In this document: positions 1 to 64,000 of the stretch, piece by piece
Numbering within the stretch: position 1 is the stretch's first letter
Layout: each line of letters begins with the position of its first letter
Assembly: GCF_010686655.1 (NCBI RefSeq)
Contig: NZ_JAAGVY010000001.1
Coordinates: 248,001-312,000, forward strand
Source of the DNA: Cryomorpha ignava
GTDB taxonomy: Bacteria > Bacteroidota > Bacteroidia > Flavobacteriales_D > Cryomorphaceae
DNA: 64,000 bases
Direction: 5' to 3'
Notes under the pieces: generated by a model
The model's database searches: none
What the model was told of the DNA's origin: nothing
Seen by the model: only the letters and a program-made list of their open reading frames with translations
Made by a program: the position numbers and the translations under genes

Positions 1-2
1 AG

Positions 3-1436
3 CAAACAGCTATGCAGAAGTATAAATTTGAAAAACCCAATTATCGAGCGAATACTGATGTAGGATTCTCTATTTATTCAGACCGTTTAAACATATATTA
101 TGAAGACCGAACGCAAATAGGAATAAATAATGACATTTTGGGAGAAATATGGGGATTTGATGAAACCAATCCTGGAGCCGGAGGTGTAAGAGGTCATTTT
201 TATTATGAAAATGGAGAGTTATTCGGTTTAGATGATGATACAGCCAATACTCAAGTTTACCGCAGTGATGGAATTGCAGTTATCAATGATTATCTAAACG
301 ATCAAGAAGAACAAAGCCTTTACTTAAATCCTGTGAATGTTGATAATCCTATATGGGGTGCCAATCCCCACCCAGCCTTTTTCATCGTCTACACTCCAAA
401 TTGCAGTCTTCCGCAGGGAGATATGCCCCGCTCTCAATCAACCTGCCGCCGCCAGTCCAGTACTACCGGCCAACCTGATTACACAGAACCCATAGAATTC
501 AGCGCCATACCCGGCTACGACCACTACGCCTGGACACCTGCCGCAGGGCTTAGCGATTCTACAATTGCAAATCCCATTTGCAATGCAGATAGCAGCGGTT
601 GGTACCGAGTCAGGATGTGGAATGATGATGAGAATGGAGCTTGCGCTCAAACAATCCCTGTTTTTCTAACGGTTGGCAAAGTGCCGCGCCCAAGAGGTCT
701 CCAGATAATAGCCAGCACCTGCCCGGCCAACACAGGCAAGATTGTTTTTGGAGGAATGGATGGAAAGGCACCTTTTCAGTACTCTGTCAATAGTGAAACT
801 AAAAACAGTTCCACTTTTGAGAATCTTTCGCCCGGATCATACAACGTTTCTGTGCAAGATGCTTTGGGGTGTAGGTGGGACAGTACGGTAGTGCTTGATG
901 TAAATCCGTTTCAAACAGCGGCTTTTACTGCAAATCCAGATTCAGGTTACTCGCCTCTTAAAGTCGTTTTTCACAACCAAAGTACCAATGCCACAAGCTT
1001 TGTCTGGCTTATGGATGGCGAGTCTTTTAGCACTTCACCTAATTATGCCGGCTATACCTTTTCCGATACGGGCACCTTTACCGTCGCACTTATTGCGTAT
1101 CGCATAGACGCCACATGTACTGATACTGCCTTTGCCACCATTCGGGTAGCAGAAGGACTGAAAATGATTATTCCCAATATCATTACACCCAATAACGATG
1201 GCCGCAACGATGCCCTCGTGGTACAAACCGGAGGCGTAGCCATTATGCGCTGGGAAGTGCGCAACCGCTGGGGAAACCTTCTTCAAAGTGGCGAAGCAAC
1301 TAACCCGCCACCGGCGCTGACTCTCTGGAGCCCTGAAGATAACCAATACCCCGATGGAGTTTATACTGTAATTATTACTGCCAGAGGAAATAGTGGGGAG
1401 GTTAAGGATTTTGGGGTGCAGGTTGTTTTGAAATAG
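3..1436 (+). CDS. CHU_C-domain secreted protein, 5' end missing
   Basis: The frame is open to the left edge, so this is the C-terminal part of a larger protein; the first ATG in view is at 12 but nothing marks it as the true start. Counting from that ATG, residues ~230-297 resemble a SprB-type repeat (GKAPFQYSVN then GSYNVSVQDALGC), ~299-378 form a PKD domain, and ~385-474 are the CHU_C (gliding motility-associated C-terminal) domain, opening with IPNIITPNNDGRND. CHU_C is known as a C-terminal signal for type IX secretion in Bacteroidota, so the product is probably exported and shown on the cell surface or released; an adhesin-like role is inference. The TAG stop is also the start of a heptamer repeat array. 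Base use is unremarkable. Confidence 0.85.
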   Translation, partial: QTAMQKYKFEKPNYRANTDVGFSIYSDRLNIYYEDRTQIGINNDILGEIWGFDETNPGAGGVRGHFYYENGELFGLDDDTANTQVYRSDGIAVINDYLNDQEEQSLYLNPVNVDNPIWGANPHPAFFIVYTPNCSLPQGDMPRSQSTCRRQSSTTGQPDYTEPIEFSAIPGYDHYAWTPAAGLSDSTIANPICNADSSGWYRVRMWNDDENGACAQTIPVFLTVGKVPRPRGLQIIASTCPANTGKIVFGGMDGKAPFQYSVNSETKNSSTFENLSPGSYNVSVQDALGCRWDSTVVLDVNPFQTAAFTANPDSGYSPLKVVFHNQSTNATSFVWLMDGESFSTSPNYAGYTFSDTGTFTVALIAYRIDATCTDTAFATIRVAEGLKMIIPNIITPNNDGRNDALVVQTGGVAIMRWEVRNRWGNLLQSGEATNPPPALTLWSPEDNQYPDGVYTVIITARGNSGEVKDFGVQVVLK

Positions 1437-1462
1437 TCTCGAGTCGCTAGTCTCTAGTCGTG
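1435..1462. repeat. Heptamer array AGTCnnn, 4 units
   Basis: Four consecutive 7-base units: AGTCTCG, AGTCGCT, AGTCTCT, AGTCGTG. Four bases are constant and three vary. The first unit overlaps the stop codon of the preceding gene (TAG at 1434-1436). Confidence 0.85.
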
Positions 1463-1514
1463 AGGGAGAATTTTGGGGAGAGAATTGTCTCGAGGGACAT
1501 TTGTCTTTAGCTCT

Positions 1515-1549
1515 AAGCCGCAAGCGGTAAGCCACAAGCTTCAAGATGA
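1515..1549. repeat. Heptamer array AAGCnnn, 5 units
   Basis: Units AAGCCGC, AAGCGGT, AAGCCAC, AAGCTTC, AAGATGA. Shares its last two and a half units exactly with the array at 1610-1644. Confidence 0.85.
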
Positions 1550-1609
1550 GCGACATCCTTGAATGAGGCCGCACGAATAGTTTTATGCTAAAGGCTGAAT
1601 TTGAGCCGA

Positions 1610-1644
1610 AAGCTATAAGCAGTAAGCCACAAGCTTCAAGATTT
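1610..1644. repeat. Heptamer array AAGCnnn, 5 units
   Basis: Units AAGCTAT, AAGCAGT, AAGCCAC, AAGCTTC, AAGATTT, in the same register as 1515-1549. Confidence 0.85.
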
Positions 1645-1858
1645 GGTTGTAATTCATATCTAAAGTTCAATAACGGAGACCTCTTCCAGCTTCAGGCTTG
1701 CAGCTATTCAAACAGCTTCAGGCTTTAAGGGAACAACAAATGGGAAACAACTGCACGGCTTCAGAATTCAAGCTCGTAGATCAATCCTACCACAGGAAGT
1801 AATGCGCATGTTACTCTTTGGCACATCTTACAGTCTTGCCTGGGGCTTATGGACTTAA

Positions 1859-1900
1859 AGCTTGCAGCTAAAAGCTTATAGCTTATAGCTTGCGGCTAGA
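1859..1900. repeat. Heptamer array AGCTnnn, inverted family, 6 units
   Basis: Units AGCTTGC, AGCTAAA, AGCTTAT, AGCTTAT, AGCTTGC, GGCTAGA. It is close to the reverse complement of the AAGCnnn arrays, so the gap holds the family in both orientations. Confidence 0.85.
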
Positions 1901-1969
1901 TTTCCTGTCTTCATTCAATTTTTTACAAGTCTTCGCGCCAAACCCTTATATTCGCAGCAAAGGAATAGA

Positions 1970-2989
1970 ATGAAAAAAATTCTCTTGACCGGCGGTGCCG
2001 GTTACATTGGGTCTCATATTGCCGTAGCGCTTGTAGATGCAGGGTTTGAACCGATTATCGTCGATAATTTTTCGAATTCTGATCGCTCTGTTATTACTGC
2101 AATTGAATCTATTGTAAACAGGAAAATCACCTTTCACGAAGCAGATTGCTGCAAATTTGACTCGATCTTAAAGATTATTAAAGAAGAAAAAACGATAGTC
2201 GGAACTATTCATTTAGCGGCATATAAAGCCGTTGGCGAATCTGTAGAACAGCCGCTGAAGTATTACGAAAACAATATTGGCGCAATGACTTCTGTTATTC
2301 GCGCTGCCAGCGAATCAGGATTGTCAAATTTTGTTTTCTCTTCCTCTTGCACCGTATATGGCACGCCCGAAATACAGCCGGTTACAGAAGAATCACCCTG
2401 GCAGGCCGCTTACAGCCCATATGGATACACCAAGCAGGTTTGTGAGCGCATTATGCATGATTTTCAAATTAGTAAGCCAAATACAAAACAAGTAAGCCTG
2501 CGTTATTTCAATCCTATTGGTGCACACCCTTCCGGTAAAATTGGCGAACTACCCCTTGGTAAACCCAATAACCTTGTGCCTTATTTGACGCAAGTTGCCG
2601 CTGGAATTCGCGAAAAGCTAACCATTTATGGCGATGACTATAACACCGCCGATGGTACTTGCGTAAGAGACTATATACACGTAGTTGATTTGGCGGCAGC
2701 CCACGTAAGCGCTTTAAGGTTTATGATGGAAAACAATACTTCACAACTATCTGTTTTCAATATCGGAACAGGATATGGTGTAAGTGTGAAAGAAATAATT
2801 GACCTATTTCAGGAAGTAAATAATATGAAGGTTAATGTTGCATACGGAGCAAGAAGAAAAGGAGATGTAGAGGCAATTTATGCCAATAGTGAGAAAGCCA
2901 ATAGAGAGCTGGGCTGGAAAGCGGAATATTCTACGAAAGACGCACTGAAACACGCCTGGAACTGGCAACAAAATTTACAGGAGAAATGA
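1970..2989 (+). CDS. galE: UDP-glucose 4-epimerase
   Basis: Interconverts UDP-glucose and UDP-galactose (cytosolic, NAD-bound; feeds surface sugar synthesis). At 339 residues it has normal GalE length. The N-terminal Rossmann motif GGAGYIGSH (about residues 8-16) binds NAD; the SDR catalytic set is visible as SSSCTVYG and the Tyr/Lys pair in YGYTK (Tyr153). The ATG at 1970 directly precedes the Rossmann strand. The last four bases overlap the start of the next gene, an outer-membrane barrel protein, so the two are co-transcribed. An epimerase for another UDP-sugar is possible, but the motifs fit GalE well. Confidence 0.93.
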   Translation: MKKILLTGGAGYIGSHIAVALVDAGFEPIIVDNFSNSDRSVITAIESIVNRKITFHEADCCKFDSILKIIKEEKTIVGTIHLAAYKAVGESVEQPLKYYENNIGAMTSVIRAASESGLSNFVFSSSCTVYGTPEIQPVTEESPWQAAYSPYGYTKQVCERIMHDFQISKPNTKQVSLRYFNPIGAHPSGKIGELPLGKPNNLVPYLTQVAAGIREKLTIYGDDYNTADGTCVRDYIHVVDLAAAHVSALRFMMENNTSQLSVFNIGTGYGVSVKEIIDLFQEVNNMKVNVAYGARRKGDVEAIYANSEKANRELGWKAEYSTKDALKHAWNWQQNLQEK

Positions 2990-3681
2990 AAAAATTTACT
3001 CTTTTAGTAGCAATCTTTTTACTCTTTACACCAACGCTATTGGCGCAAGACCAAGAAAAAAAAGAAACCGTAATTGTACGAATTCTCGACCGCCACGACG
3101 ACAAGCTTGTTTTTGAAATAACCAATGATATGTGGCTCGATTTACCGGCGGGTGTTGAGTTGCGTGGTTTTTCTCCGGGCTTTAAGGGATATTTCTATTC
3201 GGATTATACTTTTGGTGCAAATTCGAATGTGAGTTTTGCCTGGGGTTTTGGAATCAGTGCAGACAATGTTCACAGCAATGCCATATTGGTGCAAGAAGAA
3301 TTTCCAAATGGTGATTTAGGCGAGCAGGAGCTAGTAGCATACCCTGATGATTACGACTATGAGAAAAATAAATTTGTAACCACTTATTTGGAGCTTCCGG
3401 TTGAGCTCAGATATATCGCCAAAGGAAGAAGCCCATTTAAAATTGCTGCGGGTTTCAGGCTTGGATACCTTTTATCTGACCACCAAAAAATTATAGATAC
3501 AGACGGAAAGCGTAAGATTTACGACTTTAATGATGTAACAACCTGGAGATATGGTGTTTCGGCGCGAATAGGTGTCGGAAAAATTCAGGTTACAGGATTT
3601 TATTCGCTCGTATCGCTTATTGAAGGGAGCGACTCTGTTATTCCCTTTTCGGTGGGTATTGCACTAACGCCTATCAGATAA
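2986..3681 (+). CDS. Outer-membrane beta-barrel protein
   Basis: 231 residues with a Sec signal peptide ending near residue 20 (LLVAIFLLFTPTLLAQ). The mature part shows alternating hydrophobic/aromatic strands (FKGYFYSDYTF, VSFAWGFGIS, FVTTYLELPVELRYIA, IAAGFRLGYLL, WRYGVSARIGVG, IPFSVGIALTPI) typical of the PorT-like / outer-membrane protein beta-barrel class in Bacteroidota. The YLELPVELRY strand is a common mark of that class. ATGA overlap with galE makes it the second gene of an operon. Substrate or partner cannot be told from sequence. Its 3' end overlaps the convergent gene at 3674-4291 by 8 bp. Confidence 0.8.
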   Translation: MKKFTLLVAIFLLFTPTLLAQDQEKKETVIVRILDRHDDKLVFEITNDMWLDLPAGVELRGFSPGFKGYFYSDYTFGANSNVSFAWGFGISADNVHSNAILVQEEFPNGDLGEQELVAYPDDYDYEKNKFVTTYLELPVELRYIAKGRSPFKIAAGFRLGYLLSDHQKIIDTDGKRKIYDFNDVTTWRYGVSARIGVGKIQVTGFYSLVSLIEGSDSVIPFSVGIALTPIR

Positions 3682-4291
3682 AAATCCCGAAATAAACGCA
3701 AAAATACATCGTTAGAAATCCCACAGCTGCTCCGCTATAAGATTCTGAAGGTGTGTGAGCTGCGAGTATAAGTCGCGAAGTAATAACCAGCCCTCCGAGC
3801 AAAAGCAAAATAGAAAGCAAAACAATATTGCCAAAGCTATGCACCTGAAAAAGTGCAACCACAGCACCTATTAATCCAAAAATACCGGCAGCATGAGCAC
3901 TTATTTTCCATCTGAAATTGATTATGATAATCAGGAGTAAAACGGCAATATACCCCACGAGAATTGAAAAAAGAGACTCGGGCAGGGCTCCCTTTCGCAG
4001 CATATAGTAGCCCAGACCATAAAAGAAAACAGTAGAAATAAAAGGTGCATTTCGCTCTGCCCTGCTTTCCATTTTAAGAGTTCTCACCACTCCATACCAT
4101 TTAAGGAGTAAGATATTTACCGCAGGAAAAACAATTGTGCTAAAGGCTACAATCAAATAAATAATCTGCATTTGATCGGCCGAAAGGCTGCCATTAATAT
4201 ACCAATCAAACGTATAAGCTACAAATACACAGGCAAGCGGCATAAAAAGCGGGTGCAGAATAGCCGAAATTAGGTGCGCAATTTTCCGCAT
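3674..4291 (-). CDS. PAP2-like integral membrane protein
   Basis: 205 residues, about six membrane segments. The second half carries weak equivalents of the PAP2 phosphatase motifs: KISAHAAGIFG (normally SGH) and SRLILAAHTPSESYSGAAVG (normally SRxxxxxHxxxD). The histidines are in place but the SGH serine/glycine and the final Asp are replaced, so activity on lipid phosphates is uncertain. Bacteroidota commonly carry such PAP2-like proteins. It lies 4 bp downstream of rpoN on the same strand and may share its transcript. Confidence 0.65.
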   Translation of the reverse strand: MRKIAHLISAILHPLFMPLACVFVAYTFDWYINGSLSADQMQIIYLIVAFSTIVFPAVNILLLKWYGVVRTLKMESRAERNAPFISTVFFYGLGYYMLRKGALPESLFSILVGYIAVLLLIIIINFRWKISAHAAGIFGLIGAVVALFQVHSFGNIVLLSILLLLGGLVITSRLILAAHTPSESYSGAAVGFLTMYFCVYFGIFI

Positions 4292-4295
4292 ACGC

Positions 4296-5750
4296 TTAGA
4301 GTTGCTTTCTAAGTCGGGCTACAGAGATATTGAGCTGTTCGCGATATTTGGCAACTGTTCTACGCGCTATTTGATAGCCTTTATCTTTGAGTAGATTTGC
4401 GAGTTTTTCATCGGTAAGCGGTTTCTTTTTGCTCTCGCCATCAACGGCATCCTGCAGAATTTTTTTCACCTCACGGGTTGAAACCTCTTCGCCGGTATCT
4501 GTTGTGAGCGACTCACTAAAAAAGGTTTTGAGAAGAAAAGTACCATAAGGCGTTTGCACATATTTACTATTTGCCACGCGCGAAATGGTAGAAATATCTA
4601 AATGCACAATTTCGGCTATATCTTTCAAGATCATTGGCCTCAGCTTGGTTTCATCGCCCGTAATGAAATACTCTTTCTGAAACTCCATAATAGCATTCAT
4701 GGTGAGCAAAAGGGTTTGCTGTCGCTGCTTAATAGCATCAATAAACCAACGAGCAGAGTCAATTTTCTGCTTTACAAACATCACTGCTTCCTTCTGCTTC
4801 TTATCTTTTGAAGGAGCCTGCTCATAGCCTTTAATCATATGCTTGTACGAGTCGCTTATACGCAAATCAGGTGCATTTCTTCCATTAATGCTAAGCAAAA
4901 GATCCTCATCATCGGTAGTAATCACAAAATCTGGTACAACGTGCTGAATAGTTTTTGAAGAATCGCGCATGCTATTCCCGGGTTTCGGGTTTAGCTTTAC
5001 TATTTCAGAAATAGCAACTTTCAAATCTTCATTATCTACTTCCATCCGTTTGGTAATGCGGTCGTAGTGCTTTTTAGTGAAAGCTTCAAAATATTTATCC
5101 AGTATTTCAGTAGCAATTCTGACTGAAGGGTAGGTATTGTCTTTTCGCGCAAGCTGTAGCATAAGGCATTCGCGCAAGTCTCTTGCCCCTACTCCGGCAG
5201 GATCAAGGTGTTGCACAATACGAAGCGCCTCTTCGAGTTCTTCCGTAGTTGCCATAATATTTTGAGAAAACGCCAGATCATCAGAGATATTCTCGACTTC
5301 GCGACGTAAGTAGCCGTCATCATCCAGATTGCCAATAATGGTTTTGGCGAGCATTTCTTGCTGATCGGTAATATTTCGCCAGGAGAGCTGCTCTTTCAAA
5401 TGATCTCGAAAAGAAGTGCCGGAAGCAAAAGGAATAGACTTTTCGTCAGTGTCAGATCCCTTGTTGTTAATATTGAGCTTATACGCAGGAGTCTCATCGT
5501 CATCTATATAGTCAGAAAAGTCAAATTCTTCCTTTTCATCCGATTTTTCAGATTCTTCTTGGTCATCATTTTGCTCGGTCTCGTCATCCGGATCTTTCTC
5601 TGCGCCTTCATCAAGGGCGGGATTCGCCTCAAGCTCTTCCTTGATACGTTGCTCTAGCTCAATAGTAGGCACCTGAAGCAATTTCATCAACTGAATTTGC
5701 TGCGGGGATAATTTTTGAAGTAATTTTTGCTGTAAACTCTGCTTTAGCAT
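4296..5750 (-). CDS. rpoN: RNA polymerase sigma-54 factor
   Basis: 484 residues, the usual length. Domains in order: Gln/Leu-rich activator-interacting region (residues 1-48, LKQSLQQKLLQKLSPQQIQL), a strongly acidic linker (~50-85), core-binding domain (~105-290), helix-turn-helix (~370-400) and the diagnostic RpoN box ARRTVAKYR (~462-470). It directs polymerase to -24/-12 promoters and needs an AAA+ activator; none is encoded in this window. The NtrY-like kinase at 13.07 kb belongs to a class often paired with such activators, but the link is only suggestive. Confidence 0.96.
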   Translation of the reverse strand: MLKQSLQQKLLQKLSPQQIQLMKLLQVPTIELEQRIKEELEANPALDEGAEKDPDDETEQNDDQEESEKSDEKEEFDFSDYIDDDETPAYKLNINNKGSDTDEKSIPFASGTSFRDHLKEQLSWRNITDQQEMLAKTIIGNLDDDGYLRREVENISDDLAFSQNIMATTEELEEALRIVQHLDPAGVGARDLRECLMLQLARKDNTYPSVRIATEILDKYFEAFTKKHYDRITKRMEVDNEDLKVAISEIVKLNPKPGNSMRDSSKTIQHVVPDFVITTDDEDLLLSINGRNAPDLRISDSYKHMIKGYEQAPSKDKKQKEAVMFVKQKIDSARWFIDAIKQRQQTLLLTMNAIMEFQKEYFITGDETKLRPMILKDIAEIVHLDISTISRVANSKYVQTPYGTFLLKTFFSESLTTDTGEEVSTREVKKILQDAVDGESKKKPLTDEKLANLLKDKGYQIARRTVAKYREQLNISVARLRKQL

Positions 5751-5824
5751 GGTGATAAAGGTACTGAAAGATGTGAATTATGTACAACTGATAACGAGAG
5801 TGAAAGTTCGGAATTATTTTTGAG

Positions 5825-6394
5825 TTATAGCCGAACCATTATTATTCGCCAGCGATTTTTTAGCCGGTAGCGCCTGCCCTTATACAAAAAGCCTGCCCCA
5901 CTAATACCGAGAAAAACCGCCGAGAGTGGATAAACTTCTTTGTTTACAATAGGCGTATCTCCCGTATTAAACAGATTGTTGGCAGCCGAAAACAGAAAAA
6001 ACACCGGAATAACAAAAAGAGTATTCTTTGACAGCGCGTGTATTCCTTCCACTTTTGATCTGTCGGCCAGCGCCCCAACTGTGCGCAAAGGCACTTCAGC
6101 GTAGCCATTTACATAAAAAGAAGTATCCGAAAATTGTACAATTGTTCCTTTGTGAAAATCCTTTTCGTCTTTGAGTTTAAACTCTATTTCATCACCAATA
6201 TAGTATCTAATCCGCTTTTTCGTGCCCGGCTTTTCAAGAAGCAAAAACGGCTCCAAGTTGGTTTCAGCCTGACTATAGCTGTTTGTTGTCGCCAACAGAA
6301 ATACCAGAATTATTCCAGAGAGTAAAAGGGCGTATGATGTTGCATTTCGCCTACTATGGCATGCGTTTGTACGGCGAATGAAAAGGCTATTCAT
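5825..6394 (-). CDS. Envelope protein of unknown function
   Basis: 189 residues; not recognised with confidence. An N-terminal hydrophobic stretch (ALLLSGIILVFLLATTNSYS) ending in SYSQA looks like a signal peptide or anchor, preceded by an Arg-rich start. The mature part begins with a compact domain (IGDEIEFKLKDEKDFHKGTIVQFSDTS) that reads like a small beta barrel, then two further hydrophobic segments (~125-140, ~153-170). It overlaps the upstream aldehyde dehydrogenase gene by 8 bp, so the two are translationally coupled. Probably an inner-membrane or periplasmic protein. Confidence 0.6.
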   Translation of the reverse strand: MNSLFIRRTNACHSRRNATSYALLLSGIILVFLLATTNSYSQAETNLEPFLLLEKPGTKKRIRYYIGDEIEFKLKDEKDFHKGTIVQFSDTSFYVNGYAEVPLRTVGALADRSKVEGIHALSKNTLFVIPVFFLFSAANNLFNTGDTPIVNKEVYPLSAVFLGISGAGFLYKGRRYRLKNRWRIIMVRL

Positions 6395-7832
6395 ACTTAA
6401 TACAAACGTTTTTAGGTTCCGTAAAAAACTTCATTGCTTCAAAACCTCCTTCGCGACCCACTCCTGAATTTTTCACGCCTCCGAAGGGCGTTCTTAAATC
6501 TCGCTCGAGCCAGCAGTTTACCCAGACAATTCCCGCATGAATTTCACCCGCAAGTTTATGTGCGCGCTTCAAGTCGCTGGTCCAAATGGTCGATGCCAAA
6601 CCGTAAACTGTGGCATTCGCTTTTTTAAGGGCGTCTTCATCATTTTTAAACGGCTCTATGGTTACAACAGGGCCAAAAATCTCTTCCTGATTTGTGCGGC
6701 AGTTCTGGCTTAGGTTTTCAATTACAGTGGGTTCAATATAATAGCCGCCGCTTAATTCGCCGTCCATAGTTATGCTCTTTCCACCGCAAAGAATCGTTCC
6801 ACCTTCTTCTTTCGCCAAAGCGATATAGCCCAATATTTTTTCTTTGTGGCCGGCACTTACCACCGCCCCCATTTTCGTTTTATCGAGGCTGGGATCACCC
6901 ACTTTCATGGCTTTTACTTTTTCTACAAAGGCCGACTTAAATTTATCATAAATAGATTCTTCAATCAAAATACGCGACCCGCAGAGGCAAATCTGGCCTT
7001 GATTTGAAAAGGAGCTACGCAAAGTGGTGCGAAGCATATCGTCAAAATCGCAATCGGCGAAAATGAGATTTGGATTTTTCCCGCCCAGCTCAAGTGAAAG
7101 CTTTTTAAATCGGGTTCCGGCCACTTCTACAATTTTCTTTCCTGTTTCTGTTCCACCGGTAAACGATATGGCCTTAATGCCTTCTGTTCTGCACATGGCA
7201 TCGCCTGCTTTTGCGCCAAGACCGTGTACAATATTCAGCACTCCCGCAGGCAAGCCTGCCTCATGAACGGTTTTAGAAAGCAGGTATGCCGTCATTGGGG
7301 TAATTTCAGATGGCTTTGCTACGACGGTATTTCCCGCAGCGAGTGCCGGGGCTATTTTCCAGCTAAAAAGGTAGAGCGGCAAGTTCCAGGGCGATATACA
7401 TCCTACAACTCCAAGCGGCCTTCGCAGCGTATAGTTTATTCCCAGTCCTTCGGTGTAATGGCTTTCGCTGGCAAATTGTGTAGCCGCTGCCGCGAAAAAC
7501 TCAAAATTGCTTACCGCCCGCGGAATATCGACAGCGCGCGCAAGAGATATAGGTTTTCCATTGTCTTTCGATTCAGCGGCAGCGTAGGCTTCCAGATTAT
7601 CTGAAATGCCTTTGGCGATTTTCATCAAATAATGAAAACGATCAGAAGCAGACATGCCTGCCCAGGCGGGGAAAGCGGATTCAGCTGCTTGGTATGCCGC
7701 TTCTATATCGCTGGCATCACTGTCAGGTATATGGCTGTAAACCTCGCCATTAGAAGGATTATAATTGTCTATCCAGCCTTTTGATTGAGCCGGAAGGAAT
7801 GTACCATTTATGTAATTTAAGATTTGTTCCAT
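6387..7832 (-). CDS. NAD-dependent aldehyde dehydrogenase
   Basis: 481 residues from the ATG at 7832 (MEQILNYINGTF); an in-frame ATG 12 codons earlier is less likely because the family starts at this point. Oxidises an aldehyde to its acid with NAD(P). Visible motifs: NLPLYLFSWKIAPALAAGN, the ELGGKN glutamate region, and the catalytic Cys282 in GQICLCGSRI; the end FGGVKNSGVGREGG is typical. Overall closest to the 2-hydroxymuconate / 2-aminomuconate semialdehyde dehydrogenase branch used in aromatic or kynurenine breakdown, but no neighbouring pathway genes confirm a substrate. It is coupled to the small envelope gene downstream by an 8-bp overlap. Confidence 0.9.
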   Translation of the reverse strand: MEQILNYINGTFLPAQSKGWIDNYNPSNGEVYSHIPDSDASDIEAAYQAAESAFPAWAGMSASDRFHYLMKIAKGISDNLEAYAAAESKDNGKPISLARAVDIPRAVSNFEFFAAAATQFASESHYTEGLGINYTLRRPLGVVGCISPWNLPLYLFSWKIAPALAAGNTVVAKPSEITPMTAYLLSKTVHEAGLPAGVLNIVHGLGAKAGDAMCRTEGIKAISFTGGTETGKKIVEVAGTRFKKLSLELGGKNPNLIFADCDFDDMLRTTLRSSFSNQGQICLCGSRILIEESIYDKFKSAFVEKVKAMKVGDPSLDKTKMGAVVSAGHKEKILGYIALAKEEGGTILCGGKSITMDGELSGGYYIEPTVIENLSQNCRTNQEEIFGPVVTIEPFKNDEDALKKANATVYGLASTIWTSDLKRAHKLAGEIHAGIVWVNCWLERDLRTPFGGVKNSGVGREGGFEAMKFFTEPKNVCIKYE

Positions 7833-7872
7833 TTGCGGTAAATTTCGGCAATATTGCCAATATAGCAACTTT

Positions 7873-7914
7873 GATTTCAGATTTATGATTTATGATTTAT
7901 GATTTCAGATTTAC
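7873..7914. repeat. Heptamer array GATTTnn, 6 units
   Basis: Units GATTTCA, GATTTAT x3, GATTTCA, GATTTAC, just upstream of the minus-strand aldehyde dehydrogenase gene. The reverse complement of the same family recurs at 12954-12988. Confidence 0.88.
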
Positions 7915-8074
7915 TATTGGGACGCACCAAGTTCATTCTTTGGAACCTGATGATACGTTTAACTGGTTTAGAAATTCGCGAATTAGCTCACAAACGTTAA
8001 GGATAACGGGCTTTTGTTAAATTAGGTTAAGCACTCTATGCAAGCCAGTTTAGCGGACTTAACTTTGTTTCAAC

Positions 8075-9634
8075 TTGAAGAAATCATTTATTACAGGACT
8101 TATATTTCTCATCACGTTTTCACTGGTGGGGCTTTTTGCCATCCAGATATTTTGGATCAAAAATTCTGTTGCCTTGCGTGATGCCCAGTTTAGACGAAAT
8201 GTAAAGGTTTCACTCGCAGAATTAAACAGGTTGCTCGAATACGAAGAGCAGTTAAGTCGCCTGCAAAAACACGAGTTTGGTCGAAAAATATACTTTCAGT
8301 ATGACAGTTTGAGGTCAGTTCCTGCATTACGAAATTCTCAAGATGACAAAAATTCTATTTCTGATGATATTTACGATTCTGCCTCATCGCAACAGAACGC
8401 AGACCTTTCAAGAACTCAAAAAAGTGTTTTAGACTCACAGAGAATTGACAATTTTTTCAAAGAAGAGCAAGAAGCTGTTGAAGACGCCCTTCGAAAGGAT
8501 AATAGACTGGCTCCCTACGAAATAAAAGAAATTGCCCAGCTCATTTTGGATTTATCATCTGTAGAAGCCGGATCTGATTTTTTGAGTGCTTACGGGGTAA
8601 ATGATATTGATTCGCTACTTGCATTTACGCTAAAAGAAGTGGGCGGCATCACTACCGATTTTGAATTTGGGATTTTCGACGTGTATAATATGCCCCAGCT
8701 CATTCCCGAAAGGAGTGAATCCCACATTAACAAGCTACTTGATGAAGGATATAAAGCACGATTATTGCCCGCCGACTATATTACACCCACCACCTATTTA
8801 CATCTTTGGTTTCCCAATCAAGAAAGCTATTTATTAAAAACGCTGTGGCCACTTTTGCTCTCTTCGGGGCTGTTCATGGTTACTATCGTTCTGGCTTTCG
8901 GTTACACTATACGTACTATTTTACGTCAGAAAAAAGTATCTGATATTAAAAATGACTTTATAAATAATATAACGCACGAATTAAAAACCCCAATATCCAC
9001 AATATCTTTAGCCTGTGAGGCGTTAGCAGATCCTACCATGTCGGCATCGCCTGTGAAGGTGAGCAAATTTGTGAAAATGATAAAAGATGAGAACAAACGC
9101 CTTGGAGTATTGGTAGAAAGCGTGTTACGCAGCGCTGTACTAGACAGAAGTGAGGTTGAAATGTCTCGCGATTCTATTAACCTCCACGAAATAATAGAAA
9201 TGGCCATCCAAAATATTGAATTACAGGCCAAAAGCAGAGGGGGCAGGATTGAGAAATCTTTAAAAGCAGATATTGCTGATATTGTCGGTGACAAAATTCA
9301 TTTAACAAACGTGGTATTCAATTTGCTTGATAATGCCGTAAAATATAGTGGCGAGACACCAAGAATAATAGTTTCTACGCACAATTCCGATGCTTCCATT
9401 GTTATAGAAGTATCAGACAGTGGAATTGGCATAAAAAAAGAAGACCAAAAACGCATATTTGATAAACTGTTTCGGGTACCTACCGGAAACGTTCACAATA
9501 TTAAAGGATTCGGGTTGGGCCTTAGCTACGTGAAAGCGATTGTAGAAAAGCATCACGGAACGGTTACGGTTCAGAGCGAATTTGGAAAAGGAAGCACATT
9601 CACCATACAACTACCATTTAATTATGAACTCTAA
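8075..9634 (+). CDS. Membrane sensor histidine kinase (RprX-like)
   Basis: 519 residues with a TTG start at 8075; no ATG fits as well, and the first transmembrane helix begins at residue 5. A periplasmic sensor region of ~220 residues lies between helices at ~5-27 and ~252-277. The kinase core holds the phospho-acceptor His301 (THELKTP), N box NLLDNAVKY, G1 DSGIGI and G2 GFGLGLSYVK. The response regulator gene overlaps its end by 11 bp, so both are made together. Layout matches the RprX/RprY type of Bacteroidota. A -7 element TAACTTTG (8060-8067) sits only 7 bp before the start codon, so the message may be nearly leaderless. Confidence 0.92.
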   Translation: MKKSFITGLIFLITFSLVGLFAIQIFWIKNSVALRDAQFRRNVKVSLAELNRLLEYEEQLSRLQKHEFGRKIYFQYDSLRSVPALRNSQDDKNSISDDIYDSASSQQNADLSRTQKSVLDSQRIDNFFKEEQEAVEDALRKDNRLAPYEIKEIAQLILDLSSVEAGSDFLSAYGVNDIDSLLAFTLKEVGGITTDFEFGIFDVYNMPQLIPERSESHINKLLDEGYKARLLPADYITPTTYLHLWFPNQESYLLKTLWPLLLSSGLFMVTIVLAFGYTIRTILRQKKVSDIKNDFINNITHELKTPISTISLACEALADPTMSASPVKVSKFVKMIKDENKRLGVLVESVLRSAVLDRSEVEMSRDSINLHEIIEMAIQNIELQAKSRGGRIEKSLKADIADIVGDKIHLTNVVFNLLDNAVKYSGETPRIIVSTHNSDASIVIEVSDSGIGIKKEDQKRIFDKLFRVPTGNVHNIKGFGLGLSYVKAIVEKHHGTVTVQSEFGKGSTFTIQLPFNYEL

Positions 9635-10319
9635 AGTACGCATATTACTCGCCGAAGATGACCCAAATTTGGGTACACTTCTACAAGAATATCTTGAAGC
9701 CAAAGAATTTGAAACGGTGCTTTGCACTGATGGCGACAAAGCATTCAAAACATTTTCGAAGCAACAATTCGACTTTGTGATTTTGGATGTGATGATGCCC
9801 GTAAAGGATGGATTTACAGTGGCCAAAGAGATAAGAACGATAAACAAGAAAATTCCTATTGTTTTTCTTACGGCCAAATCGATGAAGGAAGATACCCTGA
9901 AAGGTTTTAACATCGGTGCCGACGATTACATTACCAAACCATTCTCTATGGAAGAGCTACTGGTAAGGGTAAATGCCATTTTGCGCCGCACAGATCAAGC
10001 GCAGATGGAAAGTGAAGAAAAGCACGTTTTTGAAATTGGTGATTTTGCATTTGATTACGATCGCCAAATTCTGAAGCATGGTAAAAATGAAACCAAGCTT
10101 ACAACGAAAGAAAACGAGCTGCTATACCTTCTTACCCTCAATAAAAACGGAGTGCTGGAACGAAACTATGCGCTGAACGCCATTTGGGGTGATGACAATT
10201 ACTTCAATGGACGCAGCATGGATGTTTATATCGCCAAATTGCGAAAGCACTTAAGACCCGATTCCACTATTGAGATTATCAATATCCATGGGAAAGGTTT
10301 CAAATTGCTCGTAGATTAA
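9624..10319 (+). CDS. OmpR-family response regulator (RprY-like)
   Basis: 231 residues from the ATG at 9624 (MNSKVRILLAEDD); a further-upstream in-frame ATG would add 14 residues from the kinase tail and is unlikely. Receiver domain: acidic pocket Glu11/Asp12/Asp13, phospho-acceptor Asp55 (ILDVMMP), Thr in FLTAKS and Lys in ITKPFS. The C-terminal winged-helix DNA-binding domain spans ~135-230 (LTTKENELLYLL, then RSMDVYIAKLRKHL). It pairs with the kinase whose gene it overlaps by 11 bp; target genes are unknown. Confidence 0.93.
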   Translation: MNSKVRILLAEDDPNLGTLLQEYLEAKEFETVLCTDGDKAFKTFSKQQFDFVILDVMMPVKDGFTVAKEIRTINKKIPIVFLTAKSMKEDTLKGFNIGADDYITKPFSMEELLVRVNAILRRTDQAQMESEEKHVFEIGDFAFDYDRQILKHGKNETKLTTKENELLYLLTLNKNGVLERNYALNAIWGDDNYFNGRSMDVYIAKLRKHLRPDSTIEIINIHGKGFKLLVD

Positions 10320-10358
10320 ACAGCATTTGTCTATCCCATACGGGCTTCAAATGTCAAA

Positions 10359-10379
10359 AGTCTGCTGACTGCTGATTTG
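10359..10379. repeat. Short heptamer run TGAnTnn, 3 units
   Basis: AGTCTGC, TGACTGC, TGATTTG: three seven-base steps between the response regulator and the converging SDR gene. Weak; listed because it resembles the clearer arrays in this window. Confidence 0.4.
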
Positions 10380-10388
10380 ATGCAGCGT

Positions 10389-11177
10389 CTATAAACTTTT
10401 TGTTCTGCCTCCATCTACCGGAAGGTTAATTCCGCTGATGTAAGAGGCCGCAGGACTTGCCAGAAAACAAATACCATTAGCTACTTCAGTGGGTTGCCCT
10501 ACTCGCTGAAGTGGCGCGGCATTACCCATATCGCTTAAAACTTCATCTACAGATTTTCCTGTTTCTGAAGATTTCTTTTCTGCAATGGAGTCTAGCCTGG
10601 CTGTGGCAGTAGCCCCCGGAAGCACATTGTTAACCGTTATTCCAAAAGGCCCTAACTCCATAGAAAGAGTTTTGCTCCAATTGGCAACGGCTCCTCGAAT
10701 GGTATTAGATACGCCAAGATTTGGAAGGGGCTGCTTTACCGAAGTAGAAATAACATTGATTATTCGCCCATATCCCGATTTTTTCATCCCATCAACCAAA
10801 AGACTAGTAATGATGTGATTGCAAATCAAGTGCATATCAAAAGCCTTTTTGAATTCATCAACCCCGGCATCAATTGCTTTTCCGGCAGGCGGTCCTCCCG
10901 TATTGTTTACCAAAATATTTATTTGCGGATGCCTTACAAGCATTTTCTCAACCGCGCTTTTTACTTCTTCCGGGTTAGAAAAATCAGCTACAATATAGTC
11001 ATGACCCGCATCTGCGATTGCTTTTAAGTCGTTAACTGCACTTTTTAGTTTCTCTTCATTTCGCGCAAGCAGAATTACTTTTGCACCCATTTTGGCAAGT
11101 TCTTCCGCAGTAGCTTTCCCTATGCCTTGCGTACTTCCAGATACAAGAGCCACTTTTCCTTTTAATGATATGTTCAT
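10389..11177 (-). CDS. Short-chain dehydrogenase-like protein lacking the YxxxK motif
   Basis: 262 residues, Rossmann fold with GSTQGIGKA (residues 14-22) and the structural NNTGG (91-95). The catalytic Ser144 is present (NVIST), but the tyrosine and lysine expected 13 and 17 residues later are Ser157 and Arg161 (SNTIR). This matches the divergent SDR group related to beta-ketoacyl-ACP reductase that is known to lack the perfect catalytic tetrad, so it is a family trait rather than damage here. Reaction unknown; FabG-type reductase activity should not be assumed. Single gene, converging on the response regulator. Confidence 0.85.
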   Translation of the reverse strand: MNISLKGKVALVSGSTQGIGKATAEELAKMGAKVILLARNEEKLKSAVNDLKAIADAGHDYIVADFSNPEEVKSAVEKMLVRHPQINILVNNTGGPPAGKAIDAGVDEFKKAFDMHLICNHIITSLLVDGMKKSGYGRIINVISTSVKQPLPNLGVSNTIRGAVANWSKTLSMELGPFGITVNNVLPGATATARLDSIAEKKSSETGKSVDEVLSDMGNAAPLQRVGQPTEVANGICFLASPAASYISGINLPVDGGRTKSL

Positions 11178-11378
11178 ATTATTTTTGTTTTTTAAAAATT
11201 CTATTCTAAATCCCCCTGTTTAACCTATCCATTTTCAGCAATAACCCGGTAGTGTTTGCAAAGAAGCAAAAATAAAGATCGCGATAGTCCGAATGCAAAT
11301 ATAAGAGTAGTCTACAACGAAATTTCCAGTCAAGCCAAAAATGCTCGCTTTACCAAATCCTTTTTCACTTTCGCGAAT

Positions 11379-12794
11379 TTATCCGGCAATCCATTCCGGG
11401 TCATGTGGTTTCAGTCTTTTTTTCCAATAACCCATTTTGTAATAGGCAAAACCTGTAGCTGCAGCAATTAAGTTTGAAATGGGAAAAGACCAATAAATTC
11501 CAGCAGGGCCTAACCCGGTTTTATGTGAAAGCATAAAGGCAAGAGGAAAGCGGATAATCCAAAGGCTAAAAACCGAGAGCATCATAGAGGCCTTGGTAAA
11601 TCCGGCGCCATTAAAAACACCATTCATAACCTGTTGTACGCCGAGAAGGCCAAAACTCGGTGCCATTATTTTAATAAACAGCGCCCCGCCTTTTATTACT
11701 TCAGGATCATCCGGGACGAAAAAAGCGATTATTCCTTCAGCGAAAATGAAGAAAATAATACCAACGGCCGTAAGTCCGAAGAAGGCAATTCCTGAGCTTA
11801 AATTTCCAATTTTTTCGGCGCGCTTTAATTGCTTCGCGCCAATATTTTGTCCCACGAGACTGGTTGTGGCTATCGAAAATCCCAATGCCGGAATAATCAC
11901 AAGGCTCAAAATGCGCGCTCCCACTCCATACGCCGCCACCATTTCGCTACCAAAACCGGTTACAAGCATTACCATAACGGTCATTGCACCTGCGCGCGTC
12001 GACTGATCGAGCCCGGCGGGCAGCCCAAGTTCGAAGAGCCTCTTGGTCCATTTGAAATCAAATTTCATTTGCGAAAAGTGAATGCGGATGCCTTTTTTTC
12101 CGCGAAACAATACAAGTATACCTACAAGGGCAGAAAGTGCCTGGGTAAAAATGCTCGCCACTGCTGCCCCAGCTACGCCATAACCGGGAATAGGCCCATA
12201 TCCAAAAATAAAAAGCGGGTCGAGCAGGAGATTTAAAAACACCGTTCCCAAAACAATGAACATCGGGAAAATGACATTCCCTATGCCGCGCATAAGCGAC
12301 TGAAAGACAAAGAATAAAAACAGAAAAACAAATCCCAGAGAGGATACCTGAAAGTATGTAACCGAATCAGCATAAATCTCTGGCCCGGCGCCAACGAGAG
12401 TCATCATTGGGCCGGCGGCAAAAAACCCAAGTGCAGCAAGAAAAATGGAAATGAAAAAAACAACGAAAACCGTTTGCGACGAGCTGTAATCAACCATTTT
12501 TTGATTTCCGGCTCCCTTATATTGCGACACAAGCACCGTTCCCGCAAGGGTAAGCCCACCACCGAGGGCGAGGATTAAAAACAAAATTGGAAAGCTAAGA
12601 CTCACCGCAGCCACCGCATTGGCTCCAAGCCGACCCAGCCAAAATGTATCAATAAGCTGATACATGGTTTGCAAAATATTGGCCATAATGATTGGAAAAG
12701 CCAGGCTTGTAAGCGATCGCAGAATTTTGCCTTCAGTATATTTATTGGTTTTTATCTGATTGGAATGTCCTGGTTTAACCGACTTTTTAGCCAT
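11379..12794 (-). CDS. MATE-family multidrug/Na+ antiporter
   Basis: 471 residues from the ATG at 12794 (MAKKSVKPG); an upstream in-frame ATG would add 9 residues. About twelve membrane helices in two halves, each starting with the MATE pattern (LAFPIIMANILQTMYQLIDTFWLG; LGLPAGLDQSTRAGAMTVMV). Exports cationic drugs or metabolites in exchange for Na+ or H+. Stands alone, with no adjacent regulator, so the substrate cannot be inferred. Confidence 0.9.
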   Translation of the reverse strand: MAKKSVKPGHSNQIKTNKYTEGKILRSLTSLAFPIIMANILQTMYQLIDTFWLGRLGANAVAAVSLSFPILFLILALGGGLTLAGTVLVSQYKGAGNQKMVDYSSSQTVFVVFFISIFLAALGFFAAGPMMTLVGAGPEIYADSVTYFQVSSLGFVFLFLFFVFQSLMRGIGNVIFPMFIVLGTVFLNLLLDPLFIFGYGPIPGYGVAGAAVASIFTQALSALVGILVLFRGKKGIRIHFSQMKFDFKWTKRLFELGLPAGLDQSTRAGAMTVMVMLVTGFGSEMVAAYGVGARILSLVIIPALGFSIATTSLVGQNIGAKQLKRAEKIGNLSSGIAFFGLTAVGIIFFIFAEGIIAFFVPDDPEVIKGGALFIKIMAPSFGLLGVQQVMNGVFNGAGFTKASMMLSVFSLWIIRFPLAFMLSHKTGLGPAGIYWSFPISNLIAAATGFAYYKMGYWKKRLKPHDPEWIAG

Positions 12795-12953
12795 CTCTGA
12801 TTTGACAATTAAAAGCTGCAAAGGTACAGGTTTGAAATTTTAAAATGTTCGCAATTGGCAAAGCTTAGAACCAGTTGTAATAAAATGATACAGCCCTTCA
12901 GCCTCGCGCTTTCATTTTGCGAGGTGGGATCTACCGTTGCAGATCTGGGCATT

Positions 12954-12988
12954 AAATCTGAAATCAACATTCTAAAATCTGAAATCAA
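12954..12988. repeat. Heptamer array AAATCnn, 5 units
   Basis: AAATCTG, AAATCAA, CATTCTA, AAATCTG, AAATCAA. Reverse complement of the GATTTnn family at 7873-7914, about 5 kb away. Confidence 0.8.
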
Positions 12989-13071
12989 AAGGTTTCCAAA
13001 AAAACACGACCTTCAAGCCCTTAAACAGCCATTTTTAATTTGGCTCGTTTTCTGATAGGTTTTTGCGATTT

Positions 13072-16000
13072 ATGAAGTTTTCTCTTAGGCGTAGCATCTT
13101 TATTTTCATAGCCGGAATCTTACTGATTCTCAGCGCCCGATTTGCCGCCGACTTGTTTAATCAGCGCATTGATAAAATAGGTCAGAGCAAAGTTTTTGCT
13201 AAAGAGCTTGACAGAAAAGCAAGACTCGCCATAGATGTAATAGAAGACTTGCGGCATCAAATTCGCAAAAAAGGAGCAAAGAGAACTCAGCTAAATAACG
13301 ATCCCTTTTTTCTGGAACTCTATGAAAAAGAGGGGATTGTAATTGCTGTTTATCGCAACGATGAGCTGGCGCTGTGGTCGTATAATTCCATATCGCCGGT
13401 AAGCCTTTTGCGTGCTGCATCAAATGGTACAGAGATTTACAAATTTGACAATGGCTGGTACCGCATTTTATACCTCACAAATGGTGTGGACGAATACTGC
13501 GCGGCCATTTTACTCAAAAATGCCTTTCCTTACGAGAATAGCTATTTGGATAATAGCTTTCAAAAAGATTTTAAACAGACCTCTCTTGTCGATATCAGTA
13601 ATAGATCGAAGCCCGGCAGTGTTAAGCTCAAAGCCGATCATCAATCTTTTTACCTCATTTTTGACGAGTCGGCAGATATGGGCGCTGTCCGGCAGCTAAT
13701 CTATATTTTATTCAGCATTTTGGGCGGGTTGGCTTTATTGGTTGCGCTTTCTTCTCTGGTCTTACGCTTCGTAAAACGGATACCTCCGTGGCCTCTATTT
13801 GCTGCTTATGCTCTGGTTGTCTTCGGGTTGCGCTACATAAGCCTTTTGGCAGGCTGGCCCTCTTACATTACAGCACTAAATCTTTTTAGCCCAACGGTAT
13901 ATGCTTCGTCAGCGATATTCCCGTCCCTTATCGACTTTTGCATCAATATTGTTTTGCTCTTAATTGTAGCATCAATAGGCCGGTACGCTATTATCCCAAA
14001 CACCAGAAAAAGAAGTCTTCCGGCATCAATAGCCATTTTTAGTCTTCTTATTTCCTTGCTTTTGCTTTACAGCGGATGGATAAATTATATTGAAAAAGGG
14101 CTCGTCTTAAACTCAAATATCCCCTTCGATATCAACAATATTGTAGGTTTAAATCTATTTAGCTTTCTCAGCATTTTCGGTTCGGCCATACTCTATTCCT
14201 CCCTTTATCTATTGGCTGATGGTGCCATGAAGTTTTCAAACCGATCGGGAATTAAAAAGGAGTATTCCATTTTGATTATTGTCACGGTTACCCTGGTTTC
14301 AATTCTGATTCAGCATTTTATGGGTATTCGCGACTTAATTTTTGTGCTTTGGCCGCCTGCATTGTTACTTGTGCTTTCCTACTATCGTTTTAACAGATTA
14401 CAATCGCGCACAAATCTTTTAAAACTCATTTTTACTGTGGTGTTCTTTGCGGGAATTGCTTCTCACAATTTCATTAAGTACGCGCACTCGCGGGAGCACG
14501 CCCAAAGACAAATTTTGGCCGATAAGCTTTCTGTTGATGATGACCCTGTAGCAGAATTGCTTTATTCTGATCTGGCCGTTCACCTTGTAAAAGACAAGGG
14601 TGTAAGAAGAGTTTTTGAAGAAAACGAACTTCACACCCGCGAAACCCTCGAAGATTACGTTTTATCACGCTATTTCACTGGATACTGGGGCAAGTACAAT
14701 ATTAAGATGTACGCTTTTCTGGGCGACAGTACAACGTGGGGAAAAATTCCGGCTGTACGCCCTTTTACCTTTCGGGAAATAGAGCAGCGCATAGAGAAGT
14801 ACGGTGAGCCATCGCCAATGAACCCACAGTTGTATTACATGTATAACTCAGACGATTATACAACATATATGGCCGTATTGCCACTTCACTATAGCCTTTC
14901 AACAAAGCCCGATGGTTTCTTTGTTTTTGAAATGTCGTCAAAGCTTTTTCCTCAGCAACTTGGGTTTCCTTCCTTGCTTATCGACCAAAGTTCAAGAGCC
15001 AATACAGAAGCCATTCCATATGCCAGCTCGCGCTATGTGGGCAAGCGATTGATTAGCAGTCGTGGAGACTATCCATTTCAATCTCATCCCGGCTCTTTTG
15101 GCAATGTAAAAGAGGGCAAGGAATATGTTGTAAAACGGGGCTATGAACATTTAGTTACCCGCGTGGATCACAGCACTATTGTGGTTCTTTCAAAACCACT
15201 GCTCAGTCCGCTTGATAAGGCTACCACATTTAGCTACTTATGTGTGATTTTCGGTATCGTCCTTTCTTTGGGCCTCGTTATTCGGGCTATGATTTTAAAG
15301 CGCCAGCCGCTAAATCTCAACCTCAACCAAAAAATACAGGCCCTTCTTATTATCCTTACACTCACCAGTTTATTCTTATTTGCATTTGCCACCAAATACT
15401 ATATCGAGCAAAAATACAGCGAGAAAAACCGTAGACAGATCAGTGAAAAAATGCAATCTATCTTGCTTGAAGTGAAGAGCAAAATGGGAGAAGAAGAGAG
15501 CCTCAATTACGATATGTCTGACTTGTTAAACAGGATGCTCTCACAGTTTTCGTATATCTTCTTTACTGATATAAACATTTATTCGCCCGAAGGTAACCTT
15601 TTGGCATCAAGTCAAATGCGGATGTTTAACGAGGGTCTGCTTTCGCGAAAAATTAATCCCGAAGCTTATGCGCATATTAGCTATCTCGACGAAGTAGAAT
15701 ATGTGCACGAAGAGAAAATCGGCGATCTGACTTATATTTCGGGTTATACGCCATTTTACAACGATCGAGGAGTATTACTGGCTTATATTAACCTGCCCTA
15801 CTTTGCCAAACAAACTGAACTCGAAAACGAGATTTCAAACTTCCTGGTTTCGGTTATCAATATTTTCGTCTTGCTCTTCCTGCTCTCCATACTTCTAGGG
15901 CTTTTTATTTCACAATGGATTACAGCTCCTCTCCGCGCCATTCGCGAAAGCCTTGCAGGAATAGAATTGGGAAAAACCAACAGGCTTATTGGTTATAAAG

Positions 16001-16791
16001 GCTCTGACGAGATAGGCCGCCTGGTGCAGGAGTACAACATAAAAGTAGCTGAATTGGAGCACAATGCCGAAAAGCTGGCGCAGAGCGAGCGTGAAAGTGC
16101 CTGGCGCGAGATGGCCAAACAAGTAGCCCACGAAATTAAAAATCCGCTTACGCCAATGAAGCTGAATATACAGCATTTGGAGCGGTCAATTGAACGAACA
16201 GGTACCGTAGATGTGGAGCAGATAAAGCGCCTGGCAGCAAACCTTATTGAGCAGATTGACGCCCTCAGTACAATTGCAAACGCCTTCTCAAATTTTGCCC
16301 GAATGCCACAGGCCACAATGGAAGAAATAGAGCTCGCACAACTGCTGAACAACGCCGCCAATCTTTACGACAACTTTGACAATGTGCATTTTATAAATCA
16401 TATTCCAAAGGATGCCGACACGAGAATTATGGCCGATAGAAAGCAATTGCTACGGGTATTTAACAACCTGATTAAAAACGCAATACAAGCTGTTGACAGT
16501 ATTGAAAAAGGATTTGTAGAAATCACCCTCAAACGAGATAGCGGAGGATTTTTGACTGAGATTAAAGATAACGGGAGCGGCATTAAAAAAGAAGATTTTA
16601 GCAAGATTTTTGTTCCAAACTTTACTACTAAATCACGCGGTATGGGACTGGGGTTGGCTATGTCAAAAAACATTGTGGAGTATTCGAGTGGCAAAATAGG
16701 ATTTGAAAGTGCAGAAGGCGTGGGCAGCATTTTTTACGTGTGGCTGCCTGAGGGTAGTGACGAAAGAGATTCCCGAAATGTAGATAGCTAA
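13072..16791 (+). CDS. Very large 12-TM NtrY-like sensor histidine kinase
   Basis: 1239 residues from the ATG at 13072 (MKFSLRRSIF); a TTG three codons earlier is possible. One N-terminal helix, a ~190-residue periplasmic part, a block of about eight helices (~205-470), a second ~220-residue extracytoplasmic part, two helices, a third ~150-residue extracytoplasmic part, a last helix, a HAMP domain (~945-1000), then the kinase core: His1020 in AHEIKNPLTPMKL, N box NLIKNAIQAV, G1 DNGSGI, G2 MGLGLAMSKN. The HEIKNPLTP form is typical of NtrY/NtrB-like kinases that often feed sigma-54 activators, but no response regulator is adjacent. The stimulus is unknown; three separate extracytoplasmic regions are unusual. 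Confidence 0.88.
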   Translation: MKFSLRRSIFIFIAGILLILSARFAADLFNQRIDKIGQSKVFAKELDRKARLAIDVIEDLRHQIRKKGAKRTQLNNDPFFLELYEKEGIVIAVYRNDELALWSYNSISPVSLLRAASNGTEIYKFDNGWYRILYLTNGVDEYCAAILLKNAFPYENSYLDNSFQKDFKQTSLVDISNRSKPGSVKLKADHQSFYLIFDESADMGAVRQLIYILFSILGGLALLVALSSLVLRFVKRIPPWPLFAAYALVVFGLRYISLLAGWPSYITALNLFSPTVYASSAIFPSLIDFCINIVLLLIVASIGRYAIIPNTRKRSLPASIAIFSLLISLLLLYSGWINYIEKGLVLNSNIPFDINNIVGLNLFSFLSIFGSAILYSSLYLLADGAMKFSNRSGIKKEYSILIIVTVTLVSILIQHFMGIRDLIFVLWPPALLLVLSYYRFNRLQSRTNLLKLIFTVVFFAGIASHNFIKYAHSREHAQRQILADKLSVDDDPVAELLYSDLAVHLVKDKGVRRVFEENELHTRETLEDYVLSRYFTGYWGKYNIKMYAFLGDSTTWGKIPAVRPFTFREIEQRIEKYGEPSPMNPQLYYMYNSDDYTTYMAVLPLHYSLSTKPDGFFVFEMSSKLFPQQLGFPSLLIDQSSRANTEAIPYASSRYVGKRLISSRGDYPFQSHPGSFGNVKEGKEYVVKRGYEHLVTRVDHSTIVVLSKPLLSPLDKATTFSYLCVIFGIVLSLGLVIRAMILKRQPLNLNLNQKIQALLIILTLTSLFLFAFATKYYIEQKYSEKNRRQISEKMQSILLEVKSKMGEEESLNYDMSDLLNRMLSQFSYIFFTDINIYSPEGNLLASSQMRMFNEGLLSRKINPEAYAHISYLDEVEYVHEEKIGDLTYISGYTPFYNDRGVLLAYINLPYFAKQTELENEISNFLVSVINIFVLLFLLSILLGLFISQWITAPLRAIRESLAGIELGKTNRLIGYKGSDEIGRLVQEYNIKVAELEHNAEKLAQSERESAWREMAKQVAHEIKNPLTPMKLNIQHLERSIERTGTVDVEQIKRLAANLIEQIDALSTIANAFSNFARMPQATMEEIELAQLLNNAANLYDNFDNVHFINHIPKDADTRIMADRKQLLRVFNNLIKNAIQAVDSIEKGFVEITLKRDSGGFLTEIKDNGSGIKKEDFSKIFVPNFTTKSRGMGLGLAMSKNIVEYSSGKIGFESAEGVGSIFYVWLPEGSDERDSRNVDS

Positions 16792-16807
16792 CTTTTGTTC
16801 GAAATTC

Positions 16808-18871
16808 TCAACCTATTCGCACCACACCGGTTCTATCGGTTTTCACTTTTCCCTTACCTCGTTTTATTGCTCCGTTTTTTAGAATTAGCTCGGAACCATT
16901 CTCCACATAAATTCTTGCTTTTTTGTTGATTGTAAGCGTTCCCCCGGACTCAATTATGAGTTTACTATTTGCCTTGAGCGTAATGCGACCTTCTACCACC
17001 AGCTCTGCTCCCGACTTTACGATCATCGTAGTAGGATCGGTAAAATAGGTTTTACCGTTTACGGTATCCGGATTGTCAAAACGGGTCATTGTTTCGCCAA
17101 TATCGAATGTTAAATGTTCCTTCACAATCAGGTCAGGCCCTTCTACAATGTGGTTATTGAGCACTATTTCGGGAGCACACCAACGGCGATTTTGGTCGAC
17201 AATATTGTCGTCAAAGCGTACCTCTACTATCAGGCTGGCATCGGGCAGCGTCTGCAATATCTCTACGCTCAATCCATTTATATAAATCTTGCGATTGTTT
17301 TGCTCATCCTCTTTTGCCGGTCTTCGCGTATTTACTAGCGTCAGCATATTTGCCGATGATGGATTTGTGCCCACTCCCAGGCGTTTATTTCCGCTTTCGC
17401 GAAAGCCGTGACGTGGGTTTCCATTCATTGAAATTCTCTCATACACATCGCCCATGCGACGGTGAGCAGCTATGCGCATAGTTTCTGAGTTTAGAATCGT
17501 ATCAGCATTGGTGTAATATTGGGGAAATTCCTGGGCGTGATTTCCCGTAAAGGGATTTTCAAAATCGGGATCGTAATAATAAGGAATGTATGCCACGTGA
17601 TTTATACACGGCTCGAGTAGCAAAGGGTCGGCTTCCCATTTAAAATCATAATTCCCATCAGCTATTACCGATCTCAGGTAATCGGCATTTACATTTCTGT
17701 AGATGTTTTTGCCTTCACGCGTGTTTGCATCTGCCTGCACGTGCATGTATAGGCCTGGGCGCGCCGGAGTAATACATTCATGATCTTGATACTGAAAAAC
17801 GTCAAAGTCTGATCCGTTTAATCCGATCGTTTTGTGATTTTCTATCCAGAGCCACTGCTGAAATTCTGAGTCTGGAATAAAGGGAAGCTTGATGCGCAAT
17901 ACATCGCCATCGGTTTCAAAATCGCGGAGCAAAAAAATGCCTCCTCCTGTTTCGCGACCTATATCGCCGTTTACTTCCAGGTTGTTTTCATCTCTTGCGC
18001 TGATTAAAAAATCGTTGCCCGGCTTTTGCCAGCCCAGCCAATATCGATCCCATCCCGAGCAGGTTAGCAGGCTGCTATGCGAAGCCCCCATCATGCTCCA
18101 GCCGCCTTGTAGAAAAGTGAAATAACTTTTAAACCCGGCGGAATTTCCACCACCCGCATGAAAATTATTTCCGCCAATAAGCAAATGATTGAGCTCGTGA
18201 CGCAAAATGCCAAATGGAAAACCATGCCCCCCGGCAAAAATAGAGTAAGTATCTGTGCGCTTCCCATTTATAAATCCCATGCTGCTGCCCGAGGCCATGC
18301 CATTGTCTTTTGGAATCTTATGAAAGTTTCTGGTAAAAATCATAACATGGTCAAGTCCTTCAAATGCTTCTCCCGATTTTTCCTTCACACTTCCAAGTTT
18401 TGACGAATCCTTCCAGAGGTCAAATTGCTTTAAGTCAAGTCCGCTGTTTGAGCGGAGATTTGTATCGGCGGCTATAATTTTCGCCAATTCCTTAACGAGT
18501 GTATAGTTGTTTGCCTTGCCCATTTCCGACATTTTAACGCGGTATAGTTTAGGGAGATAGTCTCCGAGCACAATTAAATTCCCAAGAGATGATTCATTGT
18601 AATACCGAGTCATTATTCCAACCGGTTTTTCTTGCCAATCGGTATCGAAAATACTATCGGCATAAGCAGGCAGGCCGCCATCTGGCCATTTTTCTGTGCC
18701 TTCTGGTAAATCTTCGAGCTTTGAATCTGTATCGTAATCAACCTCTACGAATACAACGAGGATTCTAAGGGTATCTTTAGTAGTCAGATACCAACCATTT
18801 GTACTGTTTTGTTGTGCTGCAGCAAAAAACGATTGGATGAGTAGCACTGCGAAAAGGATTTTTTGAATCAT
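16808..18871 (-). CDS. Secreted zinc-metalloprotease-like protein
   Basis: 687 residues with a clear signal peptide (MIQKILFAVLLIQSFFAAAQQ). A zincin motif HELNH at residues 225-229 (LRHELNHLLIGG) and a His nine residues after it (NNFH) suggest an M6-like or related zinc protease; catalysis is inferred from the motif only. The following region is rich in Trp, Gly and aromatic residues (LLTCSGWDRYWLGWQ), as around M6 active sites. The last ~120 residues are a regular run of short strands (KSGAELVVEGRITLKANSKL and on) that reads as a right-handed beta solenoid. No clear type IX sorting tail. Ends 16 bp from the convergent kinase gene. Confidence 0.65.
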   Translation of the reverse strand: MIQKILFAVLLIQSFFAAAQQNSTNGWYLTTKDTLRILVVFVEVDYDTDSKLEDLPEGTEKWPDGGLPAYADSIFDTDWQEKPVGIMTRYYNESSLGNLIVLGDYLPKLYRVKMSEMGKANNYTLVKELAKIIAADTNLRSNSGLDLKQFDLWKDSSKLGSVKEKSGEAFEGLDHVMIFTRNFHKIPKDNGMASGSSMGFINGKRTDTYSIFAGGHGFPFGILRHELNHLLIGGNNFHAGGGNSAGFKSYFTFLQGGWSMMGASHSSLLTCSGWDRYWLGWQKPGNDFLISARDENNLEVNGDIGRETGGGIFLLRDFETDGDVLRIKLPFIPDSEFQQWLWIENHKTIGLNGSDFDVFQYQDHECITPARPGLYMHVQADANTREGKNIYRNVNADYLRSVIADGNYDFKWEADPLLLEPCINHVAYIPYYYDPDFENPFTGNHAQEFPQYYTNADTILNSETMRIAAHRRMGDVYERISMNGNPRHGFRESGNKRLGVGTNPSSANMLTLVNTRRPAKEDEQNNRKIYINGLSVEILQTLPDASLIVEVRFDDNIVDQNRRWCAPEIVLNNHIVEGPDLIVKEHLTFDIGETMTRFDNPDTVNGKTYFTDPTTMIVKSGAELVVEGRITLKANSKLIIESGGTLTINKKARIYVENGSELILKNGAIKRGKGKVKTDRTGVVRIG

Positions 18872-19033
18872 GTTTTAAAGGTAGGGATTTGCTATTAGAA
18901 AGAGAATGAAATAGCTTTTAGCCAAAGATTGTGCCGAATCGATTTGAGGTGACTGAAGACGAAATGAATGAGGTGTCCGAAATTTTCTATTTTTACTGAT
19001 TCGAATCAATTGCGAACCTTTAAAAATTTTCAA

Positions 19034-19378
19034 ATGCAAGATTCACTTCCTCTTCCCGGCAGTGGTTCCAGTCCCTTTCAAGGACTTCACTCTGTTGTAA
19101 TCTGGTTTGACTATGGACTTGATGACGACGCTAGTTTTTATTCGCTATCGCTTGAATTAGCCACCCTTCTGGAAAATAGCAAAATTGGAATTTACGACGG
19201 CCACGAAATGGCAATGGACAATAGTGATGGCTCCTATTATATGTATGGTCCAAATGCTGAAATGCTTTTTAAAGCGGTATTGCCTACGCTGAAAAAATAT
19301 AATTTTATGGAAGGTGCGAGGGCTGTGCTGCGATTTGGTGATGGAGAGGAAAGTGGTAGGATTGAGGTTGAAGTTTGA
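19034..19378 (+). CDS. Small conserved cytosolic protein of unknown function
   Basis: 114 residues from the ATG at 19034 (MQDSLPLPGSG); a longer frame starting at 18968 includes an unlikely polar leader. No signal peptide or membrane segment. The pattern VVIWFDYGLDD ... YDGHEMAMDNSDGSYYMYGPNAEMLF resembles a widespread but uncharacterised bacterial family as far as I recall it; no function is known to me. It is compact, acidic and probably a single alpha/beta domain. Stands alone between the protease-like gene and the GAF kinase. Confidence 0.65.
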   Translation: MQDSLPLPGSGSSPFQGLHSVVIWFDYGLDDDASFYSLSLELATLLENSKIGIYDGHEMAMDNSDGSYYMYGPNAEMLFKAVLPTLKKYNFMEGARAVLRFGDGEESGRIEVEV

Positions 19379-19592
19379 GACAAAATGTGAAATAATTCTA
19401 ACCGCTCAAAAGCAAGAAAAACCATTGTATTAGGTATACTTTAAGTAGGATGATTCACAGTCTATCCAAAAAAATTAGACACACCCTTCATTTTAATAGA
19501 TTGACCGTTGTTAATCACTCGACGGAAATTAAAACTAACCGCGGATTGTGAACGTAAATATATTGTAAATAAGTGTATTATAAATGTGAACT

Positions 19593-20804
19593 ATGATATC
19601 TCCATCTACGCCGTTAAATGAAGAAGCCCGGCTGAAAGAACTTTCTTTATTAGAAATTCTAGATACAATTCCTGAGGAAGAATATGACCAAATTACAGAA
19701 TTGGCATCCCAGATCTGCGAAGTACCCGTTTCTTTAGTTTCATTAATCGATACAGACCGGCAGTGGTTTAAATCAGCACTTGGTATAGATGCCAAAGAAA
19801 CACCGCGTGATTATGCTTTTTGTGCCCATGCAATTAATACGCCTAATGAGATCTTTGAAATTCCTGATGCACGAGCTGATCCTCGATTTCGGGATAATCC
19901 GCTGGTTACTAGCGGCCCAAATATTGTTTTTTATACTGGTGTGCCATTGGTTACGTCTCATGGTAATGCCCTGGGAACTCTATGTGTAATTGATACAAAG
20001 CCAAAAAAGCTCACCACTTTTCAAAAAAAGGCACTTACCACCCTTTCTAACCAAGTAATAAAAAGTTTGGAGCTACGTAAGAGAAATCTGGATATCAAAA
20101 TTCAGAATGACGAGCTCAAAGAAAAAAACGCTATCTTGAGAGATCTTGCTCATGTTGTATCTCATGATTTAAAATCTCCACTAAATAATATTATTGGTCT
20201 ATCAAACATTCTTTCAGATCCCGATAAACCGTCGATAGAAATGGTAACAAAGTTCAGCATGCTTATTAAGCAGACGGCCAATGATCTCAAAATTCTTATC
20301 GATGATGTCATGAAATATTCCACATCAGAAGATGTTTTAAAATATAAACAAGAATCCGTTTCTCTCAACAAAATTGTGGATGAGTGCAAATCACACTACA
20401 ATCATTTGCAAGATATTGAGTTTGACATCGATTTAAATTATCACACAGTTACAGGAAATCCGGTTGCCTGGAAGCAGATTATTTTCAATCTGGTTTCAAA
20501 TGCGGTTAAATACAATGATAAGCCATTGACCTCTATCAGCATTTCGTCCACTTTAAGTGATGACAATTTTATTCATTTTACTGTAAAAGATAATGGAATT
20601 GGAATACCGGAGCATTTACATACAGAGGTTTTTAAACCCTTTAGAACGCTAGATTCAAAAACCCGCAACGGTGAAAATTCATCAGGTCTCGGTCTGGCCA
20701 CTGTAAATAAACTCGTAAAAAGCTTAAAAGGCACAATTGAAATTCAAGCTAATAAACCCCACGGAGCTGTTTTTAGTATCATTGTTCCGGTGAGCCTCAA
20801 TTAG
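19593..20804 (+). CDS. Cytosolic GAF-domain histidine kinase
   Basis: 403 residues, no membrane helices. N-terminal GAF domain (~20-165; ends LGTLCVIDTKPKKL, the usual close of this GAF class), then the dimerisation/phospho-acceptor domain with His191 (VSHDLKSPLNNIIGL) and a complete ATPase domain: N box NLVSNAVKYN, G1 DNGIGI, G2 SSGLGLATVNKL. No receiver or response regulator is adjacent, so the output partner is unknown. A colinear but broken copy follows at 21355. Both copies share an upstream element TAATCACTCGACG (19514-19526 and 21287-21299). Confidence 0.9.
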   Translation: MISPSTPLNEEARLKELSLLEILDTIPEEEYDQITELASQICEVPVSLVSLIDTDRQWFKSALGIDAKETPRDYAFCAHAINTPNEIFEIPDARADPRFRDNPLVTSGPNIVFYTGVPLVTSHGNALGTLCVIDTKPKKLTTFQKKALTTLSNQVIKSLELRKRNLDIKIQNDELKEKNAILRDLAHVVSHDLKSPLNNIIGLSNILSDPDKPSIEMVTKFSMLIKQTANDLKILIDDVMKYSTSEDVLKYKQESVSLNKIVDECKSHYNHLQDIEFDIDLNYHTVTGNPVAWKQIIFNLVSNAVKYNDKPLTSISISSTLSDDNFIHFTVKDNGIGIPEHLHTEVFKPFRTLDSKTRNGENSSGLGLATVNKLVKSLKGTIEIQANKPHGAVFSIIVPVSLN

Positions 20805-21354
20805 AGTCTGTCCATAATGTCCGCTTTCATGCCTGTGGCTTGGTCTAAAGCCTTGTCTTGAAAATCGAAGATCAAGCCATTTCGGCATGACAGTCCTTTC
20901 GACTTCGCATTTCGACTGGCTCAATAACCACTCAAGACATCGCATCCCGCCCCAGCGGGACTTCTAGATTACGCCCTGCGGTTGTGAGTTGAAAGTACGC
21001 ATGTTTCCAAAAGTCAATTCCGGGATGACTAGGTAAGGTCTCTTTTTTTTGACCTTGCCTCCAATACGATGATTAAAACCCCGTACTGCTCAAAAAATTC
21101 CCATGATTTCATTGGCTATTTTCGGCATTAGCAGAATGACTCTTATGATCATAAAGCGGTTTTTCAAAGCAAAAATCCTAAGATTATTATTCAACGAAAT
21201 TTTGCGATAGCTGATTAATAAGCAGCCTAATTACACTTTCATTTTAAAAAATAGACGGAATAGCCATTTCTACTGGTTTAGGGCTAATAATCACTCGACG
21301 CAATAACGAACTGATGGCAACTCTGCGACGTAGGATTAGAATAAAATTTAATTT
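20805..21354. other. 550-bp gap between the two GAF-kinase copies
   Basis: No credible gene. Contains a C/G hairpin around 20946-20962 (CCCGC / GCGGG), a long imperfect hairpin at 21031-21060 (AGGTAAGGTC and GACCTTGCCT around a T-rich loop), a stretch near 20880-20905 (TTTCGGCATGACAG) that looks like a dispersed intergenic repeat, and the element TAATCACTCGACG at 21287-21299, which also precedes the intact kinase. The duplicated unit therefore included upstream sequence. Confidence 0.5.
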
Positions 21355-22190
21355 ATGATATGTCCTTCGATCCCTTCGAATGAAAATAGCCGGCTAAGAG
21401 AACTCTTATCGTTGGAAATTCTGAATACAAATCCGGAAGATGAATATGACAAGATTACAGAACTTGCATCGCATATTTGTGGGGTTCCTATATCGCTCAT
21501 TTCACTAATTGGCAAAGACAGACAGTTTTTTAAATCGACTTATGGAATAAATGCAAAAGAGACTCCCAGAGATCTTGCCTTTTGCGCCCATACAATTAAC
21601 TATCCAACTGAAATTTTTGAAGTGCCTAATGCAAGTATAGACTACCGATTTCACGACCATCCGATGGTTACTGGGAAGCCAAATTTCATTTTTTACGCCG
21701 GTATTCCTTTGGTCTCTTTGCAAGGTCATGCTCTGGGCTCCCTTTGCGTGATTGATCACAAACCCAATAAGCTTGATGAATTTCAGAAAAAAGCACTGAA
21801 AACCCTTTCTTTTCAGGTGAGTAAAAGCCTTGAGCTCCGGAAGAACAAATTGGAACTGGAAATCCGGAAGGAGAAACTTAAGGAGAGAAAATTCACATTG
21901 ACCGAACTCGCCCACCTCATATCCCATGATCTGAAATCGCCAATAAATAACATCATCGGATTATCAGAAGTCCTTTACGACTCTGATCCTCCCTCGCCTG
22001 AACTATCAAGAAAACTCAGCAAACTCATTTCTCTGTCTGCCTATAAACTAAAAGATTTAATAGACGCAGTATTAACCTATGCCGCATCAGAAAACTTACC
22101 AGAGGAAATACACATCGGCACTTTTTACCAAAACACTAAAAGACCGCAAAGCAAATTATAGGCCTTATCGTTTCTTCTGAATGTGATTTC
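21355..22190 (+). pseudogene. Frameshifted, truncated copy of the GAF histidine kinase
   Basis: The open frame (268 codons, to 22161) aligns without gaps to the kinase at 19593: His falls at codon 191 in both (ISHDLKSPINNIIGL). It diverges after about codon 245. A +1 shift near 22110 restores similarity (SALFTKTLKDRKANY against SVSLNKIVDECKSHY), then stops follow and no ATPase domain can be found before the next gene. The product would keep GAF and the phospho-acceptor helices but could not bind ATP. Most likely a decaying duplicate; a shortened protein acting as a phospho-acceptor or competitor cannot be excluded. Confidence 0.82.
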
Positions 22191-22525
22191 TCAAAGTTTG
22201 ATGGAAAGAGATCCAAAGTTTGCATTAATAGCTGAACCAAACTCAAAAGCAATCTCCTTATATGCGAAGGTTTCTGCATAACGTCCCGACCTGGTAAAAA
22301 TACCAATGGCATTGGTTCTTCCAACCCATAGACCATAACTCAACACAAAAGAGTGAAGACCAACCTAACTTTTAAAGTAGTCGAATTCTACCACTTTAAG
22401 ATTTCGGTCATACGTCTGTTTCCGAAAAGACAATCGTACATTCTTTTTTTTCGAAAACCCCAAAATAACCCCAAATACCCAAAAATCACCTCAAGACCAC
22501 TACATTTGCCTCAAACTCGACCAAA
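22191..22525. other. Gap after the kinase pseudogene
   Basis: No gene I can support. Open stretches exist on both strands but match nothing I recognise, including the missing kinase ATPase domain. A -7 element TACATTTG at 22501-22508 fits a promoter for the crotonase gene, though no TTG -33 is at the right spacing. Confidence 0.45.
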
Positions 22526-23308
22526 ATGAATTTCGATAATCTGATCATTTCCAACGAAGGCGCCCTTCGCACCATTACCATAAATCGTCCTGAAAAGCTC
22601 AATGCACTAAACAGAGCTGTTATAAAAGAACTCTCAGACGCGCTTTCTCAAGCAGAAAATGACAAGGGAGTTAGAGCCGTGATTCTTACCGGAGCAGGTG
22701 AAAAAGCTTTTGTAGCCGGAGCTGATATCAGCGAATTCGCACATTTTAGCAATGAAGAAGGTCAGAAGCTTAGCGCCGAAGGCCACAAGTTACTTTTTAA
22801 TGCGGTGGAGAAAATGGGAACACCTGTAATTGCCGCCGTAAACGGATTTGCACTGGGCGGCGGACTTGAGCTCGCTATGAGCTGCCACATTCGCGTAGCA
22901 TCAGACAATGCCCGCGTGGGGTTGCCGGAAGTATCGCTTGGCGTTATTCCCGGATACGGTGGTACACAAAGACTTGCCCAATTTATTGGCAAAGGCCGAG
23001 CCCTCGAAATGATTACAACCGCTCAAATGATTACCGCAGCCGAAGCGCACAATATGGGGCTGATGAATCACGTTGTTCCTCAAGTTGAACTGATGGAAAA
23101 ATGCGTGGAAATAGCAAAGAAAATTATTCGCAATTCTCCCGTGGCTATCAAAGCAGCAATCCGCGCCGTAAATGCGCAATACACCGAAAATGTGGATGGC
23201 TACTCAGTTGAAATTGACGCCTTTGGAAGCTGCTTTGGATCAGACGATTTTAAAGAAGGAACTACAGCATTTCTGGAAAAGCGAAAACCAAATTTTAGTG
23301 GAAACTAA
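22526..23308 (+). CDS. Enoyl-CoA hydratase (crotonase family)
   Basis: 260 residues, normal length. Hydrates 2-enoyl-CoA in fatty-acid or butyrate-type metabolism (cytosol). CoA-binding motif GADISEF (65-71), oxyanion-hole segment ALGGGLELAMSC, and both catalytic glutamates: Glu115 (GGGLELAM) and Glu135 (GLPEVSLGVIPGYGGTQRL). Presence of both acids favours a true hydratase over other crotonase-fold enzymes. No beta-oxidation genes are adjacent; the next gene, a flippase, follows 15 bp later and may be co-transcribed. Confidence 0.92.
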   Translation: MNFDNLIISNEGALRTITINRPEKLNALNRAVIKELSDALSQAENDKGVRAVILTGAGEKAFVAGADISEFAHFSNEEGQKLSAEGHKLLFNAVEKMGTPVIAAVNGFALGGGLELAMSCHIRVASDNARVGLPEVSLGVIPGYGGTQRLAQFIGKGRALEMITTAQMITAAEAHNMGLMNHVVPQVELMEKCVEIAKKIIRNSPVAIKAAIRAVNAQYTENVDGYSVEIDAFGSCFGSDDFKEGTTAFLEKRKPNFSGN

Positions 23309-23323
23309 ACCGACTATTTGCCT

Positions 23324-24802
23324 ATGAGCGCACTGCGAAAGCTCGCCGGGCAAACAGCCATTTACGGTGTAAGCAGTATTATAGGAAGGGTGATGACTTT
23401 TTTGCTCACGCCCCTATATACCCGTGTGTTTGCGCAAGGTGAGTACGGTGTGGTTACCGAACTTTACGCCCTTGTCGCATTTCTCATCGTGTTCTTGACT
23501 TACGGAATGGAAACCGCTTTTTTCAGATTTGGCTCAAAGGCAAAATCTGAGGAAGAAAGAAACCGGATTTTTAGCACATCATTTATTGCCATTCTCGTTA
23601 CTTCTTGTCTCTTTATTGTGGTTATCCTCCTCAACTTAAATGGGATTTCCAATACGCTGGGATACAGTGACCACCCTGAATACATCGCTTATTTTACCTG
23701 GATTGTCGCATTGGATACAATGGCTACAATTCCATTTGCACGCCTGCGATTGCGGAATAAGCCCATCGTTTTTGCCGGAGTGAATTTAATCAGTATTGGT
23801 GTCAATATCGGTCTCAATCTCTTCCTGATTTTATACTGCCCTAAGGCATTGGTCGATCCCGATGCTTTTGGCCACAGCTTTATCTCTTCATGGTACAATC
23901 CTGCATTCGGTATAGGTTATATTTTCGTAGCCAATCTTGTGAGCAGCGCCGTAAAATTCTTGCTTCTTACCCCATGGATGCGCGGAATTGTGCACGGATT
24001 CCACATGCGCATCATTCGCCAGCTTCTCCCCTACGCCCTGCCACTGCTATTGCTCGGGCTGGCGGGAATAGTTAACGAAACATTCGATAGACTTTTCTTT
24101 ACCAAATTATCCGGACTGCCCGATGATTTGGCAGATGAACAACTGGGAATTTACGGTGCATGTTATAAAGTAGCTATGCTGCTAAGCATTGGAATTCAAG
24201 CATATAGATTTGCGGCAGAGCCCTTTATCTTTTCCCTCACCAACAAAGACCGCGATAAAACACAGAGCGATATTATGAAGTATTACTTTATAATTGCTTC
24301 TTTTATCACGCTTACTTTACTCTGCTTTTTAGATGTTGCAGTGCGGCTTATCGGCGAAGACTTTAGAGAGGGTATGGACGTAATTCCGATTCTTCTCGTG
24401 GCTTACCTTTGCTTTGGGGCAGTTTTTAACCTCTCATTTTGGTACAAGCTAAACGATAAAACGGTTTATGGGATGCTCATAGCGATCGTGGGCGCCGTTG
24501 TAACAGTTGTAATGAATATAATCCTCGTGCCAAAAATAGGTTATTATGGATCGGCATGGGCTACACTTGGCGCTTATGTGGCTATGCTCGCCTTATCATA
24601 CTACCTGGGAAACAAAAAGTATCCGGTAAAATACAACTTAAAGGAAATAGGATTTTATGTATTCTTTGCCGCAGGACTTTATAGCATTCATTACATTCTT
24701 AATTTTGACGGATTTATAAAGTATATTTCCGGAGCGGCGGCGGTAATTATTTATGCCGCTGTTGTTTTTAACAAGGAAAAGAAAATTTTAAAAGCGCTTT
24801 AA
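23324..24802 (+). CDS. Lipid-linked oligosaccharide flippase (Wzx/MOP type)
   Basis: 492 residues from the ATG at 23324 (MSALRKLAGQTAIYGVSSII). About fourteen membrane helices in the polysaccharide-export (MOP) pattern; moves undecaprenyl-linked sugar units across the inner membrane. The gene abuts dut with no gap and lies just before a sugar-nucleotide transferase, supporting a surface-glycan role. No glycosyltransferase cluster is present, so this is probably a general flippase common in Bacteroidota rather than an O-antigen locus. Confidence 0.87.
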   Translation: MSALRKLAGQTAIYGVSSIIGRVMTFLLTPLYTRVFAQGEYGVVTELYALVAFLIVFLTYGMETAFFRFGSKAKSEEERNRIFSTSFIAILVTSCLFIVVILLNLNGISNTLGYSDHPEYIAYFTWIVALDTMATIPFARLRLRNKPIVFAGVNLISIGVNIGLNLFLILYCPKALVDPDAFGHSFISSWYNPAFGIGYIFVANLVSSAVKFLLLTPWMRGIVHGFHMRIIRQLLPYALPLLLLGLAGIVNETFDRLFFTKLSGLPDDLADEQLGIYGACYKVAMLLSIGIQAYRFAAEPFIFSLTNKDRDKTQSDIMKYYFIIASFITLTLLCFLDVAVRLIGEDFREGMDVIPILLVAYLCFGAVFNLSFWYKLNDKTVYGMLIAIVGAVVTVVMNIILVPKIGYYGSAWATLGAYVAMLALSYYLGNKKYPVKYNLKEIGFYVFFAAGLYSIHYILNFDGFIKYISGAAAVIIYAAVVFNKEKKILKAL

Positions 24803-25243
24803 ATGGCTATCGTAGAAATAATTAACAAATCTAAACACCCCCTTCCCGCCTATGCAACAGCGCAGAGTGCGGGGGTAGATTTACATGCAAATCTCAGCGA
24901 GTCAATAACGCTCGAGCCCTTACATAGAAAGCTCATCCCCACCGGTTTGCACATCGCGCTACCTGTTGGGACAGAAGCTCAAATAAGACCCCGCAGCGGT
25001 CTTGCATACAAGGAAGGAATCACGGTTTTAAACGCTCCCGGCACCATCGATGCTGATTATCGCGGAGAGATCGGCGTTTTATTGGTAAATTTGTCAGATA
25101 AAAACGTGAAAATTCACGACGGTGAACGCATTGCCCAAATGGTTATTGCCAAATATGAATCGGTTGATTTTAAAGAAGTAGGCACCCTAACCGAAACTGT
25201 TCGGGGCGAAGGCGGATTTGGCAGTACCGGAAAAAGATCTTAG
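24803..25243 (+). CDS. dut: dUTP diphosphatase
   Basis: 146 residues. Hydrolyses dUTP to dUMP, keeping uracil out of DNA and supplying dTMP synthesis. Trimeric dUTPase motifs are visible: AGVDLHAN (I), PRSGLA (II), [17 protein letters not shown] (III), GERIAQMVI (IV) and the C-terminal arm [10 protein letters not shown] (V). The ATG follows the flippase stop codon directly, and the nucleotidyltransferase starts 6 bp downstream: a tight operon. Confidence 0.96.
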
Positions 25244-25249
25244 AGAAAT

Positions 25250-26251
25250 ATGAATATTATTATCCCAATGGCGGGCATGGGAAAACGCCTGCGCCCACAC
25301 ACGCTTACCATTCCCAAACCACTTATTCCCGTGGCCGGAAAACCTATAGTACAGCACCTTGTAGAAGATATTGCCGCGCTGGTGCCAGACAAGCTTAACG
25401 AAATTGTATTTGTTACTGGTCGCTTTGGCAAAGATGCTGAAGATCACCTGCTTGAAGTGGCAAAATCATTGGGCGCCATAGGCACGATAGCTTACCAGGA
25501 CGAAGCGCTGGGAACAGCTCACGCAATATGGTGTGCCAAAGAAGCGCTTCATGGCAAAACCATTGTGGCTTTCGCCGATACGCTTTTCCGAGCCGATTTT
25601 AAGCTCGACGAAACGAAGGACGGCGTACTTTGGGTAAAACAAATTGAAGATCCCTCGTCATTTGGTGTTGTAAAACTCGATGATGACGGAGTGATAACAG
25701 ATTTTGTTGAAAAACCGCAAACATTTGTTAGCGACCTTGCCATGATTGGAATTTACTATTTCAAAAAAGGAGAAGATCTGGCAGAAGAGATAAAATATCT
25801 CATCGAAAACGATATTAAAAAAGGTGGCGAGTACCAGCTACCCGATGCTTTGAGACGAATGACTGAAAAGGGTTTTAAATTTGGTCCCGGAAAAGTAGAT
25901 GAATGGATGGATTGTGGAAATCCAGCCGCCACTATTGATACGAATGAACGCATTCTCCATTGGAAATACCCAAATTCGCAAGTTTCAGCGTCTGCATCAG
26001 TAGAGCACAGCGTTATAATTGATCCCTGCTTTATTGGCGAAAACGTTGAAATCAGCAATTCAGTAGTTGGCCCATACGTTTCAATCGGTGCAGGCACAAA
26101 GGTAGATTCTTCGCGAATAAAGCGATCTATCGTTCAGCAGCATTCAAAAGTGACTAACTTTATACTAGAAAATTCCATGGTTGGAAATTTCGCTAAAATT
26201 GAAAACAAGGCTCAGGTGCTTAGCGTGGGCGACTACAATATCATTGAATGA
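25250..26251 (+). CDS. Sugar-phosphate nucleotidyltransferase
   Basis: 333 residues. Joins a sugar 1-phosphate to an NTP to make an activated sugar. N-terminal signature MAGMGKRLRPHTLTIPKPL is the nucleotide-binding loop; the C-terminal third (~245-333) has left-handed beta-helix-like repeats (VEHSVIIDPCFIGENVEISN). Most like glucose-1-phosphate thymidylyl- or mannose-1-phosphate guanylyltransferases; sequence alone does not fix base or sugar. Overlaps the next gene by 4 bp (ATGA). Position after the flippase and dut suggests envelope glycan supply. Confidence 0.85.
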   Translation: MNIIIPMAGMGKRLRPHTLTIPKPLIPVAGKPIVQHLVEDIAALVPDKLNEIVFVTGRFGKDAEDHLLEVAKSLGAIGTIAYQDEALGTAHAIWCAKEALHGKTIVAFADTLFRADFKLDETKDGVLWVKQIEDPSSFGVVKLDDDGVITDFVEKPQTFVSDLAMIGIYYFKKGEDLAEEIKYLIENDIKKGGEYQLPDALRRMTEKGFKFGPGKVDEWMDCGNPAATIDTNERILHWKYPNSQVSASASVEHSVIIDPCFIGENVEISNSVVGPYVSIGAGTKVDSSRIKRSIVQQHSKVTNFILENSMVGNFAKIENKAQVLSVGDYNIIE

Positions 26252-27999
26252 AAAACGTATTTCGTTTACATATAATTCTTGGATTAATATTGGGACTTGT
26301 GGGGTTTTCGGCTTGCAAAACAGAGAAATCTGCAACAGCATCTACCCAAAAACCCGGGCAGCGAAAAGAACTCTCATCTAAGGAGTTACGCGATTTTACC
26401 GTGGCTTATATGGATGCCAACAAGGCCAAAATTCTCGGCAATTTCAGCGAAGCCATAAAATTGTTTCGCGAGTCGCTTCAAATTGATCCCACCAGTGCTG
26501 CCGCCCGGTATGAAATAGCCCGAATTTATGCCGAGGACAGCAATTTTCCTTCAGCACTTAGCTATGCCAAAGAAGCTTATGACCTGGAACCTGAAAACAT
26601 TTGGTATGCCCAATTCCTCGGACAGCTGTATTCAGAAATGGGAAAAATGGAAGAAAGTATTGCCATTTTTAGAGAAATCGTAAAATCCCATCCCAACGAC
26701 TACGGTTTTTATTTTAATCTCGGCGCTTTACTTTCCGCTCAAGGCAAATACGACGAAGCGCTACAACTCTACAACGATCTCGAAAAAAGAATAGGAACAT
26801 CTCAGGAGCTTTCGTTGCAGCGCCAAATGATTTACATTGATAAAGGAGATTTTGATAATGCGCTAAAGGAAATTGATAAGCTAATTGCGACAAATCCTGA
26901 AGAATTGAGACTCTATGGAATGAAGGCAGAGATTTTTCAGCAAGTCGGCCGTGAAGACGATGCGCGCAAACTCTACGAGGAAATGCTTGATATGGAACCC
27001 GACAATGGATTGGTTTTGCTTTCGCTCCACGATATTGCCAAGAAAAATGGAAAGCAATCAGAAGCCAACGAATATCTCAAACGCGCTTTTGGTTCTTCAG
27101 AGCTTTCGATAGATGTAAAGGTTAATATCCTTCTGAATTATTTGAACTCCAACGATTTTAATAAGAACCGCGATTTCATTCTTTCGCTCACGCGTGAAAT
27201 GGAGAAGGCACACCCCGACGAGGCCAAATCGTATGCTGTACAGGGCGATATTTACTACAATTTGAGTCAGCTCGACTCGGCGAGAGTAAAGTTTCGCAAA
27301 GCCGTGGCTATTGATCCCAACAGGCCTCCAATTTGGCAACAGATTCTGACCATTGACTCACAGCTCAACGATTTTGAAGCACTTAAAAGCGAAAGCGAAA
27401 AAGCACTGGAATATTTTCCGCAGCAACCCATATTTTATCTTTTCAATGGCATTGCGCTTCTGCAAAATAAAGAAGCAGAAAAAGCTGTAGAATCTCTTAA
27501 TACAGGAAAAAACCTGGTTGTAGACAACAACAAACTTCTGGCGCAGTTTTACGCTTCTCTTGGCGACGCTTATCACGAGCAGAAAGATCACGAAAGCAGC
27601 GATCAGTCTTATGATATGGCACTGAAGTATGATCCGCAAAACACTATTGTGCTCAACAACTATGCATATTACCTTTCTTTGCGAGAAATAAATCTTGAAA
27701 AAGCAGAGTCGATGGCTAAAAAGGCCAATGATTTAAATCCGGATGTTGCTTCATTTCAAGATACGTATGGATGGGTTCTCTATATCCGCCAAAACTATCA
27801 AAACGCACTTTTCTGGATTGAAGAATCCCTAAAAAATGGGGGCGGTACAGACCCAACAGTTCTGGAACATCACGGCGATGTATTATTAAAATTAAACCGC
27901 ACAAAAGATGCTGTAAAGGCGTGGCAAAAAGCATTGGATGCCGGCGGCGAAACGGACGATCTTGGCCCTAAAATTGAGCAATACCAAGCCGCAGAATAG
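26248..27999 (+). CDS. TPR-repeat lipoprotein
   Basis: 583 residues. Lipoprotein signal with Cys23 (GLVGFSACKTEK), so membrane-anchored, probably in the outer membrane. Most of the protein is tetratricopeptide repeats from ~50 to 570 (for example KLFRESLQIDPTSAAARYEI, SYDMALKYDPQNTIVLNNYA), i.e. a protein-protein scaffold. It sits between a sugar-nucleotide enzyme and a DUF4292 lipoprotein with 0-4 bp gaps. Partners unknown; an envelope assembly or lipoprotein-handling role is inference from context. Confidence 0.85.
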   Translation: MKNVFRLHIILGLILGLVGFSACKTEKSATASTQKPGQRKELSSKELRDFTVAYMDANKAKILGNFSEAIKLFRESLQIDPTSAAARYEIARIYAEDSNFPSALSYAKEAYDLEPENIWYAQFLGQLYSEMGKMEESIAIFREIVKSHPNDYGFYFNLGALLSAQGKYDEALQLYNDLEKRIGTSQELSLQRQMIYIDKGDFDNALKEIDKLIATNPEELRLYGMKAEIFQQVGREDDARKLYEEMLDMEPDNGLVLLSLHDIAKKNGKQSEANEYLKRAFGSSELSIDVKVNILLNYLNSNDFNKNRDFILSLTREMEKAHPDEAKSYAVQGDIYYNLSQLDSARVKFRKAVAIDPNRPPIWQQILTIDSQLNDFEALKSESEKALEYFPQQPIFYLFNGIALLQNKEAEKAVESLNTGKNLVVDNNKLLAQFYASLGDAYHEQKDHESSDQSYDMALKYDPQNTIVLNNYAYYLSLREINLEKAESMAKKANDLNPDVASFQDTYGWVLYIRQNYQNALFWIEESLKNGGGTDPTVLEHHGDVLLKLNRTKDAVKAWQKALDAGGETDDLGPKIEQYQAAE

Positions 28000-28887
28000 A
28001 TGAGAAAAACCACCATTTTAGTATTTGTTGCCGCTACCCTCTCTGTAATGAGCTGTAAAACGAGGCGTGCTGTAGAAAAAAGCCCCCTTTTTCCGCTAAG
28101 TGAAAACGCGCTCTTAGACCTGGTAGAGCAAAACTCATTTGAGTATAAGTCTTTCAGCAGCAAACTCTTGGTATCAGCCGATATGCCCGAACAAAAGGGA
28201 TCGTTTAAGGTAAATATGCGTATGCAGAAAGATACCGTAATCTGGATGAGCGTAACACCGGCACTGGGCATTGAAGCGGTACGTGTACTGATAGAGCCAG
28301 ATACCCTAATGTTTATCAATAAGATGAAAGATCAATACTTTGCCGGCGGGTATAGCTCCATAGACAGCCTGCTTCAGTACGCCACAAAATTTGAATTTCT
28401 GGAGAATTTACTTGTGGGAAATGCTGTAGAAATTGAGTCAAATGAAAAATACAATTCCGTAGTAGATGAACTCTATTATGTGCTTCAAACGAAGGTAAAG
28501 CGAAAGGTTAAAAAAGCGGTAGAAACAAGTATTAAACCCAGTAAACGCGACTCGGTTTACGGCGAGATTTTAAAGCCCAAAAAGTTTGATAAAGCGACTG
28601 AAAAACTCGATGATCAAGATTTGATTGTGAAAAGATATTACATCCGCGCAAGCGATTTTAAAATTTCTCGCGTTAATATTGACGATTTACAATACGGCAG
28701 GTTTGTAGAAATATCATATAGTAATTTTGAAACCTTCGATGGACAAGTTTTGCCTTTGAAAATTTTTATAGATATACGCACACCAACTGAAACATCAAAT
28801 ATAGTAATTGAGCATTCGCGAATAAAAGTAAATGAATCCCAAAGCTATCCGTTTAAAATACCGAGCAGCTATGAACCAATGGATTAG
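28000..28887 (+). CDS. DUF4292 lipoprotein
   Basis: 295 residues; lipoprotein signal with Cys19 (SVMSCKTRRA). Belongs to DUF4292, a Bacteroidota family. The core (SFKVNMRMQKDTVIWMSVTPALGIEAVRVLIEPDTL) has the look of the LolA/LolB-type half-barrel used to carry lipoproteins, so a LolB-like role at the outer membrane is a reasonable but unproven idea. Starts directly after the TPR gene stop and overlaps the EnvC-like gene by 17 bp, so all three are one translational unit. Confidence 0.8.
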   Translation: MRKTTILVFVAATLSVMSCKTRRAVEKSPLFPLSENALLDLVEQNSFEYKSFSSKLLVSADMPEQKGSFKVNMRMQKDTVIWMSVTPALGIEAVRVLIEPDTLMFINKMKDQYFAGGYSSIDSLLQYATKFEFLENLLVGNAVEIESNEKYNSVVDELYYVLQTKVKRKVKKAVETSIKPSKRDSVYGEILKPKKFDKATEKLDDQDLIVKRYYIRASDFKISRVNIDDLQYGRFVEISYSNFETFDGQVLPLKIFIDIRTPTETSNIVIEHSRIKVNESQSYPFKIPSSYEPMD

Positions 28888-30091
28888 ATTAGGTTTATTC
28901 ATGTTTCTATTCTGTGGTATGGCTTTAAATAGTTATGCTCAGGATAAGGACAAACAAGAGCTTCAAAAAGAGCGTGATCGCATTTCGCAAGAGATTTCGC
29001 TTACCAATAAGCTTTTGCTGGAAACCCGAAATAACCGAAATAAGGTAGAGGGTGAACTCTCGCTAATCAACAAAAAAATCAATCTTCGTGAAGACTTGAT
29101 CAGAAGTTTGCGCGGAGAAATATCCCTTTATAACCGAAGAATTGCTGCAAATCGAGAAAAAATCGATAATCTGGAAAAGGAGCTCACGGCGCTAAAAGAT
29201 AACTATGCCGAAATGGTTCGTTTTGCCCAGCGTACACATAGAAGCGAAGACAGGCTGATGTATATTTTTGCTTCCGCAGATTTTTTTCAGGCGGTGAAGC
29301 GTATCAGATATTTAAAACAATATACCCATTACCGTCAGGATCAGGCAAACGAGATAGTAGCGACACAAGATAAATTGAATAAGCTAAATGCCGGTTTGCT
29401 CGACGTTATTGCCGAAAAAGACAAGCTTATCTCTTCCGAAGAAAGCAATAAAAAAGAACTCACTTCAGATCTAGCTGAACAAAAAAGTACCGTTTCAAAT
29501 CTCCAGCAGGAAGAGAAAACATTAATCAAGAAACTCAAAAAGCAGGAAAAACAACGCGAGGAGCTCAACAAAGAAATTCAACGAATTATTGAAGCAGAAA
29601 TTCGCGCTTCGAAAAAAGACAATGCCGGTGTATTTGCTCTAACACCCGAGGCGGCCGCACTTTCGGCGAGTTTTGAGAAAAACAAAGGAAAATTGCCGTG
29701 GCCTGTGGAGCGAGGTGTTATTACATCGCGATTCGGAAATAATCCTCACCCCGTGCTGGCGGGAATTACCGTGCCAAACAATGGTGTAAACATCGCTACA
29801 AATGCCAATGCCACCGTAAGAGCGGTTTTTGAAGGTACCGTTTCGGCGGTTTTCAGCATTCCTGGAGCGGGGCAAAATATTATTATCAACCACGGAGGGT
29901 ATAGAAGTGTGTATTCAAATCTAAAAGATGTGTATGTCACCAAAGGTCAAAAGGTTGAAAATAAGCAATCTATAGGCACAGTTTTGACTGACGATGGCTC
30001 GGGAAAAACAGAATCTCACCTGGAAATATGGAAGGTTGACCAGTCTGGAACGACCAAACAGGATCCTGCTTTGTGGATTTACAAGCAATAA
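28871..30091 (+). CDS. EnvC-like murein hydrolase activator, degenerate M23 domain
   Basis: 406 residues from the ATG at 28871 (MNQWIRLGLFMFLF); it overlaps the previous gene by 17 bp. Signal peptide to about residue 23 (SYAQ), a long coiled coil (~25-260, rich in Lys/Glu/Leu heptads) and a LytM/M23 fold at the end (~290-400). The zinc ligands are missing: the usual HxGxD segment reads NNGVNIATN and the HxH segment reads VYSNL. As in E. coli EnvC, it should not cut peptidoglycan itself but switch on amidases during daughter-cell separation. Confidence 0.88.
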   Translation: MNQWIRLGLFMFLFCGMALNSYAQDKDKQELQKERDRISQEISLTNKLLLETRNNRNKVEGELSLINKKINLREDLIRSLRGEISLYNRRIAANREKIDNLEKELTALKDNYAEMVRFAQRTHRSEDRLMYIFASADFFQAVKRIRYLKQYTHYRQDQANEIVATQDKLNKLNAGLLDVIAEKDKLISSEESNKKELTSDLAEQKSTVSNLQQEEKTLIKKLKKQEKQREELNKEIQRIIEAEIRASKKDNAGVFALTPEAAALSASFEKNKGKLPWPVERGVITSRFGNNPHPVLAGITVPNNGVNIATNANATVRAVFEGTVSAVFSIPGAGQNIIINHGGYRSVYSNLKDVYVTKGQKVENKQSIGTVLTDDGSGKTESHLEIWKVDQSGTTKQDPALWIYKQ

Positions 30092-30093
30092 CC

Positions 30094-30122
30094 TTGCACC
30101 ACATCCTTTTTTTGTACTTTTG
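30094..30122 (+). promoter_or_regulatory. Bacteroidota-type promoter for tatA-gatA
   Basis: TTG at 30094-30096, an 18-bp spacer, and the -7 element TACTTTTG at 30115-30122 (consensus TAnnTTTG), 16 bp before the tatA start. Confidence 0.7.
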
Positions 30123-30137
30123 TAAAAAATAAAAGCT

Positions 30138-30335
30138 ATGCTGCTTTCAATAATATTAGGAATGATTGGATGGCCACAGGTTGTCCTGATTGCTGTAATT
30201 GTTTTACTGCTTTTTGGCGGTAAAAAAATTCCCGAAATGATGCGTGGGCTTGGCAAGGGTATGAAAGAATTTAAAGATGCCACCAACGAAGACACCACTA
30301 AGGGAAAAAACAATACATCAACCGAAGAAAAGTAA
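30138..30335 (+). CDS. tatA: Sec-independent translocase subunit TatA
   Basis: 65 residues: one N-terminal helix (WPQVVLIAVIVLLLFGGKKI), the hinge with the conserved FGGKKIPEMMRGLG amphipathic helix, and a charged tail (KEFKDATNEDTTKGKNN). TatA forms the pore for folded, twin-arginine proteins. tatC is not in the window. It is short but normal for Bacteroidota TatA/E proteins. Followed 9 bp later by gatA. Confidence 0.93.
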   Translation: MLLSIILGMIGWPQVVLIAVIVLLLFGGKKIPEMMRGLGKGMKEFKDATNEDTTKGKNNTSTEEK

Positions 30336-30344
30336 GATTTATTT

Positions 30345-31784
30345 GTGAATTCCTACCGCTCCTTAGAAGCTATCCAAAGTGATTTGTCTGCCGAAATAAT
30401 TGATATGCCCTCATTGGTAAATCACTACTTGCAGCGCATTGAAGAAACTGTAGATTTAAACATATTCCTTGAGGTTTTCAAGTCTGAAATCCTGGATAAG
30501 GCTGCAGCTGTTCAATCAAAAATCAAAGCTGGAAATGCGGGTAAACTGGCAGGAATGGTTATTGCCATCAAAGACAATATCTGCTATAAAGATCACAAAA
30601 TTAGCGCTTCATCTAAGATTCTCAAAGACTTTGAATCGCTTTACAGCGCTACAGCCATTAATCGATTGCTTGCAGAAGATGCATTGATTATTGGACGTGT
30701 AAACTGTGACGAGTTTGCAATGGGTGGATCGAATGAAAATTCCGCATACGGCCCGGTTAAAAACCCAGTCAATAAAGATTACGTACCGGGAGGCTCTTCA
30801 GGTGGCTCGGCCGCCGCAGTTGCAGCAGACTGTTGCCTTGTAGCTCTAGGAAGCGATACGGGAGGTTCTATTCGTCAGCCGGCTTCTTTTTGCGGAGTAG
30901 TTGGTATTAAGCCCACTTACGGCCGAATTAGCCGTCACGGTCTTATAGCATTTGCATCTTCTTTTGATCAAATCGGGCCGCTTTCACAAAGTGTTTCAGA
31001 TGCTGCACTTGTTCTGGAAATTATGGCGGGCAAGGATTCGATGGATACCACAAGCAGCTCTCAAAAAGTAGATGCTTACAGCGATTTTTCCGAAAATCCC
31101 AAACCACTTAAAATCGGTTTTATCCAGGAGTGCCTTGACAGCAAATCGCTTGACCCTGAAGTAAAGGAGAGTCAGCTGAAGCTAATTGAACAGCTGCGCG
31201 CAGAAGGTCATACAGTTGACCCTGTAAGGCTTGAAGAATTAGACTATTTAGTGCCCACTTATTACGTTTTAACCACCGCCGAGGCTTCGTCTAATTTATC
31301 GCGATACGACGGTATTCACTATGGTTACCGCAGCAGTGCAGCTACAGATATTGAATCAACGTATTTAAAAAGCCGCACCGAAGGATTTGGAAAAGAAGTA
31401 AAGCGCCGCATTATGCTGGGCTCTTTTGTACTTAGTGCCGGATACTACGATGCATATTATGGGAAAGCACAAAAAGTACGTCGCCTGATAAAAGAAAAAA
31501 CCGAATCTCTTTTTGAAGATTACGATCTATTGCTCTCTCCTACTACGCCGGCTACCGCGTTTAAATTTGGAGCAAATATGGACGATCCGATAAAAATGTA
31601 TCTCGAAGATATTTTTACTGTTCATGCGAATTTAGTAGGCACCCCGGCCATATCGCTACCGCTTTTTAAGCACAGCAAGTCAGGATTGCCTTTTGGAGCC
31701 CAATTTATGAGCGCCGCATTTAACGAAAAGTTGCTTTTAGACTTTTCGCACAACTTAATGAACATCGTCGCGTTAAAAGCATAA
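30345..31784 (+). CDS. gatA: Glu-tRNA(Gln) amidotransferase subunit A
   Basis: 479 residues, GTG start at 30345. Amidase-signature enzyme releasing ammonia from Gln for conversion of Glu-tRNA(Gln) to Gln-tRNA(Gln), together with GatB and GatC (not in this window). Catalytic triad in the expected spacing: Lys76 (IKDNI), cis-Ser151 (GGSSGGSAAA) and Ser175 (DTGGSIRQPA). The strong GatA-like segment MGGSNENSAYGPVKNP argues against a generic amidase. The window also holds a GltX, which in organisms lacking GlnRS would supply the mischarged substrate. Confidence 0.93.
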   Translation: MNSYRSLEAIQSDLSAEIIDMPSLVNHYLQRIEETVDLNIFLEVFKSEILDKAAAVQSKIKAGNAGKLAGMVIAIKDNICYKDHKISASSKILKDFESLYSATAINRLLAEDALIIGRVNCDEFAMGGSNENSAYGPVKNPVNKDYVPGGSSGGSAAAVAADCCLVALGSDTGGSIRQPASFCGVVGIKPTYGRISRHGLIAFASSFDQIGPLSQSVSDAALVLEIMAGKDSMDTTSSSQKVDAYSDFSENPKPLKIGFIQECLDSKSLDPEVKESQLKLIEQLRAEGHTVDPVRLEELDYLVPTYYVLTTAEASSNLSRYDGIHYGYRSSAATDIESTYLKSRTEGFGKEVKRRIMLGSFVLSAGYYDAYYGKAQKVRRLIKEKTESLFEDYDLLLSPTTPATAFKFGANMDDPIKMYLEDIFTVHANLVGTPAISLPLFKHSKSGLPFGAQFMSAAFNEKLLLDFSHNLMNIVALKA

Positions 31785-31880
31785 TAAATTCTTTCCTTTT
31801 TTCTTCTTATTTTTAGGCTCATTTGTCAAACCTTCGTACGCGAGATGCGTATAGATTGGCAACCCTTAAATAAAAAAATA

Positions 31881-33434
31881 ATGCCACTCGGAATCCACAT
31901 TAAGCAACTATCTGTGCTACTTGGCTTTATCGCCTTTTCGGCAAATGCCTCCCATGCCATTAGCCTCACAGATTCTACGAAAGTCACTGAAGGTGACACT
32001 TTAGTTGCGGAAATTTTTCCGGACGATCCTGTGCTTATCGCAATGGATAGCTTATGGGCTGACGAACGCCTGCACTGGCAAAACTTTGACGGTGACACAA
32101 TCTGTCAGAATATTTACAACTATCCCTGTGGCTTTATTCCAGAATATAACGACTCTATTCTTATGAGCCGTCTGGAAGTATTAAATCAAGCTACTCCACT
32201 CGACCTGGAATACAACCGATACGTAAAAGCTTTTATTGCCCTTTATGTAGATCGCAAGCGCGAACTCACATCACGGGTTTTAGGTCTTTCCGAACTTTAT
32301 TATCCATTGTTTGAAGAGAAATTAGATCAATTCGACATTCCAATCGAGCTAAAACACCTCGCGGTGGTTGAATCTGCATTAAATGCATCTGCCCGCTCAA
32401 GGGTTGGCGCATCAGGTCTATGGCAATTTATGTACAATACAGGCCGTATTTACGGTTTGGAGGTAGATTCTTATGTTGACGATCGCAGTGATGCCTATAA
32501 AAGTACCATTGCGGCTTGTCGCTATATGCGCTATTTGTATGGCATATACGGCGACTGGAATATGGTTTTGGCAGCTTATAATTCCGGCCCGGGAAATGTC
32601 AATAAAGCTATACGCCGCTCTGGCGGCAAACGCGACTATTGGGGAATAAGAGATTACTTGCCACGCGAAACGCGTAGCTACGTACCTGCTTTTATCGCTG
32701 TAAATTATGTAATGAATTATGCCGCCGAGCACAATATCTACCCTGCAAAACCAGAATTTCTGTATGCCCAGGTCGATACTATTCAAGTTTGTAGGAAAGC
32801 AACTTTTGATCAAATAGCACATTTTACGGGTATGACCGTTGCTCAACTCGAGCTCCTAAACCCAAGTTTAAAACGCAATGTTATTCCCGAGAGTCCGAGA
32901 TGCAGATCCCTTTACCTTCCGGTAGAAGCTATAGGTATGTATTTGGCTAATGAAGACAGCCTCTATCACTATAATGAAGACGCTCCGCAGCCAGTAGATG
33001 GTATTGTGGTAGAAGATGTGGTAAATTATTATACCGTGAAGCGTGGCGATGTACTTGGTGTTATTGCGCAGCGAAACGGAGTGGGTCTTTCTGATCTTCG
33101 CGCATGGAACAACATTCGTGGAAACACGATACATCCTGGACAAAAACTGGAAATAAGAAAAACAGTAGAAACAAAAGCTGGCGAAGAAACACTGGCAGAA
33201 AAGCCAAAACCCGCCTCAACTAAAACTGTTACAGCATCCACAAGTGGCACGAAATCTGTTGGGAATAGCCCTGTTGATCAGAAGTTTCACACGGTTCAAT
33301 CTGGCGATACGCTTTGGGATATTGCAAAAATGTATCCCGGAATCTCGGTCAATGACATTAAATCTGCAAATTCTGATTTAAATTACAACCGCTTAAAACC
33401 CGGACAAAAAATTAAAATTCCGCCTACCTCATGA
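31881..33434 (+). CDS. LysM lytic transglycosylase (MltD-like)
   Basis: 517 residues from the ATG at 31881, which places the signal peptide (IKQLSVLLGFIAFSANASHA) at the N-terminus; an ATG 12 codons earlier is possible. The SLT domain (~150-290) carries the catalytic Glu in VESALNASARSRVGASGLWQ and the AAYNSGPGNVNKAI segment. Two C-terminal LysM domains (YYTVKRGDVLGVIAQRNGV and FHTVQSGDTLWDIAKMYPG) bind peptidoglycan. Cleaves glycan strands to anhydromuropeptides in the periplasm. The next gene overlaps its stop by 4 bp. Confidence 0.92.
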   Translation: MPLGIHIKQLSVLLGFIAFSANASHAISLTDSTKVTEGDTLVAEIFPDDPVLIAMDSLWADERLHWQNFDGDTICQNIYNYPCGFIPEYNDSILMSRLEVLNQATPLDLEYNRYVKAFIALYVDRKRELTSRVLGLSELYYPLFEEKLDQFDIPIELKHLAVVESALNASARSRVGASGLWQFMYNTGRIYGLEVDSYVDDRSDAYKSTIAACRYMRYLYGIYGDWNMVLAAYNSGPGNVNKAIRRSGGKRDYWGIRDYLPRETRSYVPAFIAVNYVMNYAAEHNIYPAKPEFLYAQVDTIQVCRKATFDQIAHFTGMTVAQLELLNPSLKRNVIPESPRCRSLYLPVEAIGMYLANEDSLYHYNEDAPQPVDGIVVEDVVNYYTVKRGDVLGVIAQRNGVGLSDLRAWNNIRGNTIHPGQKLEIRKTVETKAGEETLAEKPKPASTKTVTASTSGTKSVGNSPVDQKFHTVQSGDTLWDIAKMYPGISVNDIKSANSDLNYNRLKPGQKIKIPPTS

Positions 33435-34459
33435 TTCTAAGATTTCGTTTGCTCATTGCTCTGCTTATAGCCTTAATTACTTTTTCAAATTGTACAGACC
33501 AAGCTAGCCAACGAAGTCTTCCGCGCCACTCGGGTATGCCAGGCGAGGTTCTAATTATTATGCCCGATAATACTTATGATGCCGCTCCCGGAGATAGCCT
33601 GCGCGCGCGATTGGAAACGCTATACCCACAGTTACCACAAGGCGAACCTTCATTTTCTGTACTTCATTTTACTCCCGCGCAAATGAGTAAAATGCTCCAA
33701 AACCATCGAAATATTATTGAAGTAGTAATAGGCCCAAACGCTGAAGGTGAGAATAAAATCTCGTTTCAAAAGGAAAAATGGAGTAGCGATCAGCTTTTTA
33801 TTAAGATAACGGCAACAGACGAAGAAGCTTTTTATAAACTCCTTGATTCAGAGTTTGATAAAGTGACATCTCTCCTCAATAAAACCGAGATAAATCGAAT
33901 TCAGTCGCGCTACCGAGATCATGGAAACACTGCTTTGCAAGAAAAAATCGAAAACGAATATGGTGTATCTATCTATCTTCCAGATGATTTTAAAGTTGCT
34001 AAAGAAAGTAACAATTTTTTGTGGATTCGCCGTGAGCGCGTTAAATACATGGGCAATACGCCTCACGATATTACGCAGGGAATTTTCATTTTTAAATATC
34101 CTTATACTTCTGATTCTGCGCTTACGCAATCGGCAGCGCTGTCTGTTCGCGATTCGCTTTTAAAAGAAAACGTCCCTGGACCAAAAGAGGGAACTTATAT
34201 GACCACCGAATATAAATATCCTCCCACATCTGAAGTTATAAACCTCAACGACCGGTACAACCTCCTTACGCGAGGCTTATGGAAAACTGAGAATTACTTT
34301 ATGGGCGGATCATTTATGGCATTAACAACCACTTCTAATGACAACAGAAATGTGGTTTCTATTTCGGGTTTTGTCTTCGCCCCTAAATTTGATAAACGGG
34401 AGTACACACGCGAAATCGAAGCCATTTTACGATCAGCAACCTTTCCTGAAATCCCCTAA
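33431..34459 (+). CDS. DUF4837 lipoprotein
   Basis: 342 residues. Lipoprotein-type signal (ALITFSNCTDQ, Cys near residue 21). Matches DUF4837, a Bacteroidota family of unknown function: early segment PGEVLIIMPDN, a middle HNIIEV-like part (NHRNIIEVVIGPNAEG) and a C-terminal SGFVFAPKFDKREYTREIE. Overlaps the lytic transglycosylase stop by 4 bp, so it probably works in the same envelope process. No enzyme motif visible. Confidence 0.82.
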   Translation: MILRFRLLIALLIALITFSNCTDQASQRSLPRHSGMPGEVLIIMPDNTYDAAPGDSLRARLETLYPQLPQGEPSFSVLHFTPAQMSKMLQNHRNIIEVVIGPNAEGENKISFQKEKWSSDQLFIKITATDEEAFYKLLDSEFDKVTSLLNKTEINRIQSRYRDHGNTALQEKIENEYGVSIYLPDDFKVAKESNNFLWIRRERVKYMGNTPHDITQGIFIFKYPYTSDSALTQSAALSVRDSLLKENVPGPKEGTYMTTEYKYPPTSEVINLNDRYNLLTRGLWKTENYFMGGSFMALTTTSNDNRNVVSISGFVFAPKFDKREYTREIEAILRSATFPEIP

Positions 34460-34552
34460 ATTTAGGAGTTTTCGGAAATTGTGTATAAAAGCCTCAATTT
34501 TTTGTATGATTTATGATGTAGATGTTGCACCTTTAGTGTTGCAATATTTGTT

Positions 34553-34795
34553 ATGAATTATACTGAGCTACAATCGTTTTTCCATCACCACTGCAAGATT
34601 AAATTGCGGTCGGGTAAAGAAGTGTTTGGTGTAGTTTGGAAAGACCTTCCCGAAACAGATAAAGCAATATACTTCGCGAGTTATATTGAGCACAAAAAAT
34701 TAATGTCGCAACAAATAGCCACCAATTCTGACCCTGCCAAGCTCCTAAAGCTCGAAATAGACGATATTCTGGGAATTGAGCCTATTGTTTCTTAA
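34553..34795 (+). CDS. Small SH3/Sm-like protein of unknown function
   Basis: 80 residues, cytosolic. KIKLRSGKEVFGVVWKD near the start reads like the first two strands of a small beta barrel (Sm or SH3 type: ligand-facing loop with Ser-Gly-Lys, then a Gly-Val turn), followed by a polar middle and an acidic end (LEIDDILGIEPIVS). I do not recognise a named family. It has its own start 94 bp after the DUF4837 gene and no close partner. A role in RNA or protein binding is only suggested by the fold guess. Confidence 0.6.
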   Translation: MNYTELQSFFHHHCKIKLRSGKEVFGVVWKDLPETDKAIYFASYIEHKKLMSQQIATNSDPAKLLKLEIDDILGIEPIVS

Positions 34796-34798
34796 TGG

Positions 34799-34826
34799 GT
34801 TTTTTGTCTTTGGTTTTTAGTTCTTG
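34799..34826. repeat. Heptamer array GTYTTTG-like, 4 units
   Basis: GTTTTTT, GTCTTTG, GTTTTTA, GTTCTTG, starting 4 bp after the stop codon of the small SH3/Sm-like gene. Confidence 0.7.
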
Positions 34827-34943
34827 GACACGTCAATTGCACTTCCCCTCTTCACACCTCCCTCAATGCCCAACTTAAATAGCTGGTTCATAACACTGAT
34901 AAAGAACACATTATACCCGTAAAAGCTTACTTATTTTTTGCTT

Positions 34944-34999
34944 ATTGAATATTGCCTATTGCTCATTGCAAATTGCCTATTGCTCATTGCCTATTGCTC
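34944..34999. repeat. Heptamer array ATTGCnn, 8 units
   Basis: ATTGAAT, ATTGCCT, ATTGCTC, ATTGCAA, ATTGCCT, ATTGCTC, ATTGCCT, ATTGCTC. The last units overlap the minus-strand oligopeptidase: they encode its final Glu-Gln and its TAG stop codon. Confidence 0.92.
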
Positions 35000-37132
35000 A
35001 ATCCCTTCAAGTCGCAATAAAAACGCATATTCAAGTGCCACTTCTTTAAAGCGTTCAAACCTGCCAGATGATCCTCCGTGGCCGGTATCCATGTTTGTAA
35101 CCAGAAATAAGTCGTTTGTATCGGTTTTCAATTCACGCAGCTTCGCAGTCCATTTAGCCGGCTCCCAGTACTGCACTTGAGAGTCGTGTAAACCTGTGGC
35201 TATCAAGAGTGAGGGATAGTTTTGCTTTTTAATATTGTCGTAAGGCGAATAGCTCATTATATATTCAAAATACTCCTTATCATTTGGATTTCCCCACTCG
35301 TCGTACTCACCTGTAGTAAGCGGAATAGTTTCATCGAGCATGGTATTAATTACATCCACAAAGGGAACTTGTGCCACTATCCCATTCCACATTTCGGGCT
35401 CCATATTTATTACGGCACCCATTAGCAAACCACCGGCACTACCGCCCATAGCATACAGATGACTTGAAGATGTGTAATTCTTTTCAATTAAGAATTTACC
35501 ACAATCGATAAAATCGTAAAATGTGTTTTTCTTCTTGAGCAATTTTCCATCTTCATACCAATCGCGACCCATTTCCTGCCCGCCGCGTATATGTGCTATG
35601 GCAAAAGCAAACCCTCTATCAAACAAGCTAAGGCGTTGCGAACTAAAATACGCATCCATTGAAATACCATAAGACCCGTACCCATAAAGCAGTAGCGGCT
35701 GTTTACCATCCTTTTTAAATCCCTTTCGGTAAACGATAGAAATTGGTACAAGTGTGCCATCGCGTGACTCTGCAAAAATGCGCTCTGAAGTATAATTTTC
35801 CGGATCGAAATCACCAATTACCTCCTGTTGCTTAATTAACTCCGATTCCTTGGTATTCATGTTATAATCAAAAACAGAATTAGGCGTGGTGAGCGAGGTG
35901 TATCCATATCGTAACACTTCCGAATCTATTTCTTCATTTGTTGAAATATACGCCATGTAGGCAGGATCTTTAAATGAAATATAATGATCGCTTTTCATAT
36001 TCTTCCATGGCAATACATGAAGCTTTGTAAGCGCGTTATTGCGCTCTTCGAGCACGAGGAAATCCTTAAAAACCTCAAATCCATCAATATAAGTATCTGC
36101 ACGATGTGGAATTACTTCAGTCCAATTATCTTCTCCAGGGTTTGATATCGGGGCTTTCGAAATTTTAAAATTCTTGGCGCCATTCGCGTTATTTCTGATA
36201 TAAAAATTTCCTCCAAGGTGCTCTACATCATATTCAAGACCTCGCTTTCGCGGATTTACAACCTTGAAGTCACCGGTGGGATTATCGGCTGCGAGATATT
36301 TAAATTCGCTTGTGAGCGTACTACCCGAGTTAATAAAAATGTAATCGCCTGATTTTGAAAGATAAGCGTGGGTATAAAAAGTGTCATCCTTTTCATCAAA
36401 CACCATTTTATCGTCAGATTGCGGTGTCCCGAGAATATGTCTAAATATTTGAAATTCGCGAAGCGTACCAGGATCTTTTTTGGTATAAAAAACCGTTTTA
36501 TTATCCTTTGCCCATGCCGTACTTCCCGTAGTGCCTTCAAGAACATCTACCAGATATTCGCCTGTAGTCAGATTTTTGAAACGAATGCTGTAGATTCTTC
36601 GGCTAAGGGTATCTTCTCCATAAGCAATCATCTTATTGTTGGGACTTACATTCGTGCTGCCAATAGCAAAATAAGCTAAATCTTTACTCAATATATTGGC
36701 GTTGAGCATAATCTCCTCTTCCTTAGAGTCCTGTACTTTCCTACAGTAAAAAGGTTGTTCATTGCCCTCTTCATATCTTGTATAATACATGTAACCATTA
36801 GAAAGATACGGCGCAGAAACATCTGTTTGGGCTATGCGACTTTTTATTTCTTCAAAAAGGCTTTCACGCAATGCTTTTACATCGGCAAGCTCTTTCTCAG
36901 CATAGGCATTCTCAGCGTTTAGGTAATCAGTTACATCTTGATTTTCGCGTTCGCGCAACCAGAAATAATTATCACTTCGCTCAATGCCGTGCTCATTCGA
37001 AGTTACGGCAAGCTTTTTTGCAATGGGAAAGTCGGGTTTCGTTTTTTCTTTGGTAATGTTCATTTCACAGGAACTTATTAATAGACAGAATATAATGATA
37101 TGTGCGATCAGGTTTTGGTTGGTTGTTTTCAT
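34991..37132 (-). CDS. S9 prolyl oligopeptidase-family protease (oligopeptidase B-like), lipoprotein
   Basis: 713 residues. N-terminal lipoprotein signal (IIIFCLLISSCEMN, Cys22), so it sits in the periplasm attached to a membrane, unlike cytosolic E. coli PtrB. A seven-bladed propeller (~70-430) is followed by the alpha/beta-hydrolase domain with nucleophile Ser in MGGSAGGLLMG, an aspartate in the ATGLHDSQV segment and His in NMDTGHGGSSG. Cleaves short peptides, probably after basic residues in the oligopeptidase B branch. Its last two codons and stop lie inside a heptamer repeat array. recO lies 31 bp upstream on the same strand. Confidence 0.9.
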   Translation of the reverse strand: MKTTNQNLIAHIIIFCLLISSCEMNITKEKTKPDFPIAKKLAVTSNEHGIERSDNYFWLRERENQDVTDYLNAENAYAEKELADVKALRESLFEEIKSRIAQTDVSAPYLSNGYMYYTRYEEGNEQPFYCRKVQDSKEEEIMLNANILSKDLAYFAIGSTNVSPNNKMIAYGEDTLSRRIYSIRFKNLTTGEYLVDVLEGTTGSTAWAKDNKTVFYTKKDPGTLREFQIFRHILGTPQSDDKMVFDEKDDTFYTHAYLSKSGDYIFINSGSTLTSEFKYLAADNPTGDFKVVNPRKRGLEYDVEHLGGNFYIRNNANGAKNFKISKAPISNPGEDNWTEVIPHRADTYIDGFEVFKDFLVLEERNNALTKLHVLPWKNMKSDHYISFKDPAYMAYISTNEEIDSEVLRYGYTSLTTPNSVFDYNMNTKESELIKQQEVIGDFDPENYTSERIFAESRDGTLVPISIVYRKGFKKDGKQPLLLYGYGSYGISMDAYFSSQRLSLFDRGFAFAIAHIRGGQEMGRDWYEDGKLLKKKNTFYDFIDCGKFLIEKNYTSSSHLYAMGGSAGGLLMGAVINMEPEMWNGIVAQVPFVDVINTMLDETIPLTTGEYDEWGNPNDKEYFEYIMSYSPYDNIKKQNYPSLLIATGLHDSQVQYWEPAKWTAKLRELKTDTNDLFLVTNMDTGHGGSSGRFERFKEVALEYAFLLRLEGIEQ

Positions 37133-37163
37133 GATCGAAAATTTTTGTTGTTAGCGACAAATC

Positions 37164-37874
37164 TCACGAAAAAATCTCAATCAAAACAGGTAATGATTTT
37201 ATTTCACCAAGTCCTTCGAGATGAATTTGGTAATATTCTACAAGAGCGTGCAGCAGTTTTCGTCTATCGGTATTTGTCAATTCACCTATTTTTTGATCAA
37301 ATCCTGCGAGCGACATTTCGTAAAGAAACCAAGACAAACGAGGTTCAAGCATGTGGAGAGAGCTATTTCTATCGGTAGTATATAAGCCATTCAATAGGTC
37401 AAACCAGTTGCTTTTTTCGCTCCATTTCCCGGAAGGGTGAAAACCAAAAAAACGGGTAAGCTTAATGAGTAGAATCAGGTGAAAGTTGGTAGAATTCTCA
37501 TCGTCGGCAAAATATTCGAGTGCCGAATCTAAAAAATCGTAAAGTTCTTCATCGGCAGATTCTACACGAAGGGCTTTGTATAAAAATTCGGCCAGAAACA
37601 TAGAAGTCGCTGCCTTAACAGGGTGACCTGAAAAGCCGGAGCCAGGTTTGACGGTAAGTCCCGTAAGACTTTGCACTTGGTTTTTTTCGCGGAAGCGGCA
37701 TACAATTTCGACTCTTGTAAGTGGTTGTAGGGCTGCAGATTTACCTCCTTTTTTGCCAATGCCGCGAACCATAAAAGGTGTTTGCCCAAATTTTCGGGTG
37801 TAGATGGTTGCAATTGCCGATGAGCTGGAATAACTCACTTTTTTGAGGACAATCCCTTCTGTGGTACCAGGCAT
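37164..37874 (-). CDS. recO: DNA repair protein RecO
   Basis: 236 residues. N-terminal OB fold (TEGIVLKKVSYSSSSAIATIYTR), then a helical domain (~85-230). RecO loads RecA onto SSB-coated DNA with RecR in gap repair. The Zn-binding cysteines of some RecO proteins are not seen, as is common in Bacteroidota. Its start codon overlaps the porZ stop (TAATG), an arrangement kept in many Bacteroidota, so the two are translationally coupled. Confidence 0.92.
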   Translation of the reverse strand: MPGTTEGIVLKKVSYSSSSAIATIYTRKFGQTPFMVRGIGKKGGKSAALQPLTRVEIVCRFREKNQVQSLTGLTVKPGSGFSGHPVKAATSMFLAEFLYKALRVESADEELYDFLDSALEYFADDENSTNFHLILLIKLTRFFGFHPSGKWSEKSNWFDLLNGLYTTDRNSSLHMLEPRLSWFLYEMSLAGFDQKIGELTNTDRRKLLHALVEYYQIHLEGLGEIKSLPVLIEIFS

Positions 37875-40216
37875 TACTTCACAACCAATATCTTACTCAC
37901 ACAGGTTGATTCGCCCTCGCTATCGCTTGAAAGCGCAAAATAAACTCCTGTTGCAACCCGCTGTCCATCAGTGTTTTTTCCATCCCAAATAGCAGTTCCA
38001 CCATTAGACACTGTCTTAAAAATGAGATTCCCGCGAGTGTCTGTAATTCTAATCTGACTATCGCGTAAAAGGCCGGTAATAGAAATTGGTCCGGTATAAT
38101 TTTCGCGAACCGGATTTGGAAATACCGAAGTACAATTGTTTTCTCTCTGGCCAAGCGTGGCATCCGAAATATACGAAACAAGACCCTCTTGAGTGGCGAT
38201 AAACACCTCGCCGGTTTTATTATCAATTACAATATCATTTATTTGATTGCTTATGAGCGGACTATTTTCGGAGGTGAATCGCTGTATCTCCTCTGTGCCA
38301 TCTTCTGACATTAAAAACACCCCTGCTCCAAAGGTTCCTATCCATTTTCTATTGGCTCCATCTATGGCAATTGTGCTTACTGCCTGACCTTCTAGAAGAT
38401 ATTGAAAAATTCCATTTTGCTGAACCAGAATACGACGTGCATCCGAAAAGTTATTTGTAAGCGCATCAAAAGGCGAGTAAAATACTGCGACACCATCGGT
38501 TGTACCTACCCATATTTCGCCGTCAAGGTCTTCGGTAATACATTGCACTTCATTTGTGGGCAATCCGCCACCGCCAACCTCGGCTGTCAATACTCTCAAT
38601 TTATCATCAGATTCGTCAGTTAGCGAATTTCCGGTATCAAAAACAACAATTCCGCCTCTGTTCAATATCATCCATAACTGATCTTGCTGATCAATAAGAA
38701 TATCAGTTAAAACTTTGTTTGTGGAAATCCCTTGAGGACCAAGCAAGTCAAAGCTTTTCCACGCCCCTTCGGGTGTTCTTACTGATAAAGGTCTATCTGT
38801 TCGTGCGTTTGTAACCCATAAATTTTTGGACTGATCTTTTACAATTCCTGCTACGCCCACCCATTCTAAACCATCATTTCGCGGACCTCCTATCCAAGAT
38901 CCCAGCGAAGAATTCGTTTCGTTATATAGCGTATCAATCTCCTGATTCTCAACCGAAAGCAAGCCGCTGTAAAAAGATCCGATATACACCTGATTTTCAT
39001 CATCCGGGTCAATATAAATCTTTGGAATATCAAAAAACAGTCCGTCCAGTAACATGGGGTCTGTGGTAGCCGTATAGTTGTTCCATGATCCATCTATATA
39101 ACTGTAAAATCCATCAAGTCTGTAATTATTATTCCAAGTGCCCGGGCGTTGTGGTTCGCCTGTGCCAACCCAAAGCTGCTCAAATTTAAAATCCAGGTCA
39201 AAACTACTGTTATTGGCGGGTCCGTCGGGGTAAATGAATTCAAAAGTATTATCTACATTTCTTTTTACAAGCCCTATATTCCTATCGGCAATCCACATTA
39301 CTCCTTCGGCAGTTGCGGTAACCGCATTGGCTGACATAGATTGCTCACCATAATCTGTAATCTGAATTGCTGGACCAAGTCCGTCGGGACGTTTAAGTTC
39401 TGTATAATAACCAGCTGTGAGCGCCAGCCCGCCGGGAGTAGACTTAACCTTAGATATATCAGCAGAGCCGTTCACCCCTATCCAGGAATAATCAGTATTT
39501 CGGATATATAATGCTGGGAAAGAGGCTGTTGGTAAATTAATATAGAGCTTCCCGTCTTGTGCCGCACAATTTTTTACATTGTCGAAAGGGGCCGGGGTTG
39601 AAAGGTCGAGGGTCCAATTGGAAAAAATGGTCAAATCATTCGCAAGCGATCCATAATACAACCCTTCATTTGTCGCCGCAAAAAGAGTGTCATTAAGCAC
39701 GGCGGTTTCGTTTATAGATACATTCCCAACAGCGGTTATACCGTAAGTATCACTTACCTCAATCTTTTCCGTATCAAACTCCAAAATACCTACACCGGTA
39801 GAAATAAAAGCCGTGTTTCCATTGTATGAAATATGCCTGATAGCCTTATCGCCTACAACAGAACTATTCTTAATATCTGCGAAGTTTCTGATATTATTGC
39901 CTGAAATAATATCTATATTCCCATTGGCGTAACCAATAAACACGTTGTTTTCAAGTGTCGAGGCACTAATAGAAACGATATTTATATCAGAGAGCCCATT
40001 GACTTTATTCAATCTTGTCAGACTATTATCTTCAGTATCGTAAATGAAAATAGAGTTCCGGTTTGCCACATATACCTTCCCATTTAGGATGTCCAAATCA
40101 ATGGTTCGTGAATAATTGAGGTAATCTTTCCAGGTGCCAATGGCACTTTGGGCGCTGCTATTCAGGCTGGTAATCGCCACGATAAGCATTAGCAAAACGT
40201 TGTAAATATATTTCAT
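37874..40216 (-). CDS. porZ: PorZ-like type IX secretion protein, two-propeller
   Basis: 780 residues from the ATG at 40216 (MKYIYNVLLMLIVAI), which begins a good signal peptide ending near SSAQ; an in-frame ATG 22 codons earlier would spoil it. Two beta-propeller regions (~25-660) with two-component-regulator-propeller-like blades (GEIWVGTTDGVAVF, KWIGTFGAGVFLM), then a type A type IX sorting tail (SVFPNPVRENYTG ... GVYFALSSD ... KILVVK). Matches PorZ of the Porphyromonas attachment complex, which helps put A-LPS or its equivalent on cargo at the cell surface. Coupling to recO by a 1-bp overlap supports the call. Confidence 0.88.
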   Translation of the reverse strand: MKYIYNVLLMLIVAITSLNSSAQSAIGTWKDYLNYSRTIDLDILNGKVYVANRNSIFIYDTEDNSLTRLNKVNGLSDINIVSISASTLENNVFIGYANGNIDIISGNNIRNFADIKNSSVVGDKAIRHISYNGNTAFISTGVGILEFDTEKIEVSDTYGITAVGNVSINETAVLNDTLFAATNEGLYYGSLANDLTIFSNWTLDLSTPAPFDNVKNCAAQDGKLYINLPTASFPALYIRNTDYSWIGVNGSADISKVKSTPGGLALTAGYYTELKRPDGLGPAIQITDYGEQSMSANAVTATAEGVMWIADRNIGLVKRNVDNTFEFIYPDGPANNSSFDLDFKFEQLWVGTGEPQRPGTWNNNYRLDGFYSYIDGSWNNYTATTDPMLLDGLFFDIPKIYIDPDDENQVYIGSFYSGLLSVENQEIDTLYNETNSSLGSWIGGPRNDGLEWVGVAGIVKDQSKNLWVTNARTDRPLSVRTPEGAWKSFDLLGPQGISTNKVLTDILIDQQDQLWMILNRGGIVVFDTGNSLTDESDDKLRVLTAEVGGGGLPTNEVQCITEDLDGEIWVGTTDGVAVFYSPFDALTNNFSDARRILVQQNGIFQYLLEGQAVSTIAIDGANRKWIGTFGAGVFLMSEDGTEEIQRFTSENSPLISNQINDIVIDNKTGEVFIATQEGLVSYISDATLGQRENNCTSVFPNPVRENYTGPISITGLLRDSQIRITDTRGNLIFKTVSNGGTAIWDGKNTDGQRVATGVYFALSSDSEGESTCVSKILVVK

Positions 40217-40303
40217 CTTAGATTGACTTAACGCAAAATAAACGTTTTTGATATGAGAAACTGTAAATTTCTGAAAAGACATTTAAATATTCTTGGAAAC
40301 CTG

Positions 40304-40311
40304 TACCTTTG
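40304..40311 (+). promoter_or_regulatory. -7 element of the tRNA-Arg promoter
   Basis: TACCTTTG fits the TAnnTTTG consensus and ends 10 bp before the tRNA. No TTG -33 element at 17-23 bp upstream. Confidence 0.55.
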
Positions 40312-40321
40312 CGGCAGTATT

Positions 40322-40395
40322 GGCTCGGTAGTTCAACTGGATAGAATATCAGATTTCGGCTCTGATGGTTGGGGGTTCGAACCCCTCCCGGGTCA
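40322..40395 (+). tRNA. tRNA-Arg (anticodon TCG)
   Basis: Folded by eye: acceptor GGCTCGG pairs with CCGGGTC (two wobble pairs), D arm GTTC/GAAT, anticodon stem TCAGA/TCTGA around loop TTTCGGC giving anticodon TCG, T arm GGGGG/CCCTC around TTCGAAC, discriminator A. CCA is not encoded. 74 nt. Reads CGN arginine codons. Followed at once by a strong terminator. Confidence 0.95.
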
Positions 40396-40402
40396 CAAGC
40401 AA

Positions 40403-40434
40403 AACCCCAAATGCTTTTTTGCATTTGGGGTTTT
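40403..40434 (+). terminator. Rho-independent terminator of tRNA-Arg
   Basis: Perfect stem ACCCCAAATGC / GCATTTGGGGT with a T6 loop and a following T run. Confidence 0.92.
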
Positions 40435-40484
40435 TTAATCCAAAAGGTGCTTCAAGCTTGCTTGTAAAGCACCTTTTGGATTAA
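40435..40484. repeat. Perfect 18-bp hairpin element
   Basis: TTAATCCAAAAGGTGCTT and its exact complement AAGCACCTTTTGGATTAA surround a 14-nt loop. No T run on either strand, so not a standard terminator. It is the left part of a diverged repeat pair (40459-40526 and 40616-40684). Confidence 0.85.
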
Positions 40485-40526
40485 AAAACCAGGCGTGCAT
40501 TTTCGCACGCCGGTCGGTTTTACTTG
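40459..40526. repeat. Diverged direct repeat, copy 1
   Basis: Shares CTTGTAAAGCA, then GGATTA-AAAACCAGGCG, then CATTTTCGCA with copy 2 in the same order and spacing, offset 157 bp. Copy 1 holds a clean hairpin GGCGTGC / GCACGCC around ATTTTC (40493-40512); copy 2 has lost it. Confidence 0.7.
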
Positions 40527-40615
40527 TGTGGATCAATTAACGATTGAGGGTTCACGAAGTAACCCCGACCTTGCCGAGAGACTTTCCTGTTTCTCATTTA
40601 TACTAAAGGTCAAAT

Positions 40616-40684
40616 TTCTTGTAAAGCAATACTGGGATTAGAAAACCAGGCGGACATTTTCGCATATAGATTGATTTTGCTGGG
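40616..40684. repeat. Diverged direct repeat, copy 2
   Basis: See copy 1 at 40459-40526; about two thirds of positions agree. The hairpin arms have decayed (GGCGGAC ... GCATATA). Confidence 0.65.
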
Positions 40685-40927
40685 AGCCGCAAGATGACGG
40701 GATAGTTCGATTACATTGTCTTTAACATTGGAATCGCTAATGAGGTAAAGAGCTAACTAACCCCACTGAGCGGGTTTTTTCACCACTGGGGAGTACTGGT
40801 GTGGGGAGCGCTGGCGCGCTTTTGAATTTTACCGCCAAGTGCGCAAAGTTTAAGTTCGTTTTGGTGTGATAGCTTTGAGAGCGCTAAGGCGTGCAAGCAC
40901 GCTAAGAAAGTCGCAAAGGAATGAAGG
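40685..40927. other. Hairpin-rich non-coding stretch
   Basis: No gene seen. Contains short hairpins such as CACCA / TGGTG (~40779-40802), AGCGC TGGC GCGCT followed by TTTT (40807-40824, a possible weak terminator) and the palindrome GCGTGC AA GCACGC (~40890-40904), which reuses the GCGTGC arm found at 40493. Confidence 0.5.
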
Positions 40928-41053
40928 GAGGGCTGCGCCGTTGAACTGAGCAGTTCAAAACCGCTCGTGAATCCAGTTGAGAAACTTTATCCCATAAAAA
41001 AACCCTAAAGCATCTTTCAACTTTAGGGTTTCTATGAGGTCACGAGCAGATTT
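40928..41053. repeat. Exact 126-bp direct repeat, copy 1 (tRNA-Cys 3' fragment)
   Basis: Identical to 41088-41213. Contains the palindrome TTGAACTGAGCAGTTCAA, a minus-strand terminator (40995-41031) and the last 17 nt of tRNA-Cys (to position 41053), after which it departs from the tRNA sequence. It is therefore a partial, non-functional tRNA end with its terminator. Confidence 0.97.
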
Positions 41054-41087
41054 TTTTCACAAGTGTTTATTTTCAATGGTGTTCAAA

Positions 41088-41213
41088 GAGGGCTGCGCCG
41101 TTGAACTGAGCAGTTCAAAACCGCTCGTGAATCCAGTTGAGAAACTTTATCCCATAAAAAAACCCTAAAGCATCTTTCAACTTTAGGGTTTCTATGAGGT
41201 CACGAGCAGATTT
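41088..41213. repeat. Exact 126-bp direct repeat, copy 2 (joined to the intact tRNA-Cys)
   Basis: Same 126 bases as 40928-41053, 160 bp further on; here the repeat runs into the complete tRNA-Cys. A 34-bp unrelated spacer (41054-41087) separates the copies. Confidence 0.97.
41155..41191 (-). terminator. Rho-independent terminator of tRNA-Cys
   Basis: On the minus strand, AAACCCTAAAG and CTTTAGGGTTT form an 11-bp stem followed by a T run. An identical copy sits at 40995-41031. Confidence 0.88.
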
Positions 41214-41267
41214 GAACTGCTGTACACGGTTTTGCAGACCGTTGCCTAACCGCTCGGCCACGTGACC
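41197..41267 (-). tRNA. tRNA-Cys (anticodon GCA)
   Basis: Minus strand, 71 nt: acceptor GGTCACG / CGTGACC, anticodon loop CTGCAAA between CGGT and ACCG (anticodon GCA), T loop TTCAAAT, discriminator U73, which is the known identity base for tRNA-Cys. CCA not encoded. The 3' end is part of the 126-bp direct repeat. Confidence 0.95.
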
Positions 41268-41343
41268 TTATTTTGTGTTAGGATTGCAAAAATAGAAATT
41301 AAACTGACTAAGTAAGCAAACCTTTGTAAAAATCATGCGAATA

Positions 41344-41694
41344 CTATGATTCTATCAGTACCGCTACCTCTTCTACATCGCCATTTATTGGCGGTGTGAG
41401 CTTGCGAACTTTTACACTAACACGCTCAATTCTACGGTCGCTCTCCTTAATTCGTTTCAAAATTCTGTGAGCAACCTGCTCAATAAGTTTAGATCGTACA
41501 GCCATCTCCTCCTCCACAATCCGGTTTAAAAATACATAATCAATTGTGTCGTGCAGCTTATCGCTTGTAAACGAATCTGTTAAGTCGGCGTGCACGCGCA
41601 AATCTACAATGTAGTTCCCTCCTATTCGCTCCTCTTCGGCAAGGCAACCGTGATAGGCATAAACTTTTATTCCGCTGACTTCTATGGTATGCAT
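41344..41694 (-). CDS. folB: Dihydroneopterin aldolase
   Basis: 116 residues, normal length. Converts dihydroneopterin to 6-hydroxymethyl-dihydropterin in folate synthesis (cytosol). The catalytic Glu lies in YAYHGCLAEEERIGG and the Lys in SVKVRKLTPPING. Its ATG shares one base with the gltX stop (TAATG), so translation is coupled to gltX. Confidence 0.93.
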   Translation of the reverse strand: MHTIEVSGIKVYAYHGCLAEEERIGGNYIVDLRVHADLTDSFTSDKLHDTIDYVFLNRIVEEEMAVRSKLIEQVAHRILKRIKESDRRIERVSVKVRKLTPPINGDVEEVAVLIES

Positions 41695-43217
41695 TAGCTC
41701 AGTTTATCAATTCCGGTTTTCATTCGATCCAGACTTTCCTCTTTTCCGAGCAGAGCCATGATTTCAAACAGGCTGGGCCCCATGCCCTCGCCCGTTACTA
41801 GCAAACGCAGGTTTGGCAGCACCGCTCCCATTCCCAGGCTTTCCCGTTCCAAAAAGGCTTTAAAAACCACTTCGATTTCCGAAGAGTCAAAATTTTCGAT
41901 CTTTTCAAAATCTCCCATTAGTGAACGCATACGATCTGGAGTATCTTCTTTCCATTTTTTACTTACCGTTTTCTCGTCATAAGTTTCAGGTTTCTCAAAA
42001 AGGTAGATTCCCCCGGTTACAATTTCGGGTATGAATGATGCGCGCTCCTTCATTAATGTGCACACGCCTGCAAGGAATTCGTCAGATTTTTGATAGCCCA
42101 TTTCTTCAGAAATTGGCTTTATGGCTTCCGCCAATTCGGCATCGGTCTTAGAACGCAAATACTGCTGATTGAACCATTTTGTTTTATCCGGATCAAACTT
42201 CGCTCCTGCTTTTCCAACACGCTCGAGCGTAAAAGCCTGAATAAGCTCATCCATTGAAAATAGCTCTTGCGTAGTTCCGGGATTCCATCCTAAAAAAGCA
42301 AGCATATTTATAAAAGCACCCTTAAAATATCCTTGTTCGCGGTATCCACTCGATATTTCGCCAGAACTTGGGTCTTTCCACTCAAGTGGAAATACAGGAA
42401 AGCCAAGCTTATCGCCATCGCGCTTGCTCAATTTCCCATTTCCATCCGGTTTTAAAAGTAACGGAAGGTGAGCAAATTTGGGAGCTTCCCAACCAAACGC
42501 CTCATAAAGCAAAACGTGAAGCGGAGCCGATGGCAACCATTCTTCTCCACGTATTACATGCGTGATTTTCATTTTATGATCGTCCACGATATTGGCAAGG
42601 TGGTACGTGGGCATTCCATCACTTTTAAAAAGTACTTTGTCATCAAGCGTATCGGTATTTACCAAAACCCATCCACGAATAATGTCATGAACGCGAACCT
42701 CTTCTTTTCGAGGCATTTTAAATCGAATAACGTAGGGCATACCTTCAGCTATTTGGTTTTCAACATCATCGCTGCTCATTGTTAGTGAGTTGCGCATTGT
42801 TTCACGAGTTATTGTATTGTACTGCGGCGATGCAACTTTTGCCAGTTTTAAGCGATCGCGCATCTCTGTAAGCTCTTCCGAAGTATCAAATGCATAGTAC
42901 GCCTTGCCATCTTTGATCAATTGCTCGGCGTATTCTCTGTACGACCCTTTTCGGTCGCTTTGGCGGTACGGTCCGTATTCTCCGCCAAATCCCGGGCCTT
43001 CATCGGGTGTAATTCCACACCACTTTAATGCTTCTATTACATATTCTTCCGCTCCGGGTACAAACCTCGTCTGGTCAGTATCTTCTATCCGTAGCAAAAA
43101 GTCTCCGCCGTGTTTTTTGGCAAATAAATAATTGTACAAGGCTGTGCGAACTCCACCAATATGAAGGGGTCCGGTTGGGCTGGGCGCAAATCTTACACGC
43201 ACTTTAGCATCGGTCAT
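41694..43217 (-). CDS. gltX: Glutamate-tRNA ligase
   Basis: 507 residues. Class I synthetase: HIGH-type signature PSPTGPLHIGG (residues 11-21) and the KMSKS-type loop as KLSKRDGD. C-terminal anticodon-binding helices from ~340. Charges tRNA-Glu and, where GlnRS is absent, also tRNA-Gln for GatCAB; gatA lies 11 kb away. A -7 element TATCTTTG (43238-43245, minus strand) lies 20 bp upstream. Confidence 0.96.
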   Translation of the reverse strand: MTDAKVRVRFAPSPTGPLHIGGVRTALYNYLFAKKHGGDFLLRIEDTDQTRFVPGAEEYVIEALKWCGITPDEGPGFGGEYGPYRQSDRKGSYREYAEQLIKDGKAYYAFDTSEELTEMRDRLKLAKVASPQYNTITRETMRNSLTMSSDDVENQIAEGMPYVIRFKMPRKEEVRVHDIIRGWVLVNTDTLDDKVLFKSDGMPTYHLANIVDDHKMKITHVIRGEEWLPSAPLHVLLYEAFGWEAPKFAHLPLLLKPDGNGKLSKRDGDKLGFPVFPLEWKDPSSGEISSGYREQGYFKGAFINMLAFLGWNPGTTQELFSMDELIQAFTLERVGKAGAKFDPDKTKWFNQQYLRSKTDAELAEAIKPISEEMGYQKSDEFLAGVCTLMKERASFIPEIVTGGIYLFEKPETYDEKTVSKKWKEDTPDRMRSLMGDFEKIENFDSSEIEVVFKAFLERESLGMGAVLPNLRLLVTGEGMGPSLFEIMALLGKEESLDRMKTGIDKLS

Positions 43218-43279
43218 ATTCTCTCAAAATTTGGGTGCAAAGATATATGTTTTGATTTGAAGCTTATCTTCGCAGCAGG

Positions 43280-44116
43280 ATGGAAAATAGCCTTGATTAC
43301 GAACTGATTGATTTTGGCAATGGCAGAAAGCTTGAGCGGTTTGGAAAATGTATTCTAAACCGACCGGAAATACTGGCCAATAAGCCAAAAACCCTGAGCA
43401 ATGAAGCCTGGCAAAAAATGGCTCATGGACAGTATTCTGATTCTGGAAAGGAAACAGGTAAATGGATAAATATTAACGATTTACCCGCCCAATGGTTATG
43501 TGAGTATGCATCAGCAAATAAACAGTGGACACTGGAACTCACCCCTGGAAAGTACAAACATGTGGGGGTATTTCCCGAGCAGGAAAAGCATTGGAAATAT
43601 CTGGAGAAACACGTAAAACCGGGTCATCGGGTGTTAAATCTATTCGGCTATACAGGTGCTTCAAGTTTGGCTTCCGCCAATGCCGGTGGCGATGTTTTTC
43701 ACGTCGATTCATCGAAATCTGTTATTAAATGGGCAGCAAGGAATGCCCAGCTTTCTGATGTTTCAACCATTCACTGGGTGTGCGACGATGCGCTAAAATT
43801 TGCCGAAAGGGAACTAAAACGCGGCTCGAAATACGATTTTATCATCATGGATCCACCCGTCTTTGGCCAAGGAAAAAAAGGGGTACGCTGGAAACTTGAA
43901 AACCTTTTACCTCAATTGGTAAAAACCACTACAGGCCTACTAAATAAAGGGGGAATTCTGATATTAAACACCTATTCTCCCGTTGTTTCGCTCGAAGAAA
44001 TGGAAGAGTTAATGGTTAAAAATAGTTTGAATTGTACCAAAAAGGGATGGCTTAGCGTTAGTATACAAGATGGGAGACGATTAAACCTGAGCAAATATAC
44101 CATAGCAAAAGGGTAA
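43280..44116 (+). CDS. RlmI-like class I SAM methyltransferase
   Basis: 278 residues. SAM-binding motif LNLFGYTGASSLASANAGG and catalytic-type motif IIMDPPVFGQGKKG as in the RlmI/RlmK branch of 23S rRNA cytosine or guanine methyltransferases, but no N-terminal PUA domain, so rRNA is the likely yet unproven substrate. Divergent from gltX with a 62-bp shared promoter gap holding a TTATCTTCG element just before the start. Confidence 0.85.
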   Translation: MENSLDYELIDFGNGRKLERFGKCILNRPEILANKPKTLSNEAWQKMAHGQYSDSGKETGKWININDLPAQWLCEYASANKQWTLELTPGKYKHVGVFPEQEKHWKYLEKHVKPGHRVLNLFGYTGASSLASANAGGDVFHVDSSKSVIKWAARNAQLSDVSTIHWVCDDALKFAERELKRGSKYDFIIMDPPVFGQGKKGVRWKLENLLPQLVKTTTGLLNKGGILILNTYSPVVSLEEMEELMVKNSLNCTKKGWLSVSIQDGRRLNLSKYTIAKG

Positions 44117-44182
44117 AATCTGCTTAACATTCATTAACTTAGCCCATTCGCAGAGACGCTAAACTTGATTGTACTTTAAGGC

Positions 44183-47100
44183 ATGAATAAAACCTACGAC
44201 AAGCTTATTGAAAAGCTTGATGCTTTTACACGAAAATACTACCTGAATCAAATTATTCGGGGAGCTATTTACTTCGTGGCTATTGGGCTTGCAGCGTTTT
44301 TGCTCTCGGCGGTTTTAGAGTACTTCGGTAGGTTTTCGTCCACTGTGCGTACTGCACTTTTCTTCGGTTTGGTATTTACTTTTGCGGCACTTTTTATAAG
44401 TTTCATCTTAATTCCCGTCTTTAAGCTTGCGCGAATGGGGAAACTCATCTCCCACGACGAAGCCTCTCGCATGATTGGAAATCACTTTCCAAACATCAGC
44501 GATAAGCTACTTAACACGCTACAGCTTAAGCGACAAGCCGAATTAAGTACAAGCGATTCTTCGCTACTTATTGCCAGTATAGACCAGCGCATTGAAGAAT
44601 TACAACCTGTCCCTTTTGTTGCAGCGGTTAATTTTGGTGAAAATCGAAAATACCTTAAGTACGTAGTCCCGCCGGTTGTTTTGGCCATTATCCTGCTCGT
44701 CGTTTCTCCCTCTATTTTAAAAGATGGTAGTCAAAGAATTGTATCGTACAATGTAGATTACGTGCCTGAAGCGCCTTTTGATTTTATTATTGTAAATGAT
44801 TCCCTTAAAGTTCCCTTAAACGAAGACTATCATTTAAAAGTAGAAACCAACGGTACCTATGCTCCCGGTGCCATGAGCGTAGATTTGGGCGGTAAGCTTT
44901 TCCGCTTAAAGCGAAATACCGATGGCACCTTTTCTTACACTTTTAAAAATGTGAGAAACCAAGTGCCGTTTAAGCTTCTCGCAGATGGCTTTTACAGCAA
45001 GAATTTTATTCTAGATGTGCTACCTACACCGTCTGTACTGCATTTTACTGTCGATCTTTCGTATCCCGATTACCTAAAGAAACCAAACGAAACGCTGAGC
45101 AATACCGGAAATATGCGTGTACCAGAAGGAACGCGTATCGGATGGAAATTTTCTACCAGAAATACCGAAGAACTTTATCTTGCTTTCGCTGATTCTGCCT
45201 TTAGACTTCAACCTCGCGAAGCCCAGAAATTTAATTATCAACGAAGAGTTACGAGCAACCAGCTATACAGTGTGGCAGCGCTTAACACCATTGTAGGAGG
45301 TAAAGACACGATAGATTATCGGATAGATGTACTAAAAGATGCTTATCCCAGAATTCAGGTTAGAGAAACCAGAGACTCAACCGATCAGGAACGTATTTAC
45401 TTTTCTGGTGGGGTGAGCGACGATTACGGCATTACAAGACTAGATTTTTACTACACCTTACGCAGCATCGGTGGTGAAGAGAAAACCGAAATAGACAAAA
45501 TAACCCTAACCGGACAGGCCGCCCAAGAGTTTTTTCACTTTAAAGACTTCAGCGCTATGGGGTTAAATCCCGGCGACGAAATAGACTATTATTTTGAAGT
45601 ATGGGATAATGACGGGGTAAACGGGTCAAAATCGTCTCGTAGCAACCGTAAAAGCTTTAAAGCTCCAAGCCTTGATGAGCTTGATAAAGAGCGCAAAGAA
45701 TCATCGGAAAGCGTAAAAGAGAAAATTGAGCAAAGCATTAAAGATGCTGCAGAATTGCAAAAAGAACTCGGAGAGATAAATAAAGACCTGCTGCAGAAAA
45801 AAGATATGAGCTGGCAGGATAAAAAGCGGATTGAAGATCTCTTGAAAAAGCAAAAGGAACTTGAAAAGAACGTAAATCAACTAAAAGAGGAACGTAAAAA
45901 TTCGCAGCAGAATCAGGAAAAGTACATGCAGCAGAGCGAGAGCATTATGCAAAAGCAGCAACAGCTCGAAAAAATGTTTAACGAGTTGATGAGCGAAGAG
46001 ATGAAAGAGATGTATAAAAAGCTTGAAGAGCTTATGCAACAACTTGACCAAGAGAAGATTAGAGAGGAGCTGGAGAACATGGAAATGAGTAATGAGGAGC
46101 TGGAAAAAGAATTGGACAGAACCCTTGAGATCTTTAAGCAACTAGAGTTTGAACAGGAGTTTGAAAAAACTCTGGACAAGCTTGAAGAGCTGGCCAAAAA
46201 GCAGGAAGAACTAAGCGAAGAGAGTAAAGACGGCGATAAATCGAAAGAAGAACTGAAGGAAGAGCAGGATAAATTAAATGAAGAATTTGAAAAACTTCAA
46301 GAAGATTTAAAGGCCCTGGAAAAGCAAAATGAGGAGCTTGAGCGGCCTAATGAAATGCCCGACACTGAAAGTATGGAAGAGCAGATTAAAGAAGACATGA
46401 AAGAGTCATCTGAATCGCTTGAAAAGAACAAGAAAAGTAAGGCTTCGGAATCGCAGCAAGATGCCGCAGAGCAAATGCAGGAGATGGCAAAGCAAATGGA
46501 ATCTGCCATGAGCGGATCGCAATCTGAAAACGCACAGGAAGATATGGAGTCACTGCGCGCCTTATTAGAAAATATCATTCAGCTCTCGTTTGACCAGGAA
46601 GGAATAATGGAAAATTTGCGGGTAATAGAACGCGACGATCCAAAATATGTAGAGCTAGGGCAGAAACAGAAAAAGCTTGAAGACGACAGCCAAATGGTTG
46701 AAGATTCTTTATTCGCCTTGAGCAAACGCGTAGTGCAGATAGAAGCAATCGTAAACCGTGAAATTGGTTTGGTAAACCAAAATATTGCCAAAGCAATAGA
46801 AGATATTGGTGAGCGTAAAACAGCAGATGCTACTAGCCGCCAGCAGTATGTAATGACCTCGTACAACAATTTAGCACTTCTTCTAGACGAGGCTTTACAG
46901 CAGATGCAAATGCAAATGTCTAGTCAAAATCCCGGAAAGGGAAATTGCGAAAAACCCGGCGGGATGGGAAATAAACCCTCTGAAGGTAAAATGAGTAAAA
47001 TGCAGGAGGCCATGGGCAAAAAGCTGGAGCAGATGCAGAAAGCACTTGAAAAAGGCCAGAAACCCGGTGGTAAAAAGCCAGGAATGGGTGGACAGGGAAT

Positions 47101-47524
47101 GAGTAAAGAAATTGCTCAAATGGCCGCGGAACAAGCTGCTATAAGACGCGAAATTGAAAAGATGGCGCAAAAACTAAATGAACAAGGAAAAGGAGAGGGG
47201 AAAGGGCTGCAAGATATTGCAGAAAAAATGGAAGAAACTGAACGCGACCTGGTAAATCAGGAAATAACCCGGGAAACATTTAAACGGCAGCAGGACATCC
47301 TCACCAGATTGCTCGAATCTGAAAAAGCCGAGCGCGAAAGGGAGTACGATAATAAACGCGAAAGTAATTCGCCAAAACCCTACGAACCCAGTAACCCCGA
47401 GCGATATTTAGAGTACAATAAGCGAAAAGCACGCGAAATAGAATTACTTAGAACAGTGCCTCCAGATTTAAAGCCCTATTACAAAGAGCGAGTGAATGAT
47501 TATTTTCTTAATTTTGAGGACTAA
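44183..47524 (+). CDS. DUF4175 large coiled-coil membrane protein
   Basis: 1113 residues. Two N-terminal helices (~25-75) and a third near 155-175 anchor it; ~180-500 is an extracytoplasmic beta-rich part; ~500-830 is a long Glu/Lys/Gln coiled coil (EELKEEQDKLNEEFEKLQ); ~915-990 is Gly/Lys/Met-rich low complexity (GGMGNKPSEGKMSKMQEAMG); the end is charged. Matches DUF4175, a Bacteroidota envelope family of unknown function. Followed by the RsbW-like gene after 31 bp; this order with ybeY and mnmG is, from memory, common in the phylum. Confidence 0.85.
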   Translation: MNKTYDKLIEKLDAFTRKYYLNQIIRGAIYFVAIGLAAFLLSAVLEYFGRFSSTVRTALFFGLVFTFAALFISFILIPVFKLARMGKLISHDEASRMIGNHFPNISDKLLNTLQLKRQAELSTSDSSLLIASIDQRIEELQPVPFVAAVNFGENRKYLKYVVPPVVLAIILLVVSPSILKDGSQRIVSYNVDYVPEAPFDFIIVNDSLKVPLNEDYHLKVETNGTYAPGAMSVDLGGKLFRLKRNTDGTFSYTFKNVRNQVPFKLLADGFYSKNFILDVLPTPSVLHFTVDLSYPDYLKKPNETLSNTGNMRVPEGTRIGWKFSTRNTEELYLAFADSAFRLQPREAQKFNYQRRVTSNQLYSVAALNTIVGGKDTIDYRIDVLKDAYPRIQVRETRDSTDQERIYFSGGVSDDYGITRLDFYYTLRSIGGEEKTEIDKITLTGQAAQEFFHFKDFSAMGLNPGDEIDYYFEVWDNDGVNGSKSSRSNRKSFKAPSLDELDKERKESSESVKEKIEQSIKDAAELQKELGEINKDLLQKKDMSWQDKKRIEDLLKKQKELEKNVNQLKEERKNSQQNQEKYMQQSESIMQKQQQLEKMFNELMSEEMKEMYKKLEELMQQLDQEKIREELENMEMSNEELEKELDRTLEIFKQLEFEQEFEKTLDKLEELAKKQEELSEESKDGDKSKEELKEEQDKLNEEFEKLQEDLKALEKQNEELERPNEMPDTESMEEQIKEDMKESSESLEKNKKSKASESQQDAAEQMQEMAKQMESAMSGSQSENAQEDMESLRALLENIIQLSFDQEGIMENLRVIERDDPKYVELGQKQKKLEDDSQMVEDSLFALSKRVVQIEAIVNREIGLVNQNIAKAIEDIGERKTADATSRQQYVMTSYNNLALLLDEALQQMQMQMSSQNPGKGNCEKPGGMGNKPSEGKMSKMQEAMGKKLEQMQKALEKGQKPGGKKPGMGGQGMSKEIAQMAAEQAAIRREIEKMAQKLNEQGKGEGKGLQDIAEKMEETERDLVNQEITRETFKRQQDILTRLLESEKAEREREYDNKRESNSPKPYEPSNPERYLEYNKRKAREIELLRTVPPDLKPYYKERVNDYFLNFED

Positions 47525-47555
47525 GTATAAGATGACACCGACCGAATCTAAATAA

Positions 47556-47975
47556 ATGAAGACCATAGATTTCTCATCACAAGGCGAAAACATTACTATA
47601 GTTGAAAGGCTAATTGATGAACTTTGCGAAAAGCATAACATACCCGAAGAGCATTACGGGAACATTCTAATTGCCCTTACGGAGGCCGCAAACAATGCGA
47701 TTTATCACGGAAATAGAAACGATCCGGATAAAAAGGTAATCTTGCAATACGAGGCAAGTCCAAAAAAATTCTACTTCAGAATAGAAGATGAAGGTCCTGG
47801 ATTTGACTTTGAAAATGTTCCCGATCCAACTTCTCCTGAAAACCTGGAGAAACCAAACGGTCGAGGTGTATTTTTGATGCGTCACCTTTCTGACGAAATG
47901 ACCTTTCTTGAAAATGGCAGAGTAGTGGAAATCGTTTTTAGTAACCTTACCAAACCGGTAGAAGTTTCTGCCTGA
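47556..47975 (+). CDS. RsbW/SpoIIAB-like ATP-binding kinase
   Basis: 139 residues, a lone GHKL ATPase: N box ALTEAANNAIYHGN, G1 EDEGPGFDF and G2 GRGVFLMRHLSDE. In Gram-positives such proteins are anti-sigma serine kinases switched by a partner; no sigma factor, antagonist or phosphatase gene is adjacent here. Lies between DUF4175 and ybeY (1-bp gap), so it is probably co-expressed with both. The target is unknown. Confidence 0.87.
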   Translation: MKTIDFSSQGENITIVERLIDELCEKHNIPEEHYGNILIALTEAANNAIYHGNRNDPDKKVILQYEASPKKFYFRIEDEGPGFDFENVPDPTSPENLEKPNGRGVFLMRHLSDEMTFLENGRVVEIVFSNLTKPVEVSA

Positions 47976-47976
47976 A

Positions 47977-48405
47977 ATGGCTGAAAATCTTATTTCCTTT
48001 CAATCTGATAGTATCGATTTCGACCTCGATAAAAAGGATACTATTCGAGAATGGCTGCGAGAAACTGTGGTCGCTGAAGGTTTTGATCCTGGAGAAATAG
48101 CTTTTGTTTTTACTGGCGATGAATCGCTTCTGGAAATAAATCAAAAATACCTCAACCACGATACCTATACAGATATCATTACATTCGATTATTCGGAAGA
48201 TGAAACCATTTCTGGAGAGATTTATATCAGTATAGAGCGTGTGCGAGACAACGCACTTAAATACGCTGTAAATAGCACTAAGGAATTGCACCGGGTTATG
48301 ATACACGGCATATTGCACCTTTGCGGATATTCTGATAAAGAATCTGATGCAAAAGCCACAATGACAGGTAAAGAAGATTATTACCTATCTTTGCGCACTT
48401 TTTAA
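47977..48405 (+). CDS. ybeY: rRNA maturation endonuclease YbeY
   Basis: 142 residues. Processes the 16S rRNA 3' end and helps ribosome quality control. The metal site reads [11 protein letters not shown]: His110 and His114 are present, but the third His of the HGxLHLxGyDH motif is Asp120. This swap is probably a lineage trait, with Asp as third ligand. One base separates it from the RsbW-like gene; its last codons hold TATCTTTG (48386-48393), a likely -7 element for mnmG. Confidence 0.93.
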
Positions 48406-48428
48406 TTCGCAAAATACCCCTAAAAATC

Positions 48429-50318
48429 ATGCTTCAGGAATACGACGTAATCGTAGTAGGTGGCGGCCACGCCGGTAACGAAGCCGCAGCAGCTGCAGCC
48501 AATCTGGGCTCAACAGTCCTTATGGTAACTATGAACATGAATACAATCGGCCAGATGTCGTGTAATCCGGCTATGGGCGGTATTGCTAAGGGTCAGATTA
48601 TCAGAGAGATAGACGCTATTGGTGGATATTCTGGGATTGTAAGTGATCGAAGTACTATCCAGTTCCGAATGCTCAATATGTCAAAAGGCCCTGCAATGTG
48701 GAGCCCCAGAACACAAAATGATCGGATGCAATTTGCAGAAGAATGGCGTTATATGCTGGAGCAAACACCCAATGTTGATTTCTTTCAGGATATGGTAAAA
48801 AATCTGATTGTTGACGAAAAAGGTAGAGTAGGGGGTGTTGTTACAAGCATTGGAATTGAAATAAAAAGTAAAACTGTAGTTGTAACCAGCGGTACTTTTC
48901 TGAATGGACTGATCCATATTGGTGAGAAAAATTTTGGTGGAGGTCGTGCCGGAGAAAAAGCTTCATTTGGAATTACAGAACAGCTCATAGATTTCGGCTT
49001 TGAGCACGGTAGAATGAAAACAGGAACACCGCCAAGATTAGATGGAAGAACGGTAAATTATTCAATAATTGAAGAACAACCAGGTGATGAAGAGCCTGGA
49101 AAATTCTCATTTTCTGATACACTACCCGTTCAAAACCAAGTGCCGTGTCATATTACCTACACAAATCCTACAGTGCACGATATTTTGCGCGAGGGTTTTG
49201 ATAAATCACCTATGTTTAATGGACGAATTAAATCCATCGGCCCTAGGTATTGTCCATCAATTGAGGATAAAATAAATCGTTTTTCAGAGCGAACAAGACA
49301 CCAAATATTCATAGAACCGGAAGGAAGGAGAACCGTTGAAATCTATTTAAATGGATTTAGCTCAAGCCTGCCGGAAGATGTTCAACTAAAAGCAATACGC
49401 CATATTCCGGGTCTTGAAAATGTAAAAATGTTTCGTCCCGGATATGCAATAGAATACGATTATTTTCCACCTACTCAGCTCACCCATTCGTTGGAAACTA
49501 AACTTGTAGATGGACTTTTCTTTGCCGGGCAGATAAATGGGACAACCGGTTATGAAGAAGCGGCTTGTCAGGGAATGATGGCAGGAATAAACGCTAACAG
49601 AAAAGTGCTGGAGAAAGATCCGTTTACGCTTCAGCGCAGCGAAGCTTATATTGGTGTATTAATTGACGATTTAATCACAAAAGGCACCGAAGAGCCATAC
49701 CGAATGTTTACGTCACGCGCAGAGTATCGCATACTTCTGCGTCAGGATAATGCAGATCTTCGTCTTACTCCAAAAGCGCACGCCTTGGGTCTGGCTAGTA
49801 CTGAAAGACTGAAACGAGTTGAAAAAAAGCGTGATATCATTCAGTCAATTGATAAACAATTTTCAAGAGTGGGAGTCACTCCTCAAGAAATGAATCCTGT
49901 ACTTGAAAGCCACAATTCGAGTCCAATTACACAACAGGTTAAAGTTAGATCAATCATCATTCGCCCAAATATTGGCATGAAAGAATTGGTTCAGGCCAGT
50001 ACTGAATTAACCAGTTTTATACAGCGAAAAGAAATAGAATTTGGCAAAGATCTCACCAAAGAAGCCATGGAAGCTTGCGAGATCAGAATGAAATATGAAG
50101 GGTATATCGATAAGGAGCAAGACATGGCTGACCGTATATCCCGACTTGAAAACATTAAGCTCCATTCCGATTTTAATTACAGAAACGTAAAATCGCTCAG
50201 TGCAGAAGCTACAGAGAAACTCTCGAAGATTAAACCTCAAACCATCGGTCAGGCATCACGCATAAGCGGAGTATCTCCATCAGATATTTCTGTGCTTATG
50301 ATATTTGTCGGCCGTTAA
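48429..50318 (+). CDS. mnmG: tRNA U34 carboxymethylaminomethyl synthase, FAD subunit
   Basis: 629 residues. With MnmE, makes cmnm5U at the wobble base of several tRNAs. FAD motif [19 protein letters not shown] (residues 7-25), the GidA signatures [11 protein letters not shown] and [13 protein letters not shown], and the helical C-terminal domain are all present. In many bacteria mnmG (gidA) lies near the replication origin; here two parS sites follow at once. Confidence 0.97.
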
Positions 50319-50320
50319 AT

Positions 50321-50336
50321 TGTTCCACGTGGAACC
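50321..50336. promoter_or_regulatory. parS site 1 (ParB/Spo0J binding palindrome)
   Basis: TGTTCCACGTGGAACC, 14 of 16 bases in a perfect palindrome; identical to the parS form known from Pseudomonas and one base pair per half-site from B. subtilis parS. Lies between the mnmG stop and the methyltransferase start. Confidence 0.88.
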
Positions 50337-50376
50337 ATCTCAAAAAAATATAACTTTACCCGAAAAATCATCTTCA

Positions 50377-51255
50377 ATGACTGTGGTTTTGATTTGTCCA
50401 ATTTGTGAATCCAAATCTTTTCAACCGGCACTGTCCTTAAAAGATTACAGTATTTCAAAAGAAGAATTCAAAATTGTAAGATGTACAACCTGTAGCTTTT
50501 TATTAACTAACCCGAGACCAACCGACGAAGATCTTTCAAAATATTACGAATCGGAAGACTACATTTCTCATAGTGACACCAAAAAAGGGTTTATAAATAA
50601 ACTTTACCATCAAATACAGAAAATTAATCTAAGGCTTAAATATAAAGCTTACGCCAAATATGTTCCACGTGGAACCTGGATGGATTACGGCGCGGGAACA
50701 GGTGCATATCTCGATTTTCTAAAGTCAAAAAACATATCGTGCGAAGGGTTTGAACCTGACGAAAAAGCACGAAAAATAGGATCACAGAAGGGAATTAAGA
50801 TACAAGATGCTATAGAATATAAATCGTCTTCTAAAGAATATGCTTCTATAACAATGTGGCATGTTCTGGAACATGTTACGAATTTAAATGAAATTATTCT
50901 GAAGCATAAATCCAATTTAATAGAAGGTGGAATTCTCACTATTGCTGTTCCTAATCACAATTCATTTGATGCACAATATTATAAAAACTACTGGGCTGCA
51001 TATGACGTACCTCGTCATTTATGGCACTTTACTGAGAAAAACGTGCGCGCCTTGCTGAAGAAAAATGGTTTTGAACATATTAAAACTAAACCGATGATTT
51101 TTGATTCATATTACGTTTCCATGCTAAGCGAGAAATATAAGGGAAGCAATTTAATAAGAGGAATATTTTCAGGAGCGATTTCAAACCTAAAAGCACGAAC
51201 CACAAAGCACTCTTTTTCAAGTCAAATTTACATTTTTCGCAAAAAACGCTCTTAA
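50377..51255 (+). CDS. Zinc-ribbon class I SAM methyltransferase
   Basis: 292 residues from the ATG at 50377 (MTVVLICPICESK); a TTG at 50305 would add 24 residues and read through parS site 1. N-terminal zinc ribbon (CPIC ... CTTC), then a Rossmann methyltransferase with MDYGAGTGAYLDFL (motif I) and MWHVLEHVTNL. Looks like the SAM methyltransferases often placed among sugar- or lipid-modifying genes; substrate unknown. parS site 2 lies inside the frame and encodes the Val-Pro-Arg-Gly-Thr just before motif I. Confidence 0.82.
   Translation: MTVVLICPICESKSFQPALSLKDYSISKEEFKIVRCTTCSFLLTNPRPTDEDLSKYYESEDYISHSDTKKGFINKLYHQIQKINLRLKYKAYAKYVPRGTWMDYGAGTGAYLDFLKSKNISCEGFEPDEKARKIGSQKGIKIQDAIEYKSSSKEYASITMWHVLEHVTNLNEIILKHKSNLIEGGILTIAVPNHNSFDAQYYKNYWAAYDVPRHLWHFTEKNVRALLKKNGFEHIKTKPMIFDSYYVSMLSEKYKGSNLIRGIFSGAISNLKARTTKHSFSSQIYIFRKKRS
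50661..50676. promoter_or_regulatory. parS site 2 (ParB/Spo0J binding palindrome)
   Basis: Same 16 bases as site 1, exactly 340 bp further on, inside the methyltransferase coding region. Confidence 0.88.
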
Positions 51256-51379
51256 AGGCCTTAAAAATACGCTCAACCGTCTGGGTGGTAGTGTATCATA
51301 CAAAAAAATAATAAACCGAAATTTCAGTAAATTAATTTAAATAACTTATAATCAAGTACTTATATCAATCAATCAATGG

Positions 51380-51408
51380 TTGAAGTTTGCCAAATAACCG
51401 TACCTTTG
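51380..51408 (+). promoter_or_regulatory. Bacteroidota-type promoter of the ALDH7 gene
   Basis: TTG at 51380-51382, 18-bp spacer, -7 element TACCTTTG at 51401-51408; ends 16 bp before the start codon. Confidence 0.78.
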
Positions 51409-51424
51409 CAAAAAATTAGATTTT

Positions 51425-52981
51425 ATGGATACAATGACTGCAAAATCCGTTACGGATATAAAGCCTATTTTAAAAGCACTAAACATTAAAGAGGTAAATG
51501 ATGGATGTTCTACGGGACGTAAATCTTTTGGCTCGGGAAGCGAAATAACCAGTTATTCTCCGGTTGATGGTTCTGCAATCGCTAAAGTGAGCACAGCTAC
51601 TCAAGACGACTATAATCAGGTAATAAAAACTGCTAATGCTGCTTTTCTGGAATGGAGGATGAAACCTGCACCGCTAAGAGGAGAAATTGTTCGTCAGTAT
51701 GGCGATATTTTACGTGAGAAGAAACACGAACTCGGAACCCTTGTAAGTTATGAGATGGGAAAATCGCTTCAAGAAGGCCTTGGAGAAGTCCAAGAGATGA
51801 TAGACATTTGTGATTTTGCGGTTGGTCTTTCACGTCAGCTACATGGCCTTACAATGCACAGTGAGCGGCCTAAACACCGTATGTACGAGCAATACCATCC
51901 ACTGGGAGTAGTAGGAATTATATCTGCATTTAACTTTCCTGTCGCCGTGTGGTGTTGGAATACAGCTCTTGCATGGATTTCTGGAGACGTTTGCATTTGG
52001 AAACCGTCTGAAAAAACACCGCTTTGTTCTATAGCATGTCAAAATCTTTTCGTGGAAGTGCTTGAAGCAAACAATTTGCCTGAAGGAATAAGTTGCCTTA
52101 TTAATGGCGATTATAAAATTGGAGAATACTTAACGAATGACAAGCATGTGGCTCTAATATCAGCTACCGGCTCTATCAGAATGGGTAAAATTGTTGCCCA
52201 AGCAGTTGCAGCCAGACTTGGAAAATCACTTCTTGAGTTGGGCGGAAACAATGCTATGATTATTACCGAAAATGCTGATTTAAATGTAGCCGTACCAGGA
52301 ATTGTATTTGGGGCTGTTGGAACAGCCGGCCAACGATGTACTTCTACAAGGCGAGTAATTATCCACGAATCAAGATACGACGAGCTAAAAGACATATTAA
52401 TTAATGCTTACAAACAACTTCGCATTGGAAATCCGCTTGATGAGAAAAATCATGTAGGCCCACTCATTGACAAAGATGCAGTGAAAGCATACGAATCCGC
52501 ACTTAAAAAAGTACAGTCTGAAGGAGGAAATATTCTGGTTTCAGGTGGTGTATTAGATGGGGAAGGATATGAATCTGGATGCTATGTAAAGCCAGCCATC
52601 GCAGAGGTAGAGAATGCGTACGAAATAGTACAGCACGAAACGTTTGCCCCAATTTTATATTTGATTAAATATAAAACACTTGAAGAAGCAATAGACTTAC
52701 AAAATGGTGTAGTTCAAGGACTTTCATCGGCTATTATGACTACAAACTTGCGTGAAGCAGAAAGATTTCTTTCTCAACAAGGATCTGATTGTGGCATTGC
52801 CAATGTAAATATTGGCACATCCGGAGCCGAAATAGGAGGCGCCTTTGGAGGCGAAAAAGAAACAGGCGGTGGACGCGAATCGGGAAGCGACGCTTGGAAG
52901 GTTTATATGCGTCGTCAGACAAATACTATTAACTACAGCGAAGAATTACCGCTGGCACAGGGTATTAAATTTGAATTTTAA
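51425..52981 (+). CDS. ALDH7-type aldehyde dehydrogenase (piperideine-6-carboxylate / aminoadipate semialdehyde)
   Basis: 518 residues. NAD-dependent; in lysine breakdown this branch oxidises alpha-aminoadipate semialdehyde. The family-specific ELGGNNAMI (Asn-Asn instead of Lys-Asn), catalytic Cys in GTAGQRCTSTRR and the tail FGGEKETGGGRESGSDAWK support ALDH7 over other aldehyde dehydrogenases. Own promoter and own terminator, so a single-gene unit. No other lysine-catabolism gene is near. Confidence 0.92.
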   Translation: MDTMTAKSVTDIKPILKALNIKEVNDGCSTGRKSFGSGSEITSYSPVDGSAIAKVSTATQDDYNQVIKTANAAFLEWRMKPAPLRGEIVRQYGDILREKKHELGTLVSYEMGKSLQEGLGEVQEMIDICDFAVGLSRQLHGLTMHSERPKHRMYEQYHPLGVVGIISAFNFPVAVWCWNTALAWISGDVCIWKPSEKTPLCSIACQNLFVEVLEANNLPEGISCLINGDYKIGEYLTNDKHVALISATGSIRMGKIVAQAVAARLGKSLLELGGNNAMIITENADLNVAVPGIVFGAVGTAGQRCTSTRRVIIHESRYDELKDILINAYKQLRIGNPLDEKNHVGPLIDKDAVKAYESALKKVQSEGGNILVSGGVLDGEGYESGCYVKPAIAEVENAYEIVQHETFAPILYLIKYKTLEEAIDLQNGVVQGLSSAIMTTNLREAERFLSQQGSDCGIANVNIGTSGAEIGGAFGGEKETGGGRESGSDAWKVYMRRQTNTINYSEELPLAQGIKFEF

Positions 52982-53003
52982 TGTATCTTTAGCATGGAAA
53001 GAG

Positions 53004-53032
53004 AAAGGGTCGGCTTTAACCGACCCTTTTTT
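53004..53032 (+). terminator. Rho-independent terminator after the ALDH7 gene
   Basis: AAAGGGTCGG and CCGACCCTTT around CTTTAA form a 10-bp stem followed by a T run. It lies just upstream of the next start codon (53054), separating the two units. Confidence 0.92.
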
Positions 53033-53053
53033 GTACTTATCTTCTTACAACCT

Positions 53054-54304
53054 ATGCGAAAACTTACGCTCATTATATTAATTGCTGCCCTCTCTGCATG
53101 TCAGAACAAGGAACCAAATGCAGATAACAAAGACACGTCTATCAAATTACTCCAAAATGGGGAATGGAGGTTTTCTCTAAAAATAGAAAACGAAGAACTC
53201 CCATTTAACGTGGAGCTATCGAATGTAGCATCAAAAGATCCCAAAGCTGTAATCCTAAACGGAGATGAAAGAATTGAGTCAAGTCAAGTTACTATCAAGG
53301 CTGATTCTATTTGGATAAGACTTCCGGTTTTCGACACTGAACTGCGTGGAAAAATAGAAAGCCAAAATCTGATAACCGGCTTTTGGATCAATAAAACCCG
53401 CCAGAACTACAGTATACCTTTTGTTGCTGAATACAATAAAAATTTTCGATTTACGCCGGCTAAAACCAGCACTGTTATTAAAGATCGGTATCATGTAATC
53501 TTCGGCCCAAATTCTGAAGATCAGTGGGATGCTATTCTATTGCTCAATCAAAACCCCAACAAAATTACCGGCACCTTTATAACTGAAACAGGCGACTATC
53601 GCTATCTGGAAGGAAATATAATGAACGACAAGTTGTATTTAAGTACTTTTGACGGGAGTCACGCCTTTCTCTTTCACGCCGATATAGATGGAGATAGCTT
53701 AATAAACGGCTCCTTCGTTTCAGGTATTCATTACCAGGCAGATTGGTTAGGAAATGCAGATACAACCTTCACTCTTAGAAAACCACAGGATCTCACTTAT
53801 TTAAAAGAAGGATATGAATATCTCGACTTTAAACTTCCAAATGAAAATGGAGACACTGTAACCTGGGATGATATGAACTTAGCCAATAAGGTTGTCATTG
53901 TAGATATAATGGGTAGCTGGTGTCCTAACTGCATGGATGCAAGTGCATCATTAAAAGAACTCACCGCATCTTACAATTCAGATGAAATAGAAATTCTCCC
54001 TATTGCTTTTGAATTAACCTCCGATTTAGATGCAGCCCGCAAGCGCATTTTTAAAATGCAAAGTGACCTTGGAATGAAGAAAAAATTCCTTTTTGGTGGT
54101 TACGTCAGCAAGGAAAAAGCCGCCGATACATTTCCGATGCTCAACAAAATAATGTCATATCCCACGCTTATATTTATAGGTAAGGACAGAGAAATAAAGC
54201 AAATTTATACAGGCTTTTATGGCCCGGGAACCGGCACTTATTATACAGAATTTATGAGTAATACCAAAAAACTCTTAGATAGACTCGTTGCAGAGGAAGG
54301 ATAA
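53054..54304 (+). CDS. TlpA-like thioredoxin-fold lipoprotein
   Basis: 416 residues from the ATG at 53054 (MRKLTLIILIAALSACQN), which gives a clean lipoprotein signal with Cys17; an upstream in-frame ATG would place the terminator inside the gene. A ~220-residue N-terminal beta-rich region of the kind seen with Bacteroidota TlpA proteins precedes the thioredoxin domain (~265-410) with active site WCPNCM. Probably a periplasmic disulfide reductase for exported proteins or cytochrome maturation; the partner is unknown. Confidence 0.88.
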   Translation: MRKLTLIILIAALSACQNKEPNADNKDTSIKLLQNGEWRFSLKIENEELPFNVELSNVASKDPKAVILNGDERIESSQVTIKADSIWIRLPVFDTELRGKIESQNLITGFWINKTRQNYSIPFVAEYNKNFRFTPAKTSTVIKDRYHVIFGPNSEDQWDAILLLNQNPNKITGTFITETGDYRYLEGNIMNDKLYLSTFDGSHAFLFHADIDGDSLINGSFVSGIHYQADWLGNADTTFTLRKPQDLTYLKEGYEYLDFKLPNENGDTVTWDDMNLANKVVIVDIMGSWCPNCMDASASLKELTASYNSDEIEILPIAFELTSDLDAARKRIFKMQSDLGMKKKFLFGGYVSKEKAADTFPMLNKIMSYPTLIFIGKDREIKQIYTGFYGPGTGTYYTEFMSNTKKLLDRLVAEEG

Positions 54305-54311
54305 ACCAATC

Positions 54312-54740
54312 TTAAACAATTCCTATTTTACTAACCCTCCGCTGATGGCGACCGCCTTCAAAATCTGTATTTAAAAAAGCATCTACAATATCTTTAGCCT
54401 TTTGTACTGATATAAAGCGTGCTGGAAGAGCCACAATATTTGCATCATTATGTGCTCTTGCAAGTTCTGCAATCTCTTTTTCCCAGCATATAGCGCATCT
54501 CACATGATCATGCTTATTAGCAGTCATTGCCACCCCATTAGCACTCCCACATATTAAAATACCCAGCTCTACTTCCCCACTTTCAATAGCATTAGCTACC
54601 GCGTGCGCAAACTCAGGATAGTCGGTACTGTCATTGCTAAAGGTACCTTTGTCGTATATGGAAACTTTTTTATTCAAATACTCAACAAGTTGAATTTTCA
54701 GTTCGTAACCTGCGTGATCACTACCAATTGCAATTTTCAT
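54312..54740 (-). CDS. rpiB: Ribose-5-phosphate isomerase B
   Basis: 142 residues from the ATG at 54740 (MKIAIGSDHAGYELK); an ATG six codons earlier exists but would lie on the promoter side of the expected start. Interconverts ribose 5-phosphate and ribulose 5-phosphate (pentose phosphate path). The active-site loop reads ILICGSANGVAMTANK (family usually CGTGNG or CGSGNG) with the catalytic Cys present, and LARAHNDANI holds the phosphate-side His. Converges on the TlpA-like gene 7 bp away. A good promoter lies upstream. Confidence 0.92.
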   Translation of the reverse strand: MKIAIGSDHAGYELKIQLVEYLNKKVSIYDKGTFSNDSTDYPEFAHAVANAIESGEVELGILICGSANGVAMTANKHDHVRCAICWEKEIAELARAHNDANIVALPARFISVQKAKDIVDAFLNTDFEGGRHQRRVSKIGIV

Positions 54741-54755
54741 AACGTAAATTTTTGA

Positions 54756-54784
54756 CAAATATAAGCATTACATTATGTTCACAA
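54756..54784 (-). promoter_or_regulatory. Bacteroidota-type promoter of rpiB
   Basis: Read on the minus strand: TTG (54784-54782), 18-bp spacer, TATATTTG (54763-54756), ending 15 bp before the start codon. Confidence 0.75.
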
Positions 54785-55161
54785 TTTATTAACAATCAAC
54801 ATAATTACTAAATAGACATCATTGATTTTAAGCCGATTACAAATTTAGTTGTTAGACCCTATCATACACTTTTTGTTAACTAAGCGTTAACAACGAGCTA
54901 TAACTTTATTTGGATATATGACTCTATACATCTGTATGGAAATATAAATCGGATAAGCCTAGTTAACAACCTTAAAAATTATCAATACAAAATGATATAA
55001 CTATCAACACTATATTTACTCCTCAAATCAGATTGTTATCCATACCAACAAAAAACAGGTGAATTGTTGAAATCTCACAAGCCATCAGAAGAACAAGGCA
55101 TTAAGCAATATAAATTGTTTAATAGTTGTTATTAACTTTGGACAAGTAAGAAAAGTACCAT
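54785..55161. other. AT-rich intergenic region with TTGTTAAC-type repeats; candidate origin
   Basis: No gene. Strongly AT-rich. Contains the exact inverted repeat TTGTTAAC TAAGC GTTAACAA (54883-54903), a further GTTAACAA near 54962, looser copies (ATTAACAA, TTGTTATTAAC, TTGTTGAA, TTGTTTAA), and three DnaA-box-like 9-mers: TTATCAATA (54979), CTATCAACA (55001), TTATCCATA (55036; one mismatch to TTATCCACA). A -7 element TAACTTTG (55133-55140) precedes the MORN gene. Origin function is a hypothesis; a multi-site operator is the alternative. Confidence 0.45.
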
Positions 55162-56754
55162 ATGAAAGAATTGATTCCTAACAGTATTGACAGGGCTATT
55201 ACATTTACATTATCTTTTAAAAAGAAATATAATGTAATATATAGACTGATATTTCTTCTATTTTTTCTTTCGGTAGGTAATGCCGTTCTTGCACAGAAAG
55301 AATACCAGATATACTACTACGACAATGGAAATGTTTCAAGCGAAGGCACAATGCAGGAAGGTAAACCAAATGAATATTGGAAAACCTATTATCCCACAGG
55401 GCAACTCAAATCTCAAGGAAACCGACTTAATTTTGAATTAGATAGTGCTTGGATTTTTTACAACGAACAGGGTGAGCGAGTTAGCAGTATAAATTACAAG
55501 AAAGGGAAGAAAAATGGCGAGATAATTGCGTTTAGAAACGATGTTGTTTATGAAATATCTCAATACGAAAACGATCAAAAAGTAGGAGAAAGTATAATTT
55601 ATTTTCCTACTGGCGAGAAAAAAAGGGTGATTCCTTATGCCGATGGACAAGAAAATGGAAAAGGATTCGATTTCGACCTGGATGGTAGGATTATTACCCT
55701 TTTGGAGTTTGAAGATGGTTATTTACGGCGTGCAGATAAGATAAATCGTTTTGATAATTTGGGTAAGAAGAGAGGGCCCTGGATAGATTTTCATACCAAT
55801 GGAGTGGTAGCCACGGAAGGCTATTTTATGAATGATTTAAAAAATGGGATATTTAAATATTTTGATAAGAAAGGCAACCTGATTACACTGGAAAAATACC
55901 GCGACGGAGAAATCGTAATGGATAGTGAAGAGTCTATAATTTTAGATATTAGAAATACATATTATCCTGATGGAACCGTAAAATCGAGTGGTGGATATGT
56001 AGATGGAAAGAAGGAAGGAACGCACAGAATTTACGATGAGGAAGGAAATATAATTTCTGGTGAAGTGTATAAGATGGGTGTTAAAACCGCCGAAGGAATA
56101 GTTGATCAAACAGGAGATTTTCAGGGAGAATGGGAATTATATTATGGAGATGGGGCACTGAGAGCCAAAGGCGATTACGAGAATAGCTTAAGAACGGGAG
56201 ATTGGATTTTTTACCATAAAAACGGTAAAGTTGAATCGGAAGGGAAGTACATAGCAGGCTTACCACAGGGCCAGTGGAAATGGTATTATGACAATGGAAA
56301 TTCACGGAGGAAGGATTATTACCGGAGGGGAAAAGAAGATGGAGAATCGGTAGAAATGGATAAGGACGGAAATATTATTACTCAAGGCCAGTTTCTGGGC
56401 GGTTATAGAGATGGAGAGTGGTTTTATAATGTAGGCGATCATATAGAGAAGGGATCCTATATTGACGGAGAGAAGAATGGTGATTGGGTATATGAATATG
56501 AAGATGGTACCATTAATTTTGAAGGCGAGTATATTAGGGGATTAGCCACTGGTAAGCATAAATGGTATTACCCCAACGGGCAGACAAAGAAGGAAGGTCG
56601 CTACAGCAGCGGAGTACGCGTAGGAACGTGGGTAAAATATGATGAAGACGGAATAAAAGTTCTTGATGTGAAATATAAGCAAGGCAAAGAATTTAAAATA
56701 AATGGAAGGAAAGTTATATCATCAGAGAGTAGTGAAGAAGAAACAATTCCATAG
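55162..56754 (+). CDS. Secreted or anchored MORN-repeat protein (YwqK-like)
   Basis: 530 residues. A hydrophobic segment at ~25-45 (YRLIFLLFFLSVGNAVLAQ) acts as a signal peptide despite a long N-terminal lead. The rest is about seventeen MORN-type units of ~23 residues (GQWKWYYDNGNSR, GDWIFYHKNGKVESEG, GKHKWYYPNGQTKKEG). Databases often label such proteins YwqK-family antitoxin; there is no toxin gene here, so that label should not be trusted. Probably a periplasmic or surface beta-sheet scaffold. The following kinase and LytTR regulator genes may be co-regulated. Confidence 0.78.
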   Translation: MKELIPNSIDRAITFTLSFKKKYNVIYRLIFLLFFLSVGNAVLAQKEYQIYYYDNGNVSSEGTMQEGKPNEYWKTYYPTGQLKSQGNRLNFELDSAWIFYNEQGERVSSINYKKGKKNGEIIAFRNDVVYEISQYENDQKVGESIIYFPTGEKKRVIPYADGQENGKGFDFDLDGRIITLLEFEDGYLRRADKINRFDNLGKKRGPWIDFHTNGVVATEGYFMNDLKNGIFKYFDKKGNLITLEKYRDGEIVMDSEESIILDIRNTYYPDGTVKSSGGYVDGKKEGTHRIYDEEGNIISGEVYKMGVKTAEGIVDQTGDFQGEWELYYGDGALRAKGDYENSLRTGDWIFYHKNGKVESEGKYIAGLPQGQWKWYYDNGNSRRKDYYRRGKEDGESVEMDKDGNIITQGQFLGGYRDGEWFYNVGDHIEKGSYIDGEKNGDWVYEYEDGTINFEGEYIRGLATGKHKWYYPNGQTKKEGRYSSGVRVGTWVKYDEDGIKVLDVKYKQGKEFKINGRKVISSESSEEETIP

Positions 56755-56807
56755 GTAAGTTACTTGAAGTTGTTAATTTTATACCTTAATATATTAATAT
56801 ATCGGCA

Positions 56808-59800
56808 TTGAGTAAGAAACCAGATTTTACTATTGAAGTTGACCGTACTGTAATAGGATACGCAGATAGTATTAAAATGCCTGCCTGGATTTATAATTTA
56901 GACGAAAGGAAAGTTGTTTACCACAATAAGGCTTCTAAATATTTATCTCGGTATACCGAAAGTTTAGAAGAATCTAAAAATAGTTTTGAAAATCTGGTGA
57001 AGGAGAAAATTGATGAATCTCTGGGAAATCAGTGTTTTTTAGTATCAGAAATATTTTTAAATAGTGCTTTCATAGCGCGAAAATTTCAAATTATAGTCAA
57101 TAGGTTGTCGCCAACTCAGGTGATAATTACATTTTTAGAATTCGAACCAAGCACAAATTTCAACTCCTTTAAAACAACCGTCTTGTTTTGCAATCAAGCG
57201 GGTGAAATAACTTGGCGAAGCAAACAATCTTATGATAAGCGCTTCGATGAAATTGATTCCATAAGTGATCTGCTTGGAAAGAAAGACAGCAAAAGATTAG
57301 GTGAGTTAATAAAGAATAGCTTAAAAAGTAATAACTCAGAAGTATTACCCAATGTAGAAGTTTCTTTTGAAAATATTTCTGGAGAAATGCATATTGAATG
57401 CATCTCATTTGCAAATAAAACCACTATGGTGGGGCTAATATTTTCAGATGCTCAATTTCAAAGTGAATTGATTCTCGAGAAATCACGTGCAGAGCTTGCA
57501 GAAGAAATCAATGAAATTTTAAAGCTTGAAATTTCGGAGCACAAAAAAACACAACAAAAACTTGAAGAGACTGAGTATTTATCTAGCACGATATTAAATA
57601 GTTCTTTGAATATTATACTAACCTTTTCAAAAGAGCAAAAGATAAGCGAGTTTAATAAAAAAGCTCAGGAGATTACGGGTTATTCGCGTGATGAGGTATT
57701 GGGTAAGGAAATAGATTTAATTCTCGAAAATGTAAGTGAGGTAAAAAATGTAATAAGTAGCGTAAATGATAAGGGATACTTTGAAGGTGAACTGCTTTGT
57801 ATAAAAAAGGACGGATCTAAATTTGGTGTATTTGCAGCGGTATCGCTTTTAAAAAATAATGTTGGAGAATCGCAGGGATACGTATGCAGCTTACGGGATA
57901 TTTCTGAGATTAAGAAATGGCGAGAAATAGCTGCCATTACCGAAGAGCGTTACACAGATTTGTTTGAAAACGCTACTGACCTGATTCAAGGTGTAAGGAA
58001 AGACGGAACCTTTATTTATACCAATAAATCATGGTATAAGCATTTGGATTACACGACGAGTGAACGGGATGAATTAAAAATATTTGATCTGATTATTCCT
58101 AAAGAAAGAAAAGAGTTTAAAAAACACTTCTCTAATATTTTGAATGGTGAAGAAACGCAAACACGAAAATGGACGCTTAAGGGAAAAAAAGGAAAGGTAT
58201 TGATTGTAGAATCAATTGACAATTTGAAACTTAAAAATGGGAAGCCGCATACAGTAAGAAGCGTAATGCGGGATATAACAGCCGCATCACAGGCAGAGCA
58301 TCTTGCAAGAGAACAAAGTGCTAAAGTAGAAGCCATAATTGAGAGTGGTAATATTATGTTCTGGACTGTAAATAAGGCAATTAAGCTAACTTCCTTTAAT
58401 AATGAATACGCCAAGACGATTTTTAAGTTATACGGAAAGTTACCCATTTTAGACAAAGGGAAAGGAGAGTTAAAGGATAAATTTGCTCCAAAAGAGTATC
58501 ATTCCTTCTGGGATAGGAAGTATAATGAAGTATTTAGGACGGGTAAACCGCTTTTTTTTCAAACTAAAACCAAAGACAAACAAGGAATTGCGTATTACCG
58601 GGAAATTTATCTAAGACCTATACGAAGCAATGGAAAGAACAGTGGAGTAACTGAAGTGGCAGGAACTGGGCTTGATATTACCGATAAAAAACTAACCGAG
58701 CGAAAAATTAATGAGCAAACATCTAAAATTCAGACCATTTTTGATTCTACCAATCACATGATATGGTCGCTTGACACAAAAGGTAAACTTACTTCCTTTA
58801 ATAATATTTTTCGAGTAAAGCTTAAAGAACGTTATGGAATAGATATTAACGTAGGTGATGATGGATTAAAAATTGCGCGAGAAATAAAAATATCACTGAA
58901 AGGGGGATGGAATCATGTATTGGCTCGCTTAAAAACCGGTGAGCGCCTGCAAATTGAAATTGAAACAAAAGATAGGGAGAAAAAACATCATATAGATGAT
59001 ATTTCTATTTCGCCTATTTACAACGATGATGGCGAAATAGTTGAGTTGGCAGGGATGGCACAAACTGTAACATTTAAAAAAGCTGCCGAGAAGAAATTAA
59101 AAGATCAAGCAGCAAAAATTAATGCGATTTTTAACAGTACGGCCATGCTTATGTGGACCTTAGATAAAAATATGCGCATTGTGGCGTATAATAAAGTTTT
59201 TGCTGACAAGCATTTTAAAATGTTGGGTAGCGAAGTTGGCATTGGTTCTAATTTCTTAAAAACCATTCAATCTAAGGTAGCTCCTGAGTCATTTGAAATG
59301 CTCCAGAAGTATTATTCGGCGGCTTTCAGCGGAGCAGATCAACAATTTGAAGGAGTACTATACAGTGTTGATGGTGAAAAAAAATGGATGGAAACCTTCC
59401 TGAATCCTATTTATTCGGAAAATAACGAGATAAAGGAAATTTCCTGTCTTTCACACGAAATAACCGATAAAAAAATTATTCAGGAGCAAATGCGGGAGAG
59501 CATTCACGAAAAAGAAATTTTGCTTCAAGAGGTACATCACCGGGTGAAAAACAATCTTCAAGTTATAAGCAGTATTCTAAACCTTCAATCGTCGTACGTA
59601 AAAGATGAAAATTCATTAAGTATTCTTCGTGAAAGTCAAAATAGAATAAAGTCGATGAGCTTTATTCACGAGTCACTTTATCAAACTAAAGATTTTTCAA
59701 ACATTGAGTTTAGTGATTATATATTTAGTCTGAGTAAAAATTTAATTCACTCGTATAGCCTGGCCGTGGGTAAAGTAAAATTGATAACTGATTTTGAACG

Positions 59801-60110
59801 TACACATTTATCTTTAGATCAGGCTATTCCCTGTGGGCTTATTGCAAATGAACTTATTTCTAACGCATTAAAATATGCTTTTATTGGCGACGCAGAGGGA
59901 GAAATATCACTTTCTATAAAGGAAAATGAAGGGAAAATAGTTATTTGCATTGCTGATAACGGTATTGGACTTCCAAAAGATTTAGATTATGAAAATTCTG
60001 ATTCGCTGGGTTTACAACTGGTTTATACACTAATTGATCAGTTAGATGCTACCATAAAAGTAGATACATCAATCGGCACAAAATATTTGATTACCTTTGA
60101 TAAACAATAA
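56808..60110 (+). CDS. Multi-PAS cytosolic histidine kinase (HisKA_2/HWE type)
   Basis: 1100 residues with a TTG start at 56808 (no better ATG). No membrane helix. An N-terminal PAS-like part, a short coiled coil (~225-255) and at least five PAS units (e.g. ~265-370, 385-495, 515-630, 640-755, 770-885) precede the kinase: His911 in EVHHRVKNNLQVISSILNLQ, N box ANELISNALKYAF, G1 ADNGIGLP, end SLGLQLVYTL. This kinase class often signals to receiver proteins in the cytosol. A LytTR response regulator starts 14 bp downstream and is the obvious partner. Ligands of the PAS units are unknown. Confidence 0.9.
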   Translation: MSKKPDFTIEVDRTVIGYADSIKMPAWIYNLDERKVVYHNKASKYLSRYTESLEESKNSFENLVKEKIDESLGNQCFLVSEIFLNSAFIARKFQIIVNRLSPTQVIITFLEFEPSTNFNSFKTTVLFCNQAGEITWRSKQSYDKRFDEIDSISDLLGKKDSKRLGELIKNSLKSNNSEVLPNVEVSFENISGEMHIECISFANKTTMVGLIFSDAQFQSELILEKSRAELAEEINEILKLEISEHKKTQQKLEETEYLSSTILNSSLNIILTFSKEQKISEFNKKAQEITGYSRDEVLGKEIDLILENVSEVKNVISSVNDKGYFEGELLCIKKDGSKFGVFAAVSLLKNNVGESQGYVCSLRDISEIKKWREIAAITEERYTDLFENATDLIQGVRKDGTFIYTNKSWYKHLDYTTSERDELKIFDLIIPKERKEFKKHFSNILNGEETQTRKWTLKGKKGKVLIVESIDNLKLKNGKPHTVRSVMRDITAASQAEHLAREQSAKVEAIIESGNIMFWTVNKAIKLTSFNNEYAKTIFKLYGKLPILDKGKGELKDKFAPKEYHSFWDRKYNEVFRTGKPLFFQTKTKDKQGIAYYREIYLRPIRSNGKNSGVTEVAGTGLDITDKKLTERKINEQTSKIQTIFDSTNHMIWSLDTKGKLTSFNNIFRVKLKERYGIDINVGDDGLKIAREIKISLKGGWNHVLARLKTGERLQIEIETKDREKKHHIDDISISPIYNDDGEIVELAGMAQTVTFKKAAEKKLKDQAAKINAIFNSTAMLMWTLDKNMRIVAYNKVFADKHFKMLGSEVGIGSNFLKTIQSKVAPESFEMLQKYYSAAFSGADQQFEGVLYSVDGEKKWMETFLNPIYSENNEIKEISCLSHEITDKKIIQEQMRESIHEKEILLQEVHHRVKNNLQVISSILNLQSSYVKDENSLSILRESQNRIKSMSFIHESLYQTKDFSNIEFSDYIFSLSKNLIHSYSLAVGKVKLITDFERTHLSLDQAIPCGLIANELISNALKYAFIGDAEGEISLSIKENEGKIVICIADNGIGLPKDLDYENSDSLGLQLVYTLIDQLDATIKVDTSIGTKYLITFDKQ

Positions 60111-60124
60111 TAGAATAAACTGTA

Positions 60125-60877
60125 ATGGCTAAAACAAACGTATTAGTAGTTGAAGATGAAAGCATTGTGTCGAAAGATATTCAGCACAGCTTAAAAAAAT
60201 TGGGTTATAACGTTGTTGGATCTTCATCTACCGGAGAGAAAGCTATAGAGCTGGCCTTGGAGCTAAAGCCCGATATCGTATTAATGGATATTATGTTAAA
60301 GGGTGAAATGACTGGAATTGAAGCTGCTGAAGAAATAAAAGCCTCAATAAACATTCCTGTTATATATCTTACTGCTTATGCAGATGAAGGAACATTGGCA
60401 AAAGCAAAAGTTACCGAACCATATGGATATATTATTAAACCATTTAAAGAAATAGATATTCATACTTCTATTGAAATGGCACTTTACAAGCATCAAAAAG
60501 TAACAGAAGTTCGAAAAGAACGCGACTTGCTTTATTCGCTCGTTGAAAATAAAGAGTCGAGCGATTTTATTTTTGTAAAATCTAATTCACGCCTGGTAAA
60601 GCTTAAAACCGAGGATATTTATTTTGTTGAAGCATTGAAAGATTATGTGGTGATCAACGCGCTAAGCACGCGATATACTATCCATTCTACCATGAAGGAT
60701 ATTGAGAAAAAACTACCTTCCGAAGAATTTGTAAGGGTGCACAGATCATTTATCGTAAGACTGGACAAAATAGCTGCTATTGAGCAGCCAAATCTAATTT
60801 TGGAAAATGATAAGAAGGTTATTCCGATTGGCGGATCGTACAAAGAGGAGCTTAGTAATAGAATTAATCTGGTTTAA
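60125..60877 (+). CDS. LytTR-family response regulator
   Basis: 250 residues. Receiver domain with Glu10/Asp11 and phospho-acceptor Asp55 (DIVLMDIMLKGEMTG), Thr/Lys switch residues in YLTAYA and IIKPFK; a linker; then a LytTR DNA-binding domain at ~145-245 (FVKSNSRLVKLKTEDIYFVE, VRVHRSFIVRLDKI). LytTR proteins bind tandem direct-repeat sites. Partner of the PAS kinase 14 bp upstream. Ends at a shared bidirectional terminator. Confidence 0.93.
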   Translation: MAKTNVLVVEDESIVSKDIQHSLKKLGYNVVGSSSTGEKAIELALELKPDIVLMDIMLKGEMTGIEAAEEIKASINIPVIYLTAYADEGTLAKAKVTEPYGYIIKPFKEIDIHTSIEMALYKHQKVTEVRKERDLLYSLVENKESSDFIFVKSNSRLVKLKTEDIYFVEALKDYVVINALSTRYTIHSTMKDIEKKLPSEEFVRVHRSFIVRLDKIAAIEQPNLILENDKKVIPIGGSYKEELSNRINLV

Positions 60878-60919
60878 ATATTCCAGAAAAACACTATTCT
60901 ATTTTGTCATTTTTGATTT

Positions 60920-60953
60920 ATGAGCGTAGTAGTAATACGCTCATATTTTTTTT
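60920..60953. terminator. Terminator between the LytTR gene and rnr
   Basis: ATGAGCGTA and TACGCTCAT form a 9-bp stem with a 7-nt loop followed by eight Ts on the plus strand; placed between convergent genes. Confidence 0.9.
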
Positions 60954-60993
60954 GCAGCGGTTAGAAAGCATGTACCGATATTTAAGCATTAAA

Positions 60994-63147
60994 TTAGATT
61001 AGTCTAAAATCTAATTGTTTGAGAATCAGATCTGCTCCATTAACTTTTATGCGCACCTTATCGCCGAATTCAAAGATTTCTTTGTACTTGGTACCTATTA
61101 TTTGGTTTTTCTTTTCATCATACCGATATACATCATCATCCATGCTGTTTAGCGGAATCATACCTTCTATTTTGGTGTCTTCAAGCTCTACGTACATTCC
61201 CCACCGGGTTAAACCGCTTACATTTCCCGAAAAGTGCTCGCCGATTTTATTAAGCATAAACTCTACCTGCTTGTATTTTATTGAGGCACGTTCTGCGTCG
61301 GCAGCTTTTTTCTCCATATTAGATGAATGTTTACAAAGCTTATCGAGTTCGTCAAGATCAGAATATTTTTTACCGTGATTATAGGCATCAATTAGTCTGT
61401 GAACGAGCACATCAGGATATCGTCTAATGGGCGAAGTAAAATGGGTATAGAAATCAAATGCCAATCCGTAATGGCCAATATTGTCAGTGGTATAGACAGC
61501 TTTTGACATCGTGCGAATAGCCATCTGTTTTACTGTTTCTTCTTCGGGCTGGTCTTTTACTTGATTCATGAGATCATTGAGCGCCCAAGAGGCCTTTTCT
61601 GGTTTTGTGCTCTTAAGTTTGTAGCCTAAACGAGCCAGAAAATCTTTTAGGGTAATGAGTTTTAAAGGATCGGGTAAATCGTGTATCCGGTACACAAAAG
61701 GTTTGGCTTCGGCACCTTTCTTAATTTTTCCGGCATGCTCTGCAACACGCTTATTGGCGAGAAGCATAAATTCTTCAATGAGAAAATTAGCCTCTTTCAT
61801 TACCTTGTGAAACACACCTGTGGGTTTGCCATTTTCATCAAGATTAAATTTTACTTCTATTCCACTAAACTCGAGAGCTCCATCTGTCATGCGTTGTTTT
61901 CGCATTGATTTGGCCCAGGCATTGAGTTGTAAAATTTCATCTTTAAAATCGCCGTCTCCTCCTTCTATTATGTTCTGTGCATCATTGTATGTAAATCGTT
62001 TATTACTTCTGATAATTGTTTTTCCAAACCATTCAGTCTTTACATTTCCGTCTATATCAAATTGAAATACAGCTGACATACAAAGCTTATCTTCATCGGG
62101 TCGCAAAGAGCAAACGAAATTTGAAAGTACTTCGGGCAGCATAGGCACTACTCTGTCAACAAGATATACAGAAGTAGCCCTATTCACGGCTTCTTTATCA
62201 ATAATGCTTCCCGGTTTTACATAGTGAGATACGTCGGCGATATGAATGCCTACTTCAAATGTATCATCGTTTAATTTTCGAAGGCTCAGCGCATCGTCAA
62301 AGTCTTTTGCATCTTCAGGATCGATGGTAAACGTCGGAAATGAACGATAATCTTTTCTTTTTGAAATTTCAGATTCAGAAATAGTAACATCAATATTTTC
62401 TGCGGCGGCAAGTACATTTTCGGGAAATTCAAAGGGCAGTCCAAATTCGACGAGAATGGCATGCATTTCTACCTCATTATCTCCCGGATCACCCAAAACG
62501 CTTACAACTTCTGCAAAGGGAGATTTATCTAAATCTGTCCAGTCCAAAAGTTTTACAACTACTTTTTGACCGTTTTTTGCACCTTGAAGTTTGTTTTTAT
62601 CCACGTAGAAGTCAACATGTACCCGCTGGTTTGAAGGAAGTACAAAAGCGTGCTTATCACTAATTTCGATTATCCCCACAAACTGTTCGGCATCGCGTTT
62701 TATAACACTTTTAATCTTCCCTTCCAACTTTCCACGACGTCCACCGGTCAAAATTACTTCTACAGTATCGCCGTGTAGAGCAAAACCGGTTTTATTTTCA
62801 CTAATGTAAATATCCTCTTTTAATTGATCGGTTTTAACATAGGCGGCTCCCGACTTTGTAAAATCAATTACGCCCTGAAGGGTGGACGACTGACTTGGGT
62901 GCAATTTAAATTTACCATTTGAAATACTTTCAAGCATTTGTAAATCAACAAGTTCATTTAGATATTCGTTAACGCGTCTTCGCGTTTCAGAATCAGAAAC
63001 ATTTACGCGTGCAGAAACCTGTTTGTAATTGTAAATATCTGCCGGATTATCTCTGAAAACCTGCATGATATCTCCGCGCAGGTTTACTGCTTTTCGACCT
63101 TTGGATTTATCGCGTGTTTTACTACTGTGTTTTTTCTTTTTTCCCAT
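60994..63147 (-). CDS. rnr: Ribonuclease R
   Basis: 717 residues from the ATG at 63147 (MGKKKKHSSKTRDKSKGR), whose Lys-rich start is typical; a longer frame would add 22 hydrophobic residues that do not fit. 3'-5' exoribonuclease. In order: winged-helix-like N-terminus, two cold-shock domains (~70-230), RNB catalytic domain (~255-590) with the acidic metal site in TIDPEDAKDFDDALS, and an S1 domain at the end (VSGLTRWGMYVELEDTKIEG). Degrades structured RNA and helps rRNA/tRNA quality control. Stands alone. Confidence 0.95.
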   Translation of the reverse strand: MGKKKKHSSKTRDKSKGRKAVNLRGDIMQVFRDNPADIYNYKQVSARVNVSDSETRRRVNEYLNELVDLQMLESISNGKFKLHPSQSSTLQGVIDFTKSGAAYVKTDQLKEDIYISENKTGFALHGDTVEVILTGGRRGKLEGKIKSVIKRDAEQFVGIIEISDKHAFVLPSNQRVHVDFYVDKNKLQGAKNGQKVVVKLLDWTDLDKSPFAEVVSVLGDPGDNEVEMHAILVEFGLPFEFPENVLAAAENIDVTISESEISKRKDYRSFPTFTIDPEDAKDFDDALSLRKLNDDTFEVGIHIADVSHYVKPGSIIDKEAVNRATSVYLVDRVVPMLPEVLSNFVCSLRPDEDKLCMSAVFQFDIDGNVKTEWFGKTIIRSNKRFTYNDAQNIIEGGDGDFKDEILQLNAWAKSMRKQRMTDGALEFSGIEVKFNLDENGKPTGVFHKVMKEANFLIEEFMLLANKRVAEHAGKIKKGAEAKPFVYRIHDLPDPLKLITLKDFLARLGYKLKSTKPEKASWALNDLMNQVKDQPEEETVKQMAIRTMSKAVYTTDNIGHYGLAFDFYTHFTSPIRRYPDVLVHRLIDAYNHGKKYSDLDELDKLCKHSSNMEKKAADAERASIKYKQVEFMLNKIGEHFSGNVSGLTRWGMYVELEDTKIEGMIPLNSMDDDVYRYDEKKNQIIGTKYKEIFEFGDKVRIKVNGADLILKQLDFRLI

Positions 63148-63289
63148 TTTCAAGAGCTCAATATATACAATTAGTGAGCGGTATTTGTTCGTAATAAAAG
63201 ATATTTCTAACAATGAAATATTGATTCAAAATTAAGGTAAATGCCAAAAGATTCAAAAGGAACGCTATATTTGACAAAACCTGATACGC

Positions 63290-63787
63290 ATGTTAGTAAA
63301 AACAATTGAGAAGGCGCTTAACAAACAGATAGAAGTAGAAAACGCATCATCTCAGTTTTACCTCGCCATGGCATCCTGGGCAGAGACCGAAGGAATAAAT
63401 GGTGTAGCCAATTTTTTATACAGACACAGTGACGAAGAACGTATGCACATGCTTAAGCTTGTGAGATACGTCAATGAACGTGGCGGAAGAGCCGAGATAG
63501 CTGCTATAGAGAAGCCGCCAAAGAAGTTTGAATCTGTACAATTTGTTTTTAAGTCGCTTTTTGAACACGAAGTAAAGGTGAGCAAAGAAATAAACGAATT
63601 GGTAGATCTTTGTTTACGAGAAAAGGACTATACCACGCATAATTTTATGCAGTGGTATGTATCAGAACAAATTGAAGAAGAAGCTTTGGCGCGAAATATT
63701 CTCGATAAACTAAATTTAATCGGGAATGATAAAGGGGGTTTATACTTGTTTGACAGAGATTTAGACACTCTTACAGGAAAGGTATAA
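63290..63787 (+). CDS. ftnA: Non-heme ferritin
   Basis: 165 residues, four-helix bundle. Ferroxidase residues line up with E. coli FtnA numbering: Glu17, Tyr24, Glu50 and His53 (DEERMH), plus Glu in FEHEVKVS and SEQIEEEALA. Stores iron as a 24-mer in the cytosol. A -7 element TATATTTG (63266-63273) ends 16 bp before the start; no TTG at the usual spacing. Divergent from rnr. No Fur-box-like palindrome stands out. Confidence 0.95.
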   Translation: MLVKTIEKALNKQIEVENASSQFYLAMASWAETEGINGVANFLYRHSDEERMHMLKLVRYVNERGGRAEIAAIEKPPKKFESVQFVFKSLFEHEVKVSKEINELVDLCLREKDYTTHNFMQWYVSEQIEEEALARNILDKLNLIGNDKGGLYLFDRDLDTLTGKV

Positions 63788-63955
63788 ATGATTTTCACAA
63801 AGTTTGTTTTTTTTTTATAACTAAACAGTCGCTTCACACGTATTTAAACATTGAAACGATATATTATTCAATATTGAACGTTAATAAGAATTAGGAATAG
63901 TTTGAAATTAGCAAGTATCACTACCTATTTTTATCCAGTCGCCTAAGGGTGTAGT

Positions 63956-64000
63956 ATGAAGAAAATTTTACTGCTCATATTTCTTTTTGGAAATCTACTT
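63956..64000 (+). CDS. Start of an exported protein, cut by the window edge
   Basis: The ATG at 63956 opens MKKILLLIFLFGNLL, a signal-peptide-like start that runs off the right edge. Nothing can be said of its function. Confidence 0.6.
   Translation, partial: MKKILLLIFLFGNLL

Follow-up and report, generated by a model that had tools for sequence, protein, structure and literature searches.

A pair of parS-type palindromes beside mnmG in Cryomorpha ignava: origin proximity and constraint on coding sequence

Chromosomal parS sites, their proximity to the replication origin and their occurrence within genes are already known kinds of thing. The loading of SMC-ScpAB by ParB-parS complexes is likewise common, without being a defining feature of parS. 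In the passages on parS in two reports (PMC7333895; PMC10197239) through which we cite Livny et al. (2007), the chromosomal sites of ParABS systems are 14-16-bp palindromes, present in few copies close to the origin and accompanied by a cognate parA-parB pair, and the sites which are the focus of this study have the same palindrome. For gut bacteria analyzed with Hi-C, including two Bacteroidetes, the passages concerned report that parS clusters coincide with the origin, which is not always true of dnaA, and these passages mention neither a linkage to mnmG nor a coding constraint (PMC10197239). In Flavobacteriaceae, oriC has been placed beside mnmG by Ori-Finder and GC skew in taxonomic papers on two flavobacteria (PMC11278836; PMC12843772), in one of which dnaA does not match the skew (PMC11278836). 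parS sites are not mentioned in these two papers; here, the sites are shown and their linkage to mnmG is surveyed across the order and the phylum. Finally, Noc belongs to a homologous protein family and also recognizes a 16-bp palindromic site (NBS), but the specificity residues and the site differ (PMC7383237).

In contrast to known chromosomal parS sites, the pair described here is anchored to mnmG, apart from both parAB and dnaA, and one of its members lies inside a methyltransferase gene, where codons are frozen by the DNA site. Unlike in known chromosomal ParABS systems, a canonical SMC was not found in this genome. As far as we checked, the literature searched, outside of which Livny et al. 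(2007) lies, contains neither a statement that parS pairs are anchored to mnmG throughout the phylum nor a codon-level demonstration of parS overriding a protein sequence, and part of this may be known. We conclude that the palindromes are very probably the chromosomal parS sites of this bacterium's ParABS system, with mnmG located at the origin and the VPRGT codons of the methyltransferase fixed by the site.

The palindromes and their placement beside mnmG

The window, i.e., the whole 64-kb stretch of DNA that was analyzed (G000:C1:248001-312000), is part of a 5.0-Mb draft genome of 149 contigs and 99.85% completeness. It contains two identical copies of TGTTCCACGTGGAACC, whose starts are 340 bp apart (Table 1). 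The original prediction that this 16-mer occurs nowhere else in the 64 kb holds even at a tolerance of three mismatches to TGTTCCACGTGGAACA, at which no third copy was detected in the window; at the same tolerance, shuffled versions of the window gave a mean of 0.18 matches and 3/100 shuffles reached two. The sites had also been called perfect, which is correct for the 14-bp core GTTCCACGTGGAAC, a perfect palindrome in both copies, but not for the 16-mers, which match the parS consensus TGTTYCACGTGRAACA at 15 of 16 positions and carry C as the last base where the consensus has A.

Table 1. Features of the window relevant to the palindrome pair (window coordinates).
Feature	Position	Strand	Remark
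parS site 1, TGTTCCACGTGGAACC	50321..50336	.	starts 3 bp past the mnmG stop codon
parS site 2, TGTTCCACGTGGAACC	50661..50676	.	within the methyltransferase gene; T/GTT CCA CGT GGA ACC = VPRGT
mnmG (gidA)	48429..50318	+	neighbor of parS sites phylum-wide
Class I SAM methyltransferase (Methyltransf_23)	50377..51255	+	site 2 overlaps codons 95-100, before motif I (DYGAGTG)
Cumulative GC-skew minimum	43001..45000	.	C1 291-293 kb; approximate origin by total skew
AT-rich intergenic stretch	54759..55161	.	weak oriC candidate; between rpiB (-) and the next gene (+)

Across the whole draft assembly (5,006,455 bp), the pair represents the sole exact copies of GTTCCACGTGGAAC, for which about 0.01 occurrences per genome are expected by chance, and this contradicts an even scatter of sites over the genome. 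Looser searches with the 14-mer returned one match with one mismatch and nine with two mismatches, while a reversed-pattern control yielded 9 matches at up to two mismatches. Since the number of mismatched copies is at the level of this control, only the exact pair stands out, and the mismatched copies were rejected as additional parS sites. The single copy with one mismatch, GTTCCACTTGGAAC, lies in uvrA (G000:C43:17153-17166; L003:1501-1514), where it encodes VPLGT, and is probably a chance match. Elsewhere in the window, positions 19593-20804 and 21355-22161 encode tandem, paralogue-like proteins resembling sensor kinases, the second of which is shortened and seemingly devoid of the ATPase domain.

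The association with mnmG extends far beyond this strain. Within the order, GTTYCACGTGRAAC is present in 57/60 genomes, with exactly two copies in 39 of them and 112 copies in total; among the matches listed (75 of the 112), every site lies within 2 kb of mnmG. A stricter 16-mer was found in 86/118 genomes across the phylum, again with 72/75 sites among the matches listed within 2 kb of mnmG. At 80 named loci, including those of Chryseobacterium, Winogradskyella, Aquimarina, Flavobacterium, Fluviicola, Fulvivirga and others, parS lies at most 300 bp from mnmG in 72, with one site on each side of the gene in 57, and the reversed-pattern control gave 0 matches in the same 1.4 Mb. At the remaining eight loci, several of which belong to Saprospiraceae or to unclassified MAGs, a search allowing one mismatch detected no parS in the 300 bp around mnmG.

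In all eight members of the window's family, mnmG is followed by one or more sites at a distance of approximately 2-40 bp from its end. In five of them (G000, G001, G003, G004 and G006), site 2 lies inside the methyltransferase gene; in the three members of genus g3, both sites are located in the 5' part of the methyltransferase gene or in the intergenic stretch. The distance of exactly 340 bp, to which the original prediction had drawn attention, is true of the window but not meaningful in itself, and a functional spacing was rejected: the two sites are 306, 320 and 324 bp apart in relatives (306-340 bp among the carriers of the intragenic site) and 25-93 bp apart in genus g3. This spacing varies because it is set only by the codon position of the site.

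Proximity to the replication origin

From the pair and its gene neighborhood, the window had been predicted to lie near the origin, and this is supported by the GC-skew minimum of the contig, by a switch in gene orientation and by two relatives assembled as single contigs. In this strain, for which skew was computed on one 317-kb contig of the draft assembly (C1), the cumulative curve falls steadily and turns 5-7 kb from parS site 1 (Table 1). Gene orientation switches at this turn, the share of coding bases on the plus strand being 36% to its left and 86% to its right. When fourfold sites alone are considered, the minimum falls at approximately 55-57 kb of the window, on the opposite side of the parS sites, which confines the origin to roughly 43-57 kb of the window without pinpointing it. 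The stretch 44183-47524 encodes a 1113-aa protein whose long Glu/Lys/Gln-rich stretch biases local base skew, and it may shift the apparent minimum. The predicted vicinity of the origin is thus upheld, while oriC is located only to within ~10-15 kb and a cluster of DnaA boxes was not found in the window: matches resembling TTATCCACA were at chance level (15 vs. 15.9 expected), and the location of oriC by DnaA boxes was rejected. The lowest-GC windows of 200 bp (~27% GC) fall in the AT-rich intergenic stretch listed in Table 1.

The skew of relatives was taken from sampled stretches and, for G025, refined at fine scale. On the single 4.10-Mb contig of G025, the fine-scale minimum lies at 3,646 kb, ~5 kb upstream of mnmG (3,639-3,641 kb), and dnaA (1,983 kb) and parB (1,971 kb) are both found ~1.7 Mb from mnmG. 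In G009, also a single contig, sampled cumulative skew reaches its lowest value at the final sample ahead of the contig end; mnmG lies at 15.5 kb. Few copies clustered at the origin, the hallmark of parS, are thus seen here as two copies 340 bp apart near the skew minimum of the contig and in relatives, an assessment that for this draft assembly covers the skew of contig C1.

The gene dnaA, which lies on contig C9 in this genome and far from mnmG in G025, was rejected as an origin marker. In G025 (G025:C1:1970574-1984693) and G045 (G045:C2:1238479-1253640), dnaA and parB are ~13-15 kb apart from each other and ~1.7 Mb and 2 Mb, respectively, from mnmG and parS, as if an old dnaA-parAB neighborhood had moved together away from the origin in these two genomes. 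Elsewhere in the phylum, in family f26, dnaA is still found ~7 kb from mnmG in two single-contig genomes (G109 and G120); in a third member (G163), the two genes are at opposite contig ends and would be neighbors only on a circular chromosome.

The palindromes could also be read as operators of an ordinary transcription factor acting on mnmG or the methyltransferase gene, unrelated to partition, and the fact that they adjoin gene starts and ends, together with the palindromic form typical of operators, would suit such a role. We regard this as very improbable, as the sites show no fixed promoter position or phase, being found upstream, downstream or inside mnmG or within the gene that follows it, and they track the skew minimum even where the neighboring genes differ. 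Furthermore, the sequence matches the parS consensus used in the passages concerned of PMC10197239, and the ParB protein of the genome has residues of the parS-binding type (see below).

A DNA site within coding sequence

The second site lies, as originally predicted, within a methyltransferase gene (assigned to Methyltransf_23, Pfam E = 3e-21), in which it encodes Y-VPRGT-W directly before SAM motif I. This position in a recognizable enzyme domain raises the question of whether VPRGT is kept for methyltransferase function, with the palindrome as a by-product of codon choice, an explanation to which we give slightly less credence still than to an operator. In the five carriers, the methyltransferases are 45-60% identical and the site occupies the same codon position, also in G003 and G004, where it contains one mismatch. 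Pairwise comparison of these carriers shows that third bases at fourfold positions inside the 14-mer are identical in 32/32 pairs; elsewhere in the gene, the figure is 142/494 (29%), near saturation, with 0/29 columns invariant. The only changes inside the 14-mer alter amino acids (CGT to CAT in G003, GTT to GCT in G004). Third bases are thus frozen while amino acids change, which is the reverse of protein-level selection. Given the mismatches in G003 and G004, site 2 may be partly dispensable.

Orthologues lacking the site do not have VPRGT in the corresponding columns, but KHRLT, SPGNE, ARGSR, IKGSK and others. In addition, the same palindrome is found within mnmG in three genomes of family f9 (G025, G037 and G045; L131, L132 and L138), where it is read in another frame and writes FHVE into MnmG at two codon positions, against the residues of the MnmG consensus. 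In a genome of family f2 (G008), parS lies elsewhere in the same methyltransferase and reads LVPRGT. Taken at the level of aligned sequences, the VPRGT peptide of the methyltransferase appears to be dictated by the DNA site, and the suggestion that the protein sequence is held by the DNA site is well supported by the fourfold-site test and the site-less orthologues. The methyltransferase and MnmG trees are compatible either with a single origin of the intragenic site followed by loss in g3, or with its later gain.

Partition proteins and the significance of the pair

Absence of parB from the genome, which would be hard to reconcile with functional parS sites, is contradicted by a single parA-parB operon, located on contig C56 and not on the contig of the window. 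ParB was identified by TIGR00180 (E = 2.5e-51) and consists of the domains ParB_N, HTH_ParB and ParB_C, and the adjoining ParA has an AAA_31 domain with the Walker motif KGGVGKTT. Four specificity positions (173, 179, 184 and 201) were taken from PMC7383237 and read off alignments with Noc and Spo0J. According to that study, R173 and G201 are absolutely conserved in ParB, while positions 179 and 184 vary among ParB homologues, so that RXXG is the pattern of parS-binding ParB and QKKR (Q173/K179/K184/R201) that of Noc (PMC7383237). The protein encoded here aligns with R at 173, Y at 179, N at 184 and G at 201, and the Noc residues were not seen in this alignment. Having R173 and G201, it is, judged by its aligned residues, a parS-type ParB and not Noc. 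A role of the palindromes in Noc binding (NBS) or in plasmid-type partition is barely conceivable and the least credible of the alternatives. It would suit the paralogy of ParB and Noc and the fact that, by sequence, the genome's ParB has its top PDB match in Noc, but the two discriminating residues are R and G instead of Q and R, the base pattern is that of parS, the search of the genome yielded a single member of the ParB/Noc family, and the contig bears core genes.

Together with ParAB, a canonical SMC might be looked for; in this 99.85% complete genome, none was found above cut-off (SMC_prok_B). The only weak SMC hit among frames of more than 1,000 aa, a 1,218-aa frame on contig C32, was rejected, as it represents a CheB-CheR-PAS histidine kinase. 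This negative result agrees with the two Bacteroidetes described as lacking a known condensin in the passages concerned of PMC10197239, and without a canonical SMC above cut-off it cannot be taken for granted that ParB loads SMC here as it usually does.

Understood as chromosomal parS sites, the two palindromes would be the points at which ParB, supplied by the distant parA-parB operon, nucleates as a CTP-dependent clamp and from which it would spread along the flanking DNA, and ParA would move newly replicated origin regions apart; for binding, spreading and segregation at these sites, we infer this from the known family, while the computations themselves show the pair and its uniqueness, the parAB operon with its parS-type residues, the nearby skew minimum, the linkage to mnmG and selection on DNA at the codon level. 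The tie to mnmG would follow from the position of this gene at the replication origin in much of the phylum, with dnaA and parAB having presumably moved away from the origin in the window's relatives. Within the family of the window, selection for the DNA site would fix the codons, and hence VPRGT.

On a wider scale, it is likely that parS and mnmG form an old and stable landmark of the origin in much of Bacteroidota while dnaA and parAB moved, and that parS moves in and out of neighboring coding sequence, where it locally overwrites the protein (VPRGT in a methyltransferase, FHVE in MnmG), so that selection on a centromere determines residues of housekeeping proteins. mnmG with its parS pair provides a sequence-only origin marker for draft Bacteroidota genomes, in which dnaA misleads. 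The intragenic site amounts to a clean experiment of nature on how a DNA-binding site can dictate the sequence of a protein, for which the sister genes that lack the site serve as controls. In a ParABS system without a recognized SMC condensin, what ParB recruits in Bacteroidota becomes testable at defined sites.
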